DNA of 64,000 nt from Serratia oryzae (GTDB lineage Bacteria > Pseudomonadota > Gammaproteobacteria > Enterobacterales > Enterobacteriaceae), in NCBI RefSeq assembly GCF_001976145.1, contig NZ_MOXD01000006.1, positions 186,001 through 250,000 of the forward strand. The letters run 5' to 3'. Of the stretch, positions 1 to 64,000 are shown piece after piece. Position 1 is the first letter of the stretch, and every line of letters begins with the position of its first letter. The notes under the pieces are model-generated. The model was not told the DNA's origin. It did no database searches and saw only the letters and a program-made list of their open reading frames with translations. The position numbers were made by a program, and so were the translations under genes.

Positions 1-588
1 CGGCACCGAAGGCAAGATCAGCCACACCAACAATACACTGATGGCAAAAATCGCCGCAGCCACCAGAAACATCGTGGTAAAACCGTAATTCAGCGCCAGC
101 ATGAACGACAGCGGCGGGCCAATCACCCAGGCCAATGAAAGCTGGGCGCGCATCAGCGAGCTGAACATCACCACTTCACGCGCCGAACTGTCGGCATATT
201 CCCGCGCCAGCGCGAAAATCTGCGGCATTGCCGTATTGGCGATCGCCGCCAGCAGAACCCCGGCGGTAATCAGGGTCAGATAATCGCGATTGAAGGCAAA
301 CAGCAGGCTATTGCCCACCGCCATTAAGCAGCACAGCAGGATCAGCTTACGCCTGTCTCCACGATTGTCGGAACGCTTCGCCAGCAGGAAGCTGACAATA
401 ATCCCGGCGATCGCATTCAGGGTATAAAACAGCCCAACCCAGAGTGGGCGAACCTTCACTTCGGTGGTGAGGAATAAGCTCAGCGTCGGCGCCTGTAACG
501 CACCCGCGATACCGGTAAGAAAGGCGATGATCAGAAAAGTGGCAAAAACGGGATTGAAGCGGCGTGGCAACCAGCGTTTGAAATTCAT
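1..588 (-). CDS. setA: SetA-type sugar efflux transporter, 3' part cut by window edge
   Basis: Inner-membrane major facilitator exporter of sugars and sugar analogues, used in the glucose-phosphate stress response. The 196 visible codons begin MNFKRWLPRRFNPVFA and run without a stop to position 1, covering roughly the N-terminal half with several hydrophobic helices. The MFS loop between helices 2 and 3 is visible as LLAKRSDNRGDRRK. The family is about 390 residues, so about half is missing. The next element upstream on the same strand is an SgrS-like sRNA and then divergent sgrR, the same order as sgrR-sgrS-setA in E. coli. This context supports setA over the paralogues setB and setC. Confidence 0.88.
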   Translation of the reverse strand, partial: MNFKRWLPRRFNPVFATFLIIAFLTGIAGALQAPTLSLFLTTEVKVRPLWVGLFYTLNAIAGIIVSFLLAKRSDNRGDRRKLILLCCLMAVGNSLLFAFNRDYLTLITAGVLLAAIANTAMPQIFALAREYADSSAREVVMFSSLMRAQLSLAWVIGPPLSFMLALNYGFTTMFLVAAAIFAISVLLVWLILPSVP

Positions 589-662
589 ACCTGCATCCCT
601 GACGAGAAACAAAGAAGCTTATGCTACAGAAGGAAAATTGCAGAAGAAAGCAACGTCGCAGA

Positions 663-690
663 TAAAAATACCAGTGGGTTACCCCACTGG
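663..690 (-). terminator. Rho-independent terminator of sgrS
   Basis: On the minus strand CCAGTGGG pairs perfectly with CCCACTGG around a GTAA loop, followed by TATTTTTAT. In SgrS the terminator and its U tail also form the Hfq-binding module. Confidence 0.8.
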
Positions 691-726
691 CTGGTGAAAT
701 GCACCATTACTCAGAAACACTTTTTA

Positions 727-869
727 CTCGTCGTACTTCAAGCTGCATGTGCGTTGGCTGCGCTTGCTCGGCCTAAGTTTGGGCCTCGCCCCTTCGGGGC
801 CAGCACAAGTCGTGTTGTTCAAAAACGCGCTGCGTTTTTGTCCTGCAACTCGAATTACTTAGAGTATAT
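727..869. repeat. Palindromic intergenic repeat, family A, copy 1
   Basis: This imperfect palindrome begins near TCGTACTTCAAGCTGCA and ends with TCCTGCAACTCGAATTACTT before AGAGTATAT. A second copy lies at 57809-57937 and shares both ends and the central GGGCCT...CCCCTTCGGGGCC hairpin. It carries no coding frame and looks like a non-autonomous MITE-type element. Here it fills the interval between sgrR and the conserved 3' domain of SgrS, so it may form part of that sRNA. Confidence 0.8.
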
Positions 870-938
870 CTGGGGAAATTATCGGCGTAATATAGGGAAA
901 GATAAATTGACGGATTGATGCCGGAGAGTTCCTCTTTT

Positions 939-2600
939 ATGTCTACCTCGCGCTTGCAACAACAGTTTATCCGCCTGTGGCAACGCTGCCACGGTCAAGC
1001 CACCGAAACCACGCTGCAGGAACTGGCCGACGTGCTCAATTGCTCGCGCCGTCATGTGCGATCTTTACTCGGGGCCATGCAGCAGCAGGGCTGGCTCACC
1101 TGGCAGGCCGAGGCTGGCCGCGGTAAACGCTCACAGCTCAGCTTCCATTACACCGGCCTGGCACTTCAGCAACAGCGTGCTGAAGAGTTGCTGGAGCAGG
1201 ATAAAATCGATCAACTGGTGCAATTGGTTGGCGACAAAAATGCCGTACGTCAGATGCTGCTTTCTCAACTGGGGCGCAGCTTTCGCCAAGGGAAGCATAT
1301 TCTCCGCGTGCTTTACTATCGTCAGCTTTACAACCTGCTGCCCGGCTCGGCATTACGCCGCTCAGAGACCCATCTGGCGCGGCAGATTTTTAACGGCCTG
1401 ACGCGTATAAATGAGGAAAACGGGGAAATCGAATCCGATCTTTCACACCACTGGCAGGCCGTAACGCCGTTGCATTGGCGCTTTTATCTGCGCCCGGCGA
1501 TCCGCTTCCATCATGGCCGTGAACTGGAGATGGAAGACGTGATCCATTCATTACAGCGGTTGATCCCGCAGCCCCTGTTTTCTCATATCCGCCAGGTCAC
1601 TTCCCCTACACCTTATGTGATCGATGTCCACCTGCACAGCCCGGATTACTGGCTGCCGTGGTTGCTGGGCAGCGTGCATGCCATGATCCTGCCGCGCGAA
1701 TGGCAGAGCCTGCCGGACTTCGCCCGTCATCCGATCGGCACCGGGCCTTACAGCGTGGTGCACAATCATCGCAGCCAGATGAAGATCCATGCCTTTGACG
1801 ATTATTTTGGTTATCGCGCGCTGATTGATGAAGTCAACATCTGGGTGCTGCCAGAGGTGACCGAAGAATTGGTGCATTCCGGCGTGCAATTGCAAGGGGA
1901 CGAAACCAGCAAAAACGAGCTGGAAAGCCGCCTGGAGGAAGGCTGCTATTTTCTGCTGTTTGACCAGCGCTCAACGCTGGCGGCCAACCCTGAAATCCGC
2001 AGTTGGCTAAGCGAATTGATCAACCCCATCGCCCTGCTGAGCCACGCAGGATCGGTATACCAGCGCTATTGGGCACCGGCCTACGGCATTCTGCCACGCT
2101 GGTTGCATAACCGTGCACTGGGGCAACAGCTCAAACCTGCGGGGCTGACGGAACTGACGCTGACGTTCTACGGCGAACACTCGGAATTCCACGCCATCCA
2201 GCAGGCTATCGCTGCCCTACTCAACCAGCATGACATCAGGCTTAACGTGCAGATCATCAATTACGATAGTTGGCATAAAGGTGACGCAAACAGCGATTTA
2301 TGGCTTGGCAGCGCCAACTTCACTCTGCCGTTGGAATTTTCCCTGTTTGCCACGCTGTATGAAATGCCGTTAATTCAGCACTGTTTGAGCTCTGATATCG
2401 CCGAAGATGCCGCGTTGTGGCGCGACAACCGCTTACCGCTGGCGGAGTTCTGCCAGCGTCTGGTCAGTAGCCACCAGTTGCACCCATTGTTTCATCATTG
2501 GCTGCAGTTGCACGGCCAACGCACCATGCGCGGGGTGCGCATGAATACCCTCGGGTGGTTCGATTTTAAATCAGCCTGGTTCGCCCCGCCGGAAACATAA
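939..2600 (+). CDS. sgrR: SgrR, transcriptional regulator of sgrS
   Basis: DNA-binding activator of sgrS during glucose-phosphate stress. The 553-residue protein matches E. coli SgrR (551 aa) end to end. It has an N-terminal winged helix (about residues 5-110, with [11 protein letters not shown]) and a C-terminal SBP_bac_5-like solute-binding domain thought to sense the signal. The C-terminal [16 protein letters not shown] is diagnostic. An ATG lies upstream in frame at 915, but ATG 939 has the better ribosome site (GGAGAG at 923) and matches the family start [10 protein letters not shown]. It is divergent from SgrS/setA and directly upstream of the thiBPQ riboswitch, the conserved enteric order. 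Confidence 0.96.
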
Positions 2601-2606
2601 GTCGCT

Positions 2607-2634
2607 TTCACCGCTGCCCGTTAATCTCTACAAT
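2607..2634 (+). promoter_or_regulatory. Candidate promoter of the thiBPQ operon
   Basis: TACAAT at 2629-2634 resembles a sigma-70 -10 box. It sits just upstream of the riboswitch P1 helix, where transcription must begin for the aptamer to be made. The upstream TTTCAC at 2607-2612 is a weak -35 at 16-nt spacing. Confidence 0.4.
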
Positions 2635-2640
2635 AGCGCC

Positions 2641-2860
2641 GTCTCAACGGGGTGCGGAAAACAACGAGCGCTGCTTGAAAACGCAGCGAGCCGTGTTCAG
2701 GCGACGGCGGCCAGCGCACAGCAACCGGAGTGTACTTAAGTACATGAGGATTGCGAGCACTGCCCAACGTCGGATCAACACGCGCGCAGCACGTTTTTTT
2801 CCGCTGAGAGCACACCCGTCGAACCTGATCCGGTCAATACCGGCGGAGGGATTTGAGTAC
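2641..2860 (+). promoter_or_regulatory. TPP riboswitch (thi box) with oversized P3 arm
   Basis: The 5' element ACGGGGTGC (2647-2655), CTGAGA (2804-2809) and the 3' thi box CCTGATCCGG..AATACCGG..GGAGGGA (2824-2851) are all present in order. P1 closes between CTCAA (2643-2647) and TTGAG (2853-2857). The aptamer binds thiamine pyrophosphate and represses thiBPQ. Bacterial aptamers usually have a short P3; here 148 nt lie between GGGGTGC and CTGAGA. The likely expression platform is 2870-2970, with a possible GCAGCCG/CGGCTTGC hairpin ahead of the thiB ribosome site CAGGAG at 2963. Confidence 0.93.
2656..2802. repeat. Palindromic insertion forming the P3 arm of the riboswitch
   Basis: The outer arms GGAAAACAACG (2656-2666) and CGTTTTTTTCC (2792-2802) pair at 10 of 11 positions, so the arm continues P3. 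Inside are GCTGC/GCAGC, then GTGTTCAGGCGACG opposite CGTCGGATCAACAC, with TACTTAAGTA near the centre. The layout is that of a palindromic intergenic repeat inserted into P3. The distal strand ends in seven T residues (2794-2800) behind a GC-rich stem, so premature termination inside the aptamer is conceivable. There is no second copy in the window; the repeat assignment rests on its structure. Confidence 0.65.
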
Positions 2861-2974
2861 CGCGTCGCTTATCCCCGATAGATCTCAAGCAGCCGCCAGC
2901 AACGCTTCGGCTTGCAAGATGATAGGGATACCGCCCTCAGATACCTTTGCCCCCTTAAATTTCAGGAGTGCAAA

Positions 2975-3961
2975 GTGGTCAAAAAATACCTGCCCTGCCT
3001 ATTGCTGCTAGCGGCTGCGCCCGTGCTGGCCAAGCCTACGCTAACGGTCTACACCTACGATTCTTTCGCCGCCGATTGGGGCCCAGGCCCGGCGATTAAA
3101 AAAGCCTTTGAGGCCGATTGCGATTGTGAATTGAAATTCGTGGCGCTGGAAGACGGCGTTTCACTGCTCAACCGTGTGCGGATGGAGGGCAACAACAGCC
3201 CTGCCGATATCGTACTGGGGTTGGACAACAACCTGCTGCAAGCCGCAAAGCAAACCGGCCTGTTCGCCGAAAGCCAGGTTGATACCAGCAAGCTGGCCGT
3301 GCCCGGTGGCTGGCAGGACAACACCTTTATTCCTTACGATTACGGCTACTTCGCCTTTGTTTACAACAAAGACAAACTGAAAAATCCGCCGAAAAGCCTG
3401 CAGGAACTGGTGAGCGGCGATCACCCCTGGAAGATTATTTATCAGGATCCGCGCACCAGCACGCCAGGGCTCGGCCTGCTGCTGTGGATGCAGAAAGTGT
3501 ACGGCGACAAAGCACCGGAAGCCTGGCAACAGCTGGCGAAAAAAACGGTAACCGTCACCAAAGGCTGGAGTGAGGCCTATGGTCTGTTCCTGAAAGGTGA
3601 AAGCGACCTGGTACTCAGTTATACCACCTCCCCGGCTTATCACCTGATTGAAGAGAAAAAAGACAACTACGCCGCTGCCAACTTCAGCGAAGGCCATTAC
3701 CTGCAGACGGAAGTGGCCGCTAAACTAAAGGCCAGCAAACAACCTGAACTGGCCGAGCGCTTTATGCAATTTATGGTCACGCCCGCTTTCCAGAACATCA
3801 TTCCTACCGGTAACTGGATGTACCCGGTGATTGACACTACGCTGCCAGCCGGCTTTGAGCAGATGACGGTGCCGCAAAAGGCATTGCAATTCAGTGCTGA
3901 AGAGGTCGCCAAACACCGTGGCGACTGGATCCGGGCGTGGCAAACCGCCGTCAGCCAGTGA
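2975..3961 (+). CDS. thiB: Thiamine/TPP periplasmic-binding protein ThiB
   Basis: Periplasmic receptor that delivers thiamine, its monophosphate and TPP to ThiPQ. The 328-residue protein aligns throughout with E. coli ThiB (327 aa), including LTVYTYDSFAADWGPGP after the signal peptide, FIPYDYGYFAFVY and GLFLKGESDLVLSYTT, which contribute to the ligand pocket. The signal peptide is residues 1-18, cleaved after PVLA. The start is GTG 2975 with CAGGAG at 2963; longer in-frame readings run into the riboswitch leader and have no homology. First gene of thiBPQ; its end overlaps thiP by 25 nt. Confidence 0.97.
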   Translation: MVKKYLPCLLLLAAAPVLAKPTLTVYTYDSFAADWGPGPAIKKAFEADCDCELKFVALEDGVSLLNRVRMEGNNSPADIVLGLDNNLLQAAKQTGLFAESQVDTSKLAVPGGWQDNTFIPYDYGYFAFVYNKDKLKNPPKSLQELVSGDHPWKIIYQDPRTSTPGLGLLLWMQKVYGDKAPEAWQQLAKKTVTVTKGWSEAYGLFLKGESDLVLSYTTSPAYHLIEEKKDNYAAANFSEGHYLQTEVAAKLKASKQPELAERFMQFMVTPAFQNIIPTGNWMYPVIDTTLPAGFEQMTVPQKALQFSAEEVAKHRGDWIRAWQTAVSQ

Positions 3962-5550
3962 TCCCGCGCTGGTTATGGCCAGGGCTGCTGGCCGCTGGCC
4001 TGATCGGGCTGATCGCGTTGCTGGCGATGGGTTCCCTATGGCGACACGCCCCCGGCAGCGACTGGCGCAGCCTGTGGCAAGACCGCTATCTGTGGCACGT
4101 GGTGCGTTTTACCTTCTGGCAGGCGCTGTTATCGGCGCTGATTTCGGTGCTGCCCGCCATCCCGCTGGCCCGCGCGCTTTATCGGCGGCGCTTCCCTGGG
4201 CGCAACCTGCTGCTGCGCCTGTGCGCCATGACGCTGGTATTGCCAGTGCTGGTCGCGGTGTTCGGCCTTCTGAGCGTGTATGGCAAACAAGGCTGGCTGG
4301 CAGTGCTATGCGGCTGGCTGGGAATCAACTACAGCTTCTCGCCCTACGGCCTGCAAGGCATCCTGCTGGCACACCTGTTCTTTAACCTGCCGCTGGCGGC
4401 CCGTTTACTGTTGCAGGCGCTGGAAAATATCCCCGCGGAACAACGCCAACTGGCGGCCCAACTGGGGATGAACGGCTGGCAACAGTTCCGCTTTGTAGAA
4501 TGGCCCGCGCTGCGCCGCCAGATCCTACCCAGCGGCGCATTGATTTTCATGCTGTGCTTCGCCAGTTTTGCCACCGTGTTGTCCCTCGGTGGCGGGCCGC
4601 AGGCCACCACCATTGAGCTGGCGATCTATCAGGCCTTGAGTTACGACTACGATCTCAGCCGCGCTGCGCTGCTGGCCCTGATCCAACTGACCTGCTGCCT
4701 GGGATTGGTGGTACTCAGCCAACGCCTGAGCCAGGCGCTGCCGGTCGGCCATACCCATGGCCAAATCTGGCGCAACCCGCAAGACAGCTGCTGGCGGCGC
4801 ATCAGCGATGGGTTACTGATCGGTGCTGCCCTGCTGCTGCTGCTGCCGCCACTGCTGGCGGTGATTGCCGACGGAGCCAATCACCGCCTTATCACCGTGC
4901 TGCAACAGCCAATACTGTGGCAGGCGCTGTTCACTTCGCTGCGCATCGCCCTCGGAGCCGGCCTGCTCTGCGTAGTGCTGACCATGATGCTGCTGTGGAG
5001 CAGCCGCGAGTTGAAACTGCGGCAGCAGCCCGCGCAGGGCCAAATGCTGGAGCTGAGCGGCATGCTGATCCTGGCCATGCCTGGCATCGTGCTGGCAACC
5101 GGCTTCTTCCTGCTGCTGAACGATACGATCGGGTTACCCCAATCCCCCTATGCGCTGGTGATCCTCACCAACGCACTGATGGCGGTGCCTTACGCGTTGA
5201 AAGTGCTGGAAAACCCGATGCGCGATCTGGCCGAACGTTACAATCCCCTGTGCCTGTCATTGGATATGCACGGCTGGCAGCGTTTGCGCTGGATTGAGCT
5301 GAAGGCACTGCAGCGCCCGTTGGCGCAGGCGTTAGCCTTTGCCTGCGTGCTGTCGATTGGCGATTTCGGCGTGGTTGCCCTGTTCGGCAACGAGCAGTTC
5401 CGCACGCTGCCTTTTTACCTGTATCAGCAGATTGGTTCCTACCGCAGCAACGACGGTGCCGTCACCGCCGCGCTGTTGCTGTTATTGTGTTTCCTGTTAT
5501 TTACCCTGATTGAACGCTTACCGGGCCGCAATACTAATGCTAACGCTTGA
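3937..5550 (+). CDS. thiP: Thiamine/TPP ABC transporter permease ThiP
   Basis: Inner-membrane permease for thiamine uptake. At 537 residues it matches E. coli ThiP (536 aa). It has two fused binding-protein-dependent permease domains and about 12 hydrophobic helices. Each half carries an EAA-type coupling loop that contacts Thi[18 protein letters not shown] near residue 170 and [13 protein letters not shown] near residue 425. It starts at ATG 3937 inside the end of thiB ([12 protein letters not shown], as in the E. coli protein) and overlaps thiQ by 14 nt, indicating tight translational coupling. Confidence 0.97.
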
Positions 5551-6241
5551 AAGACTGACCTATCTGTACGAACACCTGCCGATGCGTTTTGATTTACGCA
5601 TCCAGCCCGGCGAGCATGTCGCGGTGCTGGGGCCAAGCGGGGCCGGTAAAAGTACCCTGCTCAGCCTGATCGCCGGTTTTTTACCGGCGGCCAGTGGCAA
5701 ACTCCTGCTGAATGGCTGCGATCACACCGCCACCCCGCCGGCCAAACGCCCGATTTCCATGCTGTTTCAGGAAAACAACCTGTTTGCCCATTTAACGGTG
5801 GCGCAAAACATCGGGCTGGGGCTGGATCCCGGGCTGCGCTTGAATGCCGCCCAGAAGCAGCAGTTGGCGCAGATCGCCCTGCAGGTCGGGCTGGAAGATC
5901 ATCTGCAACGCCTGCCCGCGCAGCTTTCCGGCGGCCAGCGCCAACGTGCTGCTTTGGCACGCTGCCTGATTCGCCAGCAACCAATTCTGTTGCTCGATGA
6001 GCCTTTTTCTGCGCTCGACCCGGCGTTACGCAGTGAGATGCTGCTCCTGCTGCAGGAAGTGTGCGCTCTTCGCCAGCTCACGCTGCTGATGGTTTCGCAC
6101 AATCTGGAAGATGCGGCGCGCATCGCCCCCCGCACCTTACTGGTGGTAGATGGCCGCATCTATTACGATGGCCCAACCCAGGCGTTGATCGAAGGCAGCA
6201 CTCCAGAGGCACGCGTGTTGGGTATTGCAGCAAGAATGTGA
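5537..6241 (+). CDS. thiQ: Thiamine/TPP ABC transporter ATPase ThiQ
   Basis: Cytoplasmic ATPase energising ThiBPQ, 234 residues against 232 in E. coli. Walker A is GPSGAGKS (residues 32-39), followed by the Q-loop LFQENN, the ABC signature LSGGQRQR, Walker [13 protein letters not shown] and the H-loop MVSHNLEDA. An upstream in-frame ATG at 5510 is rejected because family members start MLKL/MLTL, which fits ATG 5537. Last gene of the TPP-controlled operon; the following 100 nt separate it from the ilvB leader. Confidence 0.96.
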
Positions 6242-6344
6242 TCAAAGGCGCGTTTTTTATGCTGAACGCACAAACCTGTTGTGCAGATTTTGCACCTGTG
6301 GTTTTATAAAACTCTGTTTTTTACTACTGATGATAAGGTTCCCT

Positions 6345-6446
6345 GTGATCGCATCCTCGCTGACTTCGACCCTACTAACAACCGCGCTACCAGCCGCGGT
6401 GGTGGTCGTCGTGCGTGTGGTGGTGGTCGTCGGCAGTGCGCCGTAG
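6345..6446 (+). CDS. ivbL: IvbL, leader peptide of the ilvBN attenuator
   Basis: Short peptide translated ahead of ilvBN; ribosome stalling at Val codons when charged tRNA-Val is scarce prevents attenuation. The 33-residue reading ends PAAVVVVVRVVVVVGSAP, almost the same as the E. coli IvbL tail, with ten Val codons around one Arg. GTG 6345 has AAGG at 6335-6338 in a good position; ATG 6330 in the same frame is possible but lacks a ribosome site. The attenuator hairpin follows 25 nt after the stop. Leu codons (three) and Thr codons also occur before the Val run. Confidence 0.9.
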   Translation: MIASSLTSTLLTTALPAAVVVVVRVVVVVGSAP

Positions 6447-6471
6447 GGTCCGAATCAACGCATCGATTCCC

Positions 6472-6511
6472 AAACCCCGCCGGCGCAAAACCGGGCGGGG
6501 TTTCTTGTTTT
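6472..6511 (+). terminator. ilvBN attenuator
   Basis: AAACCCCGC pairs with GCGGGGTTT around a short loop, followed by CTTGTTTT. It lies between ivbL and ilvB, the expected place for the transcription attenuator. Confidence 0.88.
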
Positions 6512-6559
6512 AGTCCCCCTGCCCAGAAATGCAAACCGGCCATGACAAAGGATAGGAAC

Positions 6560-8254
6560 ATGGCAATTTCGGGTACGCCACACCAGAAACAACGCTTCAC
6601 CGGCGCGCAGTTGATCGTGCATCTGCTGGAACGCCAAGGGATTAACACCATTGCAGGGATCCCCGGCGGCGCAGCGCTGCCGCTGTACGATGCACTGAGC
6701 CAAAGCACCGTCATCAAACACGTGTTGGCCCGGCATGAACAGGGCGCCGGCTTTATGGCCCAGGGCATGGCACGCACCAACGGCAAAGCGGCGGTCTGCA
6801 TCTCTTCCAGCGGCCCAGGGGCCACCAATCTGGTGACCGCCATCGCCGATGCCAAACTCGACTCCATCCCACTGGTGTGTATTACTGGCCAGGTGGCATC
6901 GTCAATGATCGGCACCGACGCCTTTCAGGAAGTCGATACCTACGGTATTTCGATCCCGATTACCAAATATAACCACCTGGTGCGCGATATCCGTGAACTG
7001 CCACAGGTGATCTGCGATGCCTTCCGCATCGCCGAATCGGGCCGCCCAGGCCCGGTGTGGATCGACGTCCCGAAAGACGTGCAAACCGCTGTCATCGAAC
7101 TGGATGAGTTGCCACCGATCGCCGTGCCGGACGCGCCACCGGCCTTCGATAGCGCACAGGTCACCCAGGCCGCCGCTATGATCAATCAGGCCAAGCGCCC
7201 GGTGCTGTATCTCGGTGGCGGTATTATCAGTGGCGAAGCGCACAAGGCCGCCTTGCAGATGGCCGAACGCGCCAACCTGCCCACCACCATGACCCTGATG
7301 GCGCTGGGAGCGATGCCGGTAGAGCACCCATTGTCTCTGGGGATGCTGGGCATGCACGCGGCACGCAGCACCAACTTTATCCTGCAGGAAGCCGATCTGC
7401 TGATCGTGCTGGGTGCTCGTTTTGACGATCGCGCCATCGGTAAAACCGAACAGTTCTGCCCGAACGCCGACATCATCCACGTGGATATCGATCGCGCTGA
7501 ACTGGGCAAGATTAAACAGGCCAATGTCGCGATTCATGGCGATGTCGGCCAGGTGCTGCAACAATTGCTGCCGATGATCGAAGCGCAACCCCGCACTGCT
7601 TGGCTGAAGATCGTTAACGATCTGAAAGATGAATTCCCGTTCAGCATGCCGAATGCTGAAGACCCGCTGAGCCATTACGGCCTGGTGAAAGCCGCCGCGC
7701 GCTGCGTGGATGAAAACGCCATTATCACCACCGACGTCGGCCAGCACCAGATGTGGGTGGCGCAGGCTTATCCACTGAGCCGCGCGCGCCAATGGCTGAC
7801 CTCCGGCGGCTTAGGCACCATGGGCTTTGGCCTGCCAGCGGCGATCGGCGCAGCGCTGGCCGAACCGCAGCGCAAAGTGCTGTGTTTCTCCGGCGACGGC
7901 AGCCTGATGATGAACATTCAGGAAATGGCAACGGCGGTTGAGCACGATCTGGACGTCAAAATCATTCTGATGAACAATCAGGCGCTCGGGCTGGTACACC
8001 AGCAGCAAACCCTGTTCTATCAGCAGCATATCTATGCCGCCACCTACCCGAAGCGTACCGACTTCCTGAAAATTGCCGCCGGTTTCGGCTTGGACACCTG
8101 CGATCTCAACGCCGAGGAAGATCCACAGGCCGCGCTGATGGAAGCCATCAACCGCCCGGGCCCATGCCTGATCCATGCGTTGATCGATATGAACGAAAAA
8201 GTTTACCCGATGGTGCCACCGGGTGCCGCCAACATTGAAATGATTGGAGAATAA
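6560..8254 (+). CDS. ilvB: Acetohydroxyacid synthase I large subunit
   Basis: TPP- and FAD-dependent enzyme condensing pyruvate with pyruvate or 2-oxobutyrate, the first common step of Val, Leu and Ile synthesis. The 564 residues match E. coli IlvB (562 aa). The catalytic Glu is E60 in ARHEQGAG; the C-terminal TPP/Mg motif runs from FSGDGSLMMN to LMNNQALGL. The start ATG 6560 follows GGATAGGA and matches the family N-terminus MASSGT/MAISGT; the frame is open further upstream through the leader, which is not coding. ilvN follows after 3 nt. In E. coli ilvBN is elsewhere (near uhp). Confidence 0.97.
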   Translation: MAISGTPHQKQRFTGAQLIVHLLERQGINTIAGIPGGAALPLYDALSQSTVIKHVLARHEQGAGFMAQGMARTNGKAAVCISSSGPGATNLVTAIADAKLDSIPLVCITGQVASSMIGTDAFQEVDTYGISIPITKYNHLVRDIRELPQVICDAFRIAESGRPGPVWIDVPKDVQTAVIELDELPPIAVPDAPPAFDSAQVTQAAAMINQAKRPVLYLGGGIISGEAHKAALQMAERANLPTTMTLMALGAMPVEHPLSLGMLGMHAARSTNFILQEADLLIVLGARFDDRAIGKTEQFCPNADIIHVDIDRAELGKIKQANVAIHGDVGQVLQQLLPMIEAQPRTAWLKIVNDLKDEFPFSMPNAEDPLSHYGLVKAAARCVDENAIITTDVGQHQMWVAQAYPLSRARQWLTSGGLGTMGFGLPAAIGAALAEPQRKVLCFSGDGSLMMNIQEMATAVEHDLDVKIILMNNQALGLVHQQQTLFYQQHIYAATYPKRTDFLKIAAGFGLDTCDLNAEEDPQAALMEAINRPGPCLIHALIDMNEKVYPMVPPGAANIEMIGE

Positions 8255-8257
8255 GCC

Positions 8258-8551
8258 ATGCAGTCACTACAAAAGAACCCTCAGGTGATCCTGGAGCTGG
8301 CGGTGCGTAACCATCCGGGAGTTATGACGCACGTTTGTGGCCTGTTTGCCCGCCGCGCGTTCAACGTGGAAGGGATCCTCTGTATGCCGCTGAAAGACGG
8401 TTCGCAAAGCCGCATTTGGCTGCTGGTAGCCGACGATCAACGCCTGGTGCAGATGATCAGCCAAGTCGAAAAGCTGGAAGATGTGTTGCAGGTGAAACGC
8501 CATAACGAAGATATGCGCGTGTTTGAACAGTTGGAAGCCTTCTTCCAGTAA
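8258..8551 (+). CDS. ilvN: Acetohydroxyacid synthase I regulatory subunit
   Basis: Small subunit that activates IlvB and confers feedback inhibition by valine. The 97 residues form a single ACT domain with the ligand-site segment [17 protein letters not shown] and a C-terminal [11 protein letters not shown] strand. E. coli IlvN has 96 residues. It is translationally linked to ilvB (3-nt gap). Confidence 0.96.
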
Positions 8552-8569
8552 GATGCAGACTCTCTGATT

Positions 8570-8600
8570 GCAAGCGGCGGCCAACCAGGCTGCCGCTTGC
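8570..8600. terminator. Hairpin between convergent ilvN and the dedA-family gene
   Basis: GCAAGCGGC (8570-8578) pairs perfectly with GCCGCTTGC (8592-8600). There is no good U-run on either side, so termination is likely but not certain. Confidence 0.5.
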
Positions 8601-8615
8601 GAAAAGACGGTATGA

Positions 8616-9383
8616 TTACCCCGCCAATACCTTCCACAATAAGTGACCATAAACCGGCATCAGCGGTTGTTGCACCAAATAATAGACACTGACCAATACG
8701 GCAACCCAGCTCACTACACAGACGACGCGCAAGCGCAACGGCGTAAGCCAGCGCGCCAACTTATCAGCAGAGCGTTTACCTTCACGCCACCAGCGCCAGC
8801 TCAGCCAAGCGGCCAGCCATATCAGCAGCGCCACCTCAAGCAGCAGCCCCTTGAATAAGCCGCTGCCAGCACTGTTAGGAATATCGATCGCCACACCAGC
8901 CAGAATGCCGGGGAGGAAGTAGACCGGCGGCCAGGTCAAGCAGCCGATAATATTCGGCAGGGCAAATTTGTAGGGCGGCAGATCGAGCATCCCGGCCACC
9001 ATCGGCACCAGTGGGCGGGTTGGGCCAACAAAGCGGCCAATCAGCACGGTAACCATGCTGTGCTGATGCAGCGCGTGCTCGGTTTTATCCAGCATCGACC
9101 GATTCTTTTGCAGAAATGACCAGCGATGCAGGGGCCCTTTGAAGGCGCGGCCGATAAAATAGGAGCTCCAGTCGCCCAGCAGGCAGCCGACAATCCCCGC
9201 CCCCCAGGCCATATAGAAATCCACCTTGCCGCTGCCAATCAGTGCGCCGATGCTGGCCATCATCACCGTGCCGGGCAGCAGCAGCCCGACCAGAGCCAAT
9301 GACTCCAGAAACGCTACCAACATGACCACCATCAGGGTGAAAGCCAATGACTGAGCGATCAGGTGCTGTAAATAGGCTTCCAT
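8616..9383 (-). CDS. yabI: DedA-family inner-membrane protein (YabI-like)
   Basis: Member of the DedA/SNARE-associated family of undecaprenyl phosphate or phospholipid flippases linked to envelope homeostasis. The 255 residues align with E. coli YabI (254 aa). Hallmarks are FLESLALVGLLLPGT near the N-terminus and GRFVGPTRPLVPMVAGM mid-protein, with several hydrophobic helices. ATG 9383 matches the family start and has AGAGG upstream; the longer reading from 9404 adds seven unconserved residues. In E. coli yabI neighbours the thiBPQ genes, so the location is conserved. Substrate specificity is not visible. Confidence 0.9.
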   Translation of the reverse strand: MEAYLQHLIAQSLAFTLMVVMLVAFLESLALVGLLLPGTVMMASIGALIGSGKVDFYMAWGAGIVGCLLGDWSSYFIGRAFKGPLHRWSFLQKNRSMLDKTEHALHQHSMVTVLIGRFVGPTRPLVPMVAGMLDLPPYKFALPNIIGCLTWPPVYFLPGILAGVAIDIPNSAGSGLFKGLLLEVALLIWLAAWLSWRWWREGKRSADKLARWLTPLRLRVVCVVSWVAVLVSVYYLVQQPLMPVYGHLLWKVLAG

Positions 9384-9498
9384 TAGACCTCTGTTCGTTA
9401 GCAAGTGCGCGTGGGCGAAGGATTCTCCGGCTCACCTCACAGCGAGTCAATCAATGAATTATATGTGCTTTTGTTTAGATAAGACGATCATGAAAAAA

Positions 9499-9518
9499 TA
9501 CTGTATAAAAGACCATGC
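9499..9518 (+). promoter_or_regulatory. Possible degenerate LexA box upstream of polB
   Basis: TACTGTATAAAAGACCATGC resembles the E. coli polB SOS box in the left half (ACTGTATAAAA) but has CCAT instead of ACAG in the right half. It lies about 420 nt before polB, separated from it by the tandem repeat array. Its function as a LexA site is doubtful. Confidence 0.35.
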
Positions 9519-9537
9519 TAAAATTCATTTGATTTCG

Positions 9538-9937
9538 CAACAACGCTGCGGCTTGAAGAAGGGTGTATACCCTATGGATTTCAAGTTGCAGCTAGGCGGC
9601 AAGGGCGAGCATCCCCAGGATGCTTACTCAAGTAAGTAACTGGGGTAAACGCACGCAGCCAACAACGCTGCGGCTTGAAGAAGGGTGTATACCCAACGGA
9701 TTTCAAGTTGCAGCTAGGCGGCAAGGGCGAGCATCCCCAGGATGCTTACTCAAGTAAGTGACTGGGGTAAACGCACGCAGCCAACAACGCTGCGGCTTGA
9801 AGAAGGGTGTATACCCAACGGATTTCAAGTTGCAGCTAGGCGGCAAGGGCGAGCATCCCCAGGAGCTTACTCAAGTAAGTGACTGGGGTAAGCGCACGCA
9901 GCCAACAACGCTGCGGCTTGAAAGACGAAGGGTATAT
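9538..9937. repeat. Head-to-tail array of a ~122-bp intergenic repeat (family B)
   Basis: Three nearly identical units of 122, 122 and 121 bp start at 9538, 9660 and 9782, and a fourth partial unit runs from 9903 into the polB start. Each contains GATTTCAAGTTGCAGC, CCCCAGGATGCTTACTCAAG and GCAACAACGCTGCGGCTTGAA-type segments. The boundaries read GGGTGTATACCC, as expected if elements ending GGGTAT(A) were stacked at their TATA ends. Small frames inside are repeat artefacts. Nothing else is seen between the dedA-family gene and polB except the possible LexA half-site at 9499. Confidence 0.9.
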
Positions 9938-12302
9938 GGGATCTCTAGAGCAAGGCTTCATACTCACTCGCCACTGGCGCGACACTCCGGCCGGTACCGA
10001 AGTCGAATTCTGGCTGGCGACCGACCGCGGGCCACAACAGCTTAAACTGGCAGCACAAACCTCGGTGGCCTTTATCCCCGCCGAGCAGCAGGCGCGCGCC
10101 GAATTACTGCTACGCGAAGAACGCCATGTCGAACTGAAACCCCTGCCGCTGCTGGACTTTCACTCCCGCCCGGTGCTCGGCCTTTACTGCCGCCAACATC
10201 GCCAGCTCATCAAGCTGGAGAAACTGCTGAGAGAAGGCGGCGTCAGCGTTTTTGAGGCCGATATCCGCCCGCCCGAGCGCTATCTGATGGAGCGTTTTAT
10301 CACCGCTCCGGTGTGGTTCAGCGGCCAGGCTGATGGTAAAGGCTCATTGTTCAACGGCCAGATGAAACCGGCACCGGACTACCGCCCAGCCCTTAAGCTG
10401 GTCTCGTTGGACATCGAAACCACCGCCCATGGTGAGCTTTACTCCATCGCGCTCGAAGGCTGCGGCCAACGCCAGGTCTACATGCTCGGCCCGGCCAATG
10501 GCGGCAATGAAGCGCTGGATTTCGATCTGGAATACTGCAACAGCCGCCCACAGCTGCTGGAACGGTTGAATCAGTGGCTGGAACAGCACGATCCCGATGC
10601 GATTATCGGTTGGAACCTGGTGCAGTTTGATCTGCGGGTGTTGCAAAAACATGCCGAACGCTACCAGATCCCGCTGCGCTTTGGCCGTGGCGGCAACCTG
10701 CTGGAGTGGCGCGAACATGGCTTCAAGCATAACCACTTCTTTGCCAGCGCCGCCGGGCGCTTGATTATCGACGGTATCGAAGCGCTGAAATCAGCAACCT
10801 GGAACTTCCCCTCTTTCAGCCTGGAGTCGGTGTCACAAGCGCTGCTGGGCGAAGGCAAAGCGATCGACAATCCTTACCAGCGCATGGCCGAAATCGATCG
10901 GCGCTTCGCCGAAGATAAGCCGGCGCTGGCACGTTATAACCTGAAAGACTGCGAATTAGTCACACGCATCTTTGCCAAAACCGAACTGCTGACCTTCTTG
11001 CTGGAACGCGCCACCGTCACCGGTCTGGCGGCCGATCGCAGCGGCGGATCGGTGGCGGCGTTCAGCCACCTGTATATCCCGCGCATGCACCGGCAGGGCT
11101 ACGTGGCCCCTAATCTGGGGGAGTTGCCCGAGGAACACAGCCCCGGCGGCTTTGTGATGGACTCACAGCCCGGCCTGTATGATTCGGTTCTGGTGCTGGA
11201 TTACAAAAGCCTGTACCCGTCGATCATCCGCACTTTCTTGATCGACCCGGTCGGGCTGGTGGAAGGCATGCAGCACCCTGACGATGCCGATTCCGTTCCC
11301 GGCTTTCGCCAGGCGCGTTTTTCGCGCAGCAAGCACTGCCTGCCGGAGATCGTCAACCAGATCTGGCAGGGGCGTGAAGCGGCCAAACGCCAGCAGAATA
11401 AGCCGCTGTCGCAGGCGTTGAAGATCATCATGAACGCCTTTTACGGCGTGCTGGGCTCGAGCGGGTGCCGTTTCTTCGATCCGCGCCTGGCTTCGTCGAT
11501 CACCCTGCGCGGCCATGAGATCATGCGCCAGACGCGGGAACTGATCGAGGCACAAGGCTATCAGGTGATCTACGGCGATACCGACTCGACCTTCGTCTGG
11601 CTGAAGCAAGCGCACAGCGATCCACAGGCAACAGAGATTGGCCGCCAGCTGGTCGCACACGTCAACCAGTGGTGGCAGCAGCACCTGCAACAGCAGTACG
11701 GGTTGGAAAATGCGCTGGAGCTGGAGTTTGAAACCCATTACTCACGCTTTCTGATGCCCACCATCCGCGGTGCGGAACAGGGCAGCAAAAAGCGTTACGC
11801 AGGGCTGATTGCCAAACCGGACGGCAGCGAACAGATGGTGTATAAAGGCCTGGAAACGGTGCGCAGCGACTGGACCCCGCTGGCGCAACAGTTCCAGCAG
11901 CAGCTTTACCGGCTGATTTTCAAGCAGTTGCCCTACCAGGATTTTGTTCGTGACTACGTGGCTAAAACGCTCAACGGTGAATTTGACGATCAGTTGGTCT
12001 ACCGCAAGCGCCTGCGGCGCAAGCTGAGCGATTACCAGCGTAACGTGCCGCCTCATGTGCGCGCGGCGCGCATCGCCGACGACTATAACCGCCAGCAAGG
12101 GCGGCCGTTGCAGTATCAGAACGGGGGATGGATCAGCTACGTGATGACCCTCGCCGGGCCAGAACCGCTGGAAACGCAACATTCACCGATTGATTACGAT
12201 CATTATCTCGAACGTCAGCTACAACCGGTAGCAGACGCTATACTTCCATTTCTGCACGACGATTTCACCACGTTGGTGACCGGGCAGATGGGGCTATTCT
12301 GA
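9936..12302 (+). CDS. polB: DNA polymerase II
   Basis: Family B polymerase with 3'-5' exonuclease activity used in SOS repair and replication restart. The 788 residues match E. coli PolB (783 aa): exonuclease motif [12 protein letters not shown] near residue 155, polymerase motif [14 protein letters not shown] near 420, motif [12 protein letters not shown] near 500 and motif C YGDTDST near 547. The start ATG 9936 gives [16 protein letters not shown], which aligns with the family N-terminus. The frame is open back to 9879, but that part is repeat sequence. The Shine-Dalgarno (GAAGGG, 9927-9932) belongs to the repeat, so translation initiation appears to be supplied by it. Confidence 0.96.
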
Positions 12303-12499
12303 TATTATTCTTACCAGCCAAGCGGTAGAAAGAGGTCAGAAAAATCATCGGGTTTTGCAGGTGACGAATGCGTCGCCTTCCATTACCATAGCGCCCTTCC
12401 CAAATTCTGAACCATTCACCGTGCCGTATTGATGACGTATTCATGGTGTTAATAGCTATTGCCCGTCAAATGAAAACAAACCGGGAATAGCGTAACGAC

Positions 12500-12602
12500 G
12501 GTCAGTTAAGCAGAAAGTGCATCACCATTCGGCACATTGCTGAAAGTTGCGCCCCCTCTCCCCAAGGAGAGGGAGCTGGTTAGTCTTAACTGACCAGCAT
12601 TA
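12500..12602. repeat. MITE-like repeat family C, short copy
   Basis: The ends GGTCAGTTAAG (12500-12510) and CTTAACTGACC (12585-12595) are perfect inverted repeats. The interior has a CCCTCTCCCC/GGAGAGGG hairpin. Longer relatives lie at 15617-15778 and 51122-51302; this copy looks internally deleted. The rest of the polB-rapA interval (12303-12499, 12603-12687) shows no gene; it should contain the rapA promoter. Confidence 0.82.
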
Positions 12603-12687
12603 GAGAATAAAAAGCATTTGAAACAGGTCGCCAGTCCCCACCTGCCTGGCGATAAGACTTACTTAATAAGAATCGAGCCGACAAACT

Positions 12688-15594
12688 ATGCCTTTTACAC
12701 TTGGTCAACGCTGGATCAGCGATACGGAAAGCGAATTGGGACTGGGAACTGTGGTAGCGCTGGATGTGCGTATGGTCACCCTGCTTTTCCCCGCCACCGG
12801 CGAAAACCGCCTCTATGCCAGAAACGACTCGCCGATCACCCGCGTGATGTTTAATCCGGGTGATACCATCAGCCATCATGAAGGCTGGCAGTTGCAGGTA
12901 GAGGAAGTCAAAGAGGAAAACGGCCTGCTGACCTATATCGGCCTGCGCATGGATACCCAGGAAGCAGGGGTTGCCATGCGCGAAGTACTGCTGGACAGCA
13001 AACTGACCTTCAGCAAACCACAGGACCGCCTGTTTGCCGGCCAGATCGACCGTATGGATCGTTTTGCTCTGCGCTTTCGCGCACGTAAATACCAGAGTGA
13101 GCAGTACCGCCTGCCGTTCGCTGGCCTGCGCGGTATGCGCGCCAGCCTGATCCCACACCAGTTACACATCGCCTATGAAGTCGGCCAGCGCCATGCGCCG
13201 CGCGTGCTGCTGGCGGATGAAGTTGGCCTGGGTAAAACCATCGAAGCCGGGATGATCATTCACCAGCAACTGCTGGCCGGCCGCGCCGAACGCGTGCTGA
13301 TCGTGGTGCCGGAAACCCTGCAACACCAGTGGCTGGTCGAGATGATGCGCCGCTTCAACATCTATTTCTCACTGTTCGACGACAGCCGCTATTCCGAAGC
13401 GATGCTGGATAGCAGCAACCCGTTCGAAACCGAACAGTTGGTGATCTGCTCGCTGGACTTCGTGCGCCGCAACAAACAGCGCCTTGAGCAGTTGGCCGAC
13501 GCCCATTGGGATCTGCTGGTGGTGGACGAAGCCCACCATCTGGCCTGGAGTGAAGAGGCCCCCAGCCGTGAATACCAGGTGATCGAGCAGTTGGCAGAAC
13601 ATATCCCCGGCGTGCTGCTGCTGACCGCAACCCCAGAGCAGCTTGGCCAGCAAAGCCATTTCGCCCGTTTGCGCCTGCTGGATCCGAGCCGTTTCCATGA
13701 TTACGAAGAGTTTGTCACCGAGCAGCAGAAATATCGCCCGGTCGCCGATGCGGTCACGCTGCTGCTAAGCGGCGAGCGCCTGGCCGACGATAAACTCAAC
13801 CTGCTGGGCGAACTGATTGACGAACAGGACATTGAGCCGTTGCTCAAAGCGGCCAACAGCGACAGCGATAACAGCGTGCAGGCGCGCCAGGAACTGGTCA
13901 CCATGCTGATGGATCGCCATGGCACCAGCCGCGTGCTGTTCCGTAACACCCGCAACGGGGTGAAGGGCTTCCCGCGCCGCAACCTGCATCAGATCAAGCT
14001 GCCGCTGCCAGCCCAGTATCAGACGGCGATCAAAGTCTCCAGCATTATGGGGGCGAAGAAAAGCGTCGAAGCCCGCGCCCGCGATATGCTGTACCCCGAG
14101 CAGATTTATCAGGAATTCGAAGGGGAAAATGCCACCTGGTGGAACTTTGACCCGCGTGTGGAATGGCTGCTGGACTACCTGATCGCCAACCGCCATGAAA
14201 AAGTGCTGGTGATTTGTGCTAAAGCCGACACCGCGCTGCAACTGGAGCAGGTGTTGCGTGAGCGGGAAGCGATCCGCGCCGCCGTGTTCCACGAAGGGCT
14301 GACGATTATCGAGCGCGATCGCGCCGCCGCCTACTTCGCCTCACAAGAAGAAGGGGCGCAGGTGCTGCTGTGTTCTGAAATCGGTTCCGAAGGGCGTAAC
14401 TTCCAGTTTGCCAGCCAGATGGTGATGTTCGATCTGCCGTTCAACCCAGACCTGCTGGAACAGCGTATCGGCCGCCTGGATCGTATCGGCCAGATGCACG
14501 ATATTCAGATTATGGTGCCTTACCTGGAAGACACCGCGCAGGCGATATTGGGGCGTTGGTTCCACGAAGGGCTGGATGCCTTCGAGCACACCTGCCCGAC
14601 CGGCCGCCCTATTTACGACAGCAGCTACGAGCAGTTGATTGGTTACTTGGCAGCGCCAACCGAGCAGGAAGGGCTGGACGAGTTTATCCACGCCTGCCGC
14701 CAGCAGCACAATCAACTCAAGGCGCAGTTGGAACAGGGGCGCGATCGGTTGCTGGAAATGCACTCCAACGGCGGTGAAAAAGCCCTGGCGCTGGCAGAAG
14801 CGATTGCCGCACAGGACAACGACATCAATCTGGTGAGTTTTGCCCTTAACCTGTTCGACATCGTCGGCATTAATCAGGAAGACCGCAGCGATAACCTGAT
14901 CGTGCTGACGCCGTCAGACCATATGCTGGTGCCGGATTTCCCGGGCTTGCCGCAGGATGGCTGCACCGTGACTTTCGATCGCGATCAGGCCCTGTCGCGG
15001 GAAGATGCCCAGTTCGTCAGTTGGGAACACCCGATTATCCGCAACGGCCTGGACCTGATCCTGTCTGGTGATACCGGCAGTTGTGCGGTATCCCTGCTGA
15101 AGAACAAATCGCTGCCGGTGGGAACGCTGCTGGTAGAACTGGTGTATGTGGTCGAGGCGCAGGCGCCGAAACACCTGCAGTTGACCCGCTTCCTGCCCCC
15201 CACGCCAATCCGTATGCTGATGGATCGTAAAGGCACCAATCTGGCGGCACAGGTGGAGTTCGAAAGCTTTAACCGCCAGTTGAACGCGGTGAACCGCCAC
15301 ACTTCCAGCAAGCTGGTGAATGCGGTGCAGCAGGACGTGCACGCGATGCTGCAACAGGCTGAAAGCCTGGTGGAAGCACAGGCACGCGAACTGATCGAAC
15401 TGGCCAAGCAGGAAGCCGATGACAAGCTGAGTACCGAGCTGGCACGCCTGGAAGCCCTGAAAGCGGTTAACCCGAACATCCGCGACGATGAAGTGGAAGC
15501 GTTGGAGTTCAACCGCAAGCAGGTGCTGGCCAACCTCAACGAAGCAGGCTGGCGCTTGGATGCCATCCGTCTGGTGGTAGTGACTCACCAATAA
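12688..15594 (+). CDS. rapA: RNA polymerase-associated SWI2/SNF2 ATPase RapA
   Basis: RNA polymerase-bound translocase that recycles stalled or post-termination polymerase. At 968 residues it is exactly the E. coli length and highly similar. It has N-terminal Tudor-like domains ([20 protein letters not shown]), Walker [14 protein letters not shown] near residue 175, the DEAH box VVDEAHHL near 280 and a C-terminal helicase lobe with [12 protein letters not shown] near 595. The ribosome site is weak. Flanked on both sides by family C repeats. In E. coli the order is polB-rapA-rluA; here about 15.7 kb of other genes separates rapA from rluA. Confidence 0.97.
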
Positions 15595-15616
15595 TCGCAA
15601 GCGGGGAGCTTTGGCT

Positions 15617-15778
15617 CTAATGGTTAGTTCCCTCTCCCTTAGGGAGAGGGTTAGGGTGAGGGGACGATCACCGCACGACTTGCCCCTCACCCCGGCCCTC
15701 TCCCACAGGGAGAGGGGGCGACGCCTTTAGCAATTGATGCGTGATTATGTCGCTTTGCGCTTAACTAACCAGCATGAG
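15617..15778. repeat. MITE-like repeat family C, full-length copy (inverted)
   Basis: The element ends with TTAACTAACCAGCAT and begins TGGTTAGTTCCCTC. Read on the minus strand it is homologous over its whole length to the copy at 51122-51302, with shared blocks CAATTGCTAAAGG, GGGAGAGGGCCGGGGTGAGGGG and CCCTCACCCTAACCCTCTCCC. The two hairpins with CCCTCTCC/GGGAGAGGG stems are kept. Confidence 0.85.
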
Positions 15779-15794
15779 AGTTTCAGTTCCCCAT

Positions 15795-16097
15795 TTATTC
15801 CCCAACACGCTCCAGAATCCCCTGCCCGACGCCGATGCACAGGGTGCAGAGCGCATAACGCCACTCCAATTCCAAAGTTACCGTCAACGCTAAACGTGCC
15901 CCGCTCATGCCCAAAGGATGCCCCAAGGCGATAGCCCCACCATTCCGGTTAACCTGCTCGGCATCATCAGGCAGCCCCAACTGGCGTAATACCGCTAGAG
16001 GGATCGCGGCGAGATCATCGGCACGTAAGCTGGCCAGCGCTCCAGCATAGCGGCCTATAGGCGTGCGTACACCATCACAGATAAACGCATGCTGAAT
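15795..16097 (-). pseudogene. Acetyl-CoA acyltransferase (3-oxoadipyl-CoA thiolase-like) relic with internal deletion
   Basis: The 100-codon open frame reads as the two ends of a thiolase joined in frame. It has the N-terminal [17 protein letters not shown] and [11 protein letters not shown], typical of PcaF/PaaJ thiolases, then the C-terminal [18 protein letters not shown] and CIGVGQG with the catalytic His and second Cys. About 300 residues between them, including the nucleophilic Cys, are gone. The first codon is ATT where ATG is expected, and no ribosome site is seen. A full thiolase has about 400 residues, so this cannot be active. It lies on the same strand as the acyl-CoA operon at 21.9-26.9 kb and may once have belonged to it. 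Confidence 0.85.
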
Positions 16098-16591
16098 AGA
16101 ATTTTAATCAATAAAAACATTATCTTATGCAAATCTCGCGCCGCTAATGAGAACCATAAACCTGCGCGGTGGGAACAACCCTCTGTGAGCTAGGCATGCA
16201 AACAAATAGCCATTATTTGCAACATATATCTAACTTTTTGATTATTTTTTGTAACATTATTTTGTATAAATTATTTCATTATGTCTATATTAATCGAGAA
16301 TGACATCGTTATTCACCTGCAATGCCCATGAGTAAACCCTGTCTGTAGCCAACACCAGAGAAACAGGAACGCTTCTGTGCCGTGCTCATTACCGCAGCAC
16401 CACCGTTGCGCAAATCAAAATAAACAGGCCGCCGTTGCTCGGAACCAACAGGCGCCAAGATGTGGGCAAGTAACAACTGAAGTAACCCTCGACGGCATGG
16501 CCAAGCCAGCGCTTGGCCAGGTTCATGGAGCACTGTCCCTGCAACTTGTAAGAGCAAGGGGATGAAAAAAACCGTTATTCTGGGAGGAACG
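16098..16591. other. Intergenic region upstream of the liv-type operon
   Basis: About 490 nt separate the thiolase relic from the binding-protein gene. 16200-16310 is strongly AT-rich, suitable for promoter or regulator binding. 16310-16560 has an open minus-strand frame that continues antisense to the binding-protein gene; I cannot assign it to any family and treat it as non-coding or decayed. The last 10 codons before 16592 (from ATG 16562) are in frame with the binding protein but precede its strong ribosome site. Confidence 0.5.
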
Positions 16592-17761
16592 ATGAACTTA
16601 ACAAAATGGCTCACCATTAGCTTGTCGTGCATCGCTGCACTGACAGCCCAATCGCCCGCCCACGCGGCGCAATACCAGGTCGGTGAAGTGATCTCACTGA
16701 CCGGAGTGAATGCCCGCGGTGGCACGGGTATGCATGAAGGGATCAAAGTCGCGGAAGCGGTGTTTAACCAGCGCCCCGGCAGCGTAAAGATCAAGATCCA
16801 GACGATCGACGATGAATCCTCACCGGCTAAAGCGGTGGCGGCGGTAGAAAGATTAGCCGCCAATAACGTGATCGCCATTACCGGCGGAGCCACCTCTGAT
16901 ATCGTTGGGCCTGCCGCGACTGCGGCCGATAAACTGGGGCTGCCCTTTATGACCTCGGGGGGCACCAGCAGTGAGTTTCTCACCCAAGGCTTCCACTCTT
17001 TCTTTCGCATCAACAATACCACCGGCTATGTCAAAGCGATGGCTGGCCTGCTGGATACCATGCAGATCAACAAGCTGGCCATCATCTATTCCACCAAGAA
17101 ATCCACCAGCGAAATGGCACGCATGATGCAGCAACAGATGGCCGAGAAAGGCGTCACGGTCACCATGCACCCCTTTGAAGCCACCACGGTGGATTTCAAG
17201 CCGATTATCAACAAGATCAAGCTGCAAGATCGGCCGGATGCCATCAACATGATTGGCTATGAGAACGATTATGTCGGCATTTTGCGGGCCACCAGAGTGC
17301 TCCGGCCGCCGGTGAAGGCCATGGTCGGTGCCTGGCAAATCGCCACCGCCAAGATGTATCAGGACTTCCCTGACTTAGTCGACAAAACCTACGGTACCGA
17401 GATGCTGCCGGTTCCGGTCACCTTCAACCGGCCAGAAGGCCAGGCGTTTGAGGCCGCGTTCCGCAAACTCTACCCGCATGAGCCGGATTACCTTTCACAG
17501 TACGGTTTTGTGCAGGGCATGCTGCTGTTCGAAGCCATCGCCCGGGCAGAAGCGGCAGGCACGCTGGAGAAAGGCGGCATTGCCCAGGAACTGCGCTCTA
17601 CCGCGGTGGACACCATCATTGGCCAGGTACGCTTCAGCGCGCAGGGTGACAATGAGGAATTCATGCAGAACATCGGCCAACACCAAAAGGGGAAAATCGC
17701 CATTGTCTGGCCTGCGAGCGCCGCTACGGGGACCATGGAATTTCCAGGTACGCCTTGGTAA
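16592..17761 (+). CDS. Branched-chain amino acid-type ABC transporter substrate-binding protein (LivK-like)
   Basis: Periplasmic receptor of the Peripla_BP_6 family, 389 residues. It has a signal peptide of about 25 residues ending SPAHA before AQYQVG, then the typical opening VGEVISLTGVNARGGTGMHEGIKVA and an ITGGATSDIVGPAATAADKLGLPFMTSGG segment that lines the ligand cleft in this family. ATG 16592 is chosen because GGGAGGAA immediately precedes it. It is followed by two permease and two ATPase genes. Family members bind branched-chain amino acids, urea, amides, aromatic acids and dicarboxylates; the true substrate cannot be read from the sequence. Confidence 0.9.
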   Translation: MNLTKWLTISLSCIAALTAQSPAHAAQYQVGEVISLTGVNARGGTGMHEGIKVAEAVFNQRPGSVKIKIQTIDDESSPAKAVAAVERLAANNVIAITGGATSDIVGPAATAADKLGLPFMTSGGTSSEFLTQGFHSFFRINNTTGYVKAMAGLLDTMQINKLAIIYSTKKSTSEMARMMQQQMAEKGVTVTMHPFEATTVDFKPIINKIKLQDRPDAINMIGYENDYVGILRATRVLRPPVKAMVGAWQIATAKMYQDFPDLVDKTYGTEMLPVPVTFNRPEGQAFEAAFRKLYPHEPDYLSQYGFVQGMLLFEAIARAEAAGTLEKGGIAQELRSTAVDTIIGQVRFSAQGDNEEFMQNIGQHQKGKIAIVWPASAATGTMEFPGTPW

Positions 17762-17806
17762 AGCCGTGCTGTCTGGATGTTCACCCCACCTGAATAAGAG
17801 GTGTGC

Positions 17807-18679
17807 ATGACTGAATTATTGCTTCAATCGTTATATTCCGGCCTGCTGGCGGGCAGTGTGTACGCCCTGGTTGCACTGGGGCTGGCGCTGGTGTTTGGCA
17901 TTATGCGGCTGGTGAATCTGGCGCATGGCGAGCTGGTGCTGCTGGCAGGCTATATTGCCTATACCTTCGAGTCGTCTACCGGTTTCGGGCCGCTCTGGTC
18001 AATCCCGCTGGCGTTTGTGGTGGTGTGTGCCGCCGCGCTCGGGATCTATGCGCTGCTCAGCCGCATCAAGATCGACCGGGAACTCAACTCACTGCTGTTA
18101 ACCTATGGCGTGGGCGTGATTCTCACCAACCTGATCCTGCTGATCTGGAATGCCAATATCCGCTCCAGCAGCTCAGTGTGGTTACAGGAGCCGATCGTGA
18201 TCGGCGATCTGTATGCCATGCAGGGTGAACTGGTAGCGTTCGTGATGAGCCTGCTGTTACTGGTTCTGCTCTGGAAATGGCTGGCACGCAGCTGGTATGG
18301 CCGCGCCGTGCGGGCGGTTTCCAGCCACCGCGAAGCCGCGATGCTGATGGGGATCAACCCGAAACAGACCGAGATGATCTCATTCCTGCTGGCAGGGATG
18401 ATGGCCTCGGTGGCCGGGGTAGCGATCTACTGCACCCGGGTGATCCAGCCCTCGTTAGGGGAAGCGCTGACCATTAAGGCGTTCATTATTACCGTGCTGG
18501 CGGGGATCGGTTCTATTCCTGGCGTGTTAGTGGGGGCGATTGTGATCGGTGTGGCTGAAGCCATGAGCGCCACCCTGCTCAACCCGGCCTGGCAGGACTT
18601 AATCAGTATGGGGCTGTTCCTGCTGGTACTGTTCCTGCGTCCTAATGGTTTGTTCGGCGCAGTACGGCGTCAGGGATAA
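17807..18679 (+). CDS. ABC transporter permease, LivH type
   Basis: Inner-membrane permease of the branched-chain amino acid transporter class, 290 residues with about eight hydrophobic helices. The signature LALVFGIMRLVNLAHGELVLLAGY lies near residues 28-51 and the cytoplasmic coupling loop around AVRAVSSHREAAMLMGI. ATG 17807 is preceded by AAGAGG; the reading can begin two codons earlier at GTG 17801. Second gene of the five-gene operon. Confidence 0.92.
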   Translation: MTELLLQSLYSGLLAGSVYALVALGLALVFGIMRLVNLAHGELVLLAGYIAYTFESSTGFGPLWSIPLAFVVVCAAALGIYALLSRIKIDRELNSLLLTYGVGVILTNLILLIWNANIRSSSSVWLQEPIVIGDLYAMQGELVAFVMSLLLLVLLWKWLARSWYGRAVRAVSSHREAAMLMGINPKQTEMISFLLAGMMASVAGVAIYCTRVIQPSLGEALTIKAFIITVLAGIGSIPGVLVGAIVIGVAEAMSATLLNPAWQDLISMGLFLLVLFLRPNGLFGAVRRQG

Positions 18680-18686
18680 TGCGATC

Positions 18687-19646
18687 ATGATGAAATCATT
18701 GATTAACCTAATGTGGTTCCCGTTACTGCTGGCAATCCTGGTGCCCGCCATCTGGTCTCAGCAGCCCTATGTCCTGAGCATGTTTACCGATGCCCTGACG
18801 ATCGGCGCCTTGGCACTGGCCTGGGCGATGTTGGGTAACCTCGGCGGCATGGTCAGCTTTGGCCACTCGGCCTTCTTCGGCACCGGTGCCTATATCTCGT
18901 CCATGCTGGCGATGAACAGCGGTATGCCGGTGCTGCTCTCGATGCTGTGCGGGGGCTTGGCCGCGGCGGTCACCACCTTGCTGATGCTGCCCACCCTGCG
19001 CCTGAAAGGCACCTATTTTGCCTTGGCCATCCTCGCCTATTCGCAAATCTTTCGGGTGCTGGCCGTTCAGCTCGAGGGGATCACCGGCGGTTCAGCGGGG
19101 CTATCCGGTATCTCCTCGTTGCCCAACGTGATGGGATTTGCCCTGAGCAGCAAGCTCGGTGTCTATTACGTGATCCTGGCGCTGGTGACGCTGTTTTTAC
19201 TGATTTATGCCGCCTTGGCGCGCAGCGATTACGGCTTGGCGTTGAAAGCGATGCACGACTCAGAAGCCGCCACCCAGGTGGCTGGGGTGAACAGCCTGCT
19301 GCTGAAAGCGCTGGTGCTGTTGCTGTCTGCCTTTATGACCGGGCTGGTCGGGGCATTCAACGCGCACCATATGAATTTCCTCGAACCCGATTACGCGTTC
19401 AACGCCTCCTGGGTGATTGTGCCGATCATCGCGGCGATCTTCGGCGGTTTCCGTTCGCTGAATGGCCCGCTGATCGGCGCTTTGGTGGTCTATTTAACCG
19501 ACCAGTTGCTGTTCAAAGTTCTGTTCCCTACCGGGCACCAGATGATCCTGGGCGGATTACTGGTGGTGATGATCCTGATCAGCCCGCGCGGCCTGTTACC
19601 ACTGTTACGTTCAGCCCAAAGGAGGTTCTATCGTGCTAAAGCTTGA
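18687..19646 (+). CDS. ABC transporter permease, LivM type
   Basis: Second permease subunit, 319 residues with about nine or ten hydrophobic helices. Family marks are GNLGGMVSFGHSAFFGTGAY near residue 50, TLRLKGTYFALAILA near 108 and IFGGFRSLNGPLIGAL near 250. ATG 18687 (or 18690) follows AGGGAT; the upstream in-frame start at 18645 lies inside livH. The end overlaps the next gene by 14 nt. Confidence 0.92.
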   Translation: MMKSLINLMWFPLLLAILVPAIWSQQPYVLSMFTDALTIGALALAWAMLGNLGGMVSFGHSAFFGTGAYISSMLAMNSGMPVLLSMLCGGLAAAVTTLLMLPTLRLKGTYFALAILAYSQIFRVLAVQLEGITGGSAGLSGISSLPNVMGFALSSKLGVYYVILALVTLFLLIYAALARSDYGLALKAMHDSEAATQVAGVNSLLLKALVLLLSAFMTGLVGAFNAHHMNFLEPDYAFNASWVIVPIIAAIFGGFRSLNGPLIGALVVYLTDQLLFKVLFPTGHQMILGGLLVVMILISPRGLLPLLRSAQRRFYRAKA

Positions 19647-20349
19647 CGGAGTCAGCGTGTCATTCGGCGCGGTTACCGCCATCGATAATGTGTCTTTGAT
19701 GGTGGGACAAAACGAAATCGTCGGGTTGGTTGGCCCGAACGGCGCGGGCAAAACCACGCTGTTTAACGCTATTTCCGGCCTGGTGCAACCCACCGCTGGC
19801 ACACTCAGTTTCCATGGCACTCCCTTGGGCCAGCGGGGTGGGATCCATCGCCGCGCTCGTCTGGGAATTGGCCGTACTTTCCAAGTACCGCAGCCGATGC
19901 ATGAACTGAGCGTGATGGAAAATGTGCGGGTGGCGCAACGTTTTGCCACCGGTAAGGTCAATCTTGCCCGGCTGAGGGACATTCTGGAACTGGTCGGCCT
20001 GCGTGATAAGGCCGAACGCGACGCCGCCACTGAGCTCTCGCTCAGCGAACTGAAAGCGCTGGAAGTCGCCAAGGCCCTCGCCACCGAACCGCAGCTGCTG
20101 TTGCTTGACGAGGTGCTGGCCGGGCTGGAAACCAGCGGTAAAAAACGCTTTCAACAGATGCTGGGGCGGATCCATGCCGAATACGGCTTGAGCATTCTGC
20201 TGATCGAACACGATCTGGAAACGGTCACAGCGCTGTGCCAACGCGTGTGGATCCTCAACTTTGGCCGCCTGATCGCAGATGGCACGCCAACCCAGGTGTT
20301 CAACGATCCTGTGGTGATCCGCAGCTATACCGGAGAGGCCTATGCTTAA
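19633..20349 (+). CDS. ABC transporter ATPase, LivG type
   Basis: First ATPase subunit, 238 residues, GTG start with AAAGGAGG 7 nt upstream. Walker A is GPNGAGKT (residues about 34-41). The signature region is unusual: ELSLSELKALEVAKAL instead of the usual LSGG/LSYGQ form, and Walker B LLLLDEVLAGL has the LivG-type AGL. Coupled by overlaps to both neighbours (14 nt with the permease, 8 nt with the next ATPase). The altered signature is shared by some urea- and amide-type Liv paralogues and argues against a plain LivFGHM leucine system. Confidence 0.9.
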   Translation: MLKLDGVSVSFGAVTAIDNVSLMVGQNEIVGLVGPNGAGKTTLFNAISGLVQPTAGTLSFHGTPLGQRGGIHRRARLGIGRTFQVPQPMHELSVMENVRVAQRFATGKVNLARLRDILELVGLRDKAERDAATELSLSELKALEVAKALATEPQLLLLDEVLAGLETSGKKRFQQMLGRIHAEYGLSILLIEHDLETVTALCQRVWILNFGRLIADGTPTQVFNDPVVIRSYTGEAYA

Positions 20350-21043
20350 CATTCAACAGGTGCGCGGTGGCTACGGCGCGATCAATATTCTGTGGGACAT
20401 CTCGCTGCAGATCCAGCCAGGGACGGTCACCGCCATCGTCGGGCCGAACGGCGCGGGCAAGACCACGCTGCTGAAAACCATCGCCGGGCTGCTGCCGTTA
20501 AAACAGGGGCAGATTACCTATCAGAACATCGACGTCGGTAAACTTTCCCCCTGGCATACCAAGCGCAGCGGCCTGGCGCTGATCCCGGAAGGGCGCATGA
20601 TTTTCCGCGATATGACGGTCGAAGATAACCTGATTATGGGGGCCTTTCAGAAGGCCAGCCGCCAGCATGTGAAACCGCGTCTGGCAGAAGTTTATGCCAT
20701 ATTTCCACGCCTGGCCGAACGGCAGAAGCAGTTAGCGGGCGTGCTTTCCGGCGGGGAGGCGCAAATGCTGGCGGTGGGCCGCTGTTTAATGTCCGATCCC
20801 AGTATGATCCTGATCGACGAACCTTCTTTGGGCTTAGCCCCGGTGGTGGTTAACGAGCTGTTTGCCTGCTTTGCCCGCCTGCGCGAGCATGGCAAAACCC
20901 TGTTGCTGGTGGAGCAGAACACTCAGTTGTCGATCAAGCTGGCCGATCGGGTCTGCCTAATGCGCAGCGGTAAGATGATCTTTACCAAAGCGGCCAACGA
21001 TATTGATATGGAGGAGTTGCACCGGGCTTATTTTGGGCATTGA
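20342..21043 (+). CDS. ABC transporter ATPase, LivF type
   Basis: Second ATPase subunit, 233 residues. Walker A is GPNGAGKT (about residues 35-42). It also has the LivF-specific LALIPEGRMIFRDMTVEDNL, the signature LSGGEAQMLAVGR and Walker B MILIDEPSLGLAP. Last gene of the operon; the stop at 21043 is followed by about 800 nt without genes that contain the inverted structured elements. Confidence 0.92.
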   Translation: MLNIQQVRGGYGAINILWDISLQIQPGTVTAIVGPNGAGKTTLLKTIAGLLPLKQGQITYQNIDVGKLSPWHTKRSGLALIPEGRMIFRDMTVEDNLIMGAFQKASRQHVKPRLAEVYAIFPRLAERQKQLAGVLSGGEAQMLAVGRCLMSDPSMILIDEPSLGLAPVVVNELFACFARLREHGKTLLLVEQNTQLSIKLADRVCLMRSGKMIFTKAANDIDMEELHRAYFGH

Positions 21044-21184
21044 GTGTTAGTAGGGCGCAGCGTAGTTCGGTTGTGGCTAACCAGTTCCCTCTACATGGGC
21101 GGTCTCTTAAACACAACGCGTTCGTCTATGCAGGCTTGGTTTCATGGGAATTGCCGTAAACAGAGTGCAATTCTATGAAACAAC

Positions 21185-21405
21185 AGTGAGCGGCAATTGC
21201 AGGGCCCAAGGCGGGGCCCTGCACCCGCGCCAACGCTTAACATGTCCTGCCCGCTACGCGGGTACCTTCGCTACGCCCCCGTCGCCGGGCGGGTCGGCTA
21301 CGACAGGCGTCCCTTCCTGTCTCGCCTCAGCCTGCCGTCCATGGCAGGCTGCCCCTGGCAACGGTGCCTTGCTCAGCAGGCCATGATGCGCTCAACGTCA
21401 CCCCC
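21185..21405 (+). repeat. Multi-hairpin structured element, copy 1
   Basis: Four strong hairpins follow each other: GCAGGGCCC/GGGCCCTGC; CCCGC/GCGGG; GACAGG/CCTGTC with loop CGTCCCTT; CAGCCTGCC/GGCAGGCTG with loop GTCCAT. The minus-strand copy at 21490-21710 has the same hairpins in the same order with the same loops but several different, still complementary, stem pairs. No convincing coding frame is present. Boundaries are approximate. The remaining parts of the 21044-21869 gap (21044-21184, 21406-21489, 21711-21869) show nothing I can identify. Confidence 0.75.
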
Positions 21406-21489
21406 CGAATCTGTGAGTACCGGACAACATCGACATAGGTGTTGATAATAGAAATTAAAACAATGCAATAGGTTAGGTGAGCGCTGGTG

Positions 21490-21710
21490 TTGAAGCCATT
21501 GAAGGCGCCGAACGGAGACACAGCGCATAGGCGACCGCGCCATGGACGGCGCGGTCAGGCGAGACAGTCAGGGACGACTATCGTAGCCGGCCGTTATGCG
21601 CTGTGGCGGAGTGAGGGGAGCCGCGCAGCGGCCGCCTGATATGGCGAAGGCGCGGATTGCCAAGGGCCCCGCCTAGGGCCCTTGGCTCGGTCGCGTTCAC
21701 CCTGCTGCCG
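21490..21710 (-). repeat. Multi-hairpin structured element, copy 2 (inverted)
   Basis: Read on the minus strand this copy gives CCAAGGGCCC/GGGCCCTTGG; GCCGC/GCGGC; GATAGT/ACTGTC with loop CGTCCCTG; GACCGCGCC/GGCGCGGTC with loop GTCCAT. Each hairpin corresponds to one in copy 1. The two copies point towards each other with about 85 nt between them and together fill the gap between the convergent liv-type and acyl-CoA operons. Confidence 0.75.
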
Positions 21711-21869
21711 AATGAACACAGAATGTTTAGCGACCGAAATAAATACTCATCCGATATGTAAATAAGAGACAGCCCACGGGGAGAGAACATCACATCTAGC
21801 ATCTACCCCATAATGATGGTTTAACTCAGCGACACTAAGATCAGAGCGAGGATTTCCCCTCCCAGACCG

Positions 21870-23987
21870 CTATTCTGCATTAAGACTGGCAAATGTCTGC
21901 CCTTGCTCCACCAAACGGATAAGCAACGGTGAAGGACGCCAAAACTGCGGATCTTCGGCGGCAAAAGTGGTGATATCATCCAATACCCGCGCCAAACCAA
22001 TCTTATCAGCATAATACAACGGCCCGCCGCGATAACGCGGGAAGCCGTAACCAGCCAGCAGCACCACATCAACGTCCAATGGGCGCAGCGCAATGCCCTC
22101 GGCAAGCAGGTTAGCACCTTCGTTAATCATCGCCGCCAGATAGCGACGCACGATCTCTTCGGCGCTGAAGGGCCGCGGCGTGACGCCCGCACGCTCGCGC
22201 TCACGGGCGACAATCTCCAGCACCGCCGGATCCTGCACCCCATGGTTTGAACCAGGCTCATAACGATACCAACCGCGCCCGCTTTTTTGCCCGAACCAAC
22301 CCTGTTCACACAGGCGATCGGCAATCTGCACGTAACGCTCCTGCGGATCCCGCTGCGCCGCCCGGCGCTTGCGCGTCGCCCAGGCAATATCACCACCGGC
22401 CACGTCGAGGATCTGGAAAGGCCCCATGGCAAAACCGAATTCACGCACCGCGGTGTCGATCTGGTACGGCGAAGCGCCGTCCTCCAGCATTGCCTCTGCC
22501 GCCCGCCGGTAGACGGACATGATGCGGTTGCCGATAAAACCGTCGCAGATGCCGGTACGCACTGGAACTTTACCGAGCCTGCGGGCCAGCACCACAGCAC
22601 TGGCAATCACCTCAGCCGCTGCCTGCGGCGGCACCACGATCTCCAGCAGACGCATCACCGGTGCTGGGGAAAAGAAGTGTAAGCCGATAACCGCTTGCGG
22701 CCTGTTGGTCACCGCTGCAATGGCAGCAATATCCAGATAAGAAGTATTGCTGGCCAGGATCGCACCGGGTTTGCAGTGGCTATCTAACTGACGGAAAACC
22801 GCCTGCTTGGCCGCCAGATCCTCATACACCGCTTCAACCACCAAATCGGCCGTGGCCAAATCCCGGTATTCTGTGGTTCCGCGCAATTTCGCCAGGCGTG
22901 CGGCGGCGGCCGTAGCCGAAAGCCGCTTTTTACTCACCCGTTGACGATAGAACTCCTCTACTCGACTCAGGCCCGCTGCCAGGCTCTGCTCATCACGTTC
23001 GAGCAAAGTAACCTGCAGATCCGCTTCCAGCATCACCACCGCAATACCCGCCCCCATGGTGCCGCCGCCAATCACCCCTGCCTGGCTAAAAGCAGCTATC
23101 GCCAACCCGGTGGTATCCGGCAGTTTGGCAGCGGCGCGTTCGGCCTGAAAGGCGTATAACAGGGCCCGATGCTGCGGGCTCGCCAGGCAGCGTTGGAATT
23201 GTGCAGCTTCAAACTGGCAACCTGCCGCAAACGGCTGTTCGCAGGCAGCGGCCACGCAGTCAATAATCAACGCCGGGGAAAACAGACCGCGAAACTGCGT
23301 TGGCAATTTGGTGCGCGCCGCATCAATCGCCGCCTGTTGGGCTGCCGAATCGGCAAGCCGGGTAGTGAGTTCACTGCTGCGGCGCACTCCACAGCGATCG
23401 GCCAGCAGTTCGTGGGCATAAACCAAGCCATCAACGCGGGCATCCAACCCCAGCCGATCCACCATCCCCAGTTCTAGCGCCTGTTCGGCAGACAGCGGGC
23501 GGCCACTGAGCATCAGATCCAAAGCCGCTTCCGCCCCAATCAGCCGCACGCTGCGCTGGCTGCCCCCGGCCCCGGGCAGCAGCCCCAGATTAACTTCCGG
23601 CAACCCCAAACGGCTGCCCTTGACCGCCAGCCGGTAATGCGCCGCCATGGCAACCTCTAACCCACCGCCCAGTGCATTACCCGCAATAGCCGCAATCACC
23701 GGCTTCGTGCAGGTTTCGATTTGATCGCAGACCTCTCGCAGCAGCGGCGGCTGGCGCGGTTGATTGAATTCACGGATATCCGCCCCGGCAGCAAAGTTCT
23801 TTCCTGACCCCAGTAGCAGCAGCGCGTGGATTTGTTCCTCACTCTGCGCTTGCCGCAGCGCCGCCAGCAGCCCGCGACGCACGCGCAAACCCAACGCATT
23901 GACCGGTGGATTATCGAGGATCACAATCAGTATGTTGCCACTGCGTTCAAGATGCAGGCCCCGATCAGGCTGATGATTATCTGGCAT
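21870..23987 (-). CDS. Bifunctional enoyl-CoA hydratase / 3-hydroxyacyl-CoA dehydrogenase (FadJ/FadB-like)
   Basis: Two-step beta-oxidation enzyme: hydrates trans-2-enoyl-CoA and oxidises the (S)-3-hydroxyacyl-CoA with NAD. The 705-residue layout is like FadJ. A crotonase domain (1-190) has GKNFAAGADIREF and GNALGGGLEVAMAAHYR, including the catalytic Glu region. An NAD-binding domain from about residue 300 has GVIGGGTMGAGIA and the dehydrogenase motif GLHFFSPAP. A C-terminal dehydrogenase domain ends at KIGLARVLDD. ATG 23987 follows GGAGGAGG and overlaps the CoA-transferase gene by 11 nt. No intact partner thiolase gene is nearby. It differs enough from fadJ/fadB to be a paralogue. Confidence 0.9.
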   Translation of the reverse strand: MPDNHQPDRGLHLERSGNILIVILDNPPVNALGLRVRRGLLAALRQAQSEEQIHALLLLGSGKNFAAGADIREFNQPRQPPLLREVCDQIETCTKPVIAAIAGNALGGGLEVAMAAHYRLAVKGSRLGLPEVNLGLLPGAGGSQRSVRLIGAEAALDLMLSGRPLSAEQALELGMVDRLGLDARVDGLVYAHELLADRCGVRRSSELTTRLADSAAQQAAIDAARTKLPTQFRGLFSPALIIDCVAAACEQPFAAGCQFEAAQFQRCLASPQHRALLYAFQAERAAAKLPDTTGLAIAAFSQAGVIGGGTMGAGIAVVMLEADLQVTLLERDEQSLAAGLSRVEEFYRQRVSKKRLSATAAAARLAKLRGTTEYRDLATADLVVEAVYEDLAAKQAVFRQLDSHCKPGAILASNTSYLDIAAIAAVTNRPQAVIGLHFFSPAPVMRLLEIVVPPQAAAEVIASAVVLARRLGKVPVRTGICDGFIGNRIMSVYRRAAEAMLEDGASPYQIDTAVREFGFAMGPFQILDVAGGDIAWATRKRRAAQRDPQERYVQIADRLCEQGWFGQKSGRGWYRYEPGSNHGVQDPAVLEIVARERERAGVTPRPFSAEEIVRRYLAAMINEGANLLAEGIALRPLDVDVVLLAGYGFPRYRGGPLYYADKIGLARVLDDITTFAAEDPQFWRPSPLLIRLVEQGQTFASLNAE

Positions 23988-25107
23988 TTTTTGCCTCCTC
24001 CGGCGTTCCCACCGGGGGCAGTAGCCGATAGCTGGCTGGAGTGCGGCTGAGTTTGATCGGCGAGGCGACCCCCGTATAGCTATCCCCCATCGTCACCACC
24101 ATGCCACGGTGGCGGGTGTGCGGGTGCTGCAGTGCAGCCTCTATGTTCAGCAATGGTGCACTGGGCACGCCGCTGCGCAGCAACTGTTCAGCACATTCAA
24201 TCCCTTCGCGATTGGCGAGCAGGGAAACCAGCGCGCTACGTAACTCAGCGCGATTCAGTGAACGCAATTTGGGCGTGGCGAAGCGCGGATCTTCACTCAG
24301 GGATGGCGCATCCAGGCACTGGCACAGCAGCGCAAACTGCTTGTCGTTGCCGACGCCGAGAAAGATCGGCACGCTGGCGCTGGGGAAAATATCATAAGGG
24401 TAGATATTGGCATGGGCATTACCCGAGCGCTGCGGCGGCTGCTGGTTGGCAAACCAGTTGGTGGAATAAGGGTGCAACAGCGATAAGCCGGTATCAAACA
24501 GGCTGGCCTCAACAAATTGCCCCAGGCCGCTGCGGGTGCGTTCATAAAGCGCCATCAAGATGCCAATCACCGCATTCATCCCGGTAGCCTGATCGACCAG
24601 CGGCACGCCAACGCGCAGGGGTTCGCCGTCAGGCTCACCGTTAACGCTCATGATCCCGGTCATCGCCTGAATCGACGCATCGTAACCCACCAGGCCGCCT
24701 AATGGGCCATCGGCACCAAAGCCGCTGACGCGGCAGTGGATCAGGCGCGGAAAACGCGCGGCCAGAGCCTCATAACCGATGCCCCACTTCTCCATGGTGC
24801 CGGTCTTGAAATTTTCGATTAGCACATCAGCATCGGCCAACAGTTCGTACAGCGTTTGGCGAGCGCTTTCCTGCGATAAATCAAGGTACATCCCACGTTT
24901 GTTGCGGTTCAGGCCAATATAATACGCGGCCACTCCGGCCTGAAAAGGCGGCCCCCAGGTACGGGTTTCGTCACCCTGTGGAGGTTCGATCTTAAGCACA
25001 TCGGCACCATGATCGCCCAACACCTGCCCACAATAGGGCCCGCCCAAGACGCGGGATAAATCAATAACGCGAAGACCAGCTAATGCGCCAACGCTAGGAA
25101 TGGTCAT
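23977..25107 (-). CDS. CaiB/BaiF (family III) CoA-transferase
   Basis: Transfers CoA between acids, activating a carboxylate. The 376 residues begin MTIPSVGALAGLRVIDLSRVLGGPYCGQ and contain HGADVLKIEPPQGDETR. They also have the nucleophilic-Asp segment GYDASIQAMTGIM near residue 170, conserved in formyl-CoA, carnitine and succinyl-CoA-dependent transferases. ATG 25107 has AGGAG 8 nt upstream; 37 additional upstream residues in the same frame are not conserved. Middle gene of the acyl-CoA operon. Family members accept very different acids (oxalate, carnitine, glutarate, mesaconate), so the substrate is open. Confidence 0.92.
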   Translation of the reverse strand: MTIPSVGALAGLRVIDLSRVLGGPYCGQVLGDHGADVLKIEPPQGDETRTWGPPFQAGVAAYYIGLNRNKRGMYLDLSQESARQTLYELLADADVLIENFKTGTMEKWGIGYEALAARFPRLIHCRVSGFGADGPLGGLVGYDASIQAMTGIMSVNGEPDGEPLRVGVPLVDQATGMNAVIGILMALYERTRSGLGQFVEASLFDTGLSLLHPYSTNWFANQQPPQRSGNAHANIYPYDIFPSASVPIFLGVGNDKQFALLCQCLDAPSLSEDPRFATPKLRSLNRAELRSALVSLLANREGIECAEQLLRSGVPSAPLLNIEAALQHPHTRHRGMVVTMGDSYTGVASPIKLSRTPASYRLLPPVGTPEEAKNAR

Positions 25108-25183
25108 AACCGTTACTCCTGCAGGTATGGTTGCTTTGTGAAGCCAGAGATCCCGGCCACCATTACCGGGAAGATGGGCTTGC

Positions 25184-26878
25184 TCAGAGGTAGGCGCTCG
25201 CCAGCAGCAGTTCTTCAATCTCCTCAGACAGCGGGTTTTCTACCGTTAAGGGATCGACAGGCAACAGCTTGTGGATCAAGACCTGTTCGGCCAGATGCAA
25301 ACGCGCCGGAGCGTCGGTGTGATGGCTCTCCCAGGCCATCGCCGCCGCGCTGACCAGGTTGTACAGGCCGCTGGCGGCGCGGCGCGTCAGGCTGCTGCCC
25401 TCTGCCGTGGCGGCCGCCTCTGCCAGGGCAAAGGCTCGCTGCTGTGCGCTGAGGAAACGGGCACGCATGGCATTGTCCAGATGCGCCTCTGCCAGCAGTT
25501 GCTCGAGGTATACCTGCAGCGCCTCCAGCGATTGCTCACGCAGGATGGCGCGCCGCACGTCCAGAGCGACAATGTTGCTGGTCCCTTCCCAGATCGAGCC
25601 CAAATGCGCATCTCTGACCAAACGCGGATCGCCCCACTCTTCGATGTAACCACAGCCACCGCGGATCTCCATGGCATCGGCGGTCACCTTGCGGGCATCG
25701 CGGCAGGCGCGGAATTTGATCAGCGGGGTCAGAATACGCAGCAGCGCATAGGCGTTTTTATCGCCGCTATCGGAACGGCGCAGCACCTCTGCCGTTTGGA
25801 AGACCATGCTGCGCGCCTGCTCGCTGGGGAGCAGTATCTTCAGCAACTGCTTTCTCATCAGCGGCAGTTCGATCAGTTTTTTACCGAAGGCCTGGCGATG
25901 GCGGGCGATATAGAACGCCTCGCTGACCGCCCGGCGCATCAGCCCCGCAGAGCGCACCCCGTTGGACAACCTGGAGTTATTGACCATATCCGCCATCTGC
26001 ACAAAGCCGCGCCCGGCCTCACCCACCAGATAGGCAGTGGCCCCTTCAAGGCGGATTTCACCGCTGGCCATCGAGCGCGTCCCGAGTTTGTCCTTCAGGC
26101 GCAAAATGCGATAGGCATTGGTTGAACCATCGTCCAACGTGCGCGGCAGCAGGAACAGCGATACCCCTTTCATCCCTTCCGGTGCGCCTTCAATGCGCGC
26201 CAACACCATCGCCAGTTCGGCATCGGGGTTAGAACAGAACCATTTATCACCGTACAGCCGGTAGTGGTTATCCATGTCTACCGCCAGCGTGGTGGTGGCC
26301 GCAATATCAGAGCCCGCCCCCTGCTCGGTCATAAACATCGCCCCTTGCATCAGCGTGGCGGGATCGAGCGAGGTAAGCCGTGGCAGATATTTAGCCACCA
26401 GCTCAGGGGAGCCATATTTTTTCAGCGTGCGGGTCAGCGAGTCGGTCATCGATACCGGGCACATCAGGCCAAACTCGGCCTGCACGAACAGGTAGGTAAA
26501 CAGATACTTGGCCAGCGGCGGCAGTTGCCCTTGCCAGCCCAGCACATCTTGCCGATGTGAGATGGTGGCCAGGGCGAACTCGCTAAACGCGTAGCGTTCC
26601 AGCTCGACGAAAGCCGGATGTTTTAAAATGCGTTGCCGATCGGTGCCGGTTCGGGTGCGCACCTGCAGCTGCGGCGGGTTCTTATCTGCCAGATCCGCCA
26701 GTTCACTCAGTGCCCCCCCAGCCAGCGCGCCGAGTTTCTGCAGATAAGGCCGCAGATGGGCGCGCAGCTCTGCCGGCAGATAGGCCACCAGCAAGGCCTC
26801 CAGCGGCGCGTCGGTGAGATAAAGGTTGGCACCGGATTGATCCGGGATATTGTCCTGCTGATTGATAACGGTATACAT
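25184..26878 (-). CDS. Acyl-CoA dehydrogenase, AidB-like large type
   Basis: FAD enzyme that would introduce the trans-2 double bond into an acyl-CoA. The 564 residues include MFMTEQGAGSDIAATTT (flavin and substrate site), RLKDKLGTRSMASGEI, and RGGCGYIEEWGDPRLVRD with GSIWEGTSNIVALD near the C-terminus, a pattern typical of AidB-type members. Classical enzymes have about 380-400 residues; the extra length is an N-terminal segment and a C-terminal domain as in AidB (541 aa). ATG 26878 (GGGG upstream) is preferred to 26890. First gene of the operon, divergent from the LysR gene. Confidence 0.88.
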   Translation of the reverse strand: MYTVINQQDNIPDQSGANLYLTDAPLEALLVAYLPAELRAHLRPYLQKLGALAGGALSELADLADKNPPQLQVRTRTGTDRQRILKHPAFVELERYAFSEFALATISHRQDVLGWQGQLPPLAKYLFTYLFVQAEFGLMCPVSMTDSLTRTLKKYGSPELVAKYLPRLTSLDPATLMQGAMFMTEQGAGSDIAATTTLAVDMDNHYRLYGDKWFCSNPDAELAMVLARIEGAPEGMKGVSLFLLPRTLDDGSTNAYRILRLKDKLGTRSMASGEIRLEGATAYLVGEAGRGFVQMADMVNNSRLSNGVRSAGLMRRAVSEAFYIARHRQAFGKKLIELPLMRKQLLKILLPSEQARSMVFQTAEVLRRSDSGDKNAYALLRILTPLIKFRACRDARKVTADAMEIRGGCGYIEEWGDPRLVRDAHLGSIWEGTSNIVALDVRRAILREQSLEALQVYLEQLLAEAHLDNAMRARFLSAQQRAFALAEAAATAEGSSLTRRAASGLYNLVSAAAMAWESHHTDAPARLHLAEQVLIHKLLPVDPLTVENPLSEEIEELLLASAYL

Positions 26879-26947
26879 ACTCAGCCCCATATTGTTGTAT
26901 TTATGTTTATATTTTGTTAAACGAAAGAGGCTGTCTAATACTGTTTC

Positions 26948-26963
26948 CCTATCGGCCGATAGG
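26948..26963. promoter_or_regulatory. Perfect 16-bp palindrome in the divergent promoter region
   Basis: CCTATCGGCCGATAGG is perfectly self-complementary. It lies 70 nt upstream of the acyl-CoA dehydrogenase start and 105 nt upstream of the LysR start, in the only intergenic space they share. LysR proteins typically bind such dyads between divergent genes. Binding itself is inferred. Confidence 0.5.
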
Positions 26964-27067
26964 CTAAAAGCATCGTGTCGTGGTGATTTGCCGGGTGCCG
27001 CCCAGAAGCATGGTTGCAACCGTGCTAGGGTGGCTTTTCAAGGGCAGTAAAAAGGAATGGGTATACC

Positions 27068-27952
27068 GTGGATATTCGCCGTTTACGCTACTTTCTGGTG
27101 TTGGCTGATGAGCTGCATTTCGGCCGGGCCGCCAGCCGCCTTGCCATCTCTCAACCGCCACTGAGCGTGAGCATCCGCCAGTTGGAGGAAACCATCGGGG
27201 CAAGGTTGTTTGAACGCAGCCATCAGAAGGTGCGGCTGACCGCGGCCGGAGAGGCGCTGGTGCCCGCAGCCCAGGCGCTGATCGATCGCATGAACAGCAC
27301 CATGCACCAGGTGCGTGACATCGATCAGGGCGTTACCGGCCATTTGCGCATCGGTTTTGTTGGCGCTCTGCTGTATCAGGGGCTCCCCAGGCTATTACAG
27401 CAGTTTCAGCAGTCGCGAGCAGGCTTGCGGCTCAATATGCTGGAGCTGAATACCAAAGATCAGTTAACCGAGCTGGCACACGGCAGCCTCGATGTCGGGT
27501 TTGTTCATGCGTCGCGCTTGCCGGAGGGGGTTTCTTCACTGCTGTTTTCCAGCGAGGAATTAGTGGCCTGCCTGCCGCAGCAGCATCCCTTGGCTGGCAA
27601 CGCGGCGCTTAACCTGCGTGATCTGCGGGATGAGCGGTTTATCGTGTTTTCACGCCAGGTATCGCCTTATTACTATGATCGCATCCAATCCCTGTGCTTT
27701 AGCGCGGGGATCGATCCTGACATTCGCTGTGAAGCGCGCCACTGGCTGAGCGTTCTCTCGCTGGTGGCGCAAGGATTTGGCGTTGCACTGGTGCCCGCCA
27801 GCCTGCGGAGTGCGGCGATGGCGGGCGTGAGCTTTATTGCGCTCGAGGAAGTGGCATTACTCTCTCAGGCTTACTGTATCTGGCAAACGGACGATCAACG
27901 CCCGATCTTATCGGCCTTTCTAACTGCGGTGCGCGATGCCGCCACAGGCTAA
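27068..27952 (+). CDS. LysR-family regulator, divergent to the acyl-CoA operon
   Basis: The 294-residue protein has an N-terminal winged helix (DIRRLRYFLVLADELHFGRAASRLAISQPPLSVSI, residues 2-36) and a C-terminal ligand-binding domain (from about residue 90). It resembles the BenM/CatM-like group (FGRAA, SQPPLS). The GTG start 27068 follows AAGGAA. Its divergent placement, and the palindrome between, make it the probable activator of the acyl-CoA dehydrogenase, CoA-transferase and FadJ-like genes. The effector is unknown. Confidence 0.9.
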   Translation: MDIRRLRYFLVLADELHFGRAASRLAISQPPLSVSIRQLEETIGARLFERSHQKVRLTAAGEALVPAAQALIDRMNSTMHQVRDIDQGVTGHLRIGFVGALLYQGLPRLLQQFQQSRAGLRLNMLELNTKDQLTELAHGSLDVGFVHASRLPEGVSSLLFSSEELVACLPQQHPLAGNAALNLRDLRDERFIVFSRQVSPYYYDRIQSLCFSAGIDPDIRCEARHWLSVLSLVAQGFGVALVPASLRSAAMAGVSFIALEEVALLSQAYCIWQTDDQRPILSAFLTAVRDAATG

Positions 27953-27967
27953 ACCGACCATCAGCCC

Positions 27968-28663
27968 TCAGTCATTGTCATTCTGCTGCAGGTTATTTTG
28001 TTCCATCACCTGCATGATGATAGGGATTGGCGTCAGCAAATGTTCACGCATCAGTTCGCTGGCCTGGCGGCTATCACGTGCCAGCACCAGTTTGACCAGT
28101 TCCTGATGTTCCTGGTGTTTATTTTCCATCACGCTGGCGGAAAACACCGTCTTTCTTAGCCATAAAAAGCGATAACGCGCCGCCAGATCGAACAGCCGAT
28201 CGCGCATCTGCAATAAAGCGTGCGAGCCGCAACCGGCAACAATGGCGCTGTGGAATGCCTGATGGCGTTGATCCCACTCGTCCAGCAGCGCTTCGCTGGT
28301 GGCGACGGTGCTCATCTTGGCCAGACGGTGCGTCTGCGCCAGAATATTCGCTTCCCAATCATCGTTGCCGCGCTCAATCGCCAGCGTGACCAGCATCGCC
28401 TCTAGATTGGCGCGGGCATCAAAAATATCCAGCAACTCGGCCTGTGACATGGGAGCTACGCGGTAGCCTTTCTGGCTGATCGCGGTCACCAGATTTTCTG
28501 CCACCAACTGTGACAGGGCTTCGCGTAACGGGCCAACCCCCAGGTTATAGCGACTGGTCAGCAGACTCATACGCAGCTTTTCGTTGGGCTGAAAAACACC
28601 GCGAATAATGTCTCTTTTCAGATAATGATAACCATCAAATACCGCATTTTGCTGGAGAGTCAT
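27968..28663 (-). CDS. csiR: CsiR/GlaR, GntR-family repressor of glutarate catabolism
   Basis: FCD-subfamily GntR regulator that represses the glaH-lhgO-gab operon in E. coli and is relieved by glutarate. The 231 residues align closely with E. coli CsiR, with the winged helix KLRMSLLTSRYNLGVGPLREAL near residue 26 and the effector-domain LLDIFDARANLEAMLV and AFHSAIVAGCGS. It lies downstream of lhgO on the same strand; the E. coli genes gabD, gabT and gabP that normally sit between them are missing here. Confidence 0.94.
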   Translation of the reverse strand: MTLQQNAVFDGYHYLKRDIIRGVFQPNEKLRMSLLTSRYNLGVGPLREALSQLVAENLVTAISQKGYRVAPMSQAELLDIFDARANLEAMLVTLAIERGNDDWEANILAQTHRLAKMSTVATSEALLDEWDQRHQAFHSAIVAGCGSHALLQMRDRLFDLAARYRFLWLRKTVFSASVMENKHQEHQELVKLVLARDSRQASELMREHLLTPIPIIMQVMEQNNLQQNDND

Positions 28664-28770
28664 TACGATCCCATCTCTTGAAACATAAGGCCTTTAATTA
28701 TAATGAAATACCGGCAGATAACCAGTTCGGTCGGGAGAAGAAGCGCCTGCGGAGCAAGGCATGATGGGAG

Positions 28771-28804
28771 ATCACCATAAATGCCCGGCAGCATTGATGG
28801 TGAT
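28771..28804. terminator. Long hairpin between lhgO and csiR
   Basis: ATCACCAT pairs with ATGGTGAT, continued by AATGC/GCATT. There is no U-run on the minus strand, so it may attenuate or stabilise message ends rather than terminate cleanly. Confidence 0.4.
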
Positions 28805-28819
28805 TTGAACATTGTTGGT

Positions 28820-30061
28820 TTAAACCGCCGTCACTGCGGCGCGCAGATTGGCCCCAGATGACGGCTGCTTTTCTAACAATGCCTGCACTTTGCCGACAAT
28901 ATGCTGGCCAATAGGGAGCGCCGATGTCGCCGCCGGTGACGGGGCATTACAGACATGGATGGTGCGCGCGGTAGTAACAAACAGGAAATCATCAATCAGT
29001 TTCCCCTCAGGCGACACGGCCTGGGCGCGCACCCCGGCCGGGTAAGGCCACAGATCCTGTTCCGTCAGGCTAGGGCAATATTTCTGTACCAGCTTGAGAT
29101 AACCGCGTTTGAACAGCGAGTTTTTCATTTCCCCCACGCCCAAAGACAGATTCTGGTACATCAATTTGCGAATGCCCGCATAGCTGGCCATTTCCAGGGT
29201 GTCGCGCCAGGAAATATCCCTTTTATGGTAACCTTCCCGCTTCCAGGCCAATACCGCATTGGGCCCCACGGTGACGCTACCATCGATCATGCGCGTTAAA
29301 TGGACGCCCAAGAAAGGCACCGCAGGATCGGGGATCGGATAAATCAGGTGATTCACGATGTTATTATGCTGGCTCGCCAAACGGAAATACTCGCCACGGA
29401 ACGGGCAAATCATAAAGCCGGGTTCGATCCCCAACATCTTGACCAACCGATCGGCCATCAGGCCAGAGCAGGTCACCAGATAACGCGCAGAAAACTCGGC
29501 CTGCGGCGTACTGACCACCACGCCCTGCGAGTGTTCATGCAACGCCTGCACTTCAGCCTGATAAAAGATTTCCCCACCCGCTTGTTGAAACACGCGAGCC
29601 ATCGCCATCGTTACCTCGCGATAGCTGACGATACTGCTGGAAGGAACAAAAATCCCCCCAAGCCCGACAATGTTGGGTTCTCTCTCCTGCAACTGCTGCG
29701 CATTTAGCCATTCCCGCTGCAAGCCGTTGGCCGCCGTGCGCTCCCACAGGGCACGCATGCGTTCCATCTCCAATGGCGTGGTGGCGACCAGCATTTTGCC
29801 GCAGTCGCTATAGCGGATCCCATGCCGATCGCAAAACACCTTGGTGGCTTGATTGCCCGCCAGACAAAAGCGTGCCTTCAGGCTGCCGGGAGTGTAATAC
29901 ACCCCGGCATGGATCACGCCACTGTTATGCCCAGTTTGATGCTGTGCCAGTTCAGGTTCCTTTTCCAGCACGGCAATACGGGCATCGGGATAGGTTGCAA
30001 TCAACTGCATGGCGGTGGACATGCCAATAATGCCCCCGCCGATTATCACAAAATCATACAT
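28820..30061 (-). CDS. lhgO: L-2-hydroxyglutarate dehydrogenase/oxidase
   Basis: Membrane-associated FAD enzyme that oxidises L-2-hydroxyglutarate to 2-oxoglutarate, passing electrons to the quinone pool. The 413 residues match E. coli LhgO (422 aa), with the dinucleotide motif GGGIIGMSTAMQL at residues 8-20, HQTGHNSGVIHAGVYY and the C-terminal FAD segment NAPSPAATSALPIG. It recycles the product of GlaH, encoded 34 nt upstream. Confidence 0.96.
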   Translation of the reverse strand: MYDFVIIGGGIIGMSTAMQLIATYPDARIAVLEKEPELAQHQTGHNSGVIHAGVYYTPGSLKARFCLAGNQATKVFCDRHGIRYSDCGKMLVATTPLEMERMRALWERTAANGLQREWLNAQQLQEREPNIVGLGGIFVPSSSIVSYREVTMAMARVFQQAGGEIFYQAEVQALHEHSQGVVVSTPQAEFSARYLVTCSGLMADRLVKMLGIEPGFMICPFRGEYFRLASQHNNIVNHLIYPIPDPAVPFLGVHLTRMIDGSVTVGPNAVLAWKREGYHKRDISWRDTLEMASYAGIRKLMYQNLSLGVGEMKNSLFKRGYLKLVQKYCPSLTEQDLWPYPAGVRAQAVSPEGKLIDDFLFVTTARTIHVCNAPSPAATSALPIGQHIVGKVQALLEKQPSSGANLRAAVTAV

Positions 30062-30095
30062 CTTGCGGCATCCCCTTCCAGGCGATTAACAGAGA

Positions 30096-31064
30096 TTAAG
30101 TACGACTCTGTGGCACATTGAAATAACCACGCTGACGCATCAATTCACGCCGCAGCTCCGGGTGTGGCGTAAACCTATCGCGCCCATGGAGCCAGAACAG
30201 GTTATTAATCAATAAAATACTGCCAACCGGCACCGGAATGAACAGCTTGTTCTGGCTGCTTTCCAGGGCATCGGACAGATCGCTTAGCCAGTTACCTTCG
30301 GTGAAATCTTTCGGTTGCACGAACTGATCGATATAACGCATCACCGGGCGGCCATGATCGTCAACGTCAAACACCGGATGGAAAACGTCTTTCAGGGTAT
30401 TCTTGCTCGGAGGCGCAGACCAGCGCATGGTCTGGCGAGCTAGCGGGTGACGAAAATAGGTATCCAACTGCTCCCAGTCATCCAGGTGCAACAGCATAGA
30501 GTCGCCCCCCTGCATATTCTGTTCGTCGATTTTCATCATCATCACATAGTCGGTCACCTCATCCACGTAGGTGCCGTCGTTATGCAGTTCCAGCACCCGG
30601 TGCGGCTGCCGCAAGTAACTGTCTGAATTATCAACGTTCTTCACCACAAAGCGGGCGTAATATTGGCCACTCATCGAGTCAAAATTGGAACGGCCAATCA
30701 GATGAGCTATCGCCGTGGCCAGCTTGACCATGTCATCACTCTGTTCGACACGATTGATGCCTTCAGCCTGGATCAGCAGTGCCCCCTGAGAGCGGGCCAG
30801 CAGCGTTTGCAACAGGAACGACTGGAGCTGGTTAGCACAGAGGTCATCTAATATTTTGGCGATACGAAACCGTAGCAGCGATTTATATTCCAGCGCCTGT
30901 ATCGGCCATTGCTCGGTCTGTTGCAAAAAGCGCTCGGTGACTTCAGCACTGAAATTGAGCGTTAATAAGCGAGGGGAATCGGGGAATGTCGATAACGTCA
31001 CCCCCGGTATAACCGGTCTATTTTCATTTTTCAGCGATGGTTTTTCTGTCGTCATGGTGTTCAT
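30096..31064 (-). CDS. glaH: Glutarate 2-hydroxylase GlaH (CsiD)
   Basis: Fe(II)/2-oxoglutarate dioxygenase that hydroxylates glutarate to L-2-hydroxyglutarate with formation of succinate. The 322 residues match E. coli GlaH (325 aa). The metal-binding HxD is in ELHNDGTYV and the distal His in [13 protein letters not shown], near the 2-oxoglutarate-binding Arg. ATG 31064 has GGAG upstream; 19 more residues are in frame upstream but unconserved. In E. coli the gene is sigma-S- and CRP-dependent; a CRP-like site lies 118 nt upstream. Confidence 0.95.
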
Positions 31065-31181
31065 GCGGTGAGTCTCCAAGCAAGCAGATATTCCTACGGA
31101 TGCAGGTATTTTTGTATTCATAATTAGAATATATCTACATTTTCACAAAAAAAAGACACAATGTAATGGATTGGCTATTTG

Positions 31182-31197
31182 TGTGATCGGCTATACA
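31182..31197 (-). promoter_or_regulatory. CRP-like site upstream of glaH
   Basis: On the minus strand TGTAT-AGCCGA-TCACA matches the CRP consensus TGTGA-N6-TCACA at 8 of 10 conserved positions. Placing CRP at about -68, as known for E. coli csiD, would put the transcription start near 31121, just after an AT-rich TATTCTAAT segment. Confidence 0.5.
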
Positions 31198-31326
31198 AGT
31201 TTTTGCAACATAGTTGCAACATCCATTAAGTCACCGTCTGCACCCGTTTCTCCGCCACACCGACAACTCCTGTTATACTCACCCGCAATAATTCACGCTC
31301 GATAGCGTTAGCTCTAATAGGTACCT

Positions 31327-31947
31327 ATGATCGTAATTTATCAGGATGAGCACATCATCGTGGTCAATAAACCCAGCGGACTGCTTTCCGTTCCTGGGCG
31401 TGCGCCGGAAAACAAAGACAGCGTGATGACGCGCATCCAGGCCGACTTCCCCAGCGCTGAGTCGGTGCATCGTTTGGATATGGCTACCAGTGGAGTGATT
31501 GTAGTCGCCCTGAACAAAGCCGCCGAGCGCGAGTTGAAGCGCCAGTTTCGCGAGCGCGAACCGCAGAAATCTTATATCGCCCGCGTGTGGGGGCATATGG
31601 AACATGATGAGGGGCTGGTGGATTTACCGCTGATTTGTGACTGGCCAAACCGGCCGCTGCAAAAGGTGTGTTTTGAAACCGGTAAAGCAGCGCAAACGGA
31701 ATATCAGGTGCTTTCCCGTGATGCCGATGGCAGCACGCGAGTCCTGCTGAAGCCGATCACCGGGCGTTCGCACCAGTTGCGTGTTCATATGCTGGCGCTG
31801 GGGCACCCGATCCTGGGTGACGGTTTTTACGCACACCCGGCAGCCAAAGCGATGGCATCGCGCCTTCAGTTACACGCGCAAGAGTTACGCATTACCCATC
31901 CGCTATCCCAGATCCCACTGCATTTTCGTGCGGAACCGGATTTCTGA
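31327..31947 (+). CDS. rluA: 23S rRNA/tRNA pseudouridine synthase RluA
   Basis: Makes pseudouridine 746 in 23S rRNA and 32 in several tRNAs. The 206 residues contain the family motif HRLDMATSGVI with the catalytic Asp at residue 51 and the conserved KPITGRSHQLRVHM. E. coli RluA has 219 residues; about 13 N-terminal residues are missing here, and a TAG stop two codons before ATG 31327 excludes a longer start. The C-terminus is complete. E. coli rluA likewise neighbours rapA and djlA. Confidence 0.94.
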   Translation: MIVIYQDEHIIVVNKPSGLLSVPGRAPENKDSVMTRIQADFPSAESVHRLDMATSGVIVVALNKAAERELKRQFREREPQKSYIARVWGHMEHDEGLVDLPLICDWPNRPLQKVCFETGKAAQTEYQVLSRDADGSTRVLLKPITGRSHQLRVHMLALGHPILGDGFYAHPAAKAMASRLQLHAQELRITHPLSQIPLHFRAEPDF

Positions 31948-31958
31948 TGTAAATACAA

Positions 31959-31982
31959 AGGGGCCCGGTTAACCAGGCCCCT
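31959..31982. terminator. Bidirectional hairpin between rluA and djlA
   Basis: AGGGGCC pairs with GGCCCCT around a self-complementary GGTTAACC core, between convergent genes. The flanking U-runs are weak. Confidence 0.6.
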
Positions 31983-32007
31983 CTATCTATTACTATTACT
32001 GAATAAC

Positions 32008-32841
32008 TTACTTGAAGCCTTTCTCACGCTTGATCAGGTCATAGGCTGCCTGAATCTCCTGCGCTTTCTGCTTGGCCATCTCCATCATTTCCGGTGGCAA
32101 GCCTTTTGCCACCAGTTTATCCGGGTGATGTTCGCTCATCAGTTTGCGGTAGGCTCGCTTGATGACAGCCGCATCGTCTGTGCTGCTGACGCCCAGCACC
32201 TTGCAGGCATCCTCCAGCGTCGGGCCACGTTGCGCCTGCTGGTAACCCCCGTGCGAATGGCCCCCTTGCTGCCCCTGCCAGCTACCGCCGCCAAACTGAC
32301 GTCCACCTTCCATCATGCTGAGGAATTGGTCGAACTGCGCGCGTGAGATCCCCAGTTCTTCGGCGATCACATACAGCACCTGTCGTTCGTTCGGATGCAG
32401 CGAGCCATCGGCAAAAGCCGCCTGGATCTGAATTTCCAGAAACATCCGAATCAGATCGAAACGCCCAAAGCAGATGCTGCGGAACTGCTGCAGCGTTTCG
32501 CGCAATGGAAACTGGCTCTGCTTACCTTCACGGAACGCCTGCTGCGCGGCAGTACGTGCCTCGCCGTGCAGCTGCAGACGGTCCATAAACAGGCTGGCGA
32601 TCTGAATATCTGCCTCGGTAACACGCCCTTTCGATTTGGTCAGGTGGCCCATCACCTGAAAAGTGGTGCGGAAGAACAACGTCTGCCGCGTTTGCTGGTC
32701 GGCAAAAAAGCCTCGGCTGCGCTTGTTATTACGCGCAGTATCGATCATATGGCCGACAATCAGCCCCAAAACTACACCCCAGAATCCCGCGCCAGACCAA
32801 ATGGCGACAATCACTCCGAGCAGTTTGCCCCAATACTGCAT
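32008..32841 (-). CDS. djlA: Membrane-anchored DnaJ-like co-chaperone DjlA
   Basis: DnaK co-chaperone in the inner membrane, linked to the Rcs response. The 277 residues begin [26 protein letters not shown], the single membrane helix. A TerB-like central domain follows (about 60-180, [22 protein letters not shown]), then a Gly/Gln-rich linker and a C-terminal J domain with the HPD motif in [12 protein letters not shown] 32841 has GAGGAG upstream, and the extra 11 residues in the longer frame are rejected. It is divergent from lptD. Confidence 0.95.
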
Positions 32842-33067
32842 AGACTCCTCAATTATCAACCGCAAGCCGCACATCTCCCCCGTTTCACACCAGGGTTAAG
32901 GCGATTTTTCACAAGATTTGGATTATCATACCCGTCATTTATCTTTGCGCCTAACAACGGCGTAACCAAACGGCAGGATTTAACGCTAGCGCAACGCTGA
33001 TGAGTGATATAGTCTCTGACCGTTTGCCGGATATGATGCCTATGATGACGGAACACCAAAACCGCGT

Positions 33068-35431
33068 ATGAAAAAAAGTTTCCCAACACTGCTGGCCACT
33101 CTGATTTGGACGGCACTTTACAGTCAGCATGCGCTGGCTGATCTGGCCGAGCAATGTATGCTCGGCGTACCTACTTACAATAAACCCATCATCAATGGCG
33201 ACCCAAGCAGCCTTCCCGTGACCATCCTTGCCGATGATTCACGCGCCCATTACCCAGGCAGTGCTCTGTTTAGCGGTAACGTCAATATCACGCAGGGTAA
33301 CAGCACGCTGACGGCGGAACAGGTTGAAATGAACCAAACGCAAAAGGCGGGGCAGCCTGATCCTGTGCGTACCGTGACCGCCACGGGAAATGTGCATTAC
33401 GATGATAGCCAAATCAAACTGAAAGGCCCGAAAGCCTGGTCAAACCTGAATACCAAAGATACCGATGTGTATAAAGGCGACTACCAGATGGTGGGCCGTC
33501 AGGGGCGTGGCAATGCCGAAAAAATGAAGATGCGCGGCCAGAACCGCTACACCATTTTGGAAAATGGCACCTTCACCTCCTGCCTGCCGGGGGACAACAG
33601 TTGGAGCGTCGTTGGCTCTGAAGTGATCCACGATCGCGAAGAAGAAGTGGCCGAAGTCTGGAATGCCCGCTTCAAGATTGGCAGTGTACCGGTATTTTAC
33701 AGCCCCTATATGCAACTGCCGGTTGGCAGCAAGCGCCGTTCGGGTTTCCTGATCCCCAACGCTAAATATGGCAGTAACAACGGCTTCGAGTTCACGCTGC
33801 CGTATTACTGGAACATTGCGCCAAACTTTGATGCCACCATTACGCCACGTTATATGACGCAGCGTGGCCTGCAGTGGCAGAACGAATTTCGCTATCTGGT
33901 GCAACCGGGCCTGGGCACCTTGGCATTAGACTGGCTGCCAAGCGATCGCCAGTTTGAGAAAGATCATGGCGCAATGGACAACAGCAAACGCTGGTTGTTC
34001 TACTGGGGCCATAGCGGCGTGATGGACAAGGTGTGGCGTTTCAATATCGATTACACCAAGGTTAGCGATCCCTATTACTTCACCGATTTGGATTCTAAAT
34101 ACGGTGCCACCACCGATGGCTATGCCACACAGAAATACAGCGTAGGCTATGCGAATGAAAACTGGGATGCCACGCTGGCATCAAAACAGTTCCAGATTTT
34201 CAGCGGTGTCGGCAACCAAAATGCCTACCGTGCCCAGCCTCAGTTGGATCTCAACTATTACAAAACCGATCTTGGTCCATTTGATTTGCACACTTACGGC
34301 CAGGTTGCCAAATTCACCAGCGTGAATCCGAACAACCCGGAAGCCACCCGCTGGCACGTTGCACCGGCCATCAATCTGCCGTTGGCCAACAGCTGGGGTA
34401 GCCTGAATACCGAAGCCAAAGTGATGGCAACGCACTACCAGCAGGAGATTCCTAACGGTTTTGCAGCGAATTATGCAGGCCGTACCGGCAACGCGGCGCC
34501 AAACCTCGACGGTTCGGTCAACCGCGTCATTCCGCAGTTCAAGAGTGACGGTAAAGTGGTATTTGAACGCCCCATGGACCTGGTGCAGGACTATACCCAG
34601 ACCATTGAGCCGCGCATGCAGTATCTGTATGTCCCTTATCACGATCAAAGCAACATCTATAGCTATGACTCAACCCTGCTGCAAACCGACTACTCCGGTC
34701 TGTTCCGCGATCGTTCTTACAGCGGGTTGGATCGCATCGCTTCACAGAATCGTCTGGCAACTGGGGTCACATCACGCATTTATGATGATGCATTAGTTGA
34801 ACGTTTCAACGTTTCTGTTGGTCAAATTTATTACCTCAGCCGCTCGCGGACGGGTGATAAAAGAAGTAACTTTGATAACAGTGATGATACCGGCAGCGTA
34901 GTATGGGCTGGTGACACCTATTGGAAGATTGACGATCGCTGGGGCCTGCGTGGCGGTGTGCAGTACGACACCCGCCTTAATAGCGTTGCATTGGGGGATT
35001 CAGTCATTGAATACCGTCAGGATGCAAATCGCATGGTGCAGTTGAATTACCGCTATGCCAGCCCGGAATATATCGCGGCAACTTTGCCAGGTATTAAGAA
35101 TCCAGGCTATCAGGACGGTATCTCGCAGTTGGGAACTACCGCCAGCTGGCCAATTGCCGATCGCTGGGCCGTCGTGGGGGCATATTACTATGATACCCGT
35201 GCGAAGCAGACGGCGAACCAGTTGGTGGGCTTGCGTTACAACACTTGCTGCTGGGCGGTTAACCTAGGATACGAACGGAAAATCACCGACTGGGATGCCG
35301 GAAACCAGACCAGTAAATATGACAACAAAGTTTCATTCAACATTGAACTGCGTGGCCTAAGCAACGATCACAGCCTCGGCACCACGGAAATGCTGCGCTC
35401 CGGCATATTGCCTTACCAGCGCGCATTCTGA
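33068..35431 (+). CDS. lptD: LPS-assembly protein LptD
   Basis: Outer-membrane beta-barrel that, with lipoprotein LptE, inserts lipopolysaccharide in the outer leaflet. The 787 residues match E. coli LptD (784 aa). A signal peptide (1-24, ending HALA) is followed by the periplasmic OstA-like domain with [12 protein letters not shown] and GNVHYDD. The barrel ends in an aromatic residue (PYQRAF). Cysteines for the two essential disulfides are kept: C30, one in FTSCLPG, and a CC pair in NTCCWAV. First gene of lptD-surA-pdxA-rsmA-apaG-apaH. Confidence 0.97.
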
Positions 35432-35518
35432 TGTATGCTCGTCGTTACAAGGGCATATTGAACACATTGAAAAATGATAACTTTCACCCGCATTTGCGGA
35501 TTACATAATGGGAAATGT

Positions 35519-36820
35519 ATGAAGAACTGGAGAACGCTTCTTCTCGGATTGGTAGTTTGTGCCAATACCGCGTTCGCAGCACCCCAAGAAGTGGATAAAG
35601 TCGCCGCCGTCGTCGATAACGGTGTAGTACTTGAGAGCGACGTGAACGGTTTAATGCAATCGGTGAAACTTAACGCACAGCAGACCGGCCAGCAATTACC
35701 GGACGACAGCACGTTGCGTCACCAGATCCTCGAACGACTGATCATGGATAACATCCTGTTACAGATGGCGCAGAAGATGGGTATTACCGCTTCTGATGCC
35801 GATGTGGATAAAGCGATTACCGATATCGCCGCTCAGAACAAAATGAGCCTCGATCAAATGCGCACCCGCCTGGCGGCTGAAGGCTTGAACTACAACACCT
35901 ATCGTGCGCAAATCCGCAAAGAAATGCTGATTTCAGAAGTGCGCAACAACGAAGTGCGCCGCCGTGTGACCATCCTGCCTCAGGAAGTGGATGCACTGGC
36001 CAAGCAGGTTGGTGCGCAGAACGGTGGCGATACCGAAGTCAACCTTAGCCACATCCTGATTCCACTGCCGGAAAACCCGTCGCAAAAACAGGTTGATGAA
36101 GCCGAAGCGATGGCAAAACGTCTGGTGGGCGAAATCAACGGTGGTGCAGACTTCGGTAAATTGGCGATCACTTACTCTGCCGACTCCCAGGCGCTGAAAG
36201 GCGGCCAGATGGGCTGGGGCAAACTGCAGGAACTGCCTACGCTGTTCGCTGAAAGGCTGATCAACGCCAAAAAAGGCGAGGTCGTTGGCCCGATCCGTTC
36301 CGGTGTCGGTTTCCATATTCTGAAAGTAAACGATATGCGCGGGGGGAACCAGTCCATTTCAGTGACCGAAGTGCACGCTCGCCATATTCTGCTGAAACCG
36401 TCGGTGGTCATGACCGACGATCAGGCGCGGGCAAAATTGCAGGAAGTGGCTGCCGCCATCAAAAGTGGTACGGCGAAGTTTGAAGATGAAGCCAAACAGC
36501 TTTCTCAGGATCCGGGTTCTGCACTGCAGGGTGGCGATCTGGGCTGGGCGTCTCCAGACATGTACGATCCGGCCTTCCGTGATGCATTGATGAAGCTGCA
36601 GAAAGGCGAGCTCAGCGAACCGGTGCACTCCTCCTTTGGTTGGCACCTGATCCAGTTGCTGGATACTCGCCAAGTGGATAAAACCGACGCGGCGCAGAAA
36701 GATCGTGCTTACCGCATGTTGTTTAACCGCAAGTTTGCTGAAGAAGCGCAAACCTGGATGCAGGAACAACGTGCTGCTGCTTACGTGAAGATCCTCAATG
36801 GAAGCAATGCACAACAATAA
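35519..36820 (+). CDS. surA: Periplasmic chaperone/peptidyl-prolyl isomerase SurA
   Basis: Carries unfolded outer-membrane proteins, including LptD, to the Bam complex. The 433 residues (E. coli 428) have a signal peptide (1-20, ending AFAA), an N-terminal chaperone domain, two parvulin domains ([13 protein letters not shown] near 175; [11 protein letters not shown] near 285) and a short C-terminal helix. ATG 35519 with GGGAAA upstream matches the family start [10 protein letters not shown]. It lies 87 nt after lptD. Confidence 0.97.
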
Positions 36821-37799
36821 ACGTATCGTGATCACCCCCGGCGAGCCAGCCGGGGTTGGGCCGGATCTGGTGGCAGTGCTGGCGCAACAGGATTGGCCTG
36901 TTGAACTGGTGGTGTGTGCCGATCCGGCCTTGCTGCTTGAGCGTGCCCGCTTGCTGAAACTGCCGTTGGCGCTGCGTGACTATCAGCCGGAACAACCGGC
37001 ACAGCCGCAGCGCGCAGGTACGCTGACGATCCTCCCTATTAACGTCGCCGCCGCCGTGGTGCCGGGCGAACTGAACGTTGCCAACAGCGCTTACGTGGTG
37101 GAAACCCTGGCCCGTGCCTGTGACGGCAGCCTGAACGGCGAATTTGCCGCCTTGATTACCGGGCCGGTCAACAAAGGCGTGATCAACGACGGCGGGCTCC
37201 CGTTCATTGGCCATACCGAATTCTTTGCCGATCGCAGCCACTGCGATCGCGTCGTGATGATGCTGGCTACCGAAGAACTGCGCGTTGCGTTAGCCACTAC
37301 GCACCTGCCCCTGTTAGCGGTGCCGGGTGCTATCACGCAGCAGAGCCTGTTTGAGGTAATCACCATCCTCGACGGCGATCTGAAGAGCAAATTTGGCATC
37401 AAACAACCACAGATCTACGTCTGCGGGCTGAACCCGCACGCCGGAGAAGGCGGCCATATGGGGCGTGAAGAGCTGGATGTGATCATCCCTGCTCTCGATA
37501 CCCTGCGCGGCCGCGGCATTAACCTGGTCGGCCCATTGCCAGCAGACACGCTGTTCCAGCCGAAATATCTGCAACATGCCGATGCCGTGCTGGCGATGTA
37601 TCACGATCAGGGCCTGCCGGTGCTAAAATACCAAGGGTTTGGCCGGGCGGTGAACATCACTCTCGGTTTACCTTTTATCCGTACCTCGGTCGACCACGGT
37701 ACCGCGTTGGAATTGGCTGGCACCGGCACCGCCGATGCAGGCAGCTTCAAAACGGCCTTAAATCTCGCCATTAAAATGATAATTAATTGTAATGAATAA
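36807..37799 (+). CDS. pdxA: 4-hydroxythreonine-4-phosphate dehydrogenase PdxA
   Basis: NAD-dependent, metal-containing enzyme of pyridoxal 5'-phosphate synthesis. The 330 residues (E. coli 329) show [16 protein letters not shown] at the N-terminus, [13 protein letters not shown], the metal-binding [21 protein letters not shown] and [16 protein letters not shown] 36807 overlaps surA by 14 nt. ATG 36798 in the same frame is possible, but families usually begin just before RVVITPGEP. Confidence 0.95.
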
Positions 37800-38601
37800 T
37801 AGAGTCCACCAAGGGCACTTTGCCCGCAAACGCTTTGGACAAAACTTTTTAACCGATCAGTTTGTCATCGATAGCATTGTCTCGGCCATTCATCCTCAAC
37901 CGGGTGAAGCGGTTATTGAGATCGGCCCAGGTCTGGGCGCACTGACCGAACCGGTTGGTGCCCGTATGGATCGCATGACGGTGATCGAGCTGGATCGCGA
38001 TCTGGCCGCCCGCTTGGCCACGCATCCGCAGTTGAAAGACAAACTGACCATCCACCAGCAAGATGCCATGACGGTCAACTTCGCCGAACTGGCTGAAGAA
38101 GCGGGCCAGTCGCTGCGCGTGTTCGGCAACCTGCCGTATAACATCTCGACGCCGTTGATGTTCCACCTTTTCAGCTATACTTCCGCTATTCGCGACATGC
38201 ATTTCATGTTGCAAAAGGAAGTGGTAAACCGCCTGGTTGCCGGCCCGAACAGCAAAGCTTACGGGCGTTTGACCGTGATGGCGCAGTATTACTGCAACGT
38301 TATTCCGGTGCTGGAAGTGCCGCCTACCGCGTTCGCTCCACCACCTAAAGTCGATTCCGCCGTGGTCCGCCTGGTGCCGCACCTTGTGATCCCACACCCG
38401 GTGGGGGATGTGCGCATGCTAAGCCGCATCACGACTCAGGCGTTTAACCAGCGCAGGAAAACCATCCGCAACAGCCTGGGCGATCTGTTTACCCCGGAAC
38501 AGTTGACGGAACTCGGCGTCGATCCGACGCTCAGAGCTGAAAATATTTCTGTAGCGCAATACTGCAAGTTGGCAAACTGGCTTTCAGCGCTGCAGCAATA
38601 A
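37792..38601 (+). CDS. rsmA: 16S rRNA (A1518/A1519) dimethyltransferase RsmA (KsgA)
   Basis: Dimethylates two adjacent adenosines near the 3' end of 16S rRNA late in 30S assembly; its loss gives kasugamycin resistance. The 269 residues (E. coli 273) have the SAM site [13 protein letters not shown] near residue 44, the catalytic motif NLPYN near 113 and the C-terminal RRKTIRNSL. It overlaps pdxA by 8 nt, showing translational coupling. Confidence 0.97.
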
Positions 38602-38612
38602 GGAGTATCACC

Positions 38613-38990
38613 ATGATCGATTCGCCTCGTGTATGTATTCAGGTACAAAGTATTTATGTGGAATCACAATCGATACCTGAGGAAGAGCGTTACGTCTTCG
38701 CCTATACCATCACCATCCGCAATCTGGGGCGTTTCGACGTGCAACTCCTGGGCCGTTACTGGCTGATTACCAACAGTAACGGTCGTCAGACTGAAGTTCA
38801 GGGTGAAGGGGTGATCGGTGAACAGCCGATTATCCGGCCCGGCAGCGAGTATCAATATACCAGCGGTGCCGTGCTTGAAACGCCGCTGGGTACCATGGAA
38901 GGCCACTACGAGATGGTTGATCATCAAGGTCAGACATTCCGCACCGCCATTCCCGTGTTCCGTTTAGCCATTCCAACGTTGATTCACTAA
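38613..38990 (+). CDS. apaG: Co2+/Mg2+ efflux-associated protein ApaG
   Basis: Small beta-sandwich protein of the ApaG/DUF525 family; its biochemical function is still unclear. The 125 residues are exactly the E. coli length. Conserved marks are [20 protein letters not shown] and [26 protein letters not shown] lies just before ATG 38613. Encoded between rsmA and apaH. Confidence 0.95.
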
Positions 38991-38991
38991 T

Positions 38992-39843
38992 ATGTCGACT
39001 TATCTTATTGGCGATATTCACGGTTGTCTCGATGAGCTGCAGGCGCTGTTAGCACAAGCGGCTTTCGATCCATTGCACGATCAACTGTGGCTGACGGGCG
39101 ATCTGGTCGCACGTGGCCCCGCTTCGCTCGAGGTCTTGCGCTATGTGCGTTCACTCGGGCCAGCAGTGCGTATGGTGCTGGGCAATCACGATCTGCATCT
39201 GCTGGCCGTGTATGCGGGTATCAGCCGCAACAAGCCTAAGGATCGTCTCACGCCGTTACTGGAAGCCCCCGATCGGGACGAGTTGGTTAACTGGCTGCGC
39301 CGCCAACCGGTGCTGCAGGTGGATGATGAGCACAAGCTGATCATGGGCCATGCCGGCATCACCCCACAGTGGGATATCGACACCGCGCAGCTCTGTGCGC
39401 GTGAAGTGGAAGCCGTGTTGAGCAGTGACAGCTACCCGCTGTTTCTGGATGCCATGTACGGTGATATGCCGAACAACTGGAGCCCTGATCTGAGCGGCTT
39501 AGCACGCCTGCGTTTCAGCACTAATGCTCTAACGCGCATGCGTTACTGCTTCCCGAATGGCCAGCTAGACATGATCTGCAAAGATGCGCCAGGCAGTGCG
39601 CCTGCGCCGCTGAAACCCTGGTTTGAGCTGCCGCGCCTGGTCGATCCTGAGTACACCATTATTTTTGGCCACTGGGCTTCATTGGAAGGCAAAGGCACGC
39701 CGGAAGGTGTGATTGGCCTGGATACCGGCTGCTGCTGGGGCGGAAATCTGACGATGCTACGTTGGGAAGACAAAAAATACTTTGTTCAACCATCCAACTG
39801 CCGTGATGTCATAGACGGCCTGGATACGCTAGCCGCCTCTTAA
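38992..39843 (+). CDS. apaH: Symmetrical diadenosine tetraphosphatase ApaH
   Basis: Hydrolyses Ap4A to two ADP and also decaps Np4-capped RNAs. The 283 residues (E. coli 280) contain the metallophosphatase motifs GDIHGC (residues 7-12), GDLVARGP and GNHDLH, and the later GHAGI. It starts one base after apaG. Last gene of the lptD operon; a strong palindromic terminator follows. Confidence 0.97.
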
Positions 39844-39846
39844 AAA

Positions 39847-39876
39847 AACCATGGGCACCCAAGGGTGCCCATGGTT
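39847..39876. terminator. Bidirectional terminator between apaH and folA
   Basis: A 14-bp perfect stem (AACCATGGGCACCC against GGGTGCCCATGGTT) has an A-run on its left side. This makes a good U-tail for the minus-strand folA transcript, and the hairpin can also stop apaH. Confidence 0.85.
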
Positions 39877-39887
39877 GCCTGGCTGGC

Positions 39888-40370
39888 TTAACGGCGCTCC
39901 AGGATCTCGAAGCAATAGCCGTGAGAATTCAGTGCATCAGCATCATGGAATTCGCTAAACGAGGTTTCCCACTCATCAGGCTCATAATCCGGGAAGTGCG
40001 TATCGCCCTCCACCTCGGCGTCGATGTGCGTCAGATACAGCCGGTTGGCACGAGAAAGAAACTGGGTATAAACCCTGCCGCCCCCCATTACCATTACCTC
40101 TTCCACCTGACCGGCAGCCGCCAACGCTTCATCAAGGGAACTGACCCAGGTTACCCCTTCTTCAGTGCCAGGTTGGCTGCTCAAAACGATATTATGGCGG
40201 CCCGGCAGTGGGCGACCAATTGACTCAAAGGTCTTACGACCCATAATCACCGGCTTATTCAACGTGTTACGTTTGAACCACGCTAAATCCGCTGGCAGGT
40301 GCCACGGCATGGCGTTTTCCATACCGATGACGCGATCCGCCGCCAAGGCAGCGATCAGGCTGATAATCAT
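39888..40370 (-). CDS. folA: Dihydrofolate reductase
   Basis: Reduces dihydrofolate to tetrahydrofolate with NADPH; the target of trimethoprim. The 160 residues (E. coli 159) show [33 protein letters not shown] with the catalytic Asp, [20 protein letters not shown] and [11 protein letters not shown]. It is divergent from the lptD operon end and shares its terminator. The sequence is of the chromosomal, not plasmid dfr, type. Confidence 0.97.
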
Positions 40371-40542
40371 TGTTTAACCCTGTGTAGGCAGCAAAATTGC
40401 TCACACTATACGTAAACCCCCTGCCAGCGTCGATAGGCTAATCATGCAATATGAATATATAAGACGGCTCTTATTGGGTTAATTGATGTTCAAGAGAGAT
40501 TTCAAGCCACAATAAAGCCTGTGGCCTGAAATCATGCCGGAG

Positions 40543-41007
40543 CTAGACTCCCGGGCGTTTACGATATAACCACAGACCTGGCACCGACAGGCCGATCGAC
40601 AGTGCACCAACGATAAAACAGGCTTTGAGGAAGTTGGATATCATCACTGACATCAATGCTTCGCTGTACCCCAGGTGCGAAATCTCTACCACGCTGATCA
40701 TCGCGGTATACGCGGAGATACCGGGGAACATTGGGATCACCGCCGCAACGGTAAAAACCTTCGGGTGAGCCAACAGCCAACGGGACCACTGAATCCCGAT
40801 AATGCCGATCAGAATGGCCGCCAGAAAGGAAGCCCACTCGATATTCATGCCAAAATGCATCATCAGCATCCGCGAACCATGGCCCACCGCGCCCAGCAGA
40901 GCGCAATAACGCAAGGCACGAGCCGGCACGTTAAACACCATGGCAAACCCTAGCGCTGGCACCGCCGCCAGCAACATATCCTGTACCAGTGCCCACAACA
41001 GACTCAT
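40543..41007 (-). CDS. yjjB: ThrE/YjjB-type transporter subunit, small
   Basis: Inner-membrane subunit that, with YjjP, exports succinate in E. coli; both halves belong to the ThrE superfamily. The 154 residues (E. coli 157) have about four or five hydrophobic helices and the conserved [21 protein letters not shown] 41007 overlaps the yjjP stop in ATGA, so the two are co-translated. Confidence 0.92.
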
Positions 41008-41804
41008 GACCACCCCCGCAGACCCCACAACGACATAGCCATCACCACACCAATACAGGTCGCCAGCGTCAGCAGGCTGGCCATGGCCCAGCGAGCCAGC
41101 CCGGTATTCACATGGCCTTTGAACATATCGGCTACCGCATTAATCAACGGGAACCCCGGCACCAGCAGTAAAACGCTGGCCGCCATCGCCACGCTTGACG
41201 TCTGGCTGAACAGCGGTAGCCGCAGCAGCAGGCCGGAAACCGAGGTGGCAACAAATGCCGTCAGGCAAAAGTTAATCAACGGATTCATATGGCGAGCCGT
41301 GAGCATCTGGCGCACAAACATCGCCACCCCACTGGCCAAGAAAGTGACGACAAAAGCATCCGCCCCGCCGCCATTCAGCACGCTGAAGCAGCCGCACGAC
41401 AGGGCCACCATCAACACCACCAGCCCGCGCGGATAACGCAGCGGGCGGATCTTGTCAAAACGCCGCGCCACGTCCTGAGCATCCGCCAGGCTGTGCTCGG
41501 CGAGGATCACAATGTGCTGAACCTCGGTGACAATCTGCATATTGATACCGCGATCGACATTCTTACGTGTGGTCGTCAGGCACGCCTCATTGCTGATGGT
41601 GGTCAACACCACGGCATTGGCCGAAATCGAGCTTTCCACACTGTCCATCCCAAGCGCCAGGCCGAGACGAGTTGATAGCTGTTCCACCACCATGCTTTCT
41701 GCACCATGCTGCAACAGCAGCAAAGCGCACTGAATACACAGGCGGGTTATTTCACGTTGCTGCCGGTGTACACCCGGCATTTCAATGGTTAATTCCTGCT
41801 TCAT
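41004..41804 (-). CDS. yjjP: ThrE/YjjP-type transporter subunit, large
   Basis: Partner of YjjB. The 266 residues (E. coli 256) include a soluble N-terminal half with [24 protein letters not shown] and [17 protein letters not shown], then about five hydrophobic helices with [20 protein letters not shown]. The start is uncertain: ATG 41804 has GGGGA close by, ATG 41780 matches E. coli length better. It precedes yjjB in a two-gene operon. Confidence 0.92.
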
Positions 41805-41931
41805 AGTCCCCAACCACTCCCCTGAATGAATGCTCATCATATAACCAAAGATTACCTTAATAGGTTGATGCGCATCAGGGGGAGTCACGTTATTATCGCC
41901 ACTGTTGTACCTTTCGCTTTGAGACAGCAAC

Positions 41932-42546
41932 ATGCTTGAAACTTCATTATTCGTTGCCAGTATCGCCACCTTGGGGATGCTTTCACCCGGGCCAGATTTC
42001 TTTCTGGTGATTAAAAATGCCGCCCGTTATCCGCGGCTGGCCGCAATGATGACCGCACTCGGTGTGATTTGTGGCGTTGCCACTCATATGTCTTACTGCG
42101 TTGCCGGGCTGGCGGTGGTGATCACCACCACGCCGTGGCTGTTCAATGTGCTGAAATATGCCGGAGCGGTGTATCTGATCTGGGTGGGGGTTCAGGCACT
42201 GCGTGCGCACGGGAGTAGCAAGGTCGATATCAGTAACCTACCCCAGCAGCAGATCAGCTTGAAAAATGCCTTCGTGCAGGGCTATTTGTGTAATCTGCTT
42301 AACCCAAAAGCCACGCTGTTCTTCCTGGCGATGTTCACCCAAGTACTGCAAATCAATTCTGGTATCGGCGAAAAGCTGTGGTACGCAGGGATTATTTTCG
42401 GCCTCTCGGCCATCTGGTGGCCAGTGTTGGTGTTTTTGATCCAGAGCGGACCGGTGCGGCGTGGGCTGGCAAAAACGCAAAAGGTGGCCGACAAATTATT
42501 AGGTGGAATGCTGATTGCGCTGGGGATTAAAGTCGCCCTGAGCTGA
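41932..42546 (+). CDS. LysE/RhtB-family amino acid exporter
   Basis: The 204-residue membrane protein has the family opening [19 protein letters not shown] (residues 13-31), the second motif [16 protein letters not shown] near residue 120 and about six hydrophobic helices. Members export amino acids such as homoserine, threonine or lysine, or related compounds; the substrate is not evident. It is divergent from yjjPB and convergent with kefC. Confidence 0.92.
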
Positions 42547-42567
42547 AACCAGCGGGTTTTATGTTTA

Positions 42568-42589
42568 GCCCTTTCCAGATGAAAAGGGC
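42568..42589. terminator. Hairpin between convergent exporter gene and kefC
   Basis: GCCCTTT pairs with AAAGGGC around a short loop. Confidence 0.55.
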
Positions 42590-42599
42590 CAATCAATCC

Positions 42600-44453
42600 T
42601 TATCCTTTTGCTTCGACCACACCTTCCTCGGGGGCTTTACCGTCAATACTCCCACGCCAGCCGGTCTGTTGCACGCGCACCAAGCGCATCTGATCCTGTT
42701 CGATAGCCGCCGACAGCATCTCTTTCGCCCGTTGCAGGCTGGCGATGCGGAATTCGGTATCCTGATAATTCTCCAGCGTATCTTCCAGCATCTTCAGGTT
42801 ATAGCGGCGGAAAGTATCGGCTTTCTCACGCGCTTCATAAGCATCCAGCCCCAGCAATTCCAGCGTTTCACGCCCGATACGCAGCGAACTTTCAAAGGTT
42901 TCACGCTCCAGGTTTTCTACCCCCAACTGCCGCAGTTGGTACCAGTGATCCACATCACGGGCGCGCGCTACGATTTTCAGATGAGGGAAATGATGCCTGG
43001 CCAATTCCGTCAGTTGCAGGTTTGCCGCTACATCATCAATGGCGTTGATCAAGATCTTGGCCTGTGCCGCTCCAGCCGCTTCCAACAGTTCGACACGCGT
43101 GGCATCACCATAAAACACCTTGGTGCCGAATTTGCGCAGCGTTTCGATATGATCGGGATCGTGATCCAATACCACGGTCTGCACGCCGTTGGCCAGCAGC
43201 ATACGGCCCGCGATCTGGCCGAAACGGCCAAACCCGGCGATGATCACGCTGGCATTGTCTTCGTCGATCTCATCCGCCGGGCGATCGCCTTGCGGCGCGT
43301 TCTTTTCCAGCCGGGTCGCAACCACCAACAGCAACGGGGTCGCCGCCATTGAAAGCGCTACCGCCAGCGTCAGCGGTTTGGCCCACTCCGGTGGCAGCAC
43401 GCCCGCCATCTGCGCGGCACCAAAGATCACAAAGGCAAACTCACTGCCCTGCCCCAACAGAATGGCAAACAACCCGCGCTGGCGCTTCGGCACGCCAAGG
43501 AGCGGTGCCACCAGCCACAGCAGCAGCGCCTTCAGCAACATAAAGCCTAGCAGCAGTGAGGCGATCAGTAGCGGATGGTGCAGCAGGGTGCCAAAATCGA
43601 TCGACATCCCAACGCCGATAAAGAACAGGCCAAGCAGCAGCCCTTTAAACGGCTGAATATCACTTTCCAACGCGTGACGATATTCCGAGCTGGCCAGCAG
43701 CACACCGGCAAGAAACGCCCCCATCGCCATGGAAAGGCCAGCCATTTCCAGCAGGATGCCGAAGCCAAACACCAGGAACAGCGCGACGGCGCTGAAGACT
43801 TCGCGCATGCCGGATCGCGCTACAAAATGCAGCAATGGCCGCGTCACGTAGCGCCCCAGCAATATTACCATCGTCAAGACGCCAACCACTTTCGCGGCAG
43901 ACAGCGCAAAAGCCCCCAGCGTGGTAGCCGCGCCGCTGCTGGCCAGCAACGGGATCATCGCCACCAGCGGGATCGCCGCAATATCCTGGAACAACAGCAC
44001 GGCAAACGAACTGCGGCCAATCGGCGATGGGGTTAAATTGCGCTCACTCATCGCCTGCATGGCGATGGCCGTTGAAGACAGCGCCAGCGTCAGGCCAATC
44101 AGCAGCGCCACTTTCCAGCTCAGCCCCAGAAAATAACAAAAGGCGCTCAAAGCCAGCCCGCAGGCCACCATCTGAATACTGCCACCACCGAATACCGCCG
44201 CGCGCAGCGTCCACAGACGCCGGGGATCCAGCTCCAGACCGATGATAAACAGCATCAATACTACGCCGATCTCGGCGAAGTTCAGGATGGATTCAGCATC
44301 AGAAACCAACTTCAGCCCCCAGGGGCCGATGATACAACCAGCAATCAGATAACCCAGCACCGGTCCCAAGCCAAGCCGCACGGCAATGGGCACAAACAGC
44401 GCAGCAGAGCCGAGATAGATCAGCCCTTCAATCATCATATTGTGATTATCCAT
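42600..44453 (-). CDS. kefC: Glutathione-gated potassium efflux protein KefC
   Basis: K+/H+ antiporter that opens on binding glutathione adducts, acidifying the cell to protect it from electrophiles. The 617 residues (E. coli 620) have an N-terminal CPA2 antiporter domain with about 12 helices ([48 protein letters not shown]) and a KTN domain with [16 protein letters not shown] near residue 405. ATG 44453 has AGGAG 8 nt upstream and overlaps kefF by 8 nt. Confidence 0.96.
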
Positions 44454-45006
44454 GCGCTTGCTCCTGCTCTGCCGCCGCTTCACCGTGCTCCAGCAGATAT
44501 TGCACCAACCGCTGGCGGTAGGCCTCGCCCGCCGCAATCAGCGCCGGCTCATTGCAGGTGAAGGTGTCATGCACCGCAAAATAGGGCTGCCATTTCATCC
44601 CACAGTAAATGGCCGTGGCCTGTAGCGGCTGAGCCAGGGCGGCAAAATTAGGGTAATCCCCCAGCGCGAAATGCTGTTCGTCACCGCCGCTAGTGACTAC
44701 CCACAAGCAGTCTTTCCCCACCAGCGCGTTACCGTCGTGGCCATAGGCCCAGCCGTGCTCCAACACTTTGTCGATCCACAACTTCAGCAACGGCGGCTGG
44801 CTGTACCACTGCATCGGATGTTGCAATACCACCATATCTGCCTGTTCCAACGCCCGCTGTTCGGCGCTGATATCGATGTTGAAATCCGGATAGAGCTCAT
44901 ACAGCGTGCGGATTTCCACACCGGGAATATCTTTTACCGCCTGCAATAGGCGCTGATTGGCATGAGAATGCCGGGGATAGGGATGGGCATAAATAATCAG
45001 GATCAT
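44446..45006 (-). CDS. kefF: KefC-activating quinone oxidoreductase KefF
   Basis: Cytoplasmic flavodoxin-like subunit (FMN, NAD(P)H-quinone reductase) required for full KefC activity. The 186 residues begin [21 protein letters not shown] and have [27 protein letters not shown]. coli KefF has 176 residues; the extra tail is Glu/Ala/Gln-rich and overlaps kefC. It precedes kefC in the operon, as in E. coli. Confidence 0.95.
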
Positions 45007-45120
45007 GTGCTTCTCGTCGTTTCGTGCCTTACATCAAGCTTATATCGTGGCAGTTTACGGAGGTATTGATAGCGGAAATTTTTATCGAGAATGAGCAAAT
45101 TGCTTGATTGAGAAAAGGAA

Positions 45121-45143
45121 AAGGGCGGGTTGATCCCGCCCTT
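45121..45143 (-). terminator. Terminator of carAB
   Basis: AAGGGCGGG pairs perfectly with CCCGCCCTT around a five-base loop, with T-rich sequence following on the minus strand, 26 nt after the carB stop. Confidence 0.85.
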
Positions 45144-45169
45144 ATTGGTTCCACTTTGGTAATATGCGA

Positions 45170-48100
45170 TTACTTGATACGCGCGTGCAGTTCCTGTACC
45201 GAAGTTACCTGCTCGGTAGGATCCGCCTTCAGCGCCATTGCCGTAGCAAAGCCGCCATTCAGCGTGGTGTCATAATGCACTTTGTATTGCAGCGCGCTGC
45301 GGCGAATCAGCTTGGAATCCTCAATCGCCTGACGGCCTGCGGTGGTGTTCACAATATAGGTGTACTCACCATTCTTGATGCGATCCTGAATGTGCGGGCG
45401 GCCTTCGTGCACCTTGTTGACCAGGCGTGGGTTAATCCCTGCTTCACCCAGCACCACTGCGGTACCGTGAGTCGCATCCAGCTCGAAGCCCTGTTTCAGC
45501 AGGCTGGCAGCCAAATCCACCACGCGGGCTTTATCCCCTTCACGCACCGACAGCAGCGCGCGGCCCTGTTTCTTCATCCCTGAATTGCTGCCCAGCATCG
45601 CTTTGGAGAACGCTTCGGCGAAGGTGCGGCCAACGCCCATCACTTCACCGGTCGAGCGCATTTCCGGCCCAAGGATCGGGTCAACGCCAGGGAATTTGTT
45701 GAACGGCAGCACCACTTCTTTTACCGAGTAGTACGGCGGGATAATCTCTTCGGTGACGCCTTGCTCAGCCAATGACTTGCCCGCCATCACGCGCGCCGCC
45801 ACCTTCGCCAGCGGCACACCGGTGGCTTTGGAGACGAACGGTACGGTACGTGCCGCGCGCGGGTTCACTTCGATCAGATAGACTTCGTTGTTCTTCACCG
45901 CGAACTGCACGTTCATCAAACCACGCACCTGCAGCTCAAACGCCAGCTTTTCAACCTGCTGACGCATCACATCCTGGATCTCTTTGCTCAAGGTGTAAGC
46001 TGGCAATGAACACGCGGAGTCACCTGAGTGCACGCCAGCCTGTTCGATGTGCTCCATGATGCCGCCGATCAGCACACGCTCGCCGTCGCAGATGGCATCA
46101 ACGTCCACTTCTACCGCATCATCCAGGAAGCGATCCAGCAGCACCGGGGCATCATTGGACACGCTGACCGCATTTTGGAAGTAACGGCGCAGGTCGATTT
46201 CGTCATACACGATTTCCATTGCGCGGCCCCCCAGCACATAGGACGGGCGCACCACCAGCGGATAACCGATGCCAGCGGCTTTTTCTACCGCCTGCTCAAT
46301 GGTGGCGACGGTAGCGTTAGCCGGTTGCTTTAGGCCCAGACGGTTAACCGCCTGTTGGAAACGCTCACGATCTTCGGCACGGTCGATGGCATCTGGGCTG
46401 GTGCCGATAATCGGCACACCTGCGGCTTCCAGCTCACGCGCCAGCTTCAGCGGAGTCTGGCCGCCGTACTGTACGATCACGCCTTTGGGCTTCTCGATGC
46501 GCACGATTTCCAGCACGTCTTCCAGCGTTACCGGTTCGAAGTACAGGCGATCCGAGGTGTCGTAATCGGTAGACACGGTTTCCGGGTTACAGTTGACCAT
46601 GATGGTCTCGTAGCCGTCTTCACGCAGCGCCAGCGAGGCGTGCACGCAGCAGTAGTCAAATTCGATACCCTGGCCGATACGGTTCGGGCCACCGCCAAGC
46701 ACCATCACTTTCGGGCGATCGTTGGTCGGGTTGGATTCGCACTCTTCTTCATAGGTGGAATACATGTAAGCGGTGTCGGTGGCAAATTCCGCCGCGCAGG
46801 TATCCACACGTTTGTAAACCGGGTGCAGGTTAAAGCTGTGGCGCAGCTTGCGGATCTCGTGTTCCGAAACGCCAACCAGCTTGGCCAAACGCGCATCGGC
46901 AAAGCCTTTACGCTTCAGGGTGCGCAGGAACCCGGCGTTCAGGCCGTTAATCCCTGCCTCGGCCACTTGCTCTTCCAAACGCACCAATTCCTCGATCTGC
47001 ACCAGGAACCAGCGATCGATATTGGTCAGGTTGAACACGCCGTCTACAGACATCCCGGCGCGGAAAGCGTCGGCGATATACCAGATACGATCGCAACCGG
47101 CGTCTTTCAGTTCACGGCGGATCTTGGTCAGCGCTTCCGGATCGTCCAGACTAACCTTCGGATCGAAACCGGTGGCCCCCACTTCCAGGCCACGCAGCGC
47201 TTTTTGCAGGGATTCCTGCTGAGTACGGCCAATCGCCATCACTTCACCGACCGACTTCATCTGGGTGGTCAGGCGATCGTTAGCACCCACAAATTTCTCG
47301 AAGTTGAAACGTGGGATCTTGGTCACGACGTAATCGATAGACGGCTCAAAGGACGCCGGAGTGCGGCCACCGGTGATGTCGTTCATCAGTTCGTCGAGGG
47401 TGTAACCCACCGCCAGCTTGGCGGCAATTTTGGCGATCGGGAAGCCGGTGGCTTTCGACGCCAGCGCGGAAGAACGGGACACGCGCGGGTTCATTTCGAT
47501 CACGATCAGGCGGCCGGTTTTCGGGTTTACCGAGAACTGTACGTTAGAGCCGCCGGTTTCGACGCCGATCTCTCGCAGCACCGCCATCGAGGCATTGCGC
47601 ATGATTTGGTATTCTTTGTCGGTCAGCGTCTGAGCCGGTGCCACGGTGATTGAGTCGCCGGTATGGATGCCCATTGCGTCGATGTTTTCAATGGAGCAAA
47701 CAATGATGCAGTTGTCGTTCTTATCGCGCACCACTTCCATTTCGTACTCTTTCCAACCGATCAGCGATTCGTCGATCAGCAGCTCTTTGGTCGGCGACAG
47801 ATCCAGGCCGCGCTCGCAGATCTCTTCGAACTCTTCGCGGTTGTAAGCGATGCCGCCGCCGGTGCCACCCATGGTGAACGATGGGCGGATAATGCACGGG
47901 AAACCGACGTCAGCGGCCACCGCCAGCGCTTCTTCCATATTATGGGCGATGCCGGAGCGCGCGGTGTCCAGGCCGATTTTCTTCATGGCGATGTCAAAAC
48001 GGCGGCGATCTTCCGCTTTATCGATGGCATCGGCCGTGGCACCGATCATGGTCACACCGAACTCGGCCAGCACGCCCTGGCGCTCCAGTTCCAGCGCACA

Positions 48101-48391
48101 GTTCAGCGCCGTCTGGCCGCCCATGGTCGGCAGCACCGCATCCGGGCGCTCTTTTTCAATGATTTTACGCACCACTTCCCAGTGAATCGGCTCGATGTAG
48201 GTCGCATCGGCCATTTCCGGGTCGGTCATGATGGTTGCCGGGTTGGAGTTGACCAGAATAACGCGGTAACCCTCTTCACGCAGCGCCTTACAGGCCTGGG
48301 CACCGGAGTAGTCGAACTCACACGCTTGGCCGATTACGATCGGGCCAGCGCCGAGGATCAGGATGCTTTTTATATCAGTACGTTTTGGCAT
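45170..48391 (-). CDS. carB: Carbamoyl-phosphate synthase large subunit
   Basis: Makes carbamoyl phosphate from bicarbonate, ammonia and two ATP for arginine and pyrimidine synthesis. The 1073 residues equal the E. coli length. Two homologous ATP-grasp halves are visible: an N-terminal carboxyphosphate domain with [30 protein letters not shown]-like opening and a second half from about residue 553 ([17 protein letters not shown]). The C-terminal allosteric MGS domain binds UMP, IMP and ornithine. It follows carA by 16 nt. Confidence 0.98.
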
Positions 48392-48407
48392 TTTTTATGG
48401 CTCCTGA

Positions 48408-49556
48408 TTATTTGGCGTTGGAACGGTAAGTCTCAATCAGTTCGATAAAGTGATCGAACAGCGGCGCTGCGTCGTGCGGGCCGGGGCTGGCTTCAGGGTG
48501 CCCCTGGAAGCTGAACGCCGCTTTATCGGTGCGGTGGATCCCTTGCACCGTGTGGTCGAACAGGGATTTGTGCGTGACGCGTAGCGTAGCGGGCAGATTA
48601 TGTTCATCCACCGCAAAGCCGTGGTTTTGCGCGGTGATCATCACGGTATTGTTATCCAGATCTTTAACCGGATGGTTACCACCGTGGTGGCCGAGCTTCA
48701 TCTTCATGGTTTTGGCACCGCTGGCGAGCGCCAACAGTTGGTGGCCCAGGCAGATACCGAATACCGGAATGTCGGTTTCCAGGAACTGCTTGATGGCGGC
48801 AATCGCGTAGTCACACGGCTCCGGGTCACCGGGGCCGTTGGACAGGAAGATGCCGTCGGGATTCATTTTCAACACCTCTTCAGCAGAGGTTTGCGCAGGC
48901 ACCACCGTCAGGCGGCAGCCGCGATCCACCAGCATGCGCAAGATGTTGCGTTTGGCACCGAAGTCGTAAGCCACCACGTGGAATGGCAATTCGCTCGCCG
49001 CTTTAGCCTCTGGCAGATCGCCTTCCAAAGTCCAACTGCCCTGCTGCCAGGCGTAGGCTTCTTTGGTGGTGACCTCTTTCGCCAGATCCATGCCTTTCAG
49101 GCCAGGGAAGGCCTTGGCTTTCTGCAGCGCCAGTTCAGCATTGGTGACATCACCGACAATAATGCAGCCGTTTTGTGCGCCCTTTTCGCGCAGCAGCCGG
49201 GTCAGCTTGCGGGTATCAATATCGGCGATCGCCACAATGTTGTTACGCTTGAGGTATTCAGCCAGGCCTTCTTCGTTGCGATAGTTGCTGGCAATCAGTG
49301 GGAGGTCACGAATGACGAGGCCTTGAGCATGAACAGCGGAGGATTCTTCGTCGGAAGCATTGGTGCCGACATTGCCGATATGGGGATAAGTAAGAGTAAC
49401 GATCTGGCGGGAGTAGGAAGGATCAGTGAGGATTTCTTGATAGCCGGTCATCGATGTATTGAAGACCACTTCCCCCACTGCCGTTCCCTCTGCCCCGATG
49501 GCCCGACCGTGGAATTGGGTTCCGTCTTCCAGAACCAATAGCGCTGACTTAATCAA
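48408..49556 (-). CDS. carA: Carbamoyl-phosphate synthase small subunit (glutaminase)
   Basis: Class I glutamine amidotransferase feeding ammonia to CarB. The 382 residues equal the E. coli protein, with the catalytic Cys in [12 protein letters not shown] and the His/Glu pair in [11 protein letters not shown]. The start is TTG 49556, six bases after GGAGG, exactly as in E. coli, giving (M)[11 protein letters not shown]; a frame open to ATG 49583 has no supporting ribosome site. ARG boxes lie just upstream. Confidence 0.97.
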
Positions 49557-49566
49557 AACACCCTCC

Positions 49567-49605
49567 GAGGAATAATCAATCACAATATTTGCATATTAAT
49601 TCAGA
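49567..49605 (-). promoter_or_regulatory. Paired ARG boxes (ArgR operator) of carAB
   Basis: Two 18-bp boxes separated by 3 bp lie directly before carA: CTGAATTAATATGCAA within 49605-49588 and GTGATTGATTATTCC within 49584-49567. The first contains TGAATTAATATGCAAA, as in the E. coli carAB P2 operator. The rest of the 49557-50025 gap holds the AT-rich upstream promoter region of carAB and the dapB terminator; I see no gene in it. Confidence 0.8.
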
Positions 49606-49944
49606 TTTCACCGCCTAAATCAATGCAAAAACCGCCCTCAAGGCTAATTTTTGGCAAATTGGGCGCATTTTAATGATGAGTGCCCAACTTGTCTACTCAT
49701 GGCGCCATTTTTTATCGTATTTTTGCTGTTCTCACGGTTTTATGGGCTTCACACCGATAAAAACATACGGAAACTCGGGCGAGTAAACGGTTGCGAGACA
49801 CAATGACACAAAAAAACCATGACAGTGGAGAAAATTCGATACCAATCAACAATCGAGGATATAAAAAGGGATAAAACCAAAAGATAAGCACTATAAATAG
49901 CCATTATCATATTAGAAACGAAAATAAACCCTATTTTAATGGTT

Positions 49945-49972
49945 AAAAAAAAGGACAATAAAATTATTGCCC
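49945..49972 (-). terminator. Terminator of dapB
   Basis: On the minus strand GGGCAATAA pairs with TTATTGTCC (one mismatch) and is followed by eight T residues, about 55 nt after the dapB stop. Confidence 0.85.
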
Positions 49973-50025
49973 TATTATCATAGTACTATGATCAACACAA
50001 CCACATCACGATGGTATGAAAAACA

Positions 50026-50955
<930 letters not shown>

Positions 50956-51101
50956 TTATCCCGATGCTTTTATCAGTAACGCTATCAATTGATTAACAAT
51001 CGGGCAAGCAAGATCGTACGCATGAACTTACATAACTATGCAGTTTCTATGCGGAAAAAAGATCGGTGCGGGAGGCTGGATCACCGGACGGATACGCCAG
51101 T

Positions 51102-51124
51102 AAAAACCCGCCAATAAGGCGGGT
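51102..51124 (-). terminator. Terminator downstream of the lipase gene
   Basis: On the minus strand ACCCGCC pairs with GGCGGGT around TTATT, followed by TTTTTA. It is 230 nt from the lipase stop, with a family C repeat in between. The remaining 50848-51101 gap upstream of dapB shows only promoter-like AT-rich sequence. Confidence 0.75.
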
Positions 51125-51302
51125 AATGCCGGTCAGTTAAACGCAAAACTTCATAATCGTGTGCAATTGCTAAAGGAATCGCCCCCTCTCCCCGTGGGAG
51201 AGGGCCGGGGTGAGGGGCTTGTAGTACGGTGTTCATCCCCTCACCCTAACCCTCTCCCCAAGGGAGAGGGAACTGGTTAGCCTTAACTGACAAGCATTAC
51301 CA
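51122..51302. repeat. MITE-like repeat family C, full-length copy
   Basis: The ends GGTAATGCCGGTCAGTTAA and TTAACTGACAAGCATTACC are inverted repeats with two mismatches. The interior matches the copy at 15617-15778 throughout. AAGGCGGGT occurs at 51116-51124 and again at 51305-51313, framing the element, but it is also an arm of the adjacent terminator, so it is not firm evidence of a target duplication. Confidence 0.85.
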
Positions 51303-51353
51303 AGAAGGCGGGTGGGTTATGCCAATCTAAAAATCAACTACGCTCGGCGATGG

Positions 51354-52643
51354 TTATGGAGCCGCAAGCCCCCGCACCATCTCAGCCTTTAACAGCTCCG
51401 CCAGCAATCCATGCGTTTTGGTGGTCGGGTGCATATTGTCCCAGAATACAAACGCCGCATTACTGTTCTTACAGGCCGTTTTCGCACTGGCCCCTGCCGC
51501 ATAGCTGAGCCCGCTTTGGGAAATATCCAGGCAGGTGTCCGTCTTATTCACAAAGCCGTATTTATCGCTATTTTCCAAGACCTGTTTAAACGCGTCATCC
51601 AGCTTCAGCGTATAGAACGTCGTTTGAGGATAGGTCGCATTGAGCTTAGCGATCAGCTTCTCGACCTGATCATTGAACAACACGCTGTTCTCTTTCAGCT
51701 TGGCCTTATCAGCCGCCGTCCACTTGGCAACGTTCGGGATAACTGAAAAATCTGGCAGCCGGAAAACCGCAACCTGCTTCGCCCCCAGTTGGGCCAGGCG
51801 ATCCAGTTGCGTGCTGTATTGCTCGATAACCTCGTTGGCGTTTTTCCCCCCGGTGATAAAGTCATTTCCGCCAAACAGCACGGTAAACAGCGTTTTGCCA
51901 ATATCGTAACCTTGGGTTCGAGCGGCGTAATCCTTGAACGAATCGACCTGCTTGCTGAATCCGTTGAAGAAGGGTTTCTCCCCGCTTTCCGCATTGCCCG
52001 TCGCCCACACGTAGCTTGGCAGATTCAATGCGTTAGCCAGGTGCTCATGCCAAAGCTTGCCATTAGAGAAATGGCCCAGTAACCAGGTGGTACTGTTCGG
52101 CACGGTACCGTATGAGCCGTTATAGACGTTGATGGTGTCACTCAGGCTGTCACCAAAAACCACCATACGATCAAGCTCCCGAGCACCCACCTTGATAACC
52201 GGCTGTTTAACCCCTTGGTTCCAGATCACATAGTAGTAGGACAGGGTGTAATCAGAGGCGTAAGGGATAACAATAGGGGAGTTGACCCCTGCTGCCGCCA
52301 AGGTGCTATGACACAAGTTCATCACCTCCCCATGCGCTGCTTCGGTATAGAACATGTTCGCCAGTGGCATTGAGTTATACCAATAGCCCTTCAGCTTCGC
52401 GTAGTCGCCCCCCACTTTCGCCCATAGCCAGGACGAGGAGGGATTACTGTCATCCTGGCCGCCCACTTTATAGACGCACTTTACATAGGTGGTGGTATCA
52501 CCGCCGAATACCCCCCTGGCTTGTTTGCTCGGGGCCTCGTACTGAGGTGGGGTAGACGTTGCCACAATACTGTCACTGGCAGCAAATGCGCCGCTTGATG
52601 TCATCATTGTGGCGAGCAGTGAATAAATCGCTATCTTTTTCAT
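51354..52643 (-). CDS. Secreted GDSL-family lipase/phospholipase (thermolabile haemolysin-like)
   Basis: SGNH/GDSL hydrolase of the phospholipase/lecithin-cholesterol acyltransferase type found in Vibrio and Aeromonas. The 429 residues have a signal peptide (1-21, ending GAFA), an N-terminal domain of about 130 residues, then the nucleophile block VVFGDSLSDTINVYNG (Ser near 170). GHFSNGKLWHEHLA, FGGNDF and the C-terminal catalytic FWDNMHPTTKTHG follow. ATG 52643 has GAGGAA 5 nt upstream. It occupies the place between ispH and dapB where E. coli has rihC. Export and activity are inferred from family and signal peptide. Confidence 0.9.
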   Translation of the reverse strand: MKKIAIYSLLATMMTSSGAFAASDSIVATSTPPQYEAPSKQARGVFGGDTTTYVKCVYKVGGQDDSNPSSSWLWAKVGGDYAKLKGYWYNSMPLANMFYTEAAHGEVMNLCHSTLAAAGVNSPIVIPYASDYTLSYYYVIWNQGVKQPVIKVGARELDRMVVFGDSLSDTINVYNGSYGTVPNSTTWLLGHFSNGKLWHEHLANALNLPSYVWATGNAESGEKPFFNGFSKQVDSFKDYAARTQGYDIGKTLFTVLFGGNDFITGGKNANEVIEQYSTQLDRLAQLGAKQVAVFRLPDFSVIPNVAKWTAADKAKLKENSVLFNDQVEKLIAKLNATYPQTTFYTLKLDDAFKQVLENSDKYGFVNKTDTCLDISQSGLSYAAGASAKTACKNSNAAFVFWDNMHPTTKTHGLLAELLKAEMVRGLAAP

Positions 52644-52710
52644 TGTGTTCCTCATCATTTCGTTAAGTTTTTGGGTTGTGGATACAAGGTTGTCGCAAGA
52701 CGCTAGGGTC

Positions 52711-52780
52711 AAAAAAACCCGGGCTTATACCGGGCTGATGACTTCGCTTTCAACGCTTAACCACCACTTAATCCTCCTTT
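52711..52780 (-). promoter_or_regulatory. Five-codon leader ORF plus terminator ahead of the lipase gene
   Basis: On the minus strand AAAGGAGGAT (52780-52771) precedes GTG 52767, followed by GTG GTT AAG CGT and stop TGA (52752-52750). Then comes a terminator: CCCGG pairs with CCGGG and is followed by seven T residues (52717-52711). The lipase ATG lies 68 nt further on. The order ribosome site, mini-ORF, terminator, gene is that of a leader attenuator, or the end of an independent small RNA. The upstream 52790-52920 has further dyads but no recognisable family. Function is unproven. Confidence 0.45.
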
Positions 52781-52923
52781 GCAGGTAGGTGCCGCTATCC
52801 CACTCCCTCGGTGCTAGCTACAGCGCCCTCTGCCAGATAAATCTTACGTCAGCGCCCCCAGAGCCTTCACCGGGTTGCGGTAGTGTGGTCGGCAACAGAA
52901 CCTGTCTTGTCTGTTAGCGTGCA

Positions 52924-52949
52924 TAAAAAAAGCGCCACGAATGGCGCTT
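52924..52949 (-). terminator. Second intrinsic terminator downstream of ispH
   Basis: AAGCGCC pairs with GGCGCTT and is followed by TTTTTTT on the minus strand. With the terminator at 52985-53012 it forms a tandem pair. Confidence 0.8.
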
Positions 52950-52984
52950 AGTAAGCTCAGTAACGGGTCTGGCAGACCCCTAAC

Positions 52985-53012
52985 GAAAAACGGGAAGCCC
53001 TTGGCTTCCCGT
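52985..53012 (-). terminator. Terminator of the ribF-ileS-lspA-fkpB-ispH operon
   Basis: ACGGGAAGCC pairs with GGCTTCCCGT and is followed by TTTTCG on the minus strand, 21 nt after the ispH stop. Confidence 0.88.
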
Positions 53013-53033
53013 GATGATGCGGTGTTTAATCGC

Positions 53034-53987
53034 TTATTCGATCTGCTTGATGTCTACCCGCAGCTCTTTTGGCACTTCAAACACGATGTTCTCTTCGCGG
53101 CCGCTGATCTCATGAACATCCTGACCACCCAATGTCTTCAAGCGGCTGATCACATCCTGAACCAGCACGTCTGGCGCCGAGGCCCCAGCGGTGACGCCAA
53201 TGCTGCTGGCATCTTTCAACCAAGACTCTTGGATGTCCGCCGCCGAATCAATCAGGTAAGCGGGTTTACCGACGCGCTGCGCCAATTCGGCCAGGCGGTT
53301 TGAATTGGAGGAGTTTTTTGATCCGACCACCAGTACCACATCGGCATCCCCCGCCAGATTGCGTACGGCTTCCTGGCGGTTAGTGGTGGCATAGCAGATA
53401 TCATCCTTACGCGGCCCGATGATATTCGGGAAGCGCTTGCGCAGCGCATCGATCACCTCGGAAGTATCATCCACCGACAGCGTGGTCTGCGTCATAAAGC
53501 ACAGGTTACCTTCGTTCTTCACCTGCAGCTTCCAGACATCTTCAGGCGACTCTACCAAGTACATGCCTCCTTTCGGGTTGCTGTACTGGCCCATGGTGCC
53601 CTCCACTTCCGGGTGCCCGGCGTGACCAATCAGGATCGCTTCCGTGCCCTTACGGCTGGCACGAGCCACTTCCATATGCACTTTGGTCACCAGCGGACAG
53701 GTGGCGTCGAACAGCATAGTCAGTTCGCGGGCTTTCGCTTCGGCACGCACCGCCTGAGACACTCCGTGCGCAGAGAAGATCAGGATCGAACCGTCCGGCA
53801 CTTCAGAGATCTCTTCAATAAACACCGCGCCGCGTTCGCGCAGGCTGTCTACCACATAGCGGTTGTGCACCACTTCGTGACGCACATAGATAGGTGCGCC
53901 GTAAATCTCCAGCGCACGCTCCACAATGCTGATCGCACGATCAACCCCTGCGCAAAAACCGCGTGGGTTAGCCAGCAATATTTGCAT
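53034..53987 (-). CDS. ispH: 4-hydroxy-3-methylbut-2-enyl diphosphate reductase
   Basis: Iron-sulfur enzyme of the last step of the MEP isoprenoid pathway, yielding IPP and DMAPP. The 317 residues (E. coli 316) keep the three cluster Cys: GFCAGV (C12), DATCPLV and DDICYATT. Also present are VRHEVVHN and HGVSQAV. ATG 53987 is the family start; the frame is open to 54191 within fkpB. It overlaps fkpB by 20 nt. Confidence 0.97.
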
Positions 53988-54444
53988 GCGTTGCCTCCTG
54001 CTGCGGCTGCGGGTCAATCTCCAGCACTTCAATATCGAAGGTGACCGGATGCCCCGCCAACGGATGGTTGAAATCCACGGTGATGGAATCTTCCGCCACT
54101 TCACGCACAACGCCGGGCATTTCGCTGCCGTCGATGGCGCTAAACAGCATGATGGTCCCCACCTCCGGCACGCCGGTTTCGGCAAAGTCACGGCGCGAGA
54201 AAAACTGGATCAGATCCGGGTTCTCGATACCGAATGCCGCTTCCGGTTGCAGGGTGAAAGCGCACTTGTCACCGGCCCGCAGACCCAGCAGTTGCTGCTC
54301 CAGAGGTGCCGACAGGCTGCCATCCCCCAGGCGAAACAGCGCCGGTTTGCCATTACCGCGAGTGGATTCTGCGGTCGAACCGTCCGCCAGTTTCAGCGTA
54401 AAATGCACCAGTACCGCGCTGTTACTGCTAACCTGAACCGTCAT
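53968..54444 (-). CDS. fkpB: FKBP-type peptidyl-prolyl isomerase FkpB (SlpA)
   Basis: SlyD-like cytoplasmic prolyl isomerase/chaperone. The 158 residues contain [34 protein letters not shown]-type opening, the inserted-flap segment near 70-120 and [21 protein letters not shown] at the C-terminus. E. coli FkpB has 149; the extra tail arises because the frame runs into ispH. ATG 54444 follows AAGGTAAG; it lies 1 nt after the lspA stop. Confidence 0.95.
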
Positions 54445-54445
54445 A

Positions 54446-54952
54446 TTACTTACCTTCACTCTTCACGCGTTTCTTCGCCGGCAGAAAACCTTCCAGCACA
54501 ATCATCGCTGCCCCGACGCAGATAAAGCTGTCTGCCAGGTTAAAGGTCGGGTAGTGCCAGTTGCCGATGTAGAAGTCGATAAAGTCGACAACAAAACCGT
54601 GCCACAGACGATCAAACAGGTTGCCGAGCGCCCCACCAATAATAAAGGCGTAGGCAATATTGCTCAGCTTCTGCTGCGCGCTGTTGCGATACATCATCAC
54701 CAGCAGCACTACCACGATCGCGATAGCAATACCGGCGAAGAACCAGCGCTGCCAGCCGCCATGATCCGCCAGGAAACTGAACGCCGCACCATAGTTACGC
54801 GCATAGTACAGGTTGAATGAGGGGAACAACGGCTGGGTCTGGCCCAGCACGAAGTTATTCAGGATCCACTGTTTGCTGGCAAGATCCAGCGCCAGCACTA
54901 CCACTACCAGCCACAGCCAGCGCAAGCCGGTCGAACTTATCGGTCTACTCAT
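54446..54952 (-). CDS. lspA: Prolipoprotein signal peptidase (signal peptidase II)
   Basis: Inner-membrane aspartyl protease that cleaves diacylglyceryl-prolipoproteins. The 168 residues (E. coli 164) have four hydrophobic helices and both catalytic Asp regions, [14 protein letters not shown] and [14 protein letters not shown] 54952 ([12 protein letters not shown]) aligns with the family; ATG 54967, which overlaps the ileS stop in TGATG, is a possible alternative start. Confidence 0.96.
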
Positions 54953-54966
54953 CAGGCGCTCATTCA

Positions 54967-57783
54967 TCAGGCGTAGTTGCGTTTTTCACCGTCACCGGCG
55001 ACGTTAGTGACACAGCGGCCACAGAGTTCTGCATGTTCTGCAACCTGACCGATGTCGGTGGTGTAGTGCCAGCAACGCGGGCATTTCTCACCGTCAGCGG
55101 TGCTGAAGGCAATTTTCAGCCCTTTTATCAGTTCGCTTGGCTGTGCATCCGCTGGCGCATCGGCCAATGGTGCCACCGCGGCGGCAGAGGTCAGCAGCAC
55201 AAAACGCAGTTCATCCTGCAGGCTGTTGAGGCGTGCCGCCAGTTCGTTATCCGCATACAGAGTGACTGCGGCTTCCAGCGAACCGCCAATGCGTTTGTCC
55301 GCACGCGCCTGCTCCAGCACCTTGTTGACTTCACCACGCACTTTCAGCAGTTCTTCCCAGAAGGCGTCGTTCATGCTTTCACCTTCGGCCAGCCCGAACA
55401 GCCCGCTGTACCACTCTTCGGTGAAGACATACTGCGCACGCTTGCCCGGCAGGAAGCTCCAGATCTCATCAGCGGTGAAGGACATGATCGGTGCCATCCA
55501 ACGCACCAGCGCTTCGGCAATGTGGAACAGCGCAGTCTGGCAGCTACGGCGAGCGACGCTGTCGCTTTTCGCGGTGTACTGACGATCTTTGATGATGTCC
55601 AGATAGAAGGAACCCATCTCAACCGAGCAGAACTGCATCAGGCGCTGCACCACTTCATGGAAATCGTAGTTGGCATATGCCTGTTCGATATCCTGCTGTG
55701 CCGCCAATGCACGCCCCACCGCCCAGCGATCCAGCACCACCATCTCTTCCGCAGCCACGCTGTCGGTGCTGGGATCAAACCCGTTCAGGTTCGCCAGCAG
55801 GAAACGCGCGGTGTTACGGATACGGCGATAGGAATCGGCGGCACGCTTGAGGATCTCGTCGGAAACCGCGATCTCACCGGTGTAGTCGGTAGAGGCCACC
55901 CACAGGCGCAGAATGTCGCCACCCAGCTTGTTCATCACGTCCTGCGGGCTGACGGTGTTGCCGATGGATTTGGACATCTTGCGGCCCTGACCATCGACGG
56001 TGAAACCGTGGGTCAACACTTCTTTATAAGGTGCCTTGCCTTTCATGGCGGTCGAGATCATCAATGATGACATAAACCAGCCGCGATGCTGGTCAGAACC
56101 TTCCAGGTACATGTCGGCCCCGTGGCCGTTGAACTCAGGGCGCACATCCACGACCGAAGAATGGGTTGAACCAGAGTCAAACCACACGTCCAGCGTGTCT
56201 GGCACTTTTACGTAGTCGGCCGCTTCGGCACCGAGAATATCGGCAGCGTCCAGATCCCACCACGCCTGAATGCCATCCTGCTCAACGCGTTTCGCCACTT
56301 CTTCCATCAGCTCAACGCTGCGTGGATGAAGTTGCTCGGTGTCTTTGTGCACGAACAGCGACATAGGCACACCCCAGGTACGCTGACGCGAGATACACCA
56401 GTCCGGGCGGTTAGCTACCATCATTTCAATGCGCGCCTGGCCCCAATCTGGGATCCACTTCACGCCTTTGATCTCGGCCAGCGACTGCTGACGCAAGCCT
56501 TTCTGATCCATGCTGACGAACCATTGCGGCGTGGCACGGAAGATGATCGGCGTTTTGTGACGCCAGCAGCACGGGTAGCTATGCAGCAATTTCTCAACGT
56601 GTAGCAACCCGCCTTTTTCACGCAGCAGCTCAACGATCAGATCGTTGGCTTTGAACACGAACTTACCATCCAGCGACGGGTAGGTGCCCGGCAGATAGCA
56701 GCCGTTCGGGCCGACCGGGTTAGCCACTTCCAGGCCATATTTCTGACCGATGACAAAGTCGTCCGGGCCGTGGCCTGGCGCCGTGTGCACCGCACCGGTA
56801 CCGGCATCCAGCGTGACGTGATCCCCCAGGATCGCCGGCACGTCAAAGCCCATAAACGGATGGGTGAAACGCATCAGTTCCAGATCGGCACCTTTGCAGT
56901 CGCCCAGCACTGCCCAATGGGTAATACCAACGCGCTTCATCACGCTTTCAACCAGATCCGCCGCCAGGATCAGGCATTGGCCTTCTACCTGCACCAGTTG
57001 GTAAGCAGATTCCGGGTTGAGCGAGATCGCGCGGTTAGCTGGCAATGTCCAAGGGGTCGTGGTCCAGATCACCAGGGAGATCGGGCCATTAACGCTGTGC
57101 ACACCAAATTTGGCCGCAACCGCCGCCGCATCCACCGCGTGGAACGTCACGTCGATCGACGGGGAAGTTTTGTCGTAATACTCCACTTCCGCTTCCGCCA
57201 AGGATGAACCACAGTCGGTACACCAGTGTACCGGCTTGGCACCCTTCAGCAGGTGGCCGTTGCTGATGATCTTGCCCAGCGCGCGAATGATGTTGGCTTC
57301 GGTTTTGAAGTCCATGGTCAGGTACGGATGTTCCCAATCCCCCAGGACTCCCATACGGATAAAGTCTTTCTTCTGGCCTTCAATCTGTTCGGCCGCATAC
57401 TCACGGCACTTCTGGCGGAATTCCGCCGGGGTCAGTTTCTCGCCCGGTTTGCCATACAGTTGCTCAACTTTCAGTTCGATCGGCAAGCCGTGGCAGTCCC
57501 AACCCGGAACGTAAGGTGAATCTAAGCCGGCCATCCCTTTAGATTTGACAATAATGTCTTTCAGGATCTTGTTTACCGAGTGACCAATATGAAGGCTGCC
57601 ATTCGCATACGGAGGGCCATCATGCAAAATAAAGGATTTCTTGCCCTTTTTGGCAGCACGAATCATCCCGTACAGATCCTGTTCATACCAACGGGCAAGC
57701 ATGTCAGGTTCGCGCTTGGCGAGATCGCCACGCATCGGGAACCCTGTTTCCGGCAAGTTCAGGGTATTCTTGTAGTCACTCAT
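54967..57783 (-). CDS. ileS: Isoleucyl-tRNA synthetase
   Basis: Class I synthetase charging tRNA-Ile, with an editing domain against valine. The 938 residues equal the E. coli length. The HIGH motif is in [11 protein letters not shown] near residue 64, the editing domain (about 200-400) has [13 protein letters not shown], and KMSKS lies in [11 protein letters not shown] near 602. The C-terminal Zn site is CPRCWHY with CGRC. ATG 57783 matches the family start MSDYK; the preceding 45 nt are in frame but not conserved. Confidence 0.98.
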
Positions 57784-57808
57784 TAGATTCTCGGTTCCGT
57801 TTTCGGCT

Positions 57809-57937
57809 ATATACCCGTCATACTTCAAGTTGCAGGTGCGTTGGCTCTGTTACTCGGCCCATCCATGGGCCTCTCCCCTTCGGGGCCGCTGTAAGCAGCG
57901 TTGCCGCCTTCCTGCAACTCAAATTATTTAGGGTATA
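57809..57937. repeat. Palindromic intergenic repeat, family A, copy 2
   Basis: Ends are TATACCCGTCATACTTCAAG and AAATTATTTAGGGTATA, with inner TTGCAGG/CCTGCAA and a CCCCTTCGGGG hairpin. It fills the ribF-ileS gap and must be transcribed if those genes form one operon as in E. coli. The copy at 727-869 is its relative. Confidence 0.88.
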
Positions 57938-57941
57938 GACA

Positions 57942-58880
57942 TTAAATCGGTGTCTGTAGCCCGAAGAATTTCCGGGCCGTCACCACATCATTGGCGATTT
58001 GCTGCTTCAGCGCATCGAGCGAAGCAAAACGCTGTTCATTGCGCAATTTCGCGCTGAGCACCACGTCAATATGGCGCCCATAAAGATCCATTGTGACATC
58101 CAACAGATGGACTTCCAGTTGCTGACGCACGCCAGCAACGGTTGGCCGCGTGCCAATATTGGCGACACCCGGCAGTGGTTCAGGGCCAAGACCGTAAACA
58201 TCGACCGCATAGACACCCTTTACCGGTGCCACCAGGCGCTTGAGCGGCAGGTTGGCGGTGGGGAAACCGATGGTGCGCCCCAGTTCATCGCCATGCACTA
58301 CGCGGCCTGAAATGCTATAAGGGTGACCAAGCAGCGTTTCGGCAAGCGCGAGATCGTCATCACGCAGCGCATTGCGGATCGCCGTGCTGCTGATACGCAG
58401 TTCCCCTTCACGAAAGGTTGGCGTACTCATCACCGCAAAACCGTACTCTTCCCCGGCTTTCTGCAGCAAGGTGAAATCACCTATACGGCCAGCGCCAAAG
58501 CGGAAGTCATCCCCCACCATCAGGAATTGCACGCCCAGTTTTTCCACCAGCAGTTCGGCGACAAACGCCTGCGCGGTATTGGCGGCAAAACGGGGATCAA
58601 ACTTGACGCACAGCAGGTAATCTACCCCGGCCTGCGCCAAATATTTCGCCTTGTCACGCAAACGCGTGAGGCGTGCAGGAGCCTTGTCAGCGGCAAACAG
58701 TTCCAGTGGCTGCGGCTCAAAGATCATGACCATCACCGGCAGCCCGAGGCGTTGCCCCTCATGCTTCAACTGTTCCAACAGCGCCTTGTGACCACGGTGT
58801 ACGCCGTCAAAGTTGCCGATGGTGAGCACGCAACCATGGTGGCGTGCACGGATATTATGGATGCCGCGAATTAGCTGCAT
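57942..58880 (-). CDS. ribF: Bifunctional riboflavin kinase/FMN adenylyltransferase
   Basis: Converts riboflavin to FMN and FMN to FAD. The 312 residues (E. coli 313) have the N-terminal adenylyltransferase motif IGNFDGVHRGHKALL near residue 22, VGDDFRFGAGR, and the C-terminal kinase domain with GRVVHGDELGRTIGFPTAN. First gene of the ribF-ileS-lspA-fkpB-ispH cluster. Divergent from rpsT, as in E. coli. Confidence 0.97.
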   Translation of the reverse strand: MQLIRGIHNIRARHHGCVLTIGNFDGVHRGHKALLEQLKHEGQRLGLPVMVMIFEPQPLELFAADKAPARLTRLRDKAKYLAQAGVDYLLCVKFDPRFAANTAQAFVAELLVEKLGVQFLMVGDDFRFGAGRIGDFTLLQKAGEEYGFAVMSTPTFREGELRISSTAIRNALRDDDLALAETLLGHPYSISGRVVHGDELGRTIGFPTANLPLKRLVAPVKGVYAVDVYGLGPEPLPGVANIGTRPTVAGVRQQLEVHLLDVTMDLYGRHIDVVLSAKLRNEQRFASLDALKQQIANDVVTARKFFGLQTPI

Positions 58881-59240
58881 AGCTGGCTCAAAACAATGGA
58901 AATCGGCGGATTATACCTTGTACAGCGGTTAAGGTTAACCAGCGATTGTTTCCTGTGAGATAGATAGTCATACCATACCCGAGGAAAATCGCCTTAACCA
59001 CCGTTTATCCTGCGCAATGCGTGGTATATTAGCCAACTGATATCAAGCCTGCCTTCCGGCAGCCGCTTGAAAGACGGGGGATAATCCATGACCGCCAGCC
59101 GCTTGCAGAGTGTGATGTAAATCACTGGGCGATTTTTCTCGCGAAACACTGTATTCCCATGGCCGAAGCTGGTAAAATCCTGCGCCATCACAACGTAGCA
59201 AGTGCCGCCCGTACAAACGGCGCTTATTTGCACAAATCCA

Positions 59241-59269
59241 TTGACAAACGAAGGCTAAAAGGGCATATT
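59241..59269 (+). promoter_or_regulatory. Sigma-70 promoter of rpsT; 58881-59317 otherwise without a gene
   Basis: TTGACA (59241-59246) and CATATT (59264-59269) are separated by 17 nt, placing the start about 40 nt before the rpsT initiation codon. The remainder of the ribF-rpsT gap (58881-59240) contains no supported gene; it should hold the ribF promoter and a second rpsT promoter. Confidence 0.7.
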
Positions 59270-59317
59270 CCTCGGCCTTTGAATTGTCCTCAATAGAATA
59301 TATTTGGGAGTTGGACC

Positions 59318-59581
59318 TTGGCTAATATCAAATCAGCTAAGAAACGCGCCATACAGTCTGAGAAACGCCGCAAGCATAACGCTAGCCGTCGCTCAATGGT
59401 GCGTACCTTTATCAAGAAGGTAGACGCAGCTATCGCATCTGGCGACAAAGAAGCAGCACAAAACGCATTCCTCGTAATGCAACCACTTGTGGATCGTCAG
59501 GCAGCTAAAGGCCTGATCCATAAGAACAAAGCAGCACGCCATAAGTCAAACCTGACTGCGCGCATCAACGCAATGCAATAA
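59318..59581 (+). CDS. rpsT: 30S ribosomal protein S20
   Basis: Ribosomal protein that binds 16S rRNA early in 30S assembly. The 87 residues equal the E. coli length: [20 protein letters not shown]-type basic start and [10 protein letters not shown] end. The start is TTG 59318 with GGGAG upstream, as in E. coli, where the weak codon is part of autogenous translational control. Monocistronic with its own terminator. Confidence 0.97.
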
Positions 59582-59602
59582 GCTTTACGTTGTCTGCTTG
59601 TT

Positions 59603-59630
59603 AAAAAAACCTGCTTCGGCAGGTTTTTTT
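59603..59630 (+). terminator. Terminator of rpsT (bidirectional with nhaR)
   Basis: ACCTGC pairs with GCAGGT around a TTCG tetraloop, flanked by A and T runs on either side, so it works in both directions. Confidence 0.92.
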
Positions 59631-59647
59631 ACACCCATAATCTGCCG

Positions 59648-60547
59648 CTAGAGAGCAAACAGCGCCGAGAAGTCTTTGTTGCACACCCGCTGCACCGCCG
59701 GGTGCTGGATCATACGTTCAGCGAAAATGATGTAGTACTCTTCCTGCACGCTGTCGATCCGCCCAATCTCCACCACGTTATCATCGTTATAGGTATCCTG
59801 CGCATACAGCGTGGGGGCAACGAAGATCGCGTTGTGGTACAAACCAAAAGCCTTCATCAATGCCGCATCGTCAAACTCCCCGAGTATTTCTACTTTAATC
59901 CCCTGAGTGTTGAACCAGTTGAGCAGTTTGCGTCCTAACATCGAACGCCGCCCCGGGATCAGCAAACGCCGCTGCTCCAGGCAGGCCGGGAACGGCAGAT
60001 CCGGCACCGGTTGTTGACAGAAGAAGCTGATACCGCACTCCCCCAGCTTCAGAGAGAACAAGCCTTCCTGCTGGCTGGAGTCTACCGGGCAATCCGACAG
60101 GATCATATCCAACTTGTGTTGGCTCAGTTGCTCAAGCAGCATCTCATGCGTTGACTCAAAACAGCGCAGATGAATTTGTTCGTTATCCACCACCACCGCC
60201 GTTTCCAATACCTGGCTGACCAAGCGTTTGGACAAGGCATCAGCTACGCCAACGTCAAACAGCAGGTTAGATTCCTTGCGATAGTTGACGATATCCAGCA
60301 TTTCCTGGCTGAGCATAAACATTTTATCGGCATAGCGGAAAACCAGTTGCCCCAGTTCAGAAGGCACCAGCCCGCGCCCTTGGCGTTTAAACAATTTACC
60401 GTTAAGCCGCTCTTCCAACGCTTTGATTTGGCCAGTAATCGTCTGTGGGGTAAGGAACAATGCCTCTGCAGCGCCCACCACCGATCCTGCTTTACAAACC
60501 TGCCAAAAGTAATACAGGTGATTAAAATTGATATGTGACATTCTCAC
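59648..60547 (-). CDS. nhaR: NhaR, LysR-family activator of nhaA
   Basis: Na+-responsive activator of nhaA. The 299 residues match E. coli NhaR (301 aa), with the N-terminal winged helix ([27 protein letters not shown]) and the effector-domain [19 protein letters not shown] 60547 has AAGGAG 8 nt upstream and gives VRMSHINFN, parallel to E. coli MSMSHINYN; ATG 60541 is the alternative. It follows nhaA on the same strand. Confidence 0.95.
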
Positions 60548-60646
60548 GAGGTGTTCTCCTTGGGCTGCTCTTTGGCACACGTTCTGCCATGATGAGCGAC
60601 AGCTTCCCTTTGCTTTATTTAAGACAACACAAAGTTATAAATAGCC

Positions 60647-60678
60647 GGGGCAGCACCGTGCTCATACGGTGCTGCCCC
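60647..60678. terminator. Strong hairpin between nhaA and nhaR
   Basis: GGGGCAGCACCGT pairs perfectly with ACGGTGCTGCCCC around GCTCAT. No U-run follows on the minus strand, so readthrough from nhaA to nhaR is possible. Confidence 0.5.
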
Positions 60679-60730
60679 TACATGACGCTATTGTAATTCC
60701 TCAACATCCTTGAGAGATAACCCTAAAAAG

Positions 60731-61897
60731 TTATTTTCCTGGCGGTAACGCAAGGCGTAACAGGCCATAACCCACCACGGCGGCACTCGTCGAGCCCAAT
60801 AGTATTCCCAACTTGGAATAAGTACTGAGAGCCGCGTCAGCATCCGCAAATGCCAATGAAGCAATAAAGATCGACATGGTAAAACCGATACCGCAGAGCA
60901 CGGCAACGGCAAACACCTGTTTGAATCCAATACCTTGAGGCAACTGCGCGATCCCCAGCTTCACGGCCAGCCAGCTAAACACAAAAATCCCCAGAGGCTT
61001 ACCGATAAACAAGCCTGCGGCAATTCCCAGTGGCAGCAAGGAGGTCAATCCGCTCAAGGATACACCCTGTAACGAAACACCGGCATTGGCAAATGCAAAC
61101 AAGGGCAAAATCAAGAATGCCACCCAAGGATGCAGTTCATGCTCCAAGGTTTCAGAGGGTGAGGGCTCATTCTTGGCATTCAGCGGTATCATGAAACCGA
61201 CAATCACCCCCGCCAACGTGGCATGTACGCCAGACTTCAGGATGGCTACCCACAGTACCAAGCCGACGATCATATACAGCGAAGTTTTACCCACCCCACG
61301 CCAGTTCATCAGCGCCAGAACGGTAATCGCTGCCGCGGCTACGCCCAGAGCCACCATCGACACCCCATGGGTATAGAACAGCGCAATAATGATGATGACC
61401 CCCAGGTCATCAATAATCGCCAATGCCAGAAGGAATACTTTCAAACTGGTCGGAACGCGGTTACCCAACAGCGCCATCACCCCGAGGGCAAAGGCGATAT
61501 CGGTTGCCGCCGGGATCGCCCATCCCTGGCGCGTAACTTCATCAGCACCGTTAAACAGCAGGTAGACCAACGCAGGTATCAGCATTCCCCCCAAAGCGGC
61601 GATCGCCGGGAAAACGGCTTTATCACGGCCAGCCAATGACCCTTGTATCAGCTCACGCTTAACCTCCAGGCCAACCACCAGGAAGAAGATCGCCATCAGT
61701 CCATCGTTAATCCACAGCAGCAGTGGTTTCGCGATCTCCAGCGATGAGACCTTGACCATCACCGGCAAATTGAGGAATGCCTGATACAGGCCCTGCATTG
61801 GGGTATTGGCCATGATCAGTGCCACTACGGCGGCCACGATCAGGATAATGCCGCCCGCTGCTTCTTGGCGTAAAAACTGACGGATAATATTAGTCAC
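60731..61897 (-). CDS. nhaA: Na+/H+ antiporter NhaA
   Basis: Inner-membrane electrogenic antiporter for Na+ and pH homeostasis. The 388 residues equal the E. coli length, with about 12 helices. The paired Asp of the ion site are in [16 protein letters not shown] (D163/D164 in E. coli) and the conserved [14 protein letters not shown] has the T-D pair of the crossed helices. It precedes nhaR as in E. coli. The 61898-62077 upstream gap is AT-rich and should hold the NhaR-controlled promoter. Confidence 0.97.
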
Positions 61898-62077
61898 AGT
61901 ACGTCACTCCGGATCTTAACCAGGCATACGCCTTGATTTTTTAAACAATGCACTGAGTATAGACGTCGTTTCATTTCGAAAAAAACAGTTTATAAGCGTT
62001 ATTAAATTCGTAAAAAACGATCTATTGAGGATATTAATCACGTTTTTAATATGGGTATTAACAGTGTAGCAGCAACA

Positions 62078-62108
62078 AAAAAACCCCGGCGTTTCAAACC
62101 GGGGTTTT
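62078..62108 (-). terminator. Terminator of dnaKJ
   Basis: AAAACCCCGG pairs with CCGGGGTTTT and is followed by a T-run on the minus strand, 25 nt after the dnaJ stop. Confidence 0.9.
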
Positions 62109-62132
62109 CATGGTACTGACAGGAACAGCAGA

Positions 62133-63251
62133 TTAGCGCGTCAGATCGTCAAAAAACTTTTTCACGCCGTCGAAAAAGCTTTTCGAACGCGGGCTGTTCT
62201 TATCCCCGGAAGGGCCACCAAGGCTTTCTTCCAGCTCTTTCAACAGCTGTTTCTGCTTATCGTTGAGATTCACCGGCGTCTCGACCACCACACGGCACAG
62301 CAGGTCACCCTGGCTACCACCGCGTACCGATTTCACACCTTTACCACGCATGCGGAACAGTTTACCGGTCTGGGTTTCAGCCGGGACTTTCAGCTTCACT
62401 CGGCCATCGAGCGTTGGGACTTCAATCTCCCCCCCCAACGCCGCCATAGCAAAGTTAATCGGCACTTCGCAATACAGGTTGTTGCCTTCACGCTCAAAAA
62501 TCGGGTGCGCCTTCACCTGCACCTGCACGTACAGATCGCCCGCTGGAGCACCGTGCTCACCGGCTTCCCCTTCACCTGCCAAACGGATACGATCGCCGGT
62601 ATCAACACCTGCCGGGATTTTCACCGACAGCGTTTTGGATCTCTCTACCCGGCCATGGCCATGGCATTTGTTGCACGGATCTTTGATGATCTGGCCGCGC
62701 CCATGGCAATGCGGACAGGCCTGCTGTACGGTGAAAAACCCTTGGCGCATCTGCACCTGGCCCTGACCATGGCAGGTCGGACAGGTGACCGGCGAACTGC
62801 CGGGCTTGGCACCGCTGCCGTGGCAGACATCGCACTCTTCCAGCGTCGGGATACGGATCTCTTTGGTCACACCGCGCACGGCTTCTTCCAGCGTCAGATC
62901 CATGTTGTAACGCAGATCTGAACCCCGGCTGGCACGCTGACGGCGACCACCACCGAAAATGTCGCCAAACACGTCACCAAAGATATCGCTAAAATCGGCC
63001 CCAGCGCCGCCGCCGCCCATGCCACCTTGTTCAAAGGCGGCATGACCATACTGATCGTAAGCAGCACGCTTTTGATCGTCGGTCAGGATCTCGTAGGCTT
63101 CTTTAACTTCTTTGAATTTGGTTTCGGCGTCTTTTTCCTGATTACGGTCAGGGTGATACTTCATCGCCAGGCGTTTGTACGCCTTTTTGATCTCACGCTC
63201 ATCTGCCGTTTTGGCGACGCCGAGCACCTCGTAATAATCTTTCTTCGCCAT
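62133..63251 (-). CDS. dnaJ: Chaperone DnaJ
   Basis: Hsp40 co-chaperone that stimulates DnaK ATPase and presents substrates. The 372 residues (E. coli 376) show the J domain with HPD in KYHPDRN near residue 33 and a Gly/Phe-rich linker (GGMGGGGAG...[10 protein letters not shown]). Four zinc repeats follow ([32 protein letters not shown]), then the C-terminal substrate domains. ATG 63251 is the family start (MAKKDYYE). It is 105 nt after dnaK. Confidence 0.98.
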
Positions 63252-63276
63252 TATTTCTCTTACCCTTAACATGCGT

Positions 63277-63308
63277 GCACGGGCGTAGAGTTGCCTCGAC
63301 GCCCGTGC
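63277..63308. other. Hairpin in the dnaK-dnaJ intergenic region
   Basis: GCACGGGCGT pairs perfectly with ACGCCCGTGC around a 12-base loop. There is no U-run, so it may act as a partial terminator or message stabiliser that sets dnaJ below dnaK. Role inferred. Confidence 0.5.
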
Positions 63309-63356
63309 TGGTTTCCGGTTACGGCCTGTGGCCGCACCGTGCCCGCTTAAGGGCGA

Positions 63357-64000
63357 TTATTTTTTGTCTTTAACTTCTTCGAACTCGGCATCAACCACGT
63401 CGTCGTCTTTCTTCGCCGCGTTGTCGGCACCAGCATCAGCACCCTGAGCCTGCGCCTGAGCTTGTGCCATTTCCAGCAGCTTGCCGGAAACCTGCACCAG
63501 AGCCTGGGTTTTCGCTTCGATCTCGGCTTTATCTTCGCCTTTCACCGCAGCTTCCAGATCTTTCAGGGCCGCTTCGATAGCCGTTTTGTCTTCCGCAGGC
63601 AGTTTGTCGCCCGCTTCTTCCAGTTGCTTACGGGTACCGTGGATCAGGTGATCCGCCTGGTTACGGGTCTGCACCAGTTCTTCGAACTTACGGTCTGCTT
63701 CAGCGTTCACTTCTGCATCGCGCACCATTTTCTGGATTTCTTCTTCGTTCAGACCAGAAGAAGCCTTGATGGTGATCTTCTGCTCACGGCCGGTGTTCTT
63801 GTCCTTAGCAGACACATGCAGAATACCGTCGGCATCGATATCGAAAGTCACTTCGATCTGAGCCATACCGCGTGGCGCTGGCTGGATACCGTCCAGGTTG
63901 AACTGGCCCAGTGACTTGTTGTCGTTAGCACGCTTACGCTCACCCTGCAGCACGTGGATGGTCACCGCCGCCTGGTTGTCTTCAGCGGTTGAGAACACCT
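63357..64000 (-). CDS. dnaK: Chaperone DnaK, C-terminal part (5' end outside window)
   Basis: Hsp70. The visible 214 codons correspond to the last third of E. coli DnaK: the beta substrate-binding region ([43 protein letters not shown]), the alpha-helical lid (from about [15 protein letters not shown]) and the C-terminal EEVKDKK tail. The GTG at 63998 is an internal Val codon, not a start. The linker near the tail is Ala/Gln-rich ([15 protein letters not shown]). Confidence 0.97.

Follow-up and report, generated by a model that had tools for sequence, protein, structure and literature searches.

A mobile repeat of Serratia oryzae carries paired TwoAYGGAY-like RNA modules with loops resembling CsrA sites

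Introduction

What are the two inverted multi-hairpin arms that lie between a pair of convergent genes in Serratia oryzae, and what has kept their stems paired while the stem sequences changed? The locus was analyzed within a window of 64,000 nucleotides (contig NZ_MOXD01000006.1, positions 186,001 to 250,000), where it separates a livF-like gene on the plus strand from a 3-hydroxyacyl-CoA dehydrogenase/enoyl-CoA hydratase-like gene on the minus strand, both names being read from the open reading frames. A preliminary description placed the arms at 21185-21405 and 21490-21710, recognized no RNA family in them, and proposed either a dispersed structured repeat or a bidirectional terminator or processing element.

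Results

Extent and parts of the element

The coordinates of the two arms hold: an inverted-repeat search and an alignment agree on them, with inverted segments at 21292-21345/21539-21592 (83% complementary) and 21201-21220/21663-21682 (95% complementary), and the left arm (arm A) aligns with the right arm (arm B) over 266 columns at a mean column identity of 76%. The arms stand as described; the extent given for the feature was too small. Both belong to a repeat element of 673 bp (21100-21772, no strand assigned), delimited by the homology borders of other copies, by end motifs and by an empty site in genome G003. With a 701-bp query, homology in the other copies reached to about 21102 and 21769, the exception being one weak copy that extends to 21782. 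The end-motif scan placed the terminal sequences at 21100-21119 (plus strand, CGGTCTCTTAAACACAACGC) and at 21753-21772 (minus strand, CTGTCTCTTATTTACATATC when read inward).

Each arm consists of a three-way junction with two hairpins, together with two outer hairpins. From the left end, arm A holds an outer stem, AATTGCCG ... CGGCAATT (21149-21198, no strand assigned), which was read directly and is also found in the G092 and G031 copies; hairpin H1 (21199-21222, minus strand), the GGGCCC hairpin of the preliminary description, supported by reading, fold and alignment; hairpin H2 (21250-21262, minus strand), its CCCGC/GCGGG hairpin, supported by reading and alignment; and module A, a TwoAYGGAY-like three-way junction on the outward, minus strand (21265-21374). 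Within this module, direct reading and the alignment of copies define hairpin b (21302-21321, minus strand), whose loop includes AGGGAC, and hairpin a (21328-21351, minus strand), whose loop is AUGGAC. Arm B holds the corresponding module B on the outward, plus strand (21510-21617), with the closing stem P1 (21520-21604, plus strand; 21520-21529 paired with 21595-21604), defined by folds and by its covariation, and with hairpins a (21533-21556, loop AUGGAC) and b (21563-21582, loop AGGGAC), both on the plus strand and supported by reading, alignment and covariation. Hairpins H2 (21620-21632) and H1 (21659-21686) of arm B, both on the plus strand, are supported by the covariation of the outer hairpins; the outer stem CGGTCGC ... 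GCGACCG (21688-21736, no strand assigned) was read directly and takes the compensated form CGGTTG ... CAACCG in the L067 copy.

Direct reading also recovered the stems that had been quoted for the GTCCAT-loop hairpin. In arm A, CAGCCTGCC (21328-21336) pairs with GGCAGGCTG (21343-21351), and in arm B, GACCGCGCC (21533-21541) pairs with GGCGCGGTC (21548-21556); the two stems differ at positions 1, 3, 5 and 6, and all four changes are compensated.

Copies in the genome and conservation of the fold

The proposal of a dispersed structured repeat was borne out by more copies in the genome and the genus, with compensated stem changes. Arm A as a query matched ten further places in the genome (E < 1e-8) and arm B matched eight (E < 1e-6), each set including the other arm in the window. 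This genome carries eight clear loci, two of which are fragments, and one weak locus; the three loci that retain both arms have them in the order A then B, inverted. In a survey of the genus, the repeat was present in four of seven genomes and absent from three. Blastn gave no match between 21050-21850 and plasmids, phages or E. coli, and a relative (L189) aligned with E. coli along no more than 36% of its length.

Folding of the whole arms gave z scores of -2.0 for arm A (7 of 200 shuffles folded as well) and -5.6 for arm B (0 of 200); for the junction parts alone, on the outward strands, the values were -3.95 and -5.4. The analysis of covariation started from 53 distinct copies of the branched region, from which four truncated or rearranged rows were removed, leaving 49, and then one distant row, leaving the 48 of alignment A2. 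Three elements made up the scored structure: P1, hairpin a with 9 bp, and hairpin b with 7 bp on a base of 3 bp. Of the cells of this structure, 92.9% were paired, compared with 78.8% in shuffles and at most 45.4% when partners were slid by one to three columns, a comparison that favors the tested structure because it was derived from the same sequences. Sixteen of the 26 pairs had changed on both sides (shuffle mean, 12.3), a value reached by 0 of 500 shuffles, although such shuffle counts are not probabilities because the copies are related; the covariation score was 0.382 against 0.141 for shuffles, and the number of further pair types was not above that of shuffles (36 versus 36.8). The outer hairpins H1 and H2 of arm B were scored in 28 of 33 B copies (of the five that were excluded, four were G031 copies with an insert), where 99.7% of cells were paired (at most 62.5% when slid) and 9 of 14 pairs had changed on both sides, which 2 of 500 shuffles reached; again, further pair types did not exceed those of shuffles. 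The structure of the repeat core is shown by covariation to have been maintained. Chance hairpins were ruled out by the covariation and the further copies.

Structure of this kind could also be kept by selection or conversion acting on DNA, with palindromes or foldback arms preserved through template switching or because a DNA-binding protein or the transposase requires them. Each arm is an inverted copy of the other and both strands of the junction modules fold well, as this account would have it. P1 is less easily accommodated: it is the weakest stem, with 82.4% of cells paired, yet six of its seven pairs had changed on both sides, and its sides lie about 70 nucleotides apart, a pattern that simple hairpin repair would not give.

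Distribution beyond the genus

The preliminary description had called for a covariance-model search, and one was run with R1, a model built from alignment A2 (48 arm copies); it scored module A at 95.9 bits and module B at 120.7 bits, both being in the training set, and it found matches in further genomes of the family, order and class samples. Matches were obtained in at least 41 of 295 family genomes (at least 24 of 154 genera), at least 10 of 394 genomes of the order sample and at least 8 of 369 of the class sample; these counts are lower bounds because the samples overlap, each holds the genome of the window, and 9 to 13 candidates were scored per genome. As a control, 59 decoy loci (438 kb) sharing an 18-base string with the element yielded one partial match (E 0.13) and none with a lower value.

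In E. coli, R1 matched weakly (22.8 bits, E 2.2e-4 in 22 kb) in the gap between yegH and asmA (L229 1376-1486, plus strand), where the Rfam score was 28.7 bits, under the cut-off; this is a lead only. The loops in this match are AUGGAU and AGGGAU. R1 had no match in three other loci examined alongside, and no open-licence paper was found that links CsrA with yegH and asmA.

In G092, the A-B core occurs in tandem units of 652 to 661 bp with no definable terminal repeats. TwoAYGGAY-like modules were also seen in tandem arrays at L185 (170-1609, minus strand), L183 (169-1611, plus strand), L174 (1777-2508, plus strand), L066 and L073, with spacings among these loci of about 666, 666, 312 and 550 bp.

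Relation to TwoAYGGAY

A scan of Rfam at curated cut-offs missed the element. At relaxed thresholds, both arms matched TwoAYGGAY (RF01731) below its gathering score of 43 bits: arm B on the plus strand with 36 bits (21510-21614; E 0.00068, or about 7e-4) and arm A on the minus strand with 30 bits (21290-21357; E 0.016), the third match being to another family with an E value of 0.36. The statement that the arms match no RNA family therefore has to be revised, and the matching strands are opposite to those assigned in the preliminary description. TwoAYGGAY also matched below the cut-off in six of nine further loci, and the cut-off was passed by 5 of 20 R1-found loci and by five of eight class-level loci.

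The window arms share the junction fold with TwoAYGGAY, and each has two hairpins with (A)NGGA-type loops, in the same order and on the same strand in both arms. Hairpin a has an AYGGAY loop, AUGGAC, in both arms; the AGGGAC of hairpin b is not AYGGAY. R1-found loci above the cut-off make the series continuous with accepted members of the family, and because these loci pass while the window copies formally fail, we regard the arms as a divergent branch next to TwoAYGGAY; judged by their scores, they stand near the family and not formally in it. A tandem G-A pair variant of stem b (A2 columns 58/59 and 70/71) was observed in 8 of 48 copies, three of arm A and five of arm B, and tandem GAs in a TwoAYGGAY stem are mentioned in the available part of a 2014 paper (PMC4333381). 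Here, unlike in the portions of the published descriptions available to us, the modules form a back-to-back pair within a mobile repeat, accompanied by two further hairpins. A list of 2010 gives TwoAYGGAY as probably an RNA (PMC2864571, available part), and it has so far been an RNA family without known function; no description of it as mobile or paired was found in the open-licence literature.

Mobility and transposon ends

The repeat family moves, as shown by empty sites, by an opposite orientation in G006 and by end duplications in some copies. At the locus of the window, both neighbor genes are present in G003 without the element, the matching flanks being 75 bp apart, and G006 carries only the A half, in the opposite orientation. 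In this G006 copy (L029 ~1390, G006:C1), the expected place of arm B holds another sequence, which looks like an ERIC repeat. None of the other six genomes of the genus has the L032 element of G006 at the orthologous position; the matching flanks there lie 65 to 256 bp apart, and divergence beside the insertion prevents alignment of the exact joint.

Inverted motifs mark the two borders: CGGTCTCTTAAACACAA, beginning at 21100, and CTGTCTCTTATTTACAT, read inward from 21772. They resemble the ends of IS50/Tn5. Among 30 loci scanned, many of them fragments, both ends were recognizable in four. Direct repeats at the ends were 10/10 (L032), 8/9 (L044), 6/9 (L041) and 4/9 (the window copy), against a background in which unrelated flanks reach 6/9 and 4/10. 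Two of the four copies, L032 and L044, thus have a target duplication, since 10/10 and 8/9 exceed unrelated flanks, and that of the window copy is not recognizable; at the level of the family, the target-site duplications and empty sites of a MITE are present.

The ends differ between genera while the core stays the same. In G031 and G259, both from a different genus (g26), this A-B core is bounded by TAATGC..GTCAGTTA and TAATGC..CTTAAG ends, presumably IS4-like. Both of these ends were found in 7 of 12 loci scanned, and six of the seven have 11- to 12-bp duplications (12/12 four times, 11/11 and 10/11); the seventh has 7/12, where unrelated flanks reach at most 7/11 or 8/12. Neither TAATGC-type end was found at the G022 loci L065 and L168 or the G167 locus L172.

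A search for a partner transposase with DDE_Tnp_1 gave no match in G000 or G031 (the control matched in 9 of 14) and six in G006, none with element ends nearby; Dimer_Tnp_Tn5 had no match anywhere, including in the controls. Two long open reading frames viewed in G006 look IS1182-like. Like IS50/Tn5-like and IS4-like MITEs, the element is short, has no transposase gene, and has terminal repeats and target duplications; it differs from them in having one structured core with two types of ends and no partner transposase in G000 or G031.

Loops, strand and CsrA

Because both strands of the modules fold well, folding does not tell which strand is used; the outward strand is indicated by the Rfam match and by the loops. 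On that strand, the loop of hairpin a in 49 copies is A-N-GGA-N in 44, AGGAC in four and ACGGCC in one, so that positions 2 and 6 vary while the A and the GGA hardly do; the loop of hairpin b is AGGGAN in 48 and AGAGAC in one. GGA is thus present in 48 of 49 training copies at either loop. Among model-found copies, 53 of 63 have a strict A-N-GGA within loop a and only 39 of 63 have one within loop b; in held-out copies from 31 genomes, a plain GGA in or beside the loop was found in 60 of 61 (loop a) and 57 of 61 (loop b), two rows of a training locus having been dropped and one place being counted twice. The counts for model-found and held-out copies are to be read with the fact that R1 itself scores loop positions.

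The binding site of CsrA/RsmA is an ANGGAN hexaloop, with the consensus RUACARGGAUGU (review PMC7652899, available sections). Module B presents two such hexaloops, AUGGAC and AGGGAC, and module A presents AUGGAC, its hairpin b having AGGGAC in an 8-nucleotide loop; csrA is present in the genome. With mostly A-N-GGA on the outward strands, the loops look like CsrA docking sites, and binding of CsrA is predicted from them as the best mechanism available. The stems of the element, at 7 to 9 bp, are longer than those of most hairpins selected by CsrA SELEX, which have four or fewer contiguous pairs (PMC7652899, available sections). CsrA binding by TwoAYGGAY was predicted from motif matches in 2014 (PMC4333381, available part). 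No description of CsrA-binding MITEs was found in the open-licence literature, and a term search of a review of MITEs (PMC10969869) returned neither CsrA nor TwoAYGGAY.

Conservation as DNA draws further support from the absence of a significant G-U excess on either strand (G-U versus A-C on the outward strand, 38 versus 26 distinct contexts, p 0.17) and from the palindromic target sequences in which IS4-like copies sit (e.g., L072, L077 and L218). It does not account for the kept GGA loops or for related loci scoring above an RNA family's cut-off, and we consider it distinctly unlikely. A somewhat better case, still on the unlikely side, can be made for MITE hairpins that act as mere structure at mRNA 3' ends, in stability or processing, like REP/BIME or YPAL and without CsrA. 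The strongly paired stems and the placing of copies at gene 3' ends are what this would predict, and Yersinia YPAL is inserted near dyad symmetry and cotranscribed with upstream genes, possibly affecting RNA stability (PMC2229807, available part). Left unexplained are the loops, which keep A and GGA while adjacent stem pairs change, and the match to one RNA family with the strand fixed.

Arrangement, genomic place and transcription signals

The placing of the window copy between convergent genes was described correctly and is common in the family: of 37 copies from eight chosen genomes, 24 lie between convergent, 13 between tandem and none between divergent genes, the classes being crude and based on open reading frames. 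In the window, 8 of 49 neighbor gene pairs are convergent, a small background. Since IS4-like copies sit in palindromic targets, target choice may explain the position without selection. Among module neighbors within 400 nucleotides in one locus set, seven pairs face outward, none inward, and five are on the same strand. Module A points to the left and module B to the right, so whichever side RNA comes in from, it includes one of the two in sense; this outward facing is our explanation for the inverted pairing of the modules.

A bidirectional terminator or processing element for two convergent operons, the second suggestion of the preliminary description, would suit a place between two convergent genes, and a sequence resembling a terminator hairpin lies at the empty site of G003. 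Terminator-like sites, a G+C-rich stem followed by a T run, numbered zero in 20950-21900; moreover, the element recurs at unrelated loci and is absent at the locus of the window in G003. These results make such a role highly improbable. A promoter scan of the element gave one 9-of-12 site (21421-21449, plus strand; shuffles give 0.6) and no convincing promoter, the center of the element not being conserved as one.

Other Rfam matches

A match to AaHKsRNA22 (RF02902), an Aggregatibacter sRNA family, directly adjoins the module, downstream and on the same strand, in L176 (1414-1509, minus strand; 40.4 bits, cut-off 39.8) and in L072, a G031 copy, within its outer part (1414-1508, minus strand; 38.4 bits, under the same cut-off of 39.8). 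It may be part of the same RNA as the module, but the window copy has no match. In the literature on AaHKsRNAs, PMC9577009 concerns another family, as far as its available part goes. Elsewhere in the window, Rfam matches were observed to the tpke11 sRNA (63250-63320, minus strand; 73.4 bits, cut-off 43) and to DapZ (RF02551; 49943-50019, minus strand; 58 bits, barely above the cut-off of 56).

Discussion

The explanation that we favor, to which we give an even chance, is that the locus is a copy of a nonautonomous (MITE-like) transposable element whose cargo of back-to-back TwoAYGGAY-type modules would bind CsrA/RsmA as a decoy or a 3'-end tag. The role of the cargo is probably one of these two. 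RNA reading through from either convergent neighbor would contain the antisense of one module first and then the other module in sense, and any transcript of the element would expose two GGA hairpins. The exposed hairpins could bind CsrA/RsmA, serving as a decoy or marking the 3' ends of mRNAs with a CsrA tag, and the inverted pairing would let the cargo work in either orientation of insertion.

The likeness to the CsrB, CsrC and RsmZ sRNAs lies in the GGA motifs in hairpin loops and the predicted binding of CsrA (PMC7652899, available sections); unlike these sRNAs, the modules have two GGA hairpins rather than many, a branched fold, dispersed copies and no promoter of their own that could be seen. 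The element resembles YPAL/RU-2, ERIC and REP/BIME in being a palindromic, mobile, intergenic repeat, whereas YPAL (about 168 bp) and ERIC (about 127 bp) are shorter and have no paired modules in the available parts of their descriptions (PMC2229807 and PMC2267715).

More tentatively, and with considerable doubt, we propose a class of transposable elements that would spread CsrA decoys: a bidirectional pair of two-site CsrA-binding RNAs at gene 3' ends, where transcripts arriving from either direction would expose one module. In Enterobacterales, transposon ends of at least two kinds would carry the pair, and some genera would have amplified it into tandem arrays. If this is true, copy number would tune the free CsrA in the cell.

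In conclusion, the element is a case of one structured core travelling between two unlike sets of transposon ends. Now that relatives of TwoAYGGAY, with loops that fit CsrA, are seen to travel in pairs on a mobile repeat located at the 3' ends of genes, the role of this family becomes directly testable. A role in CsrA binding, if true, would connect bacterial repeat elements with a global posttranscriptional regulator.
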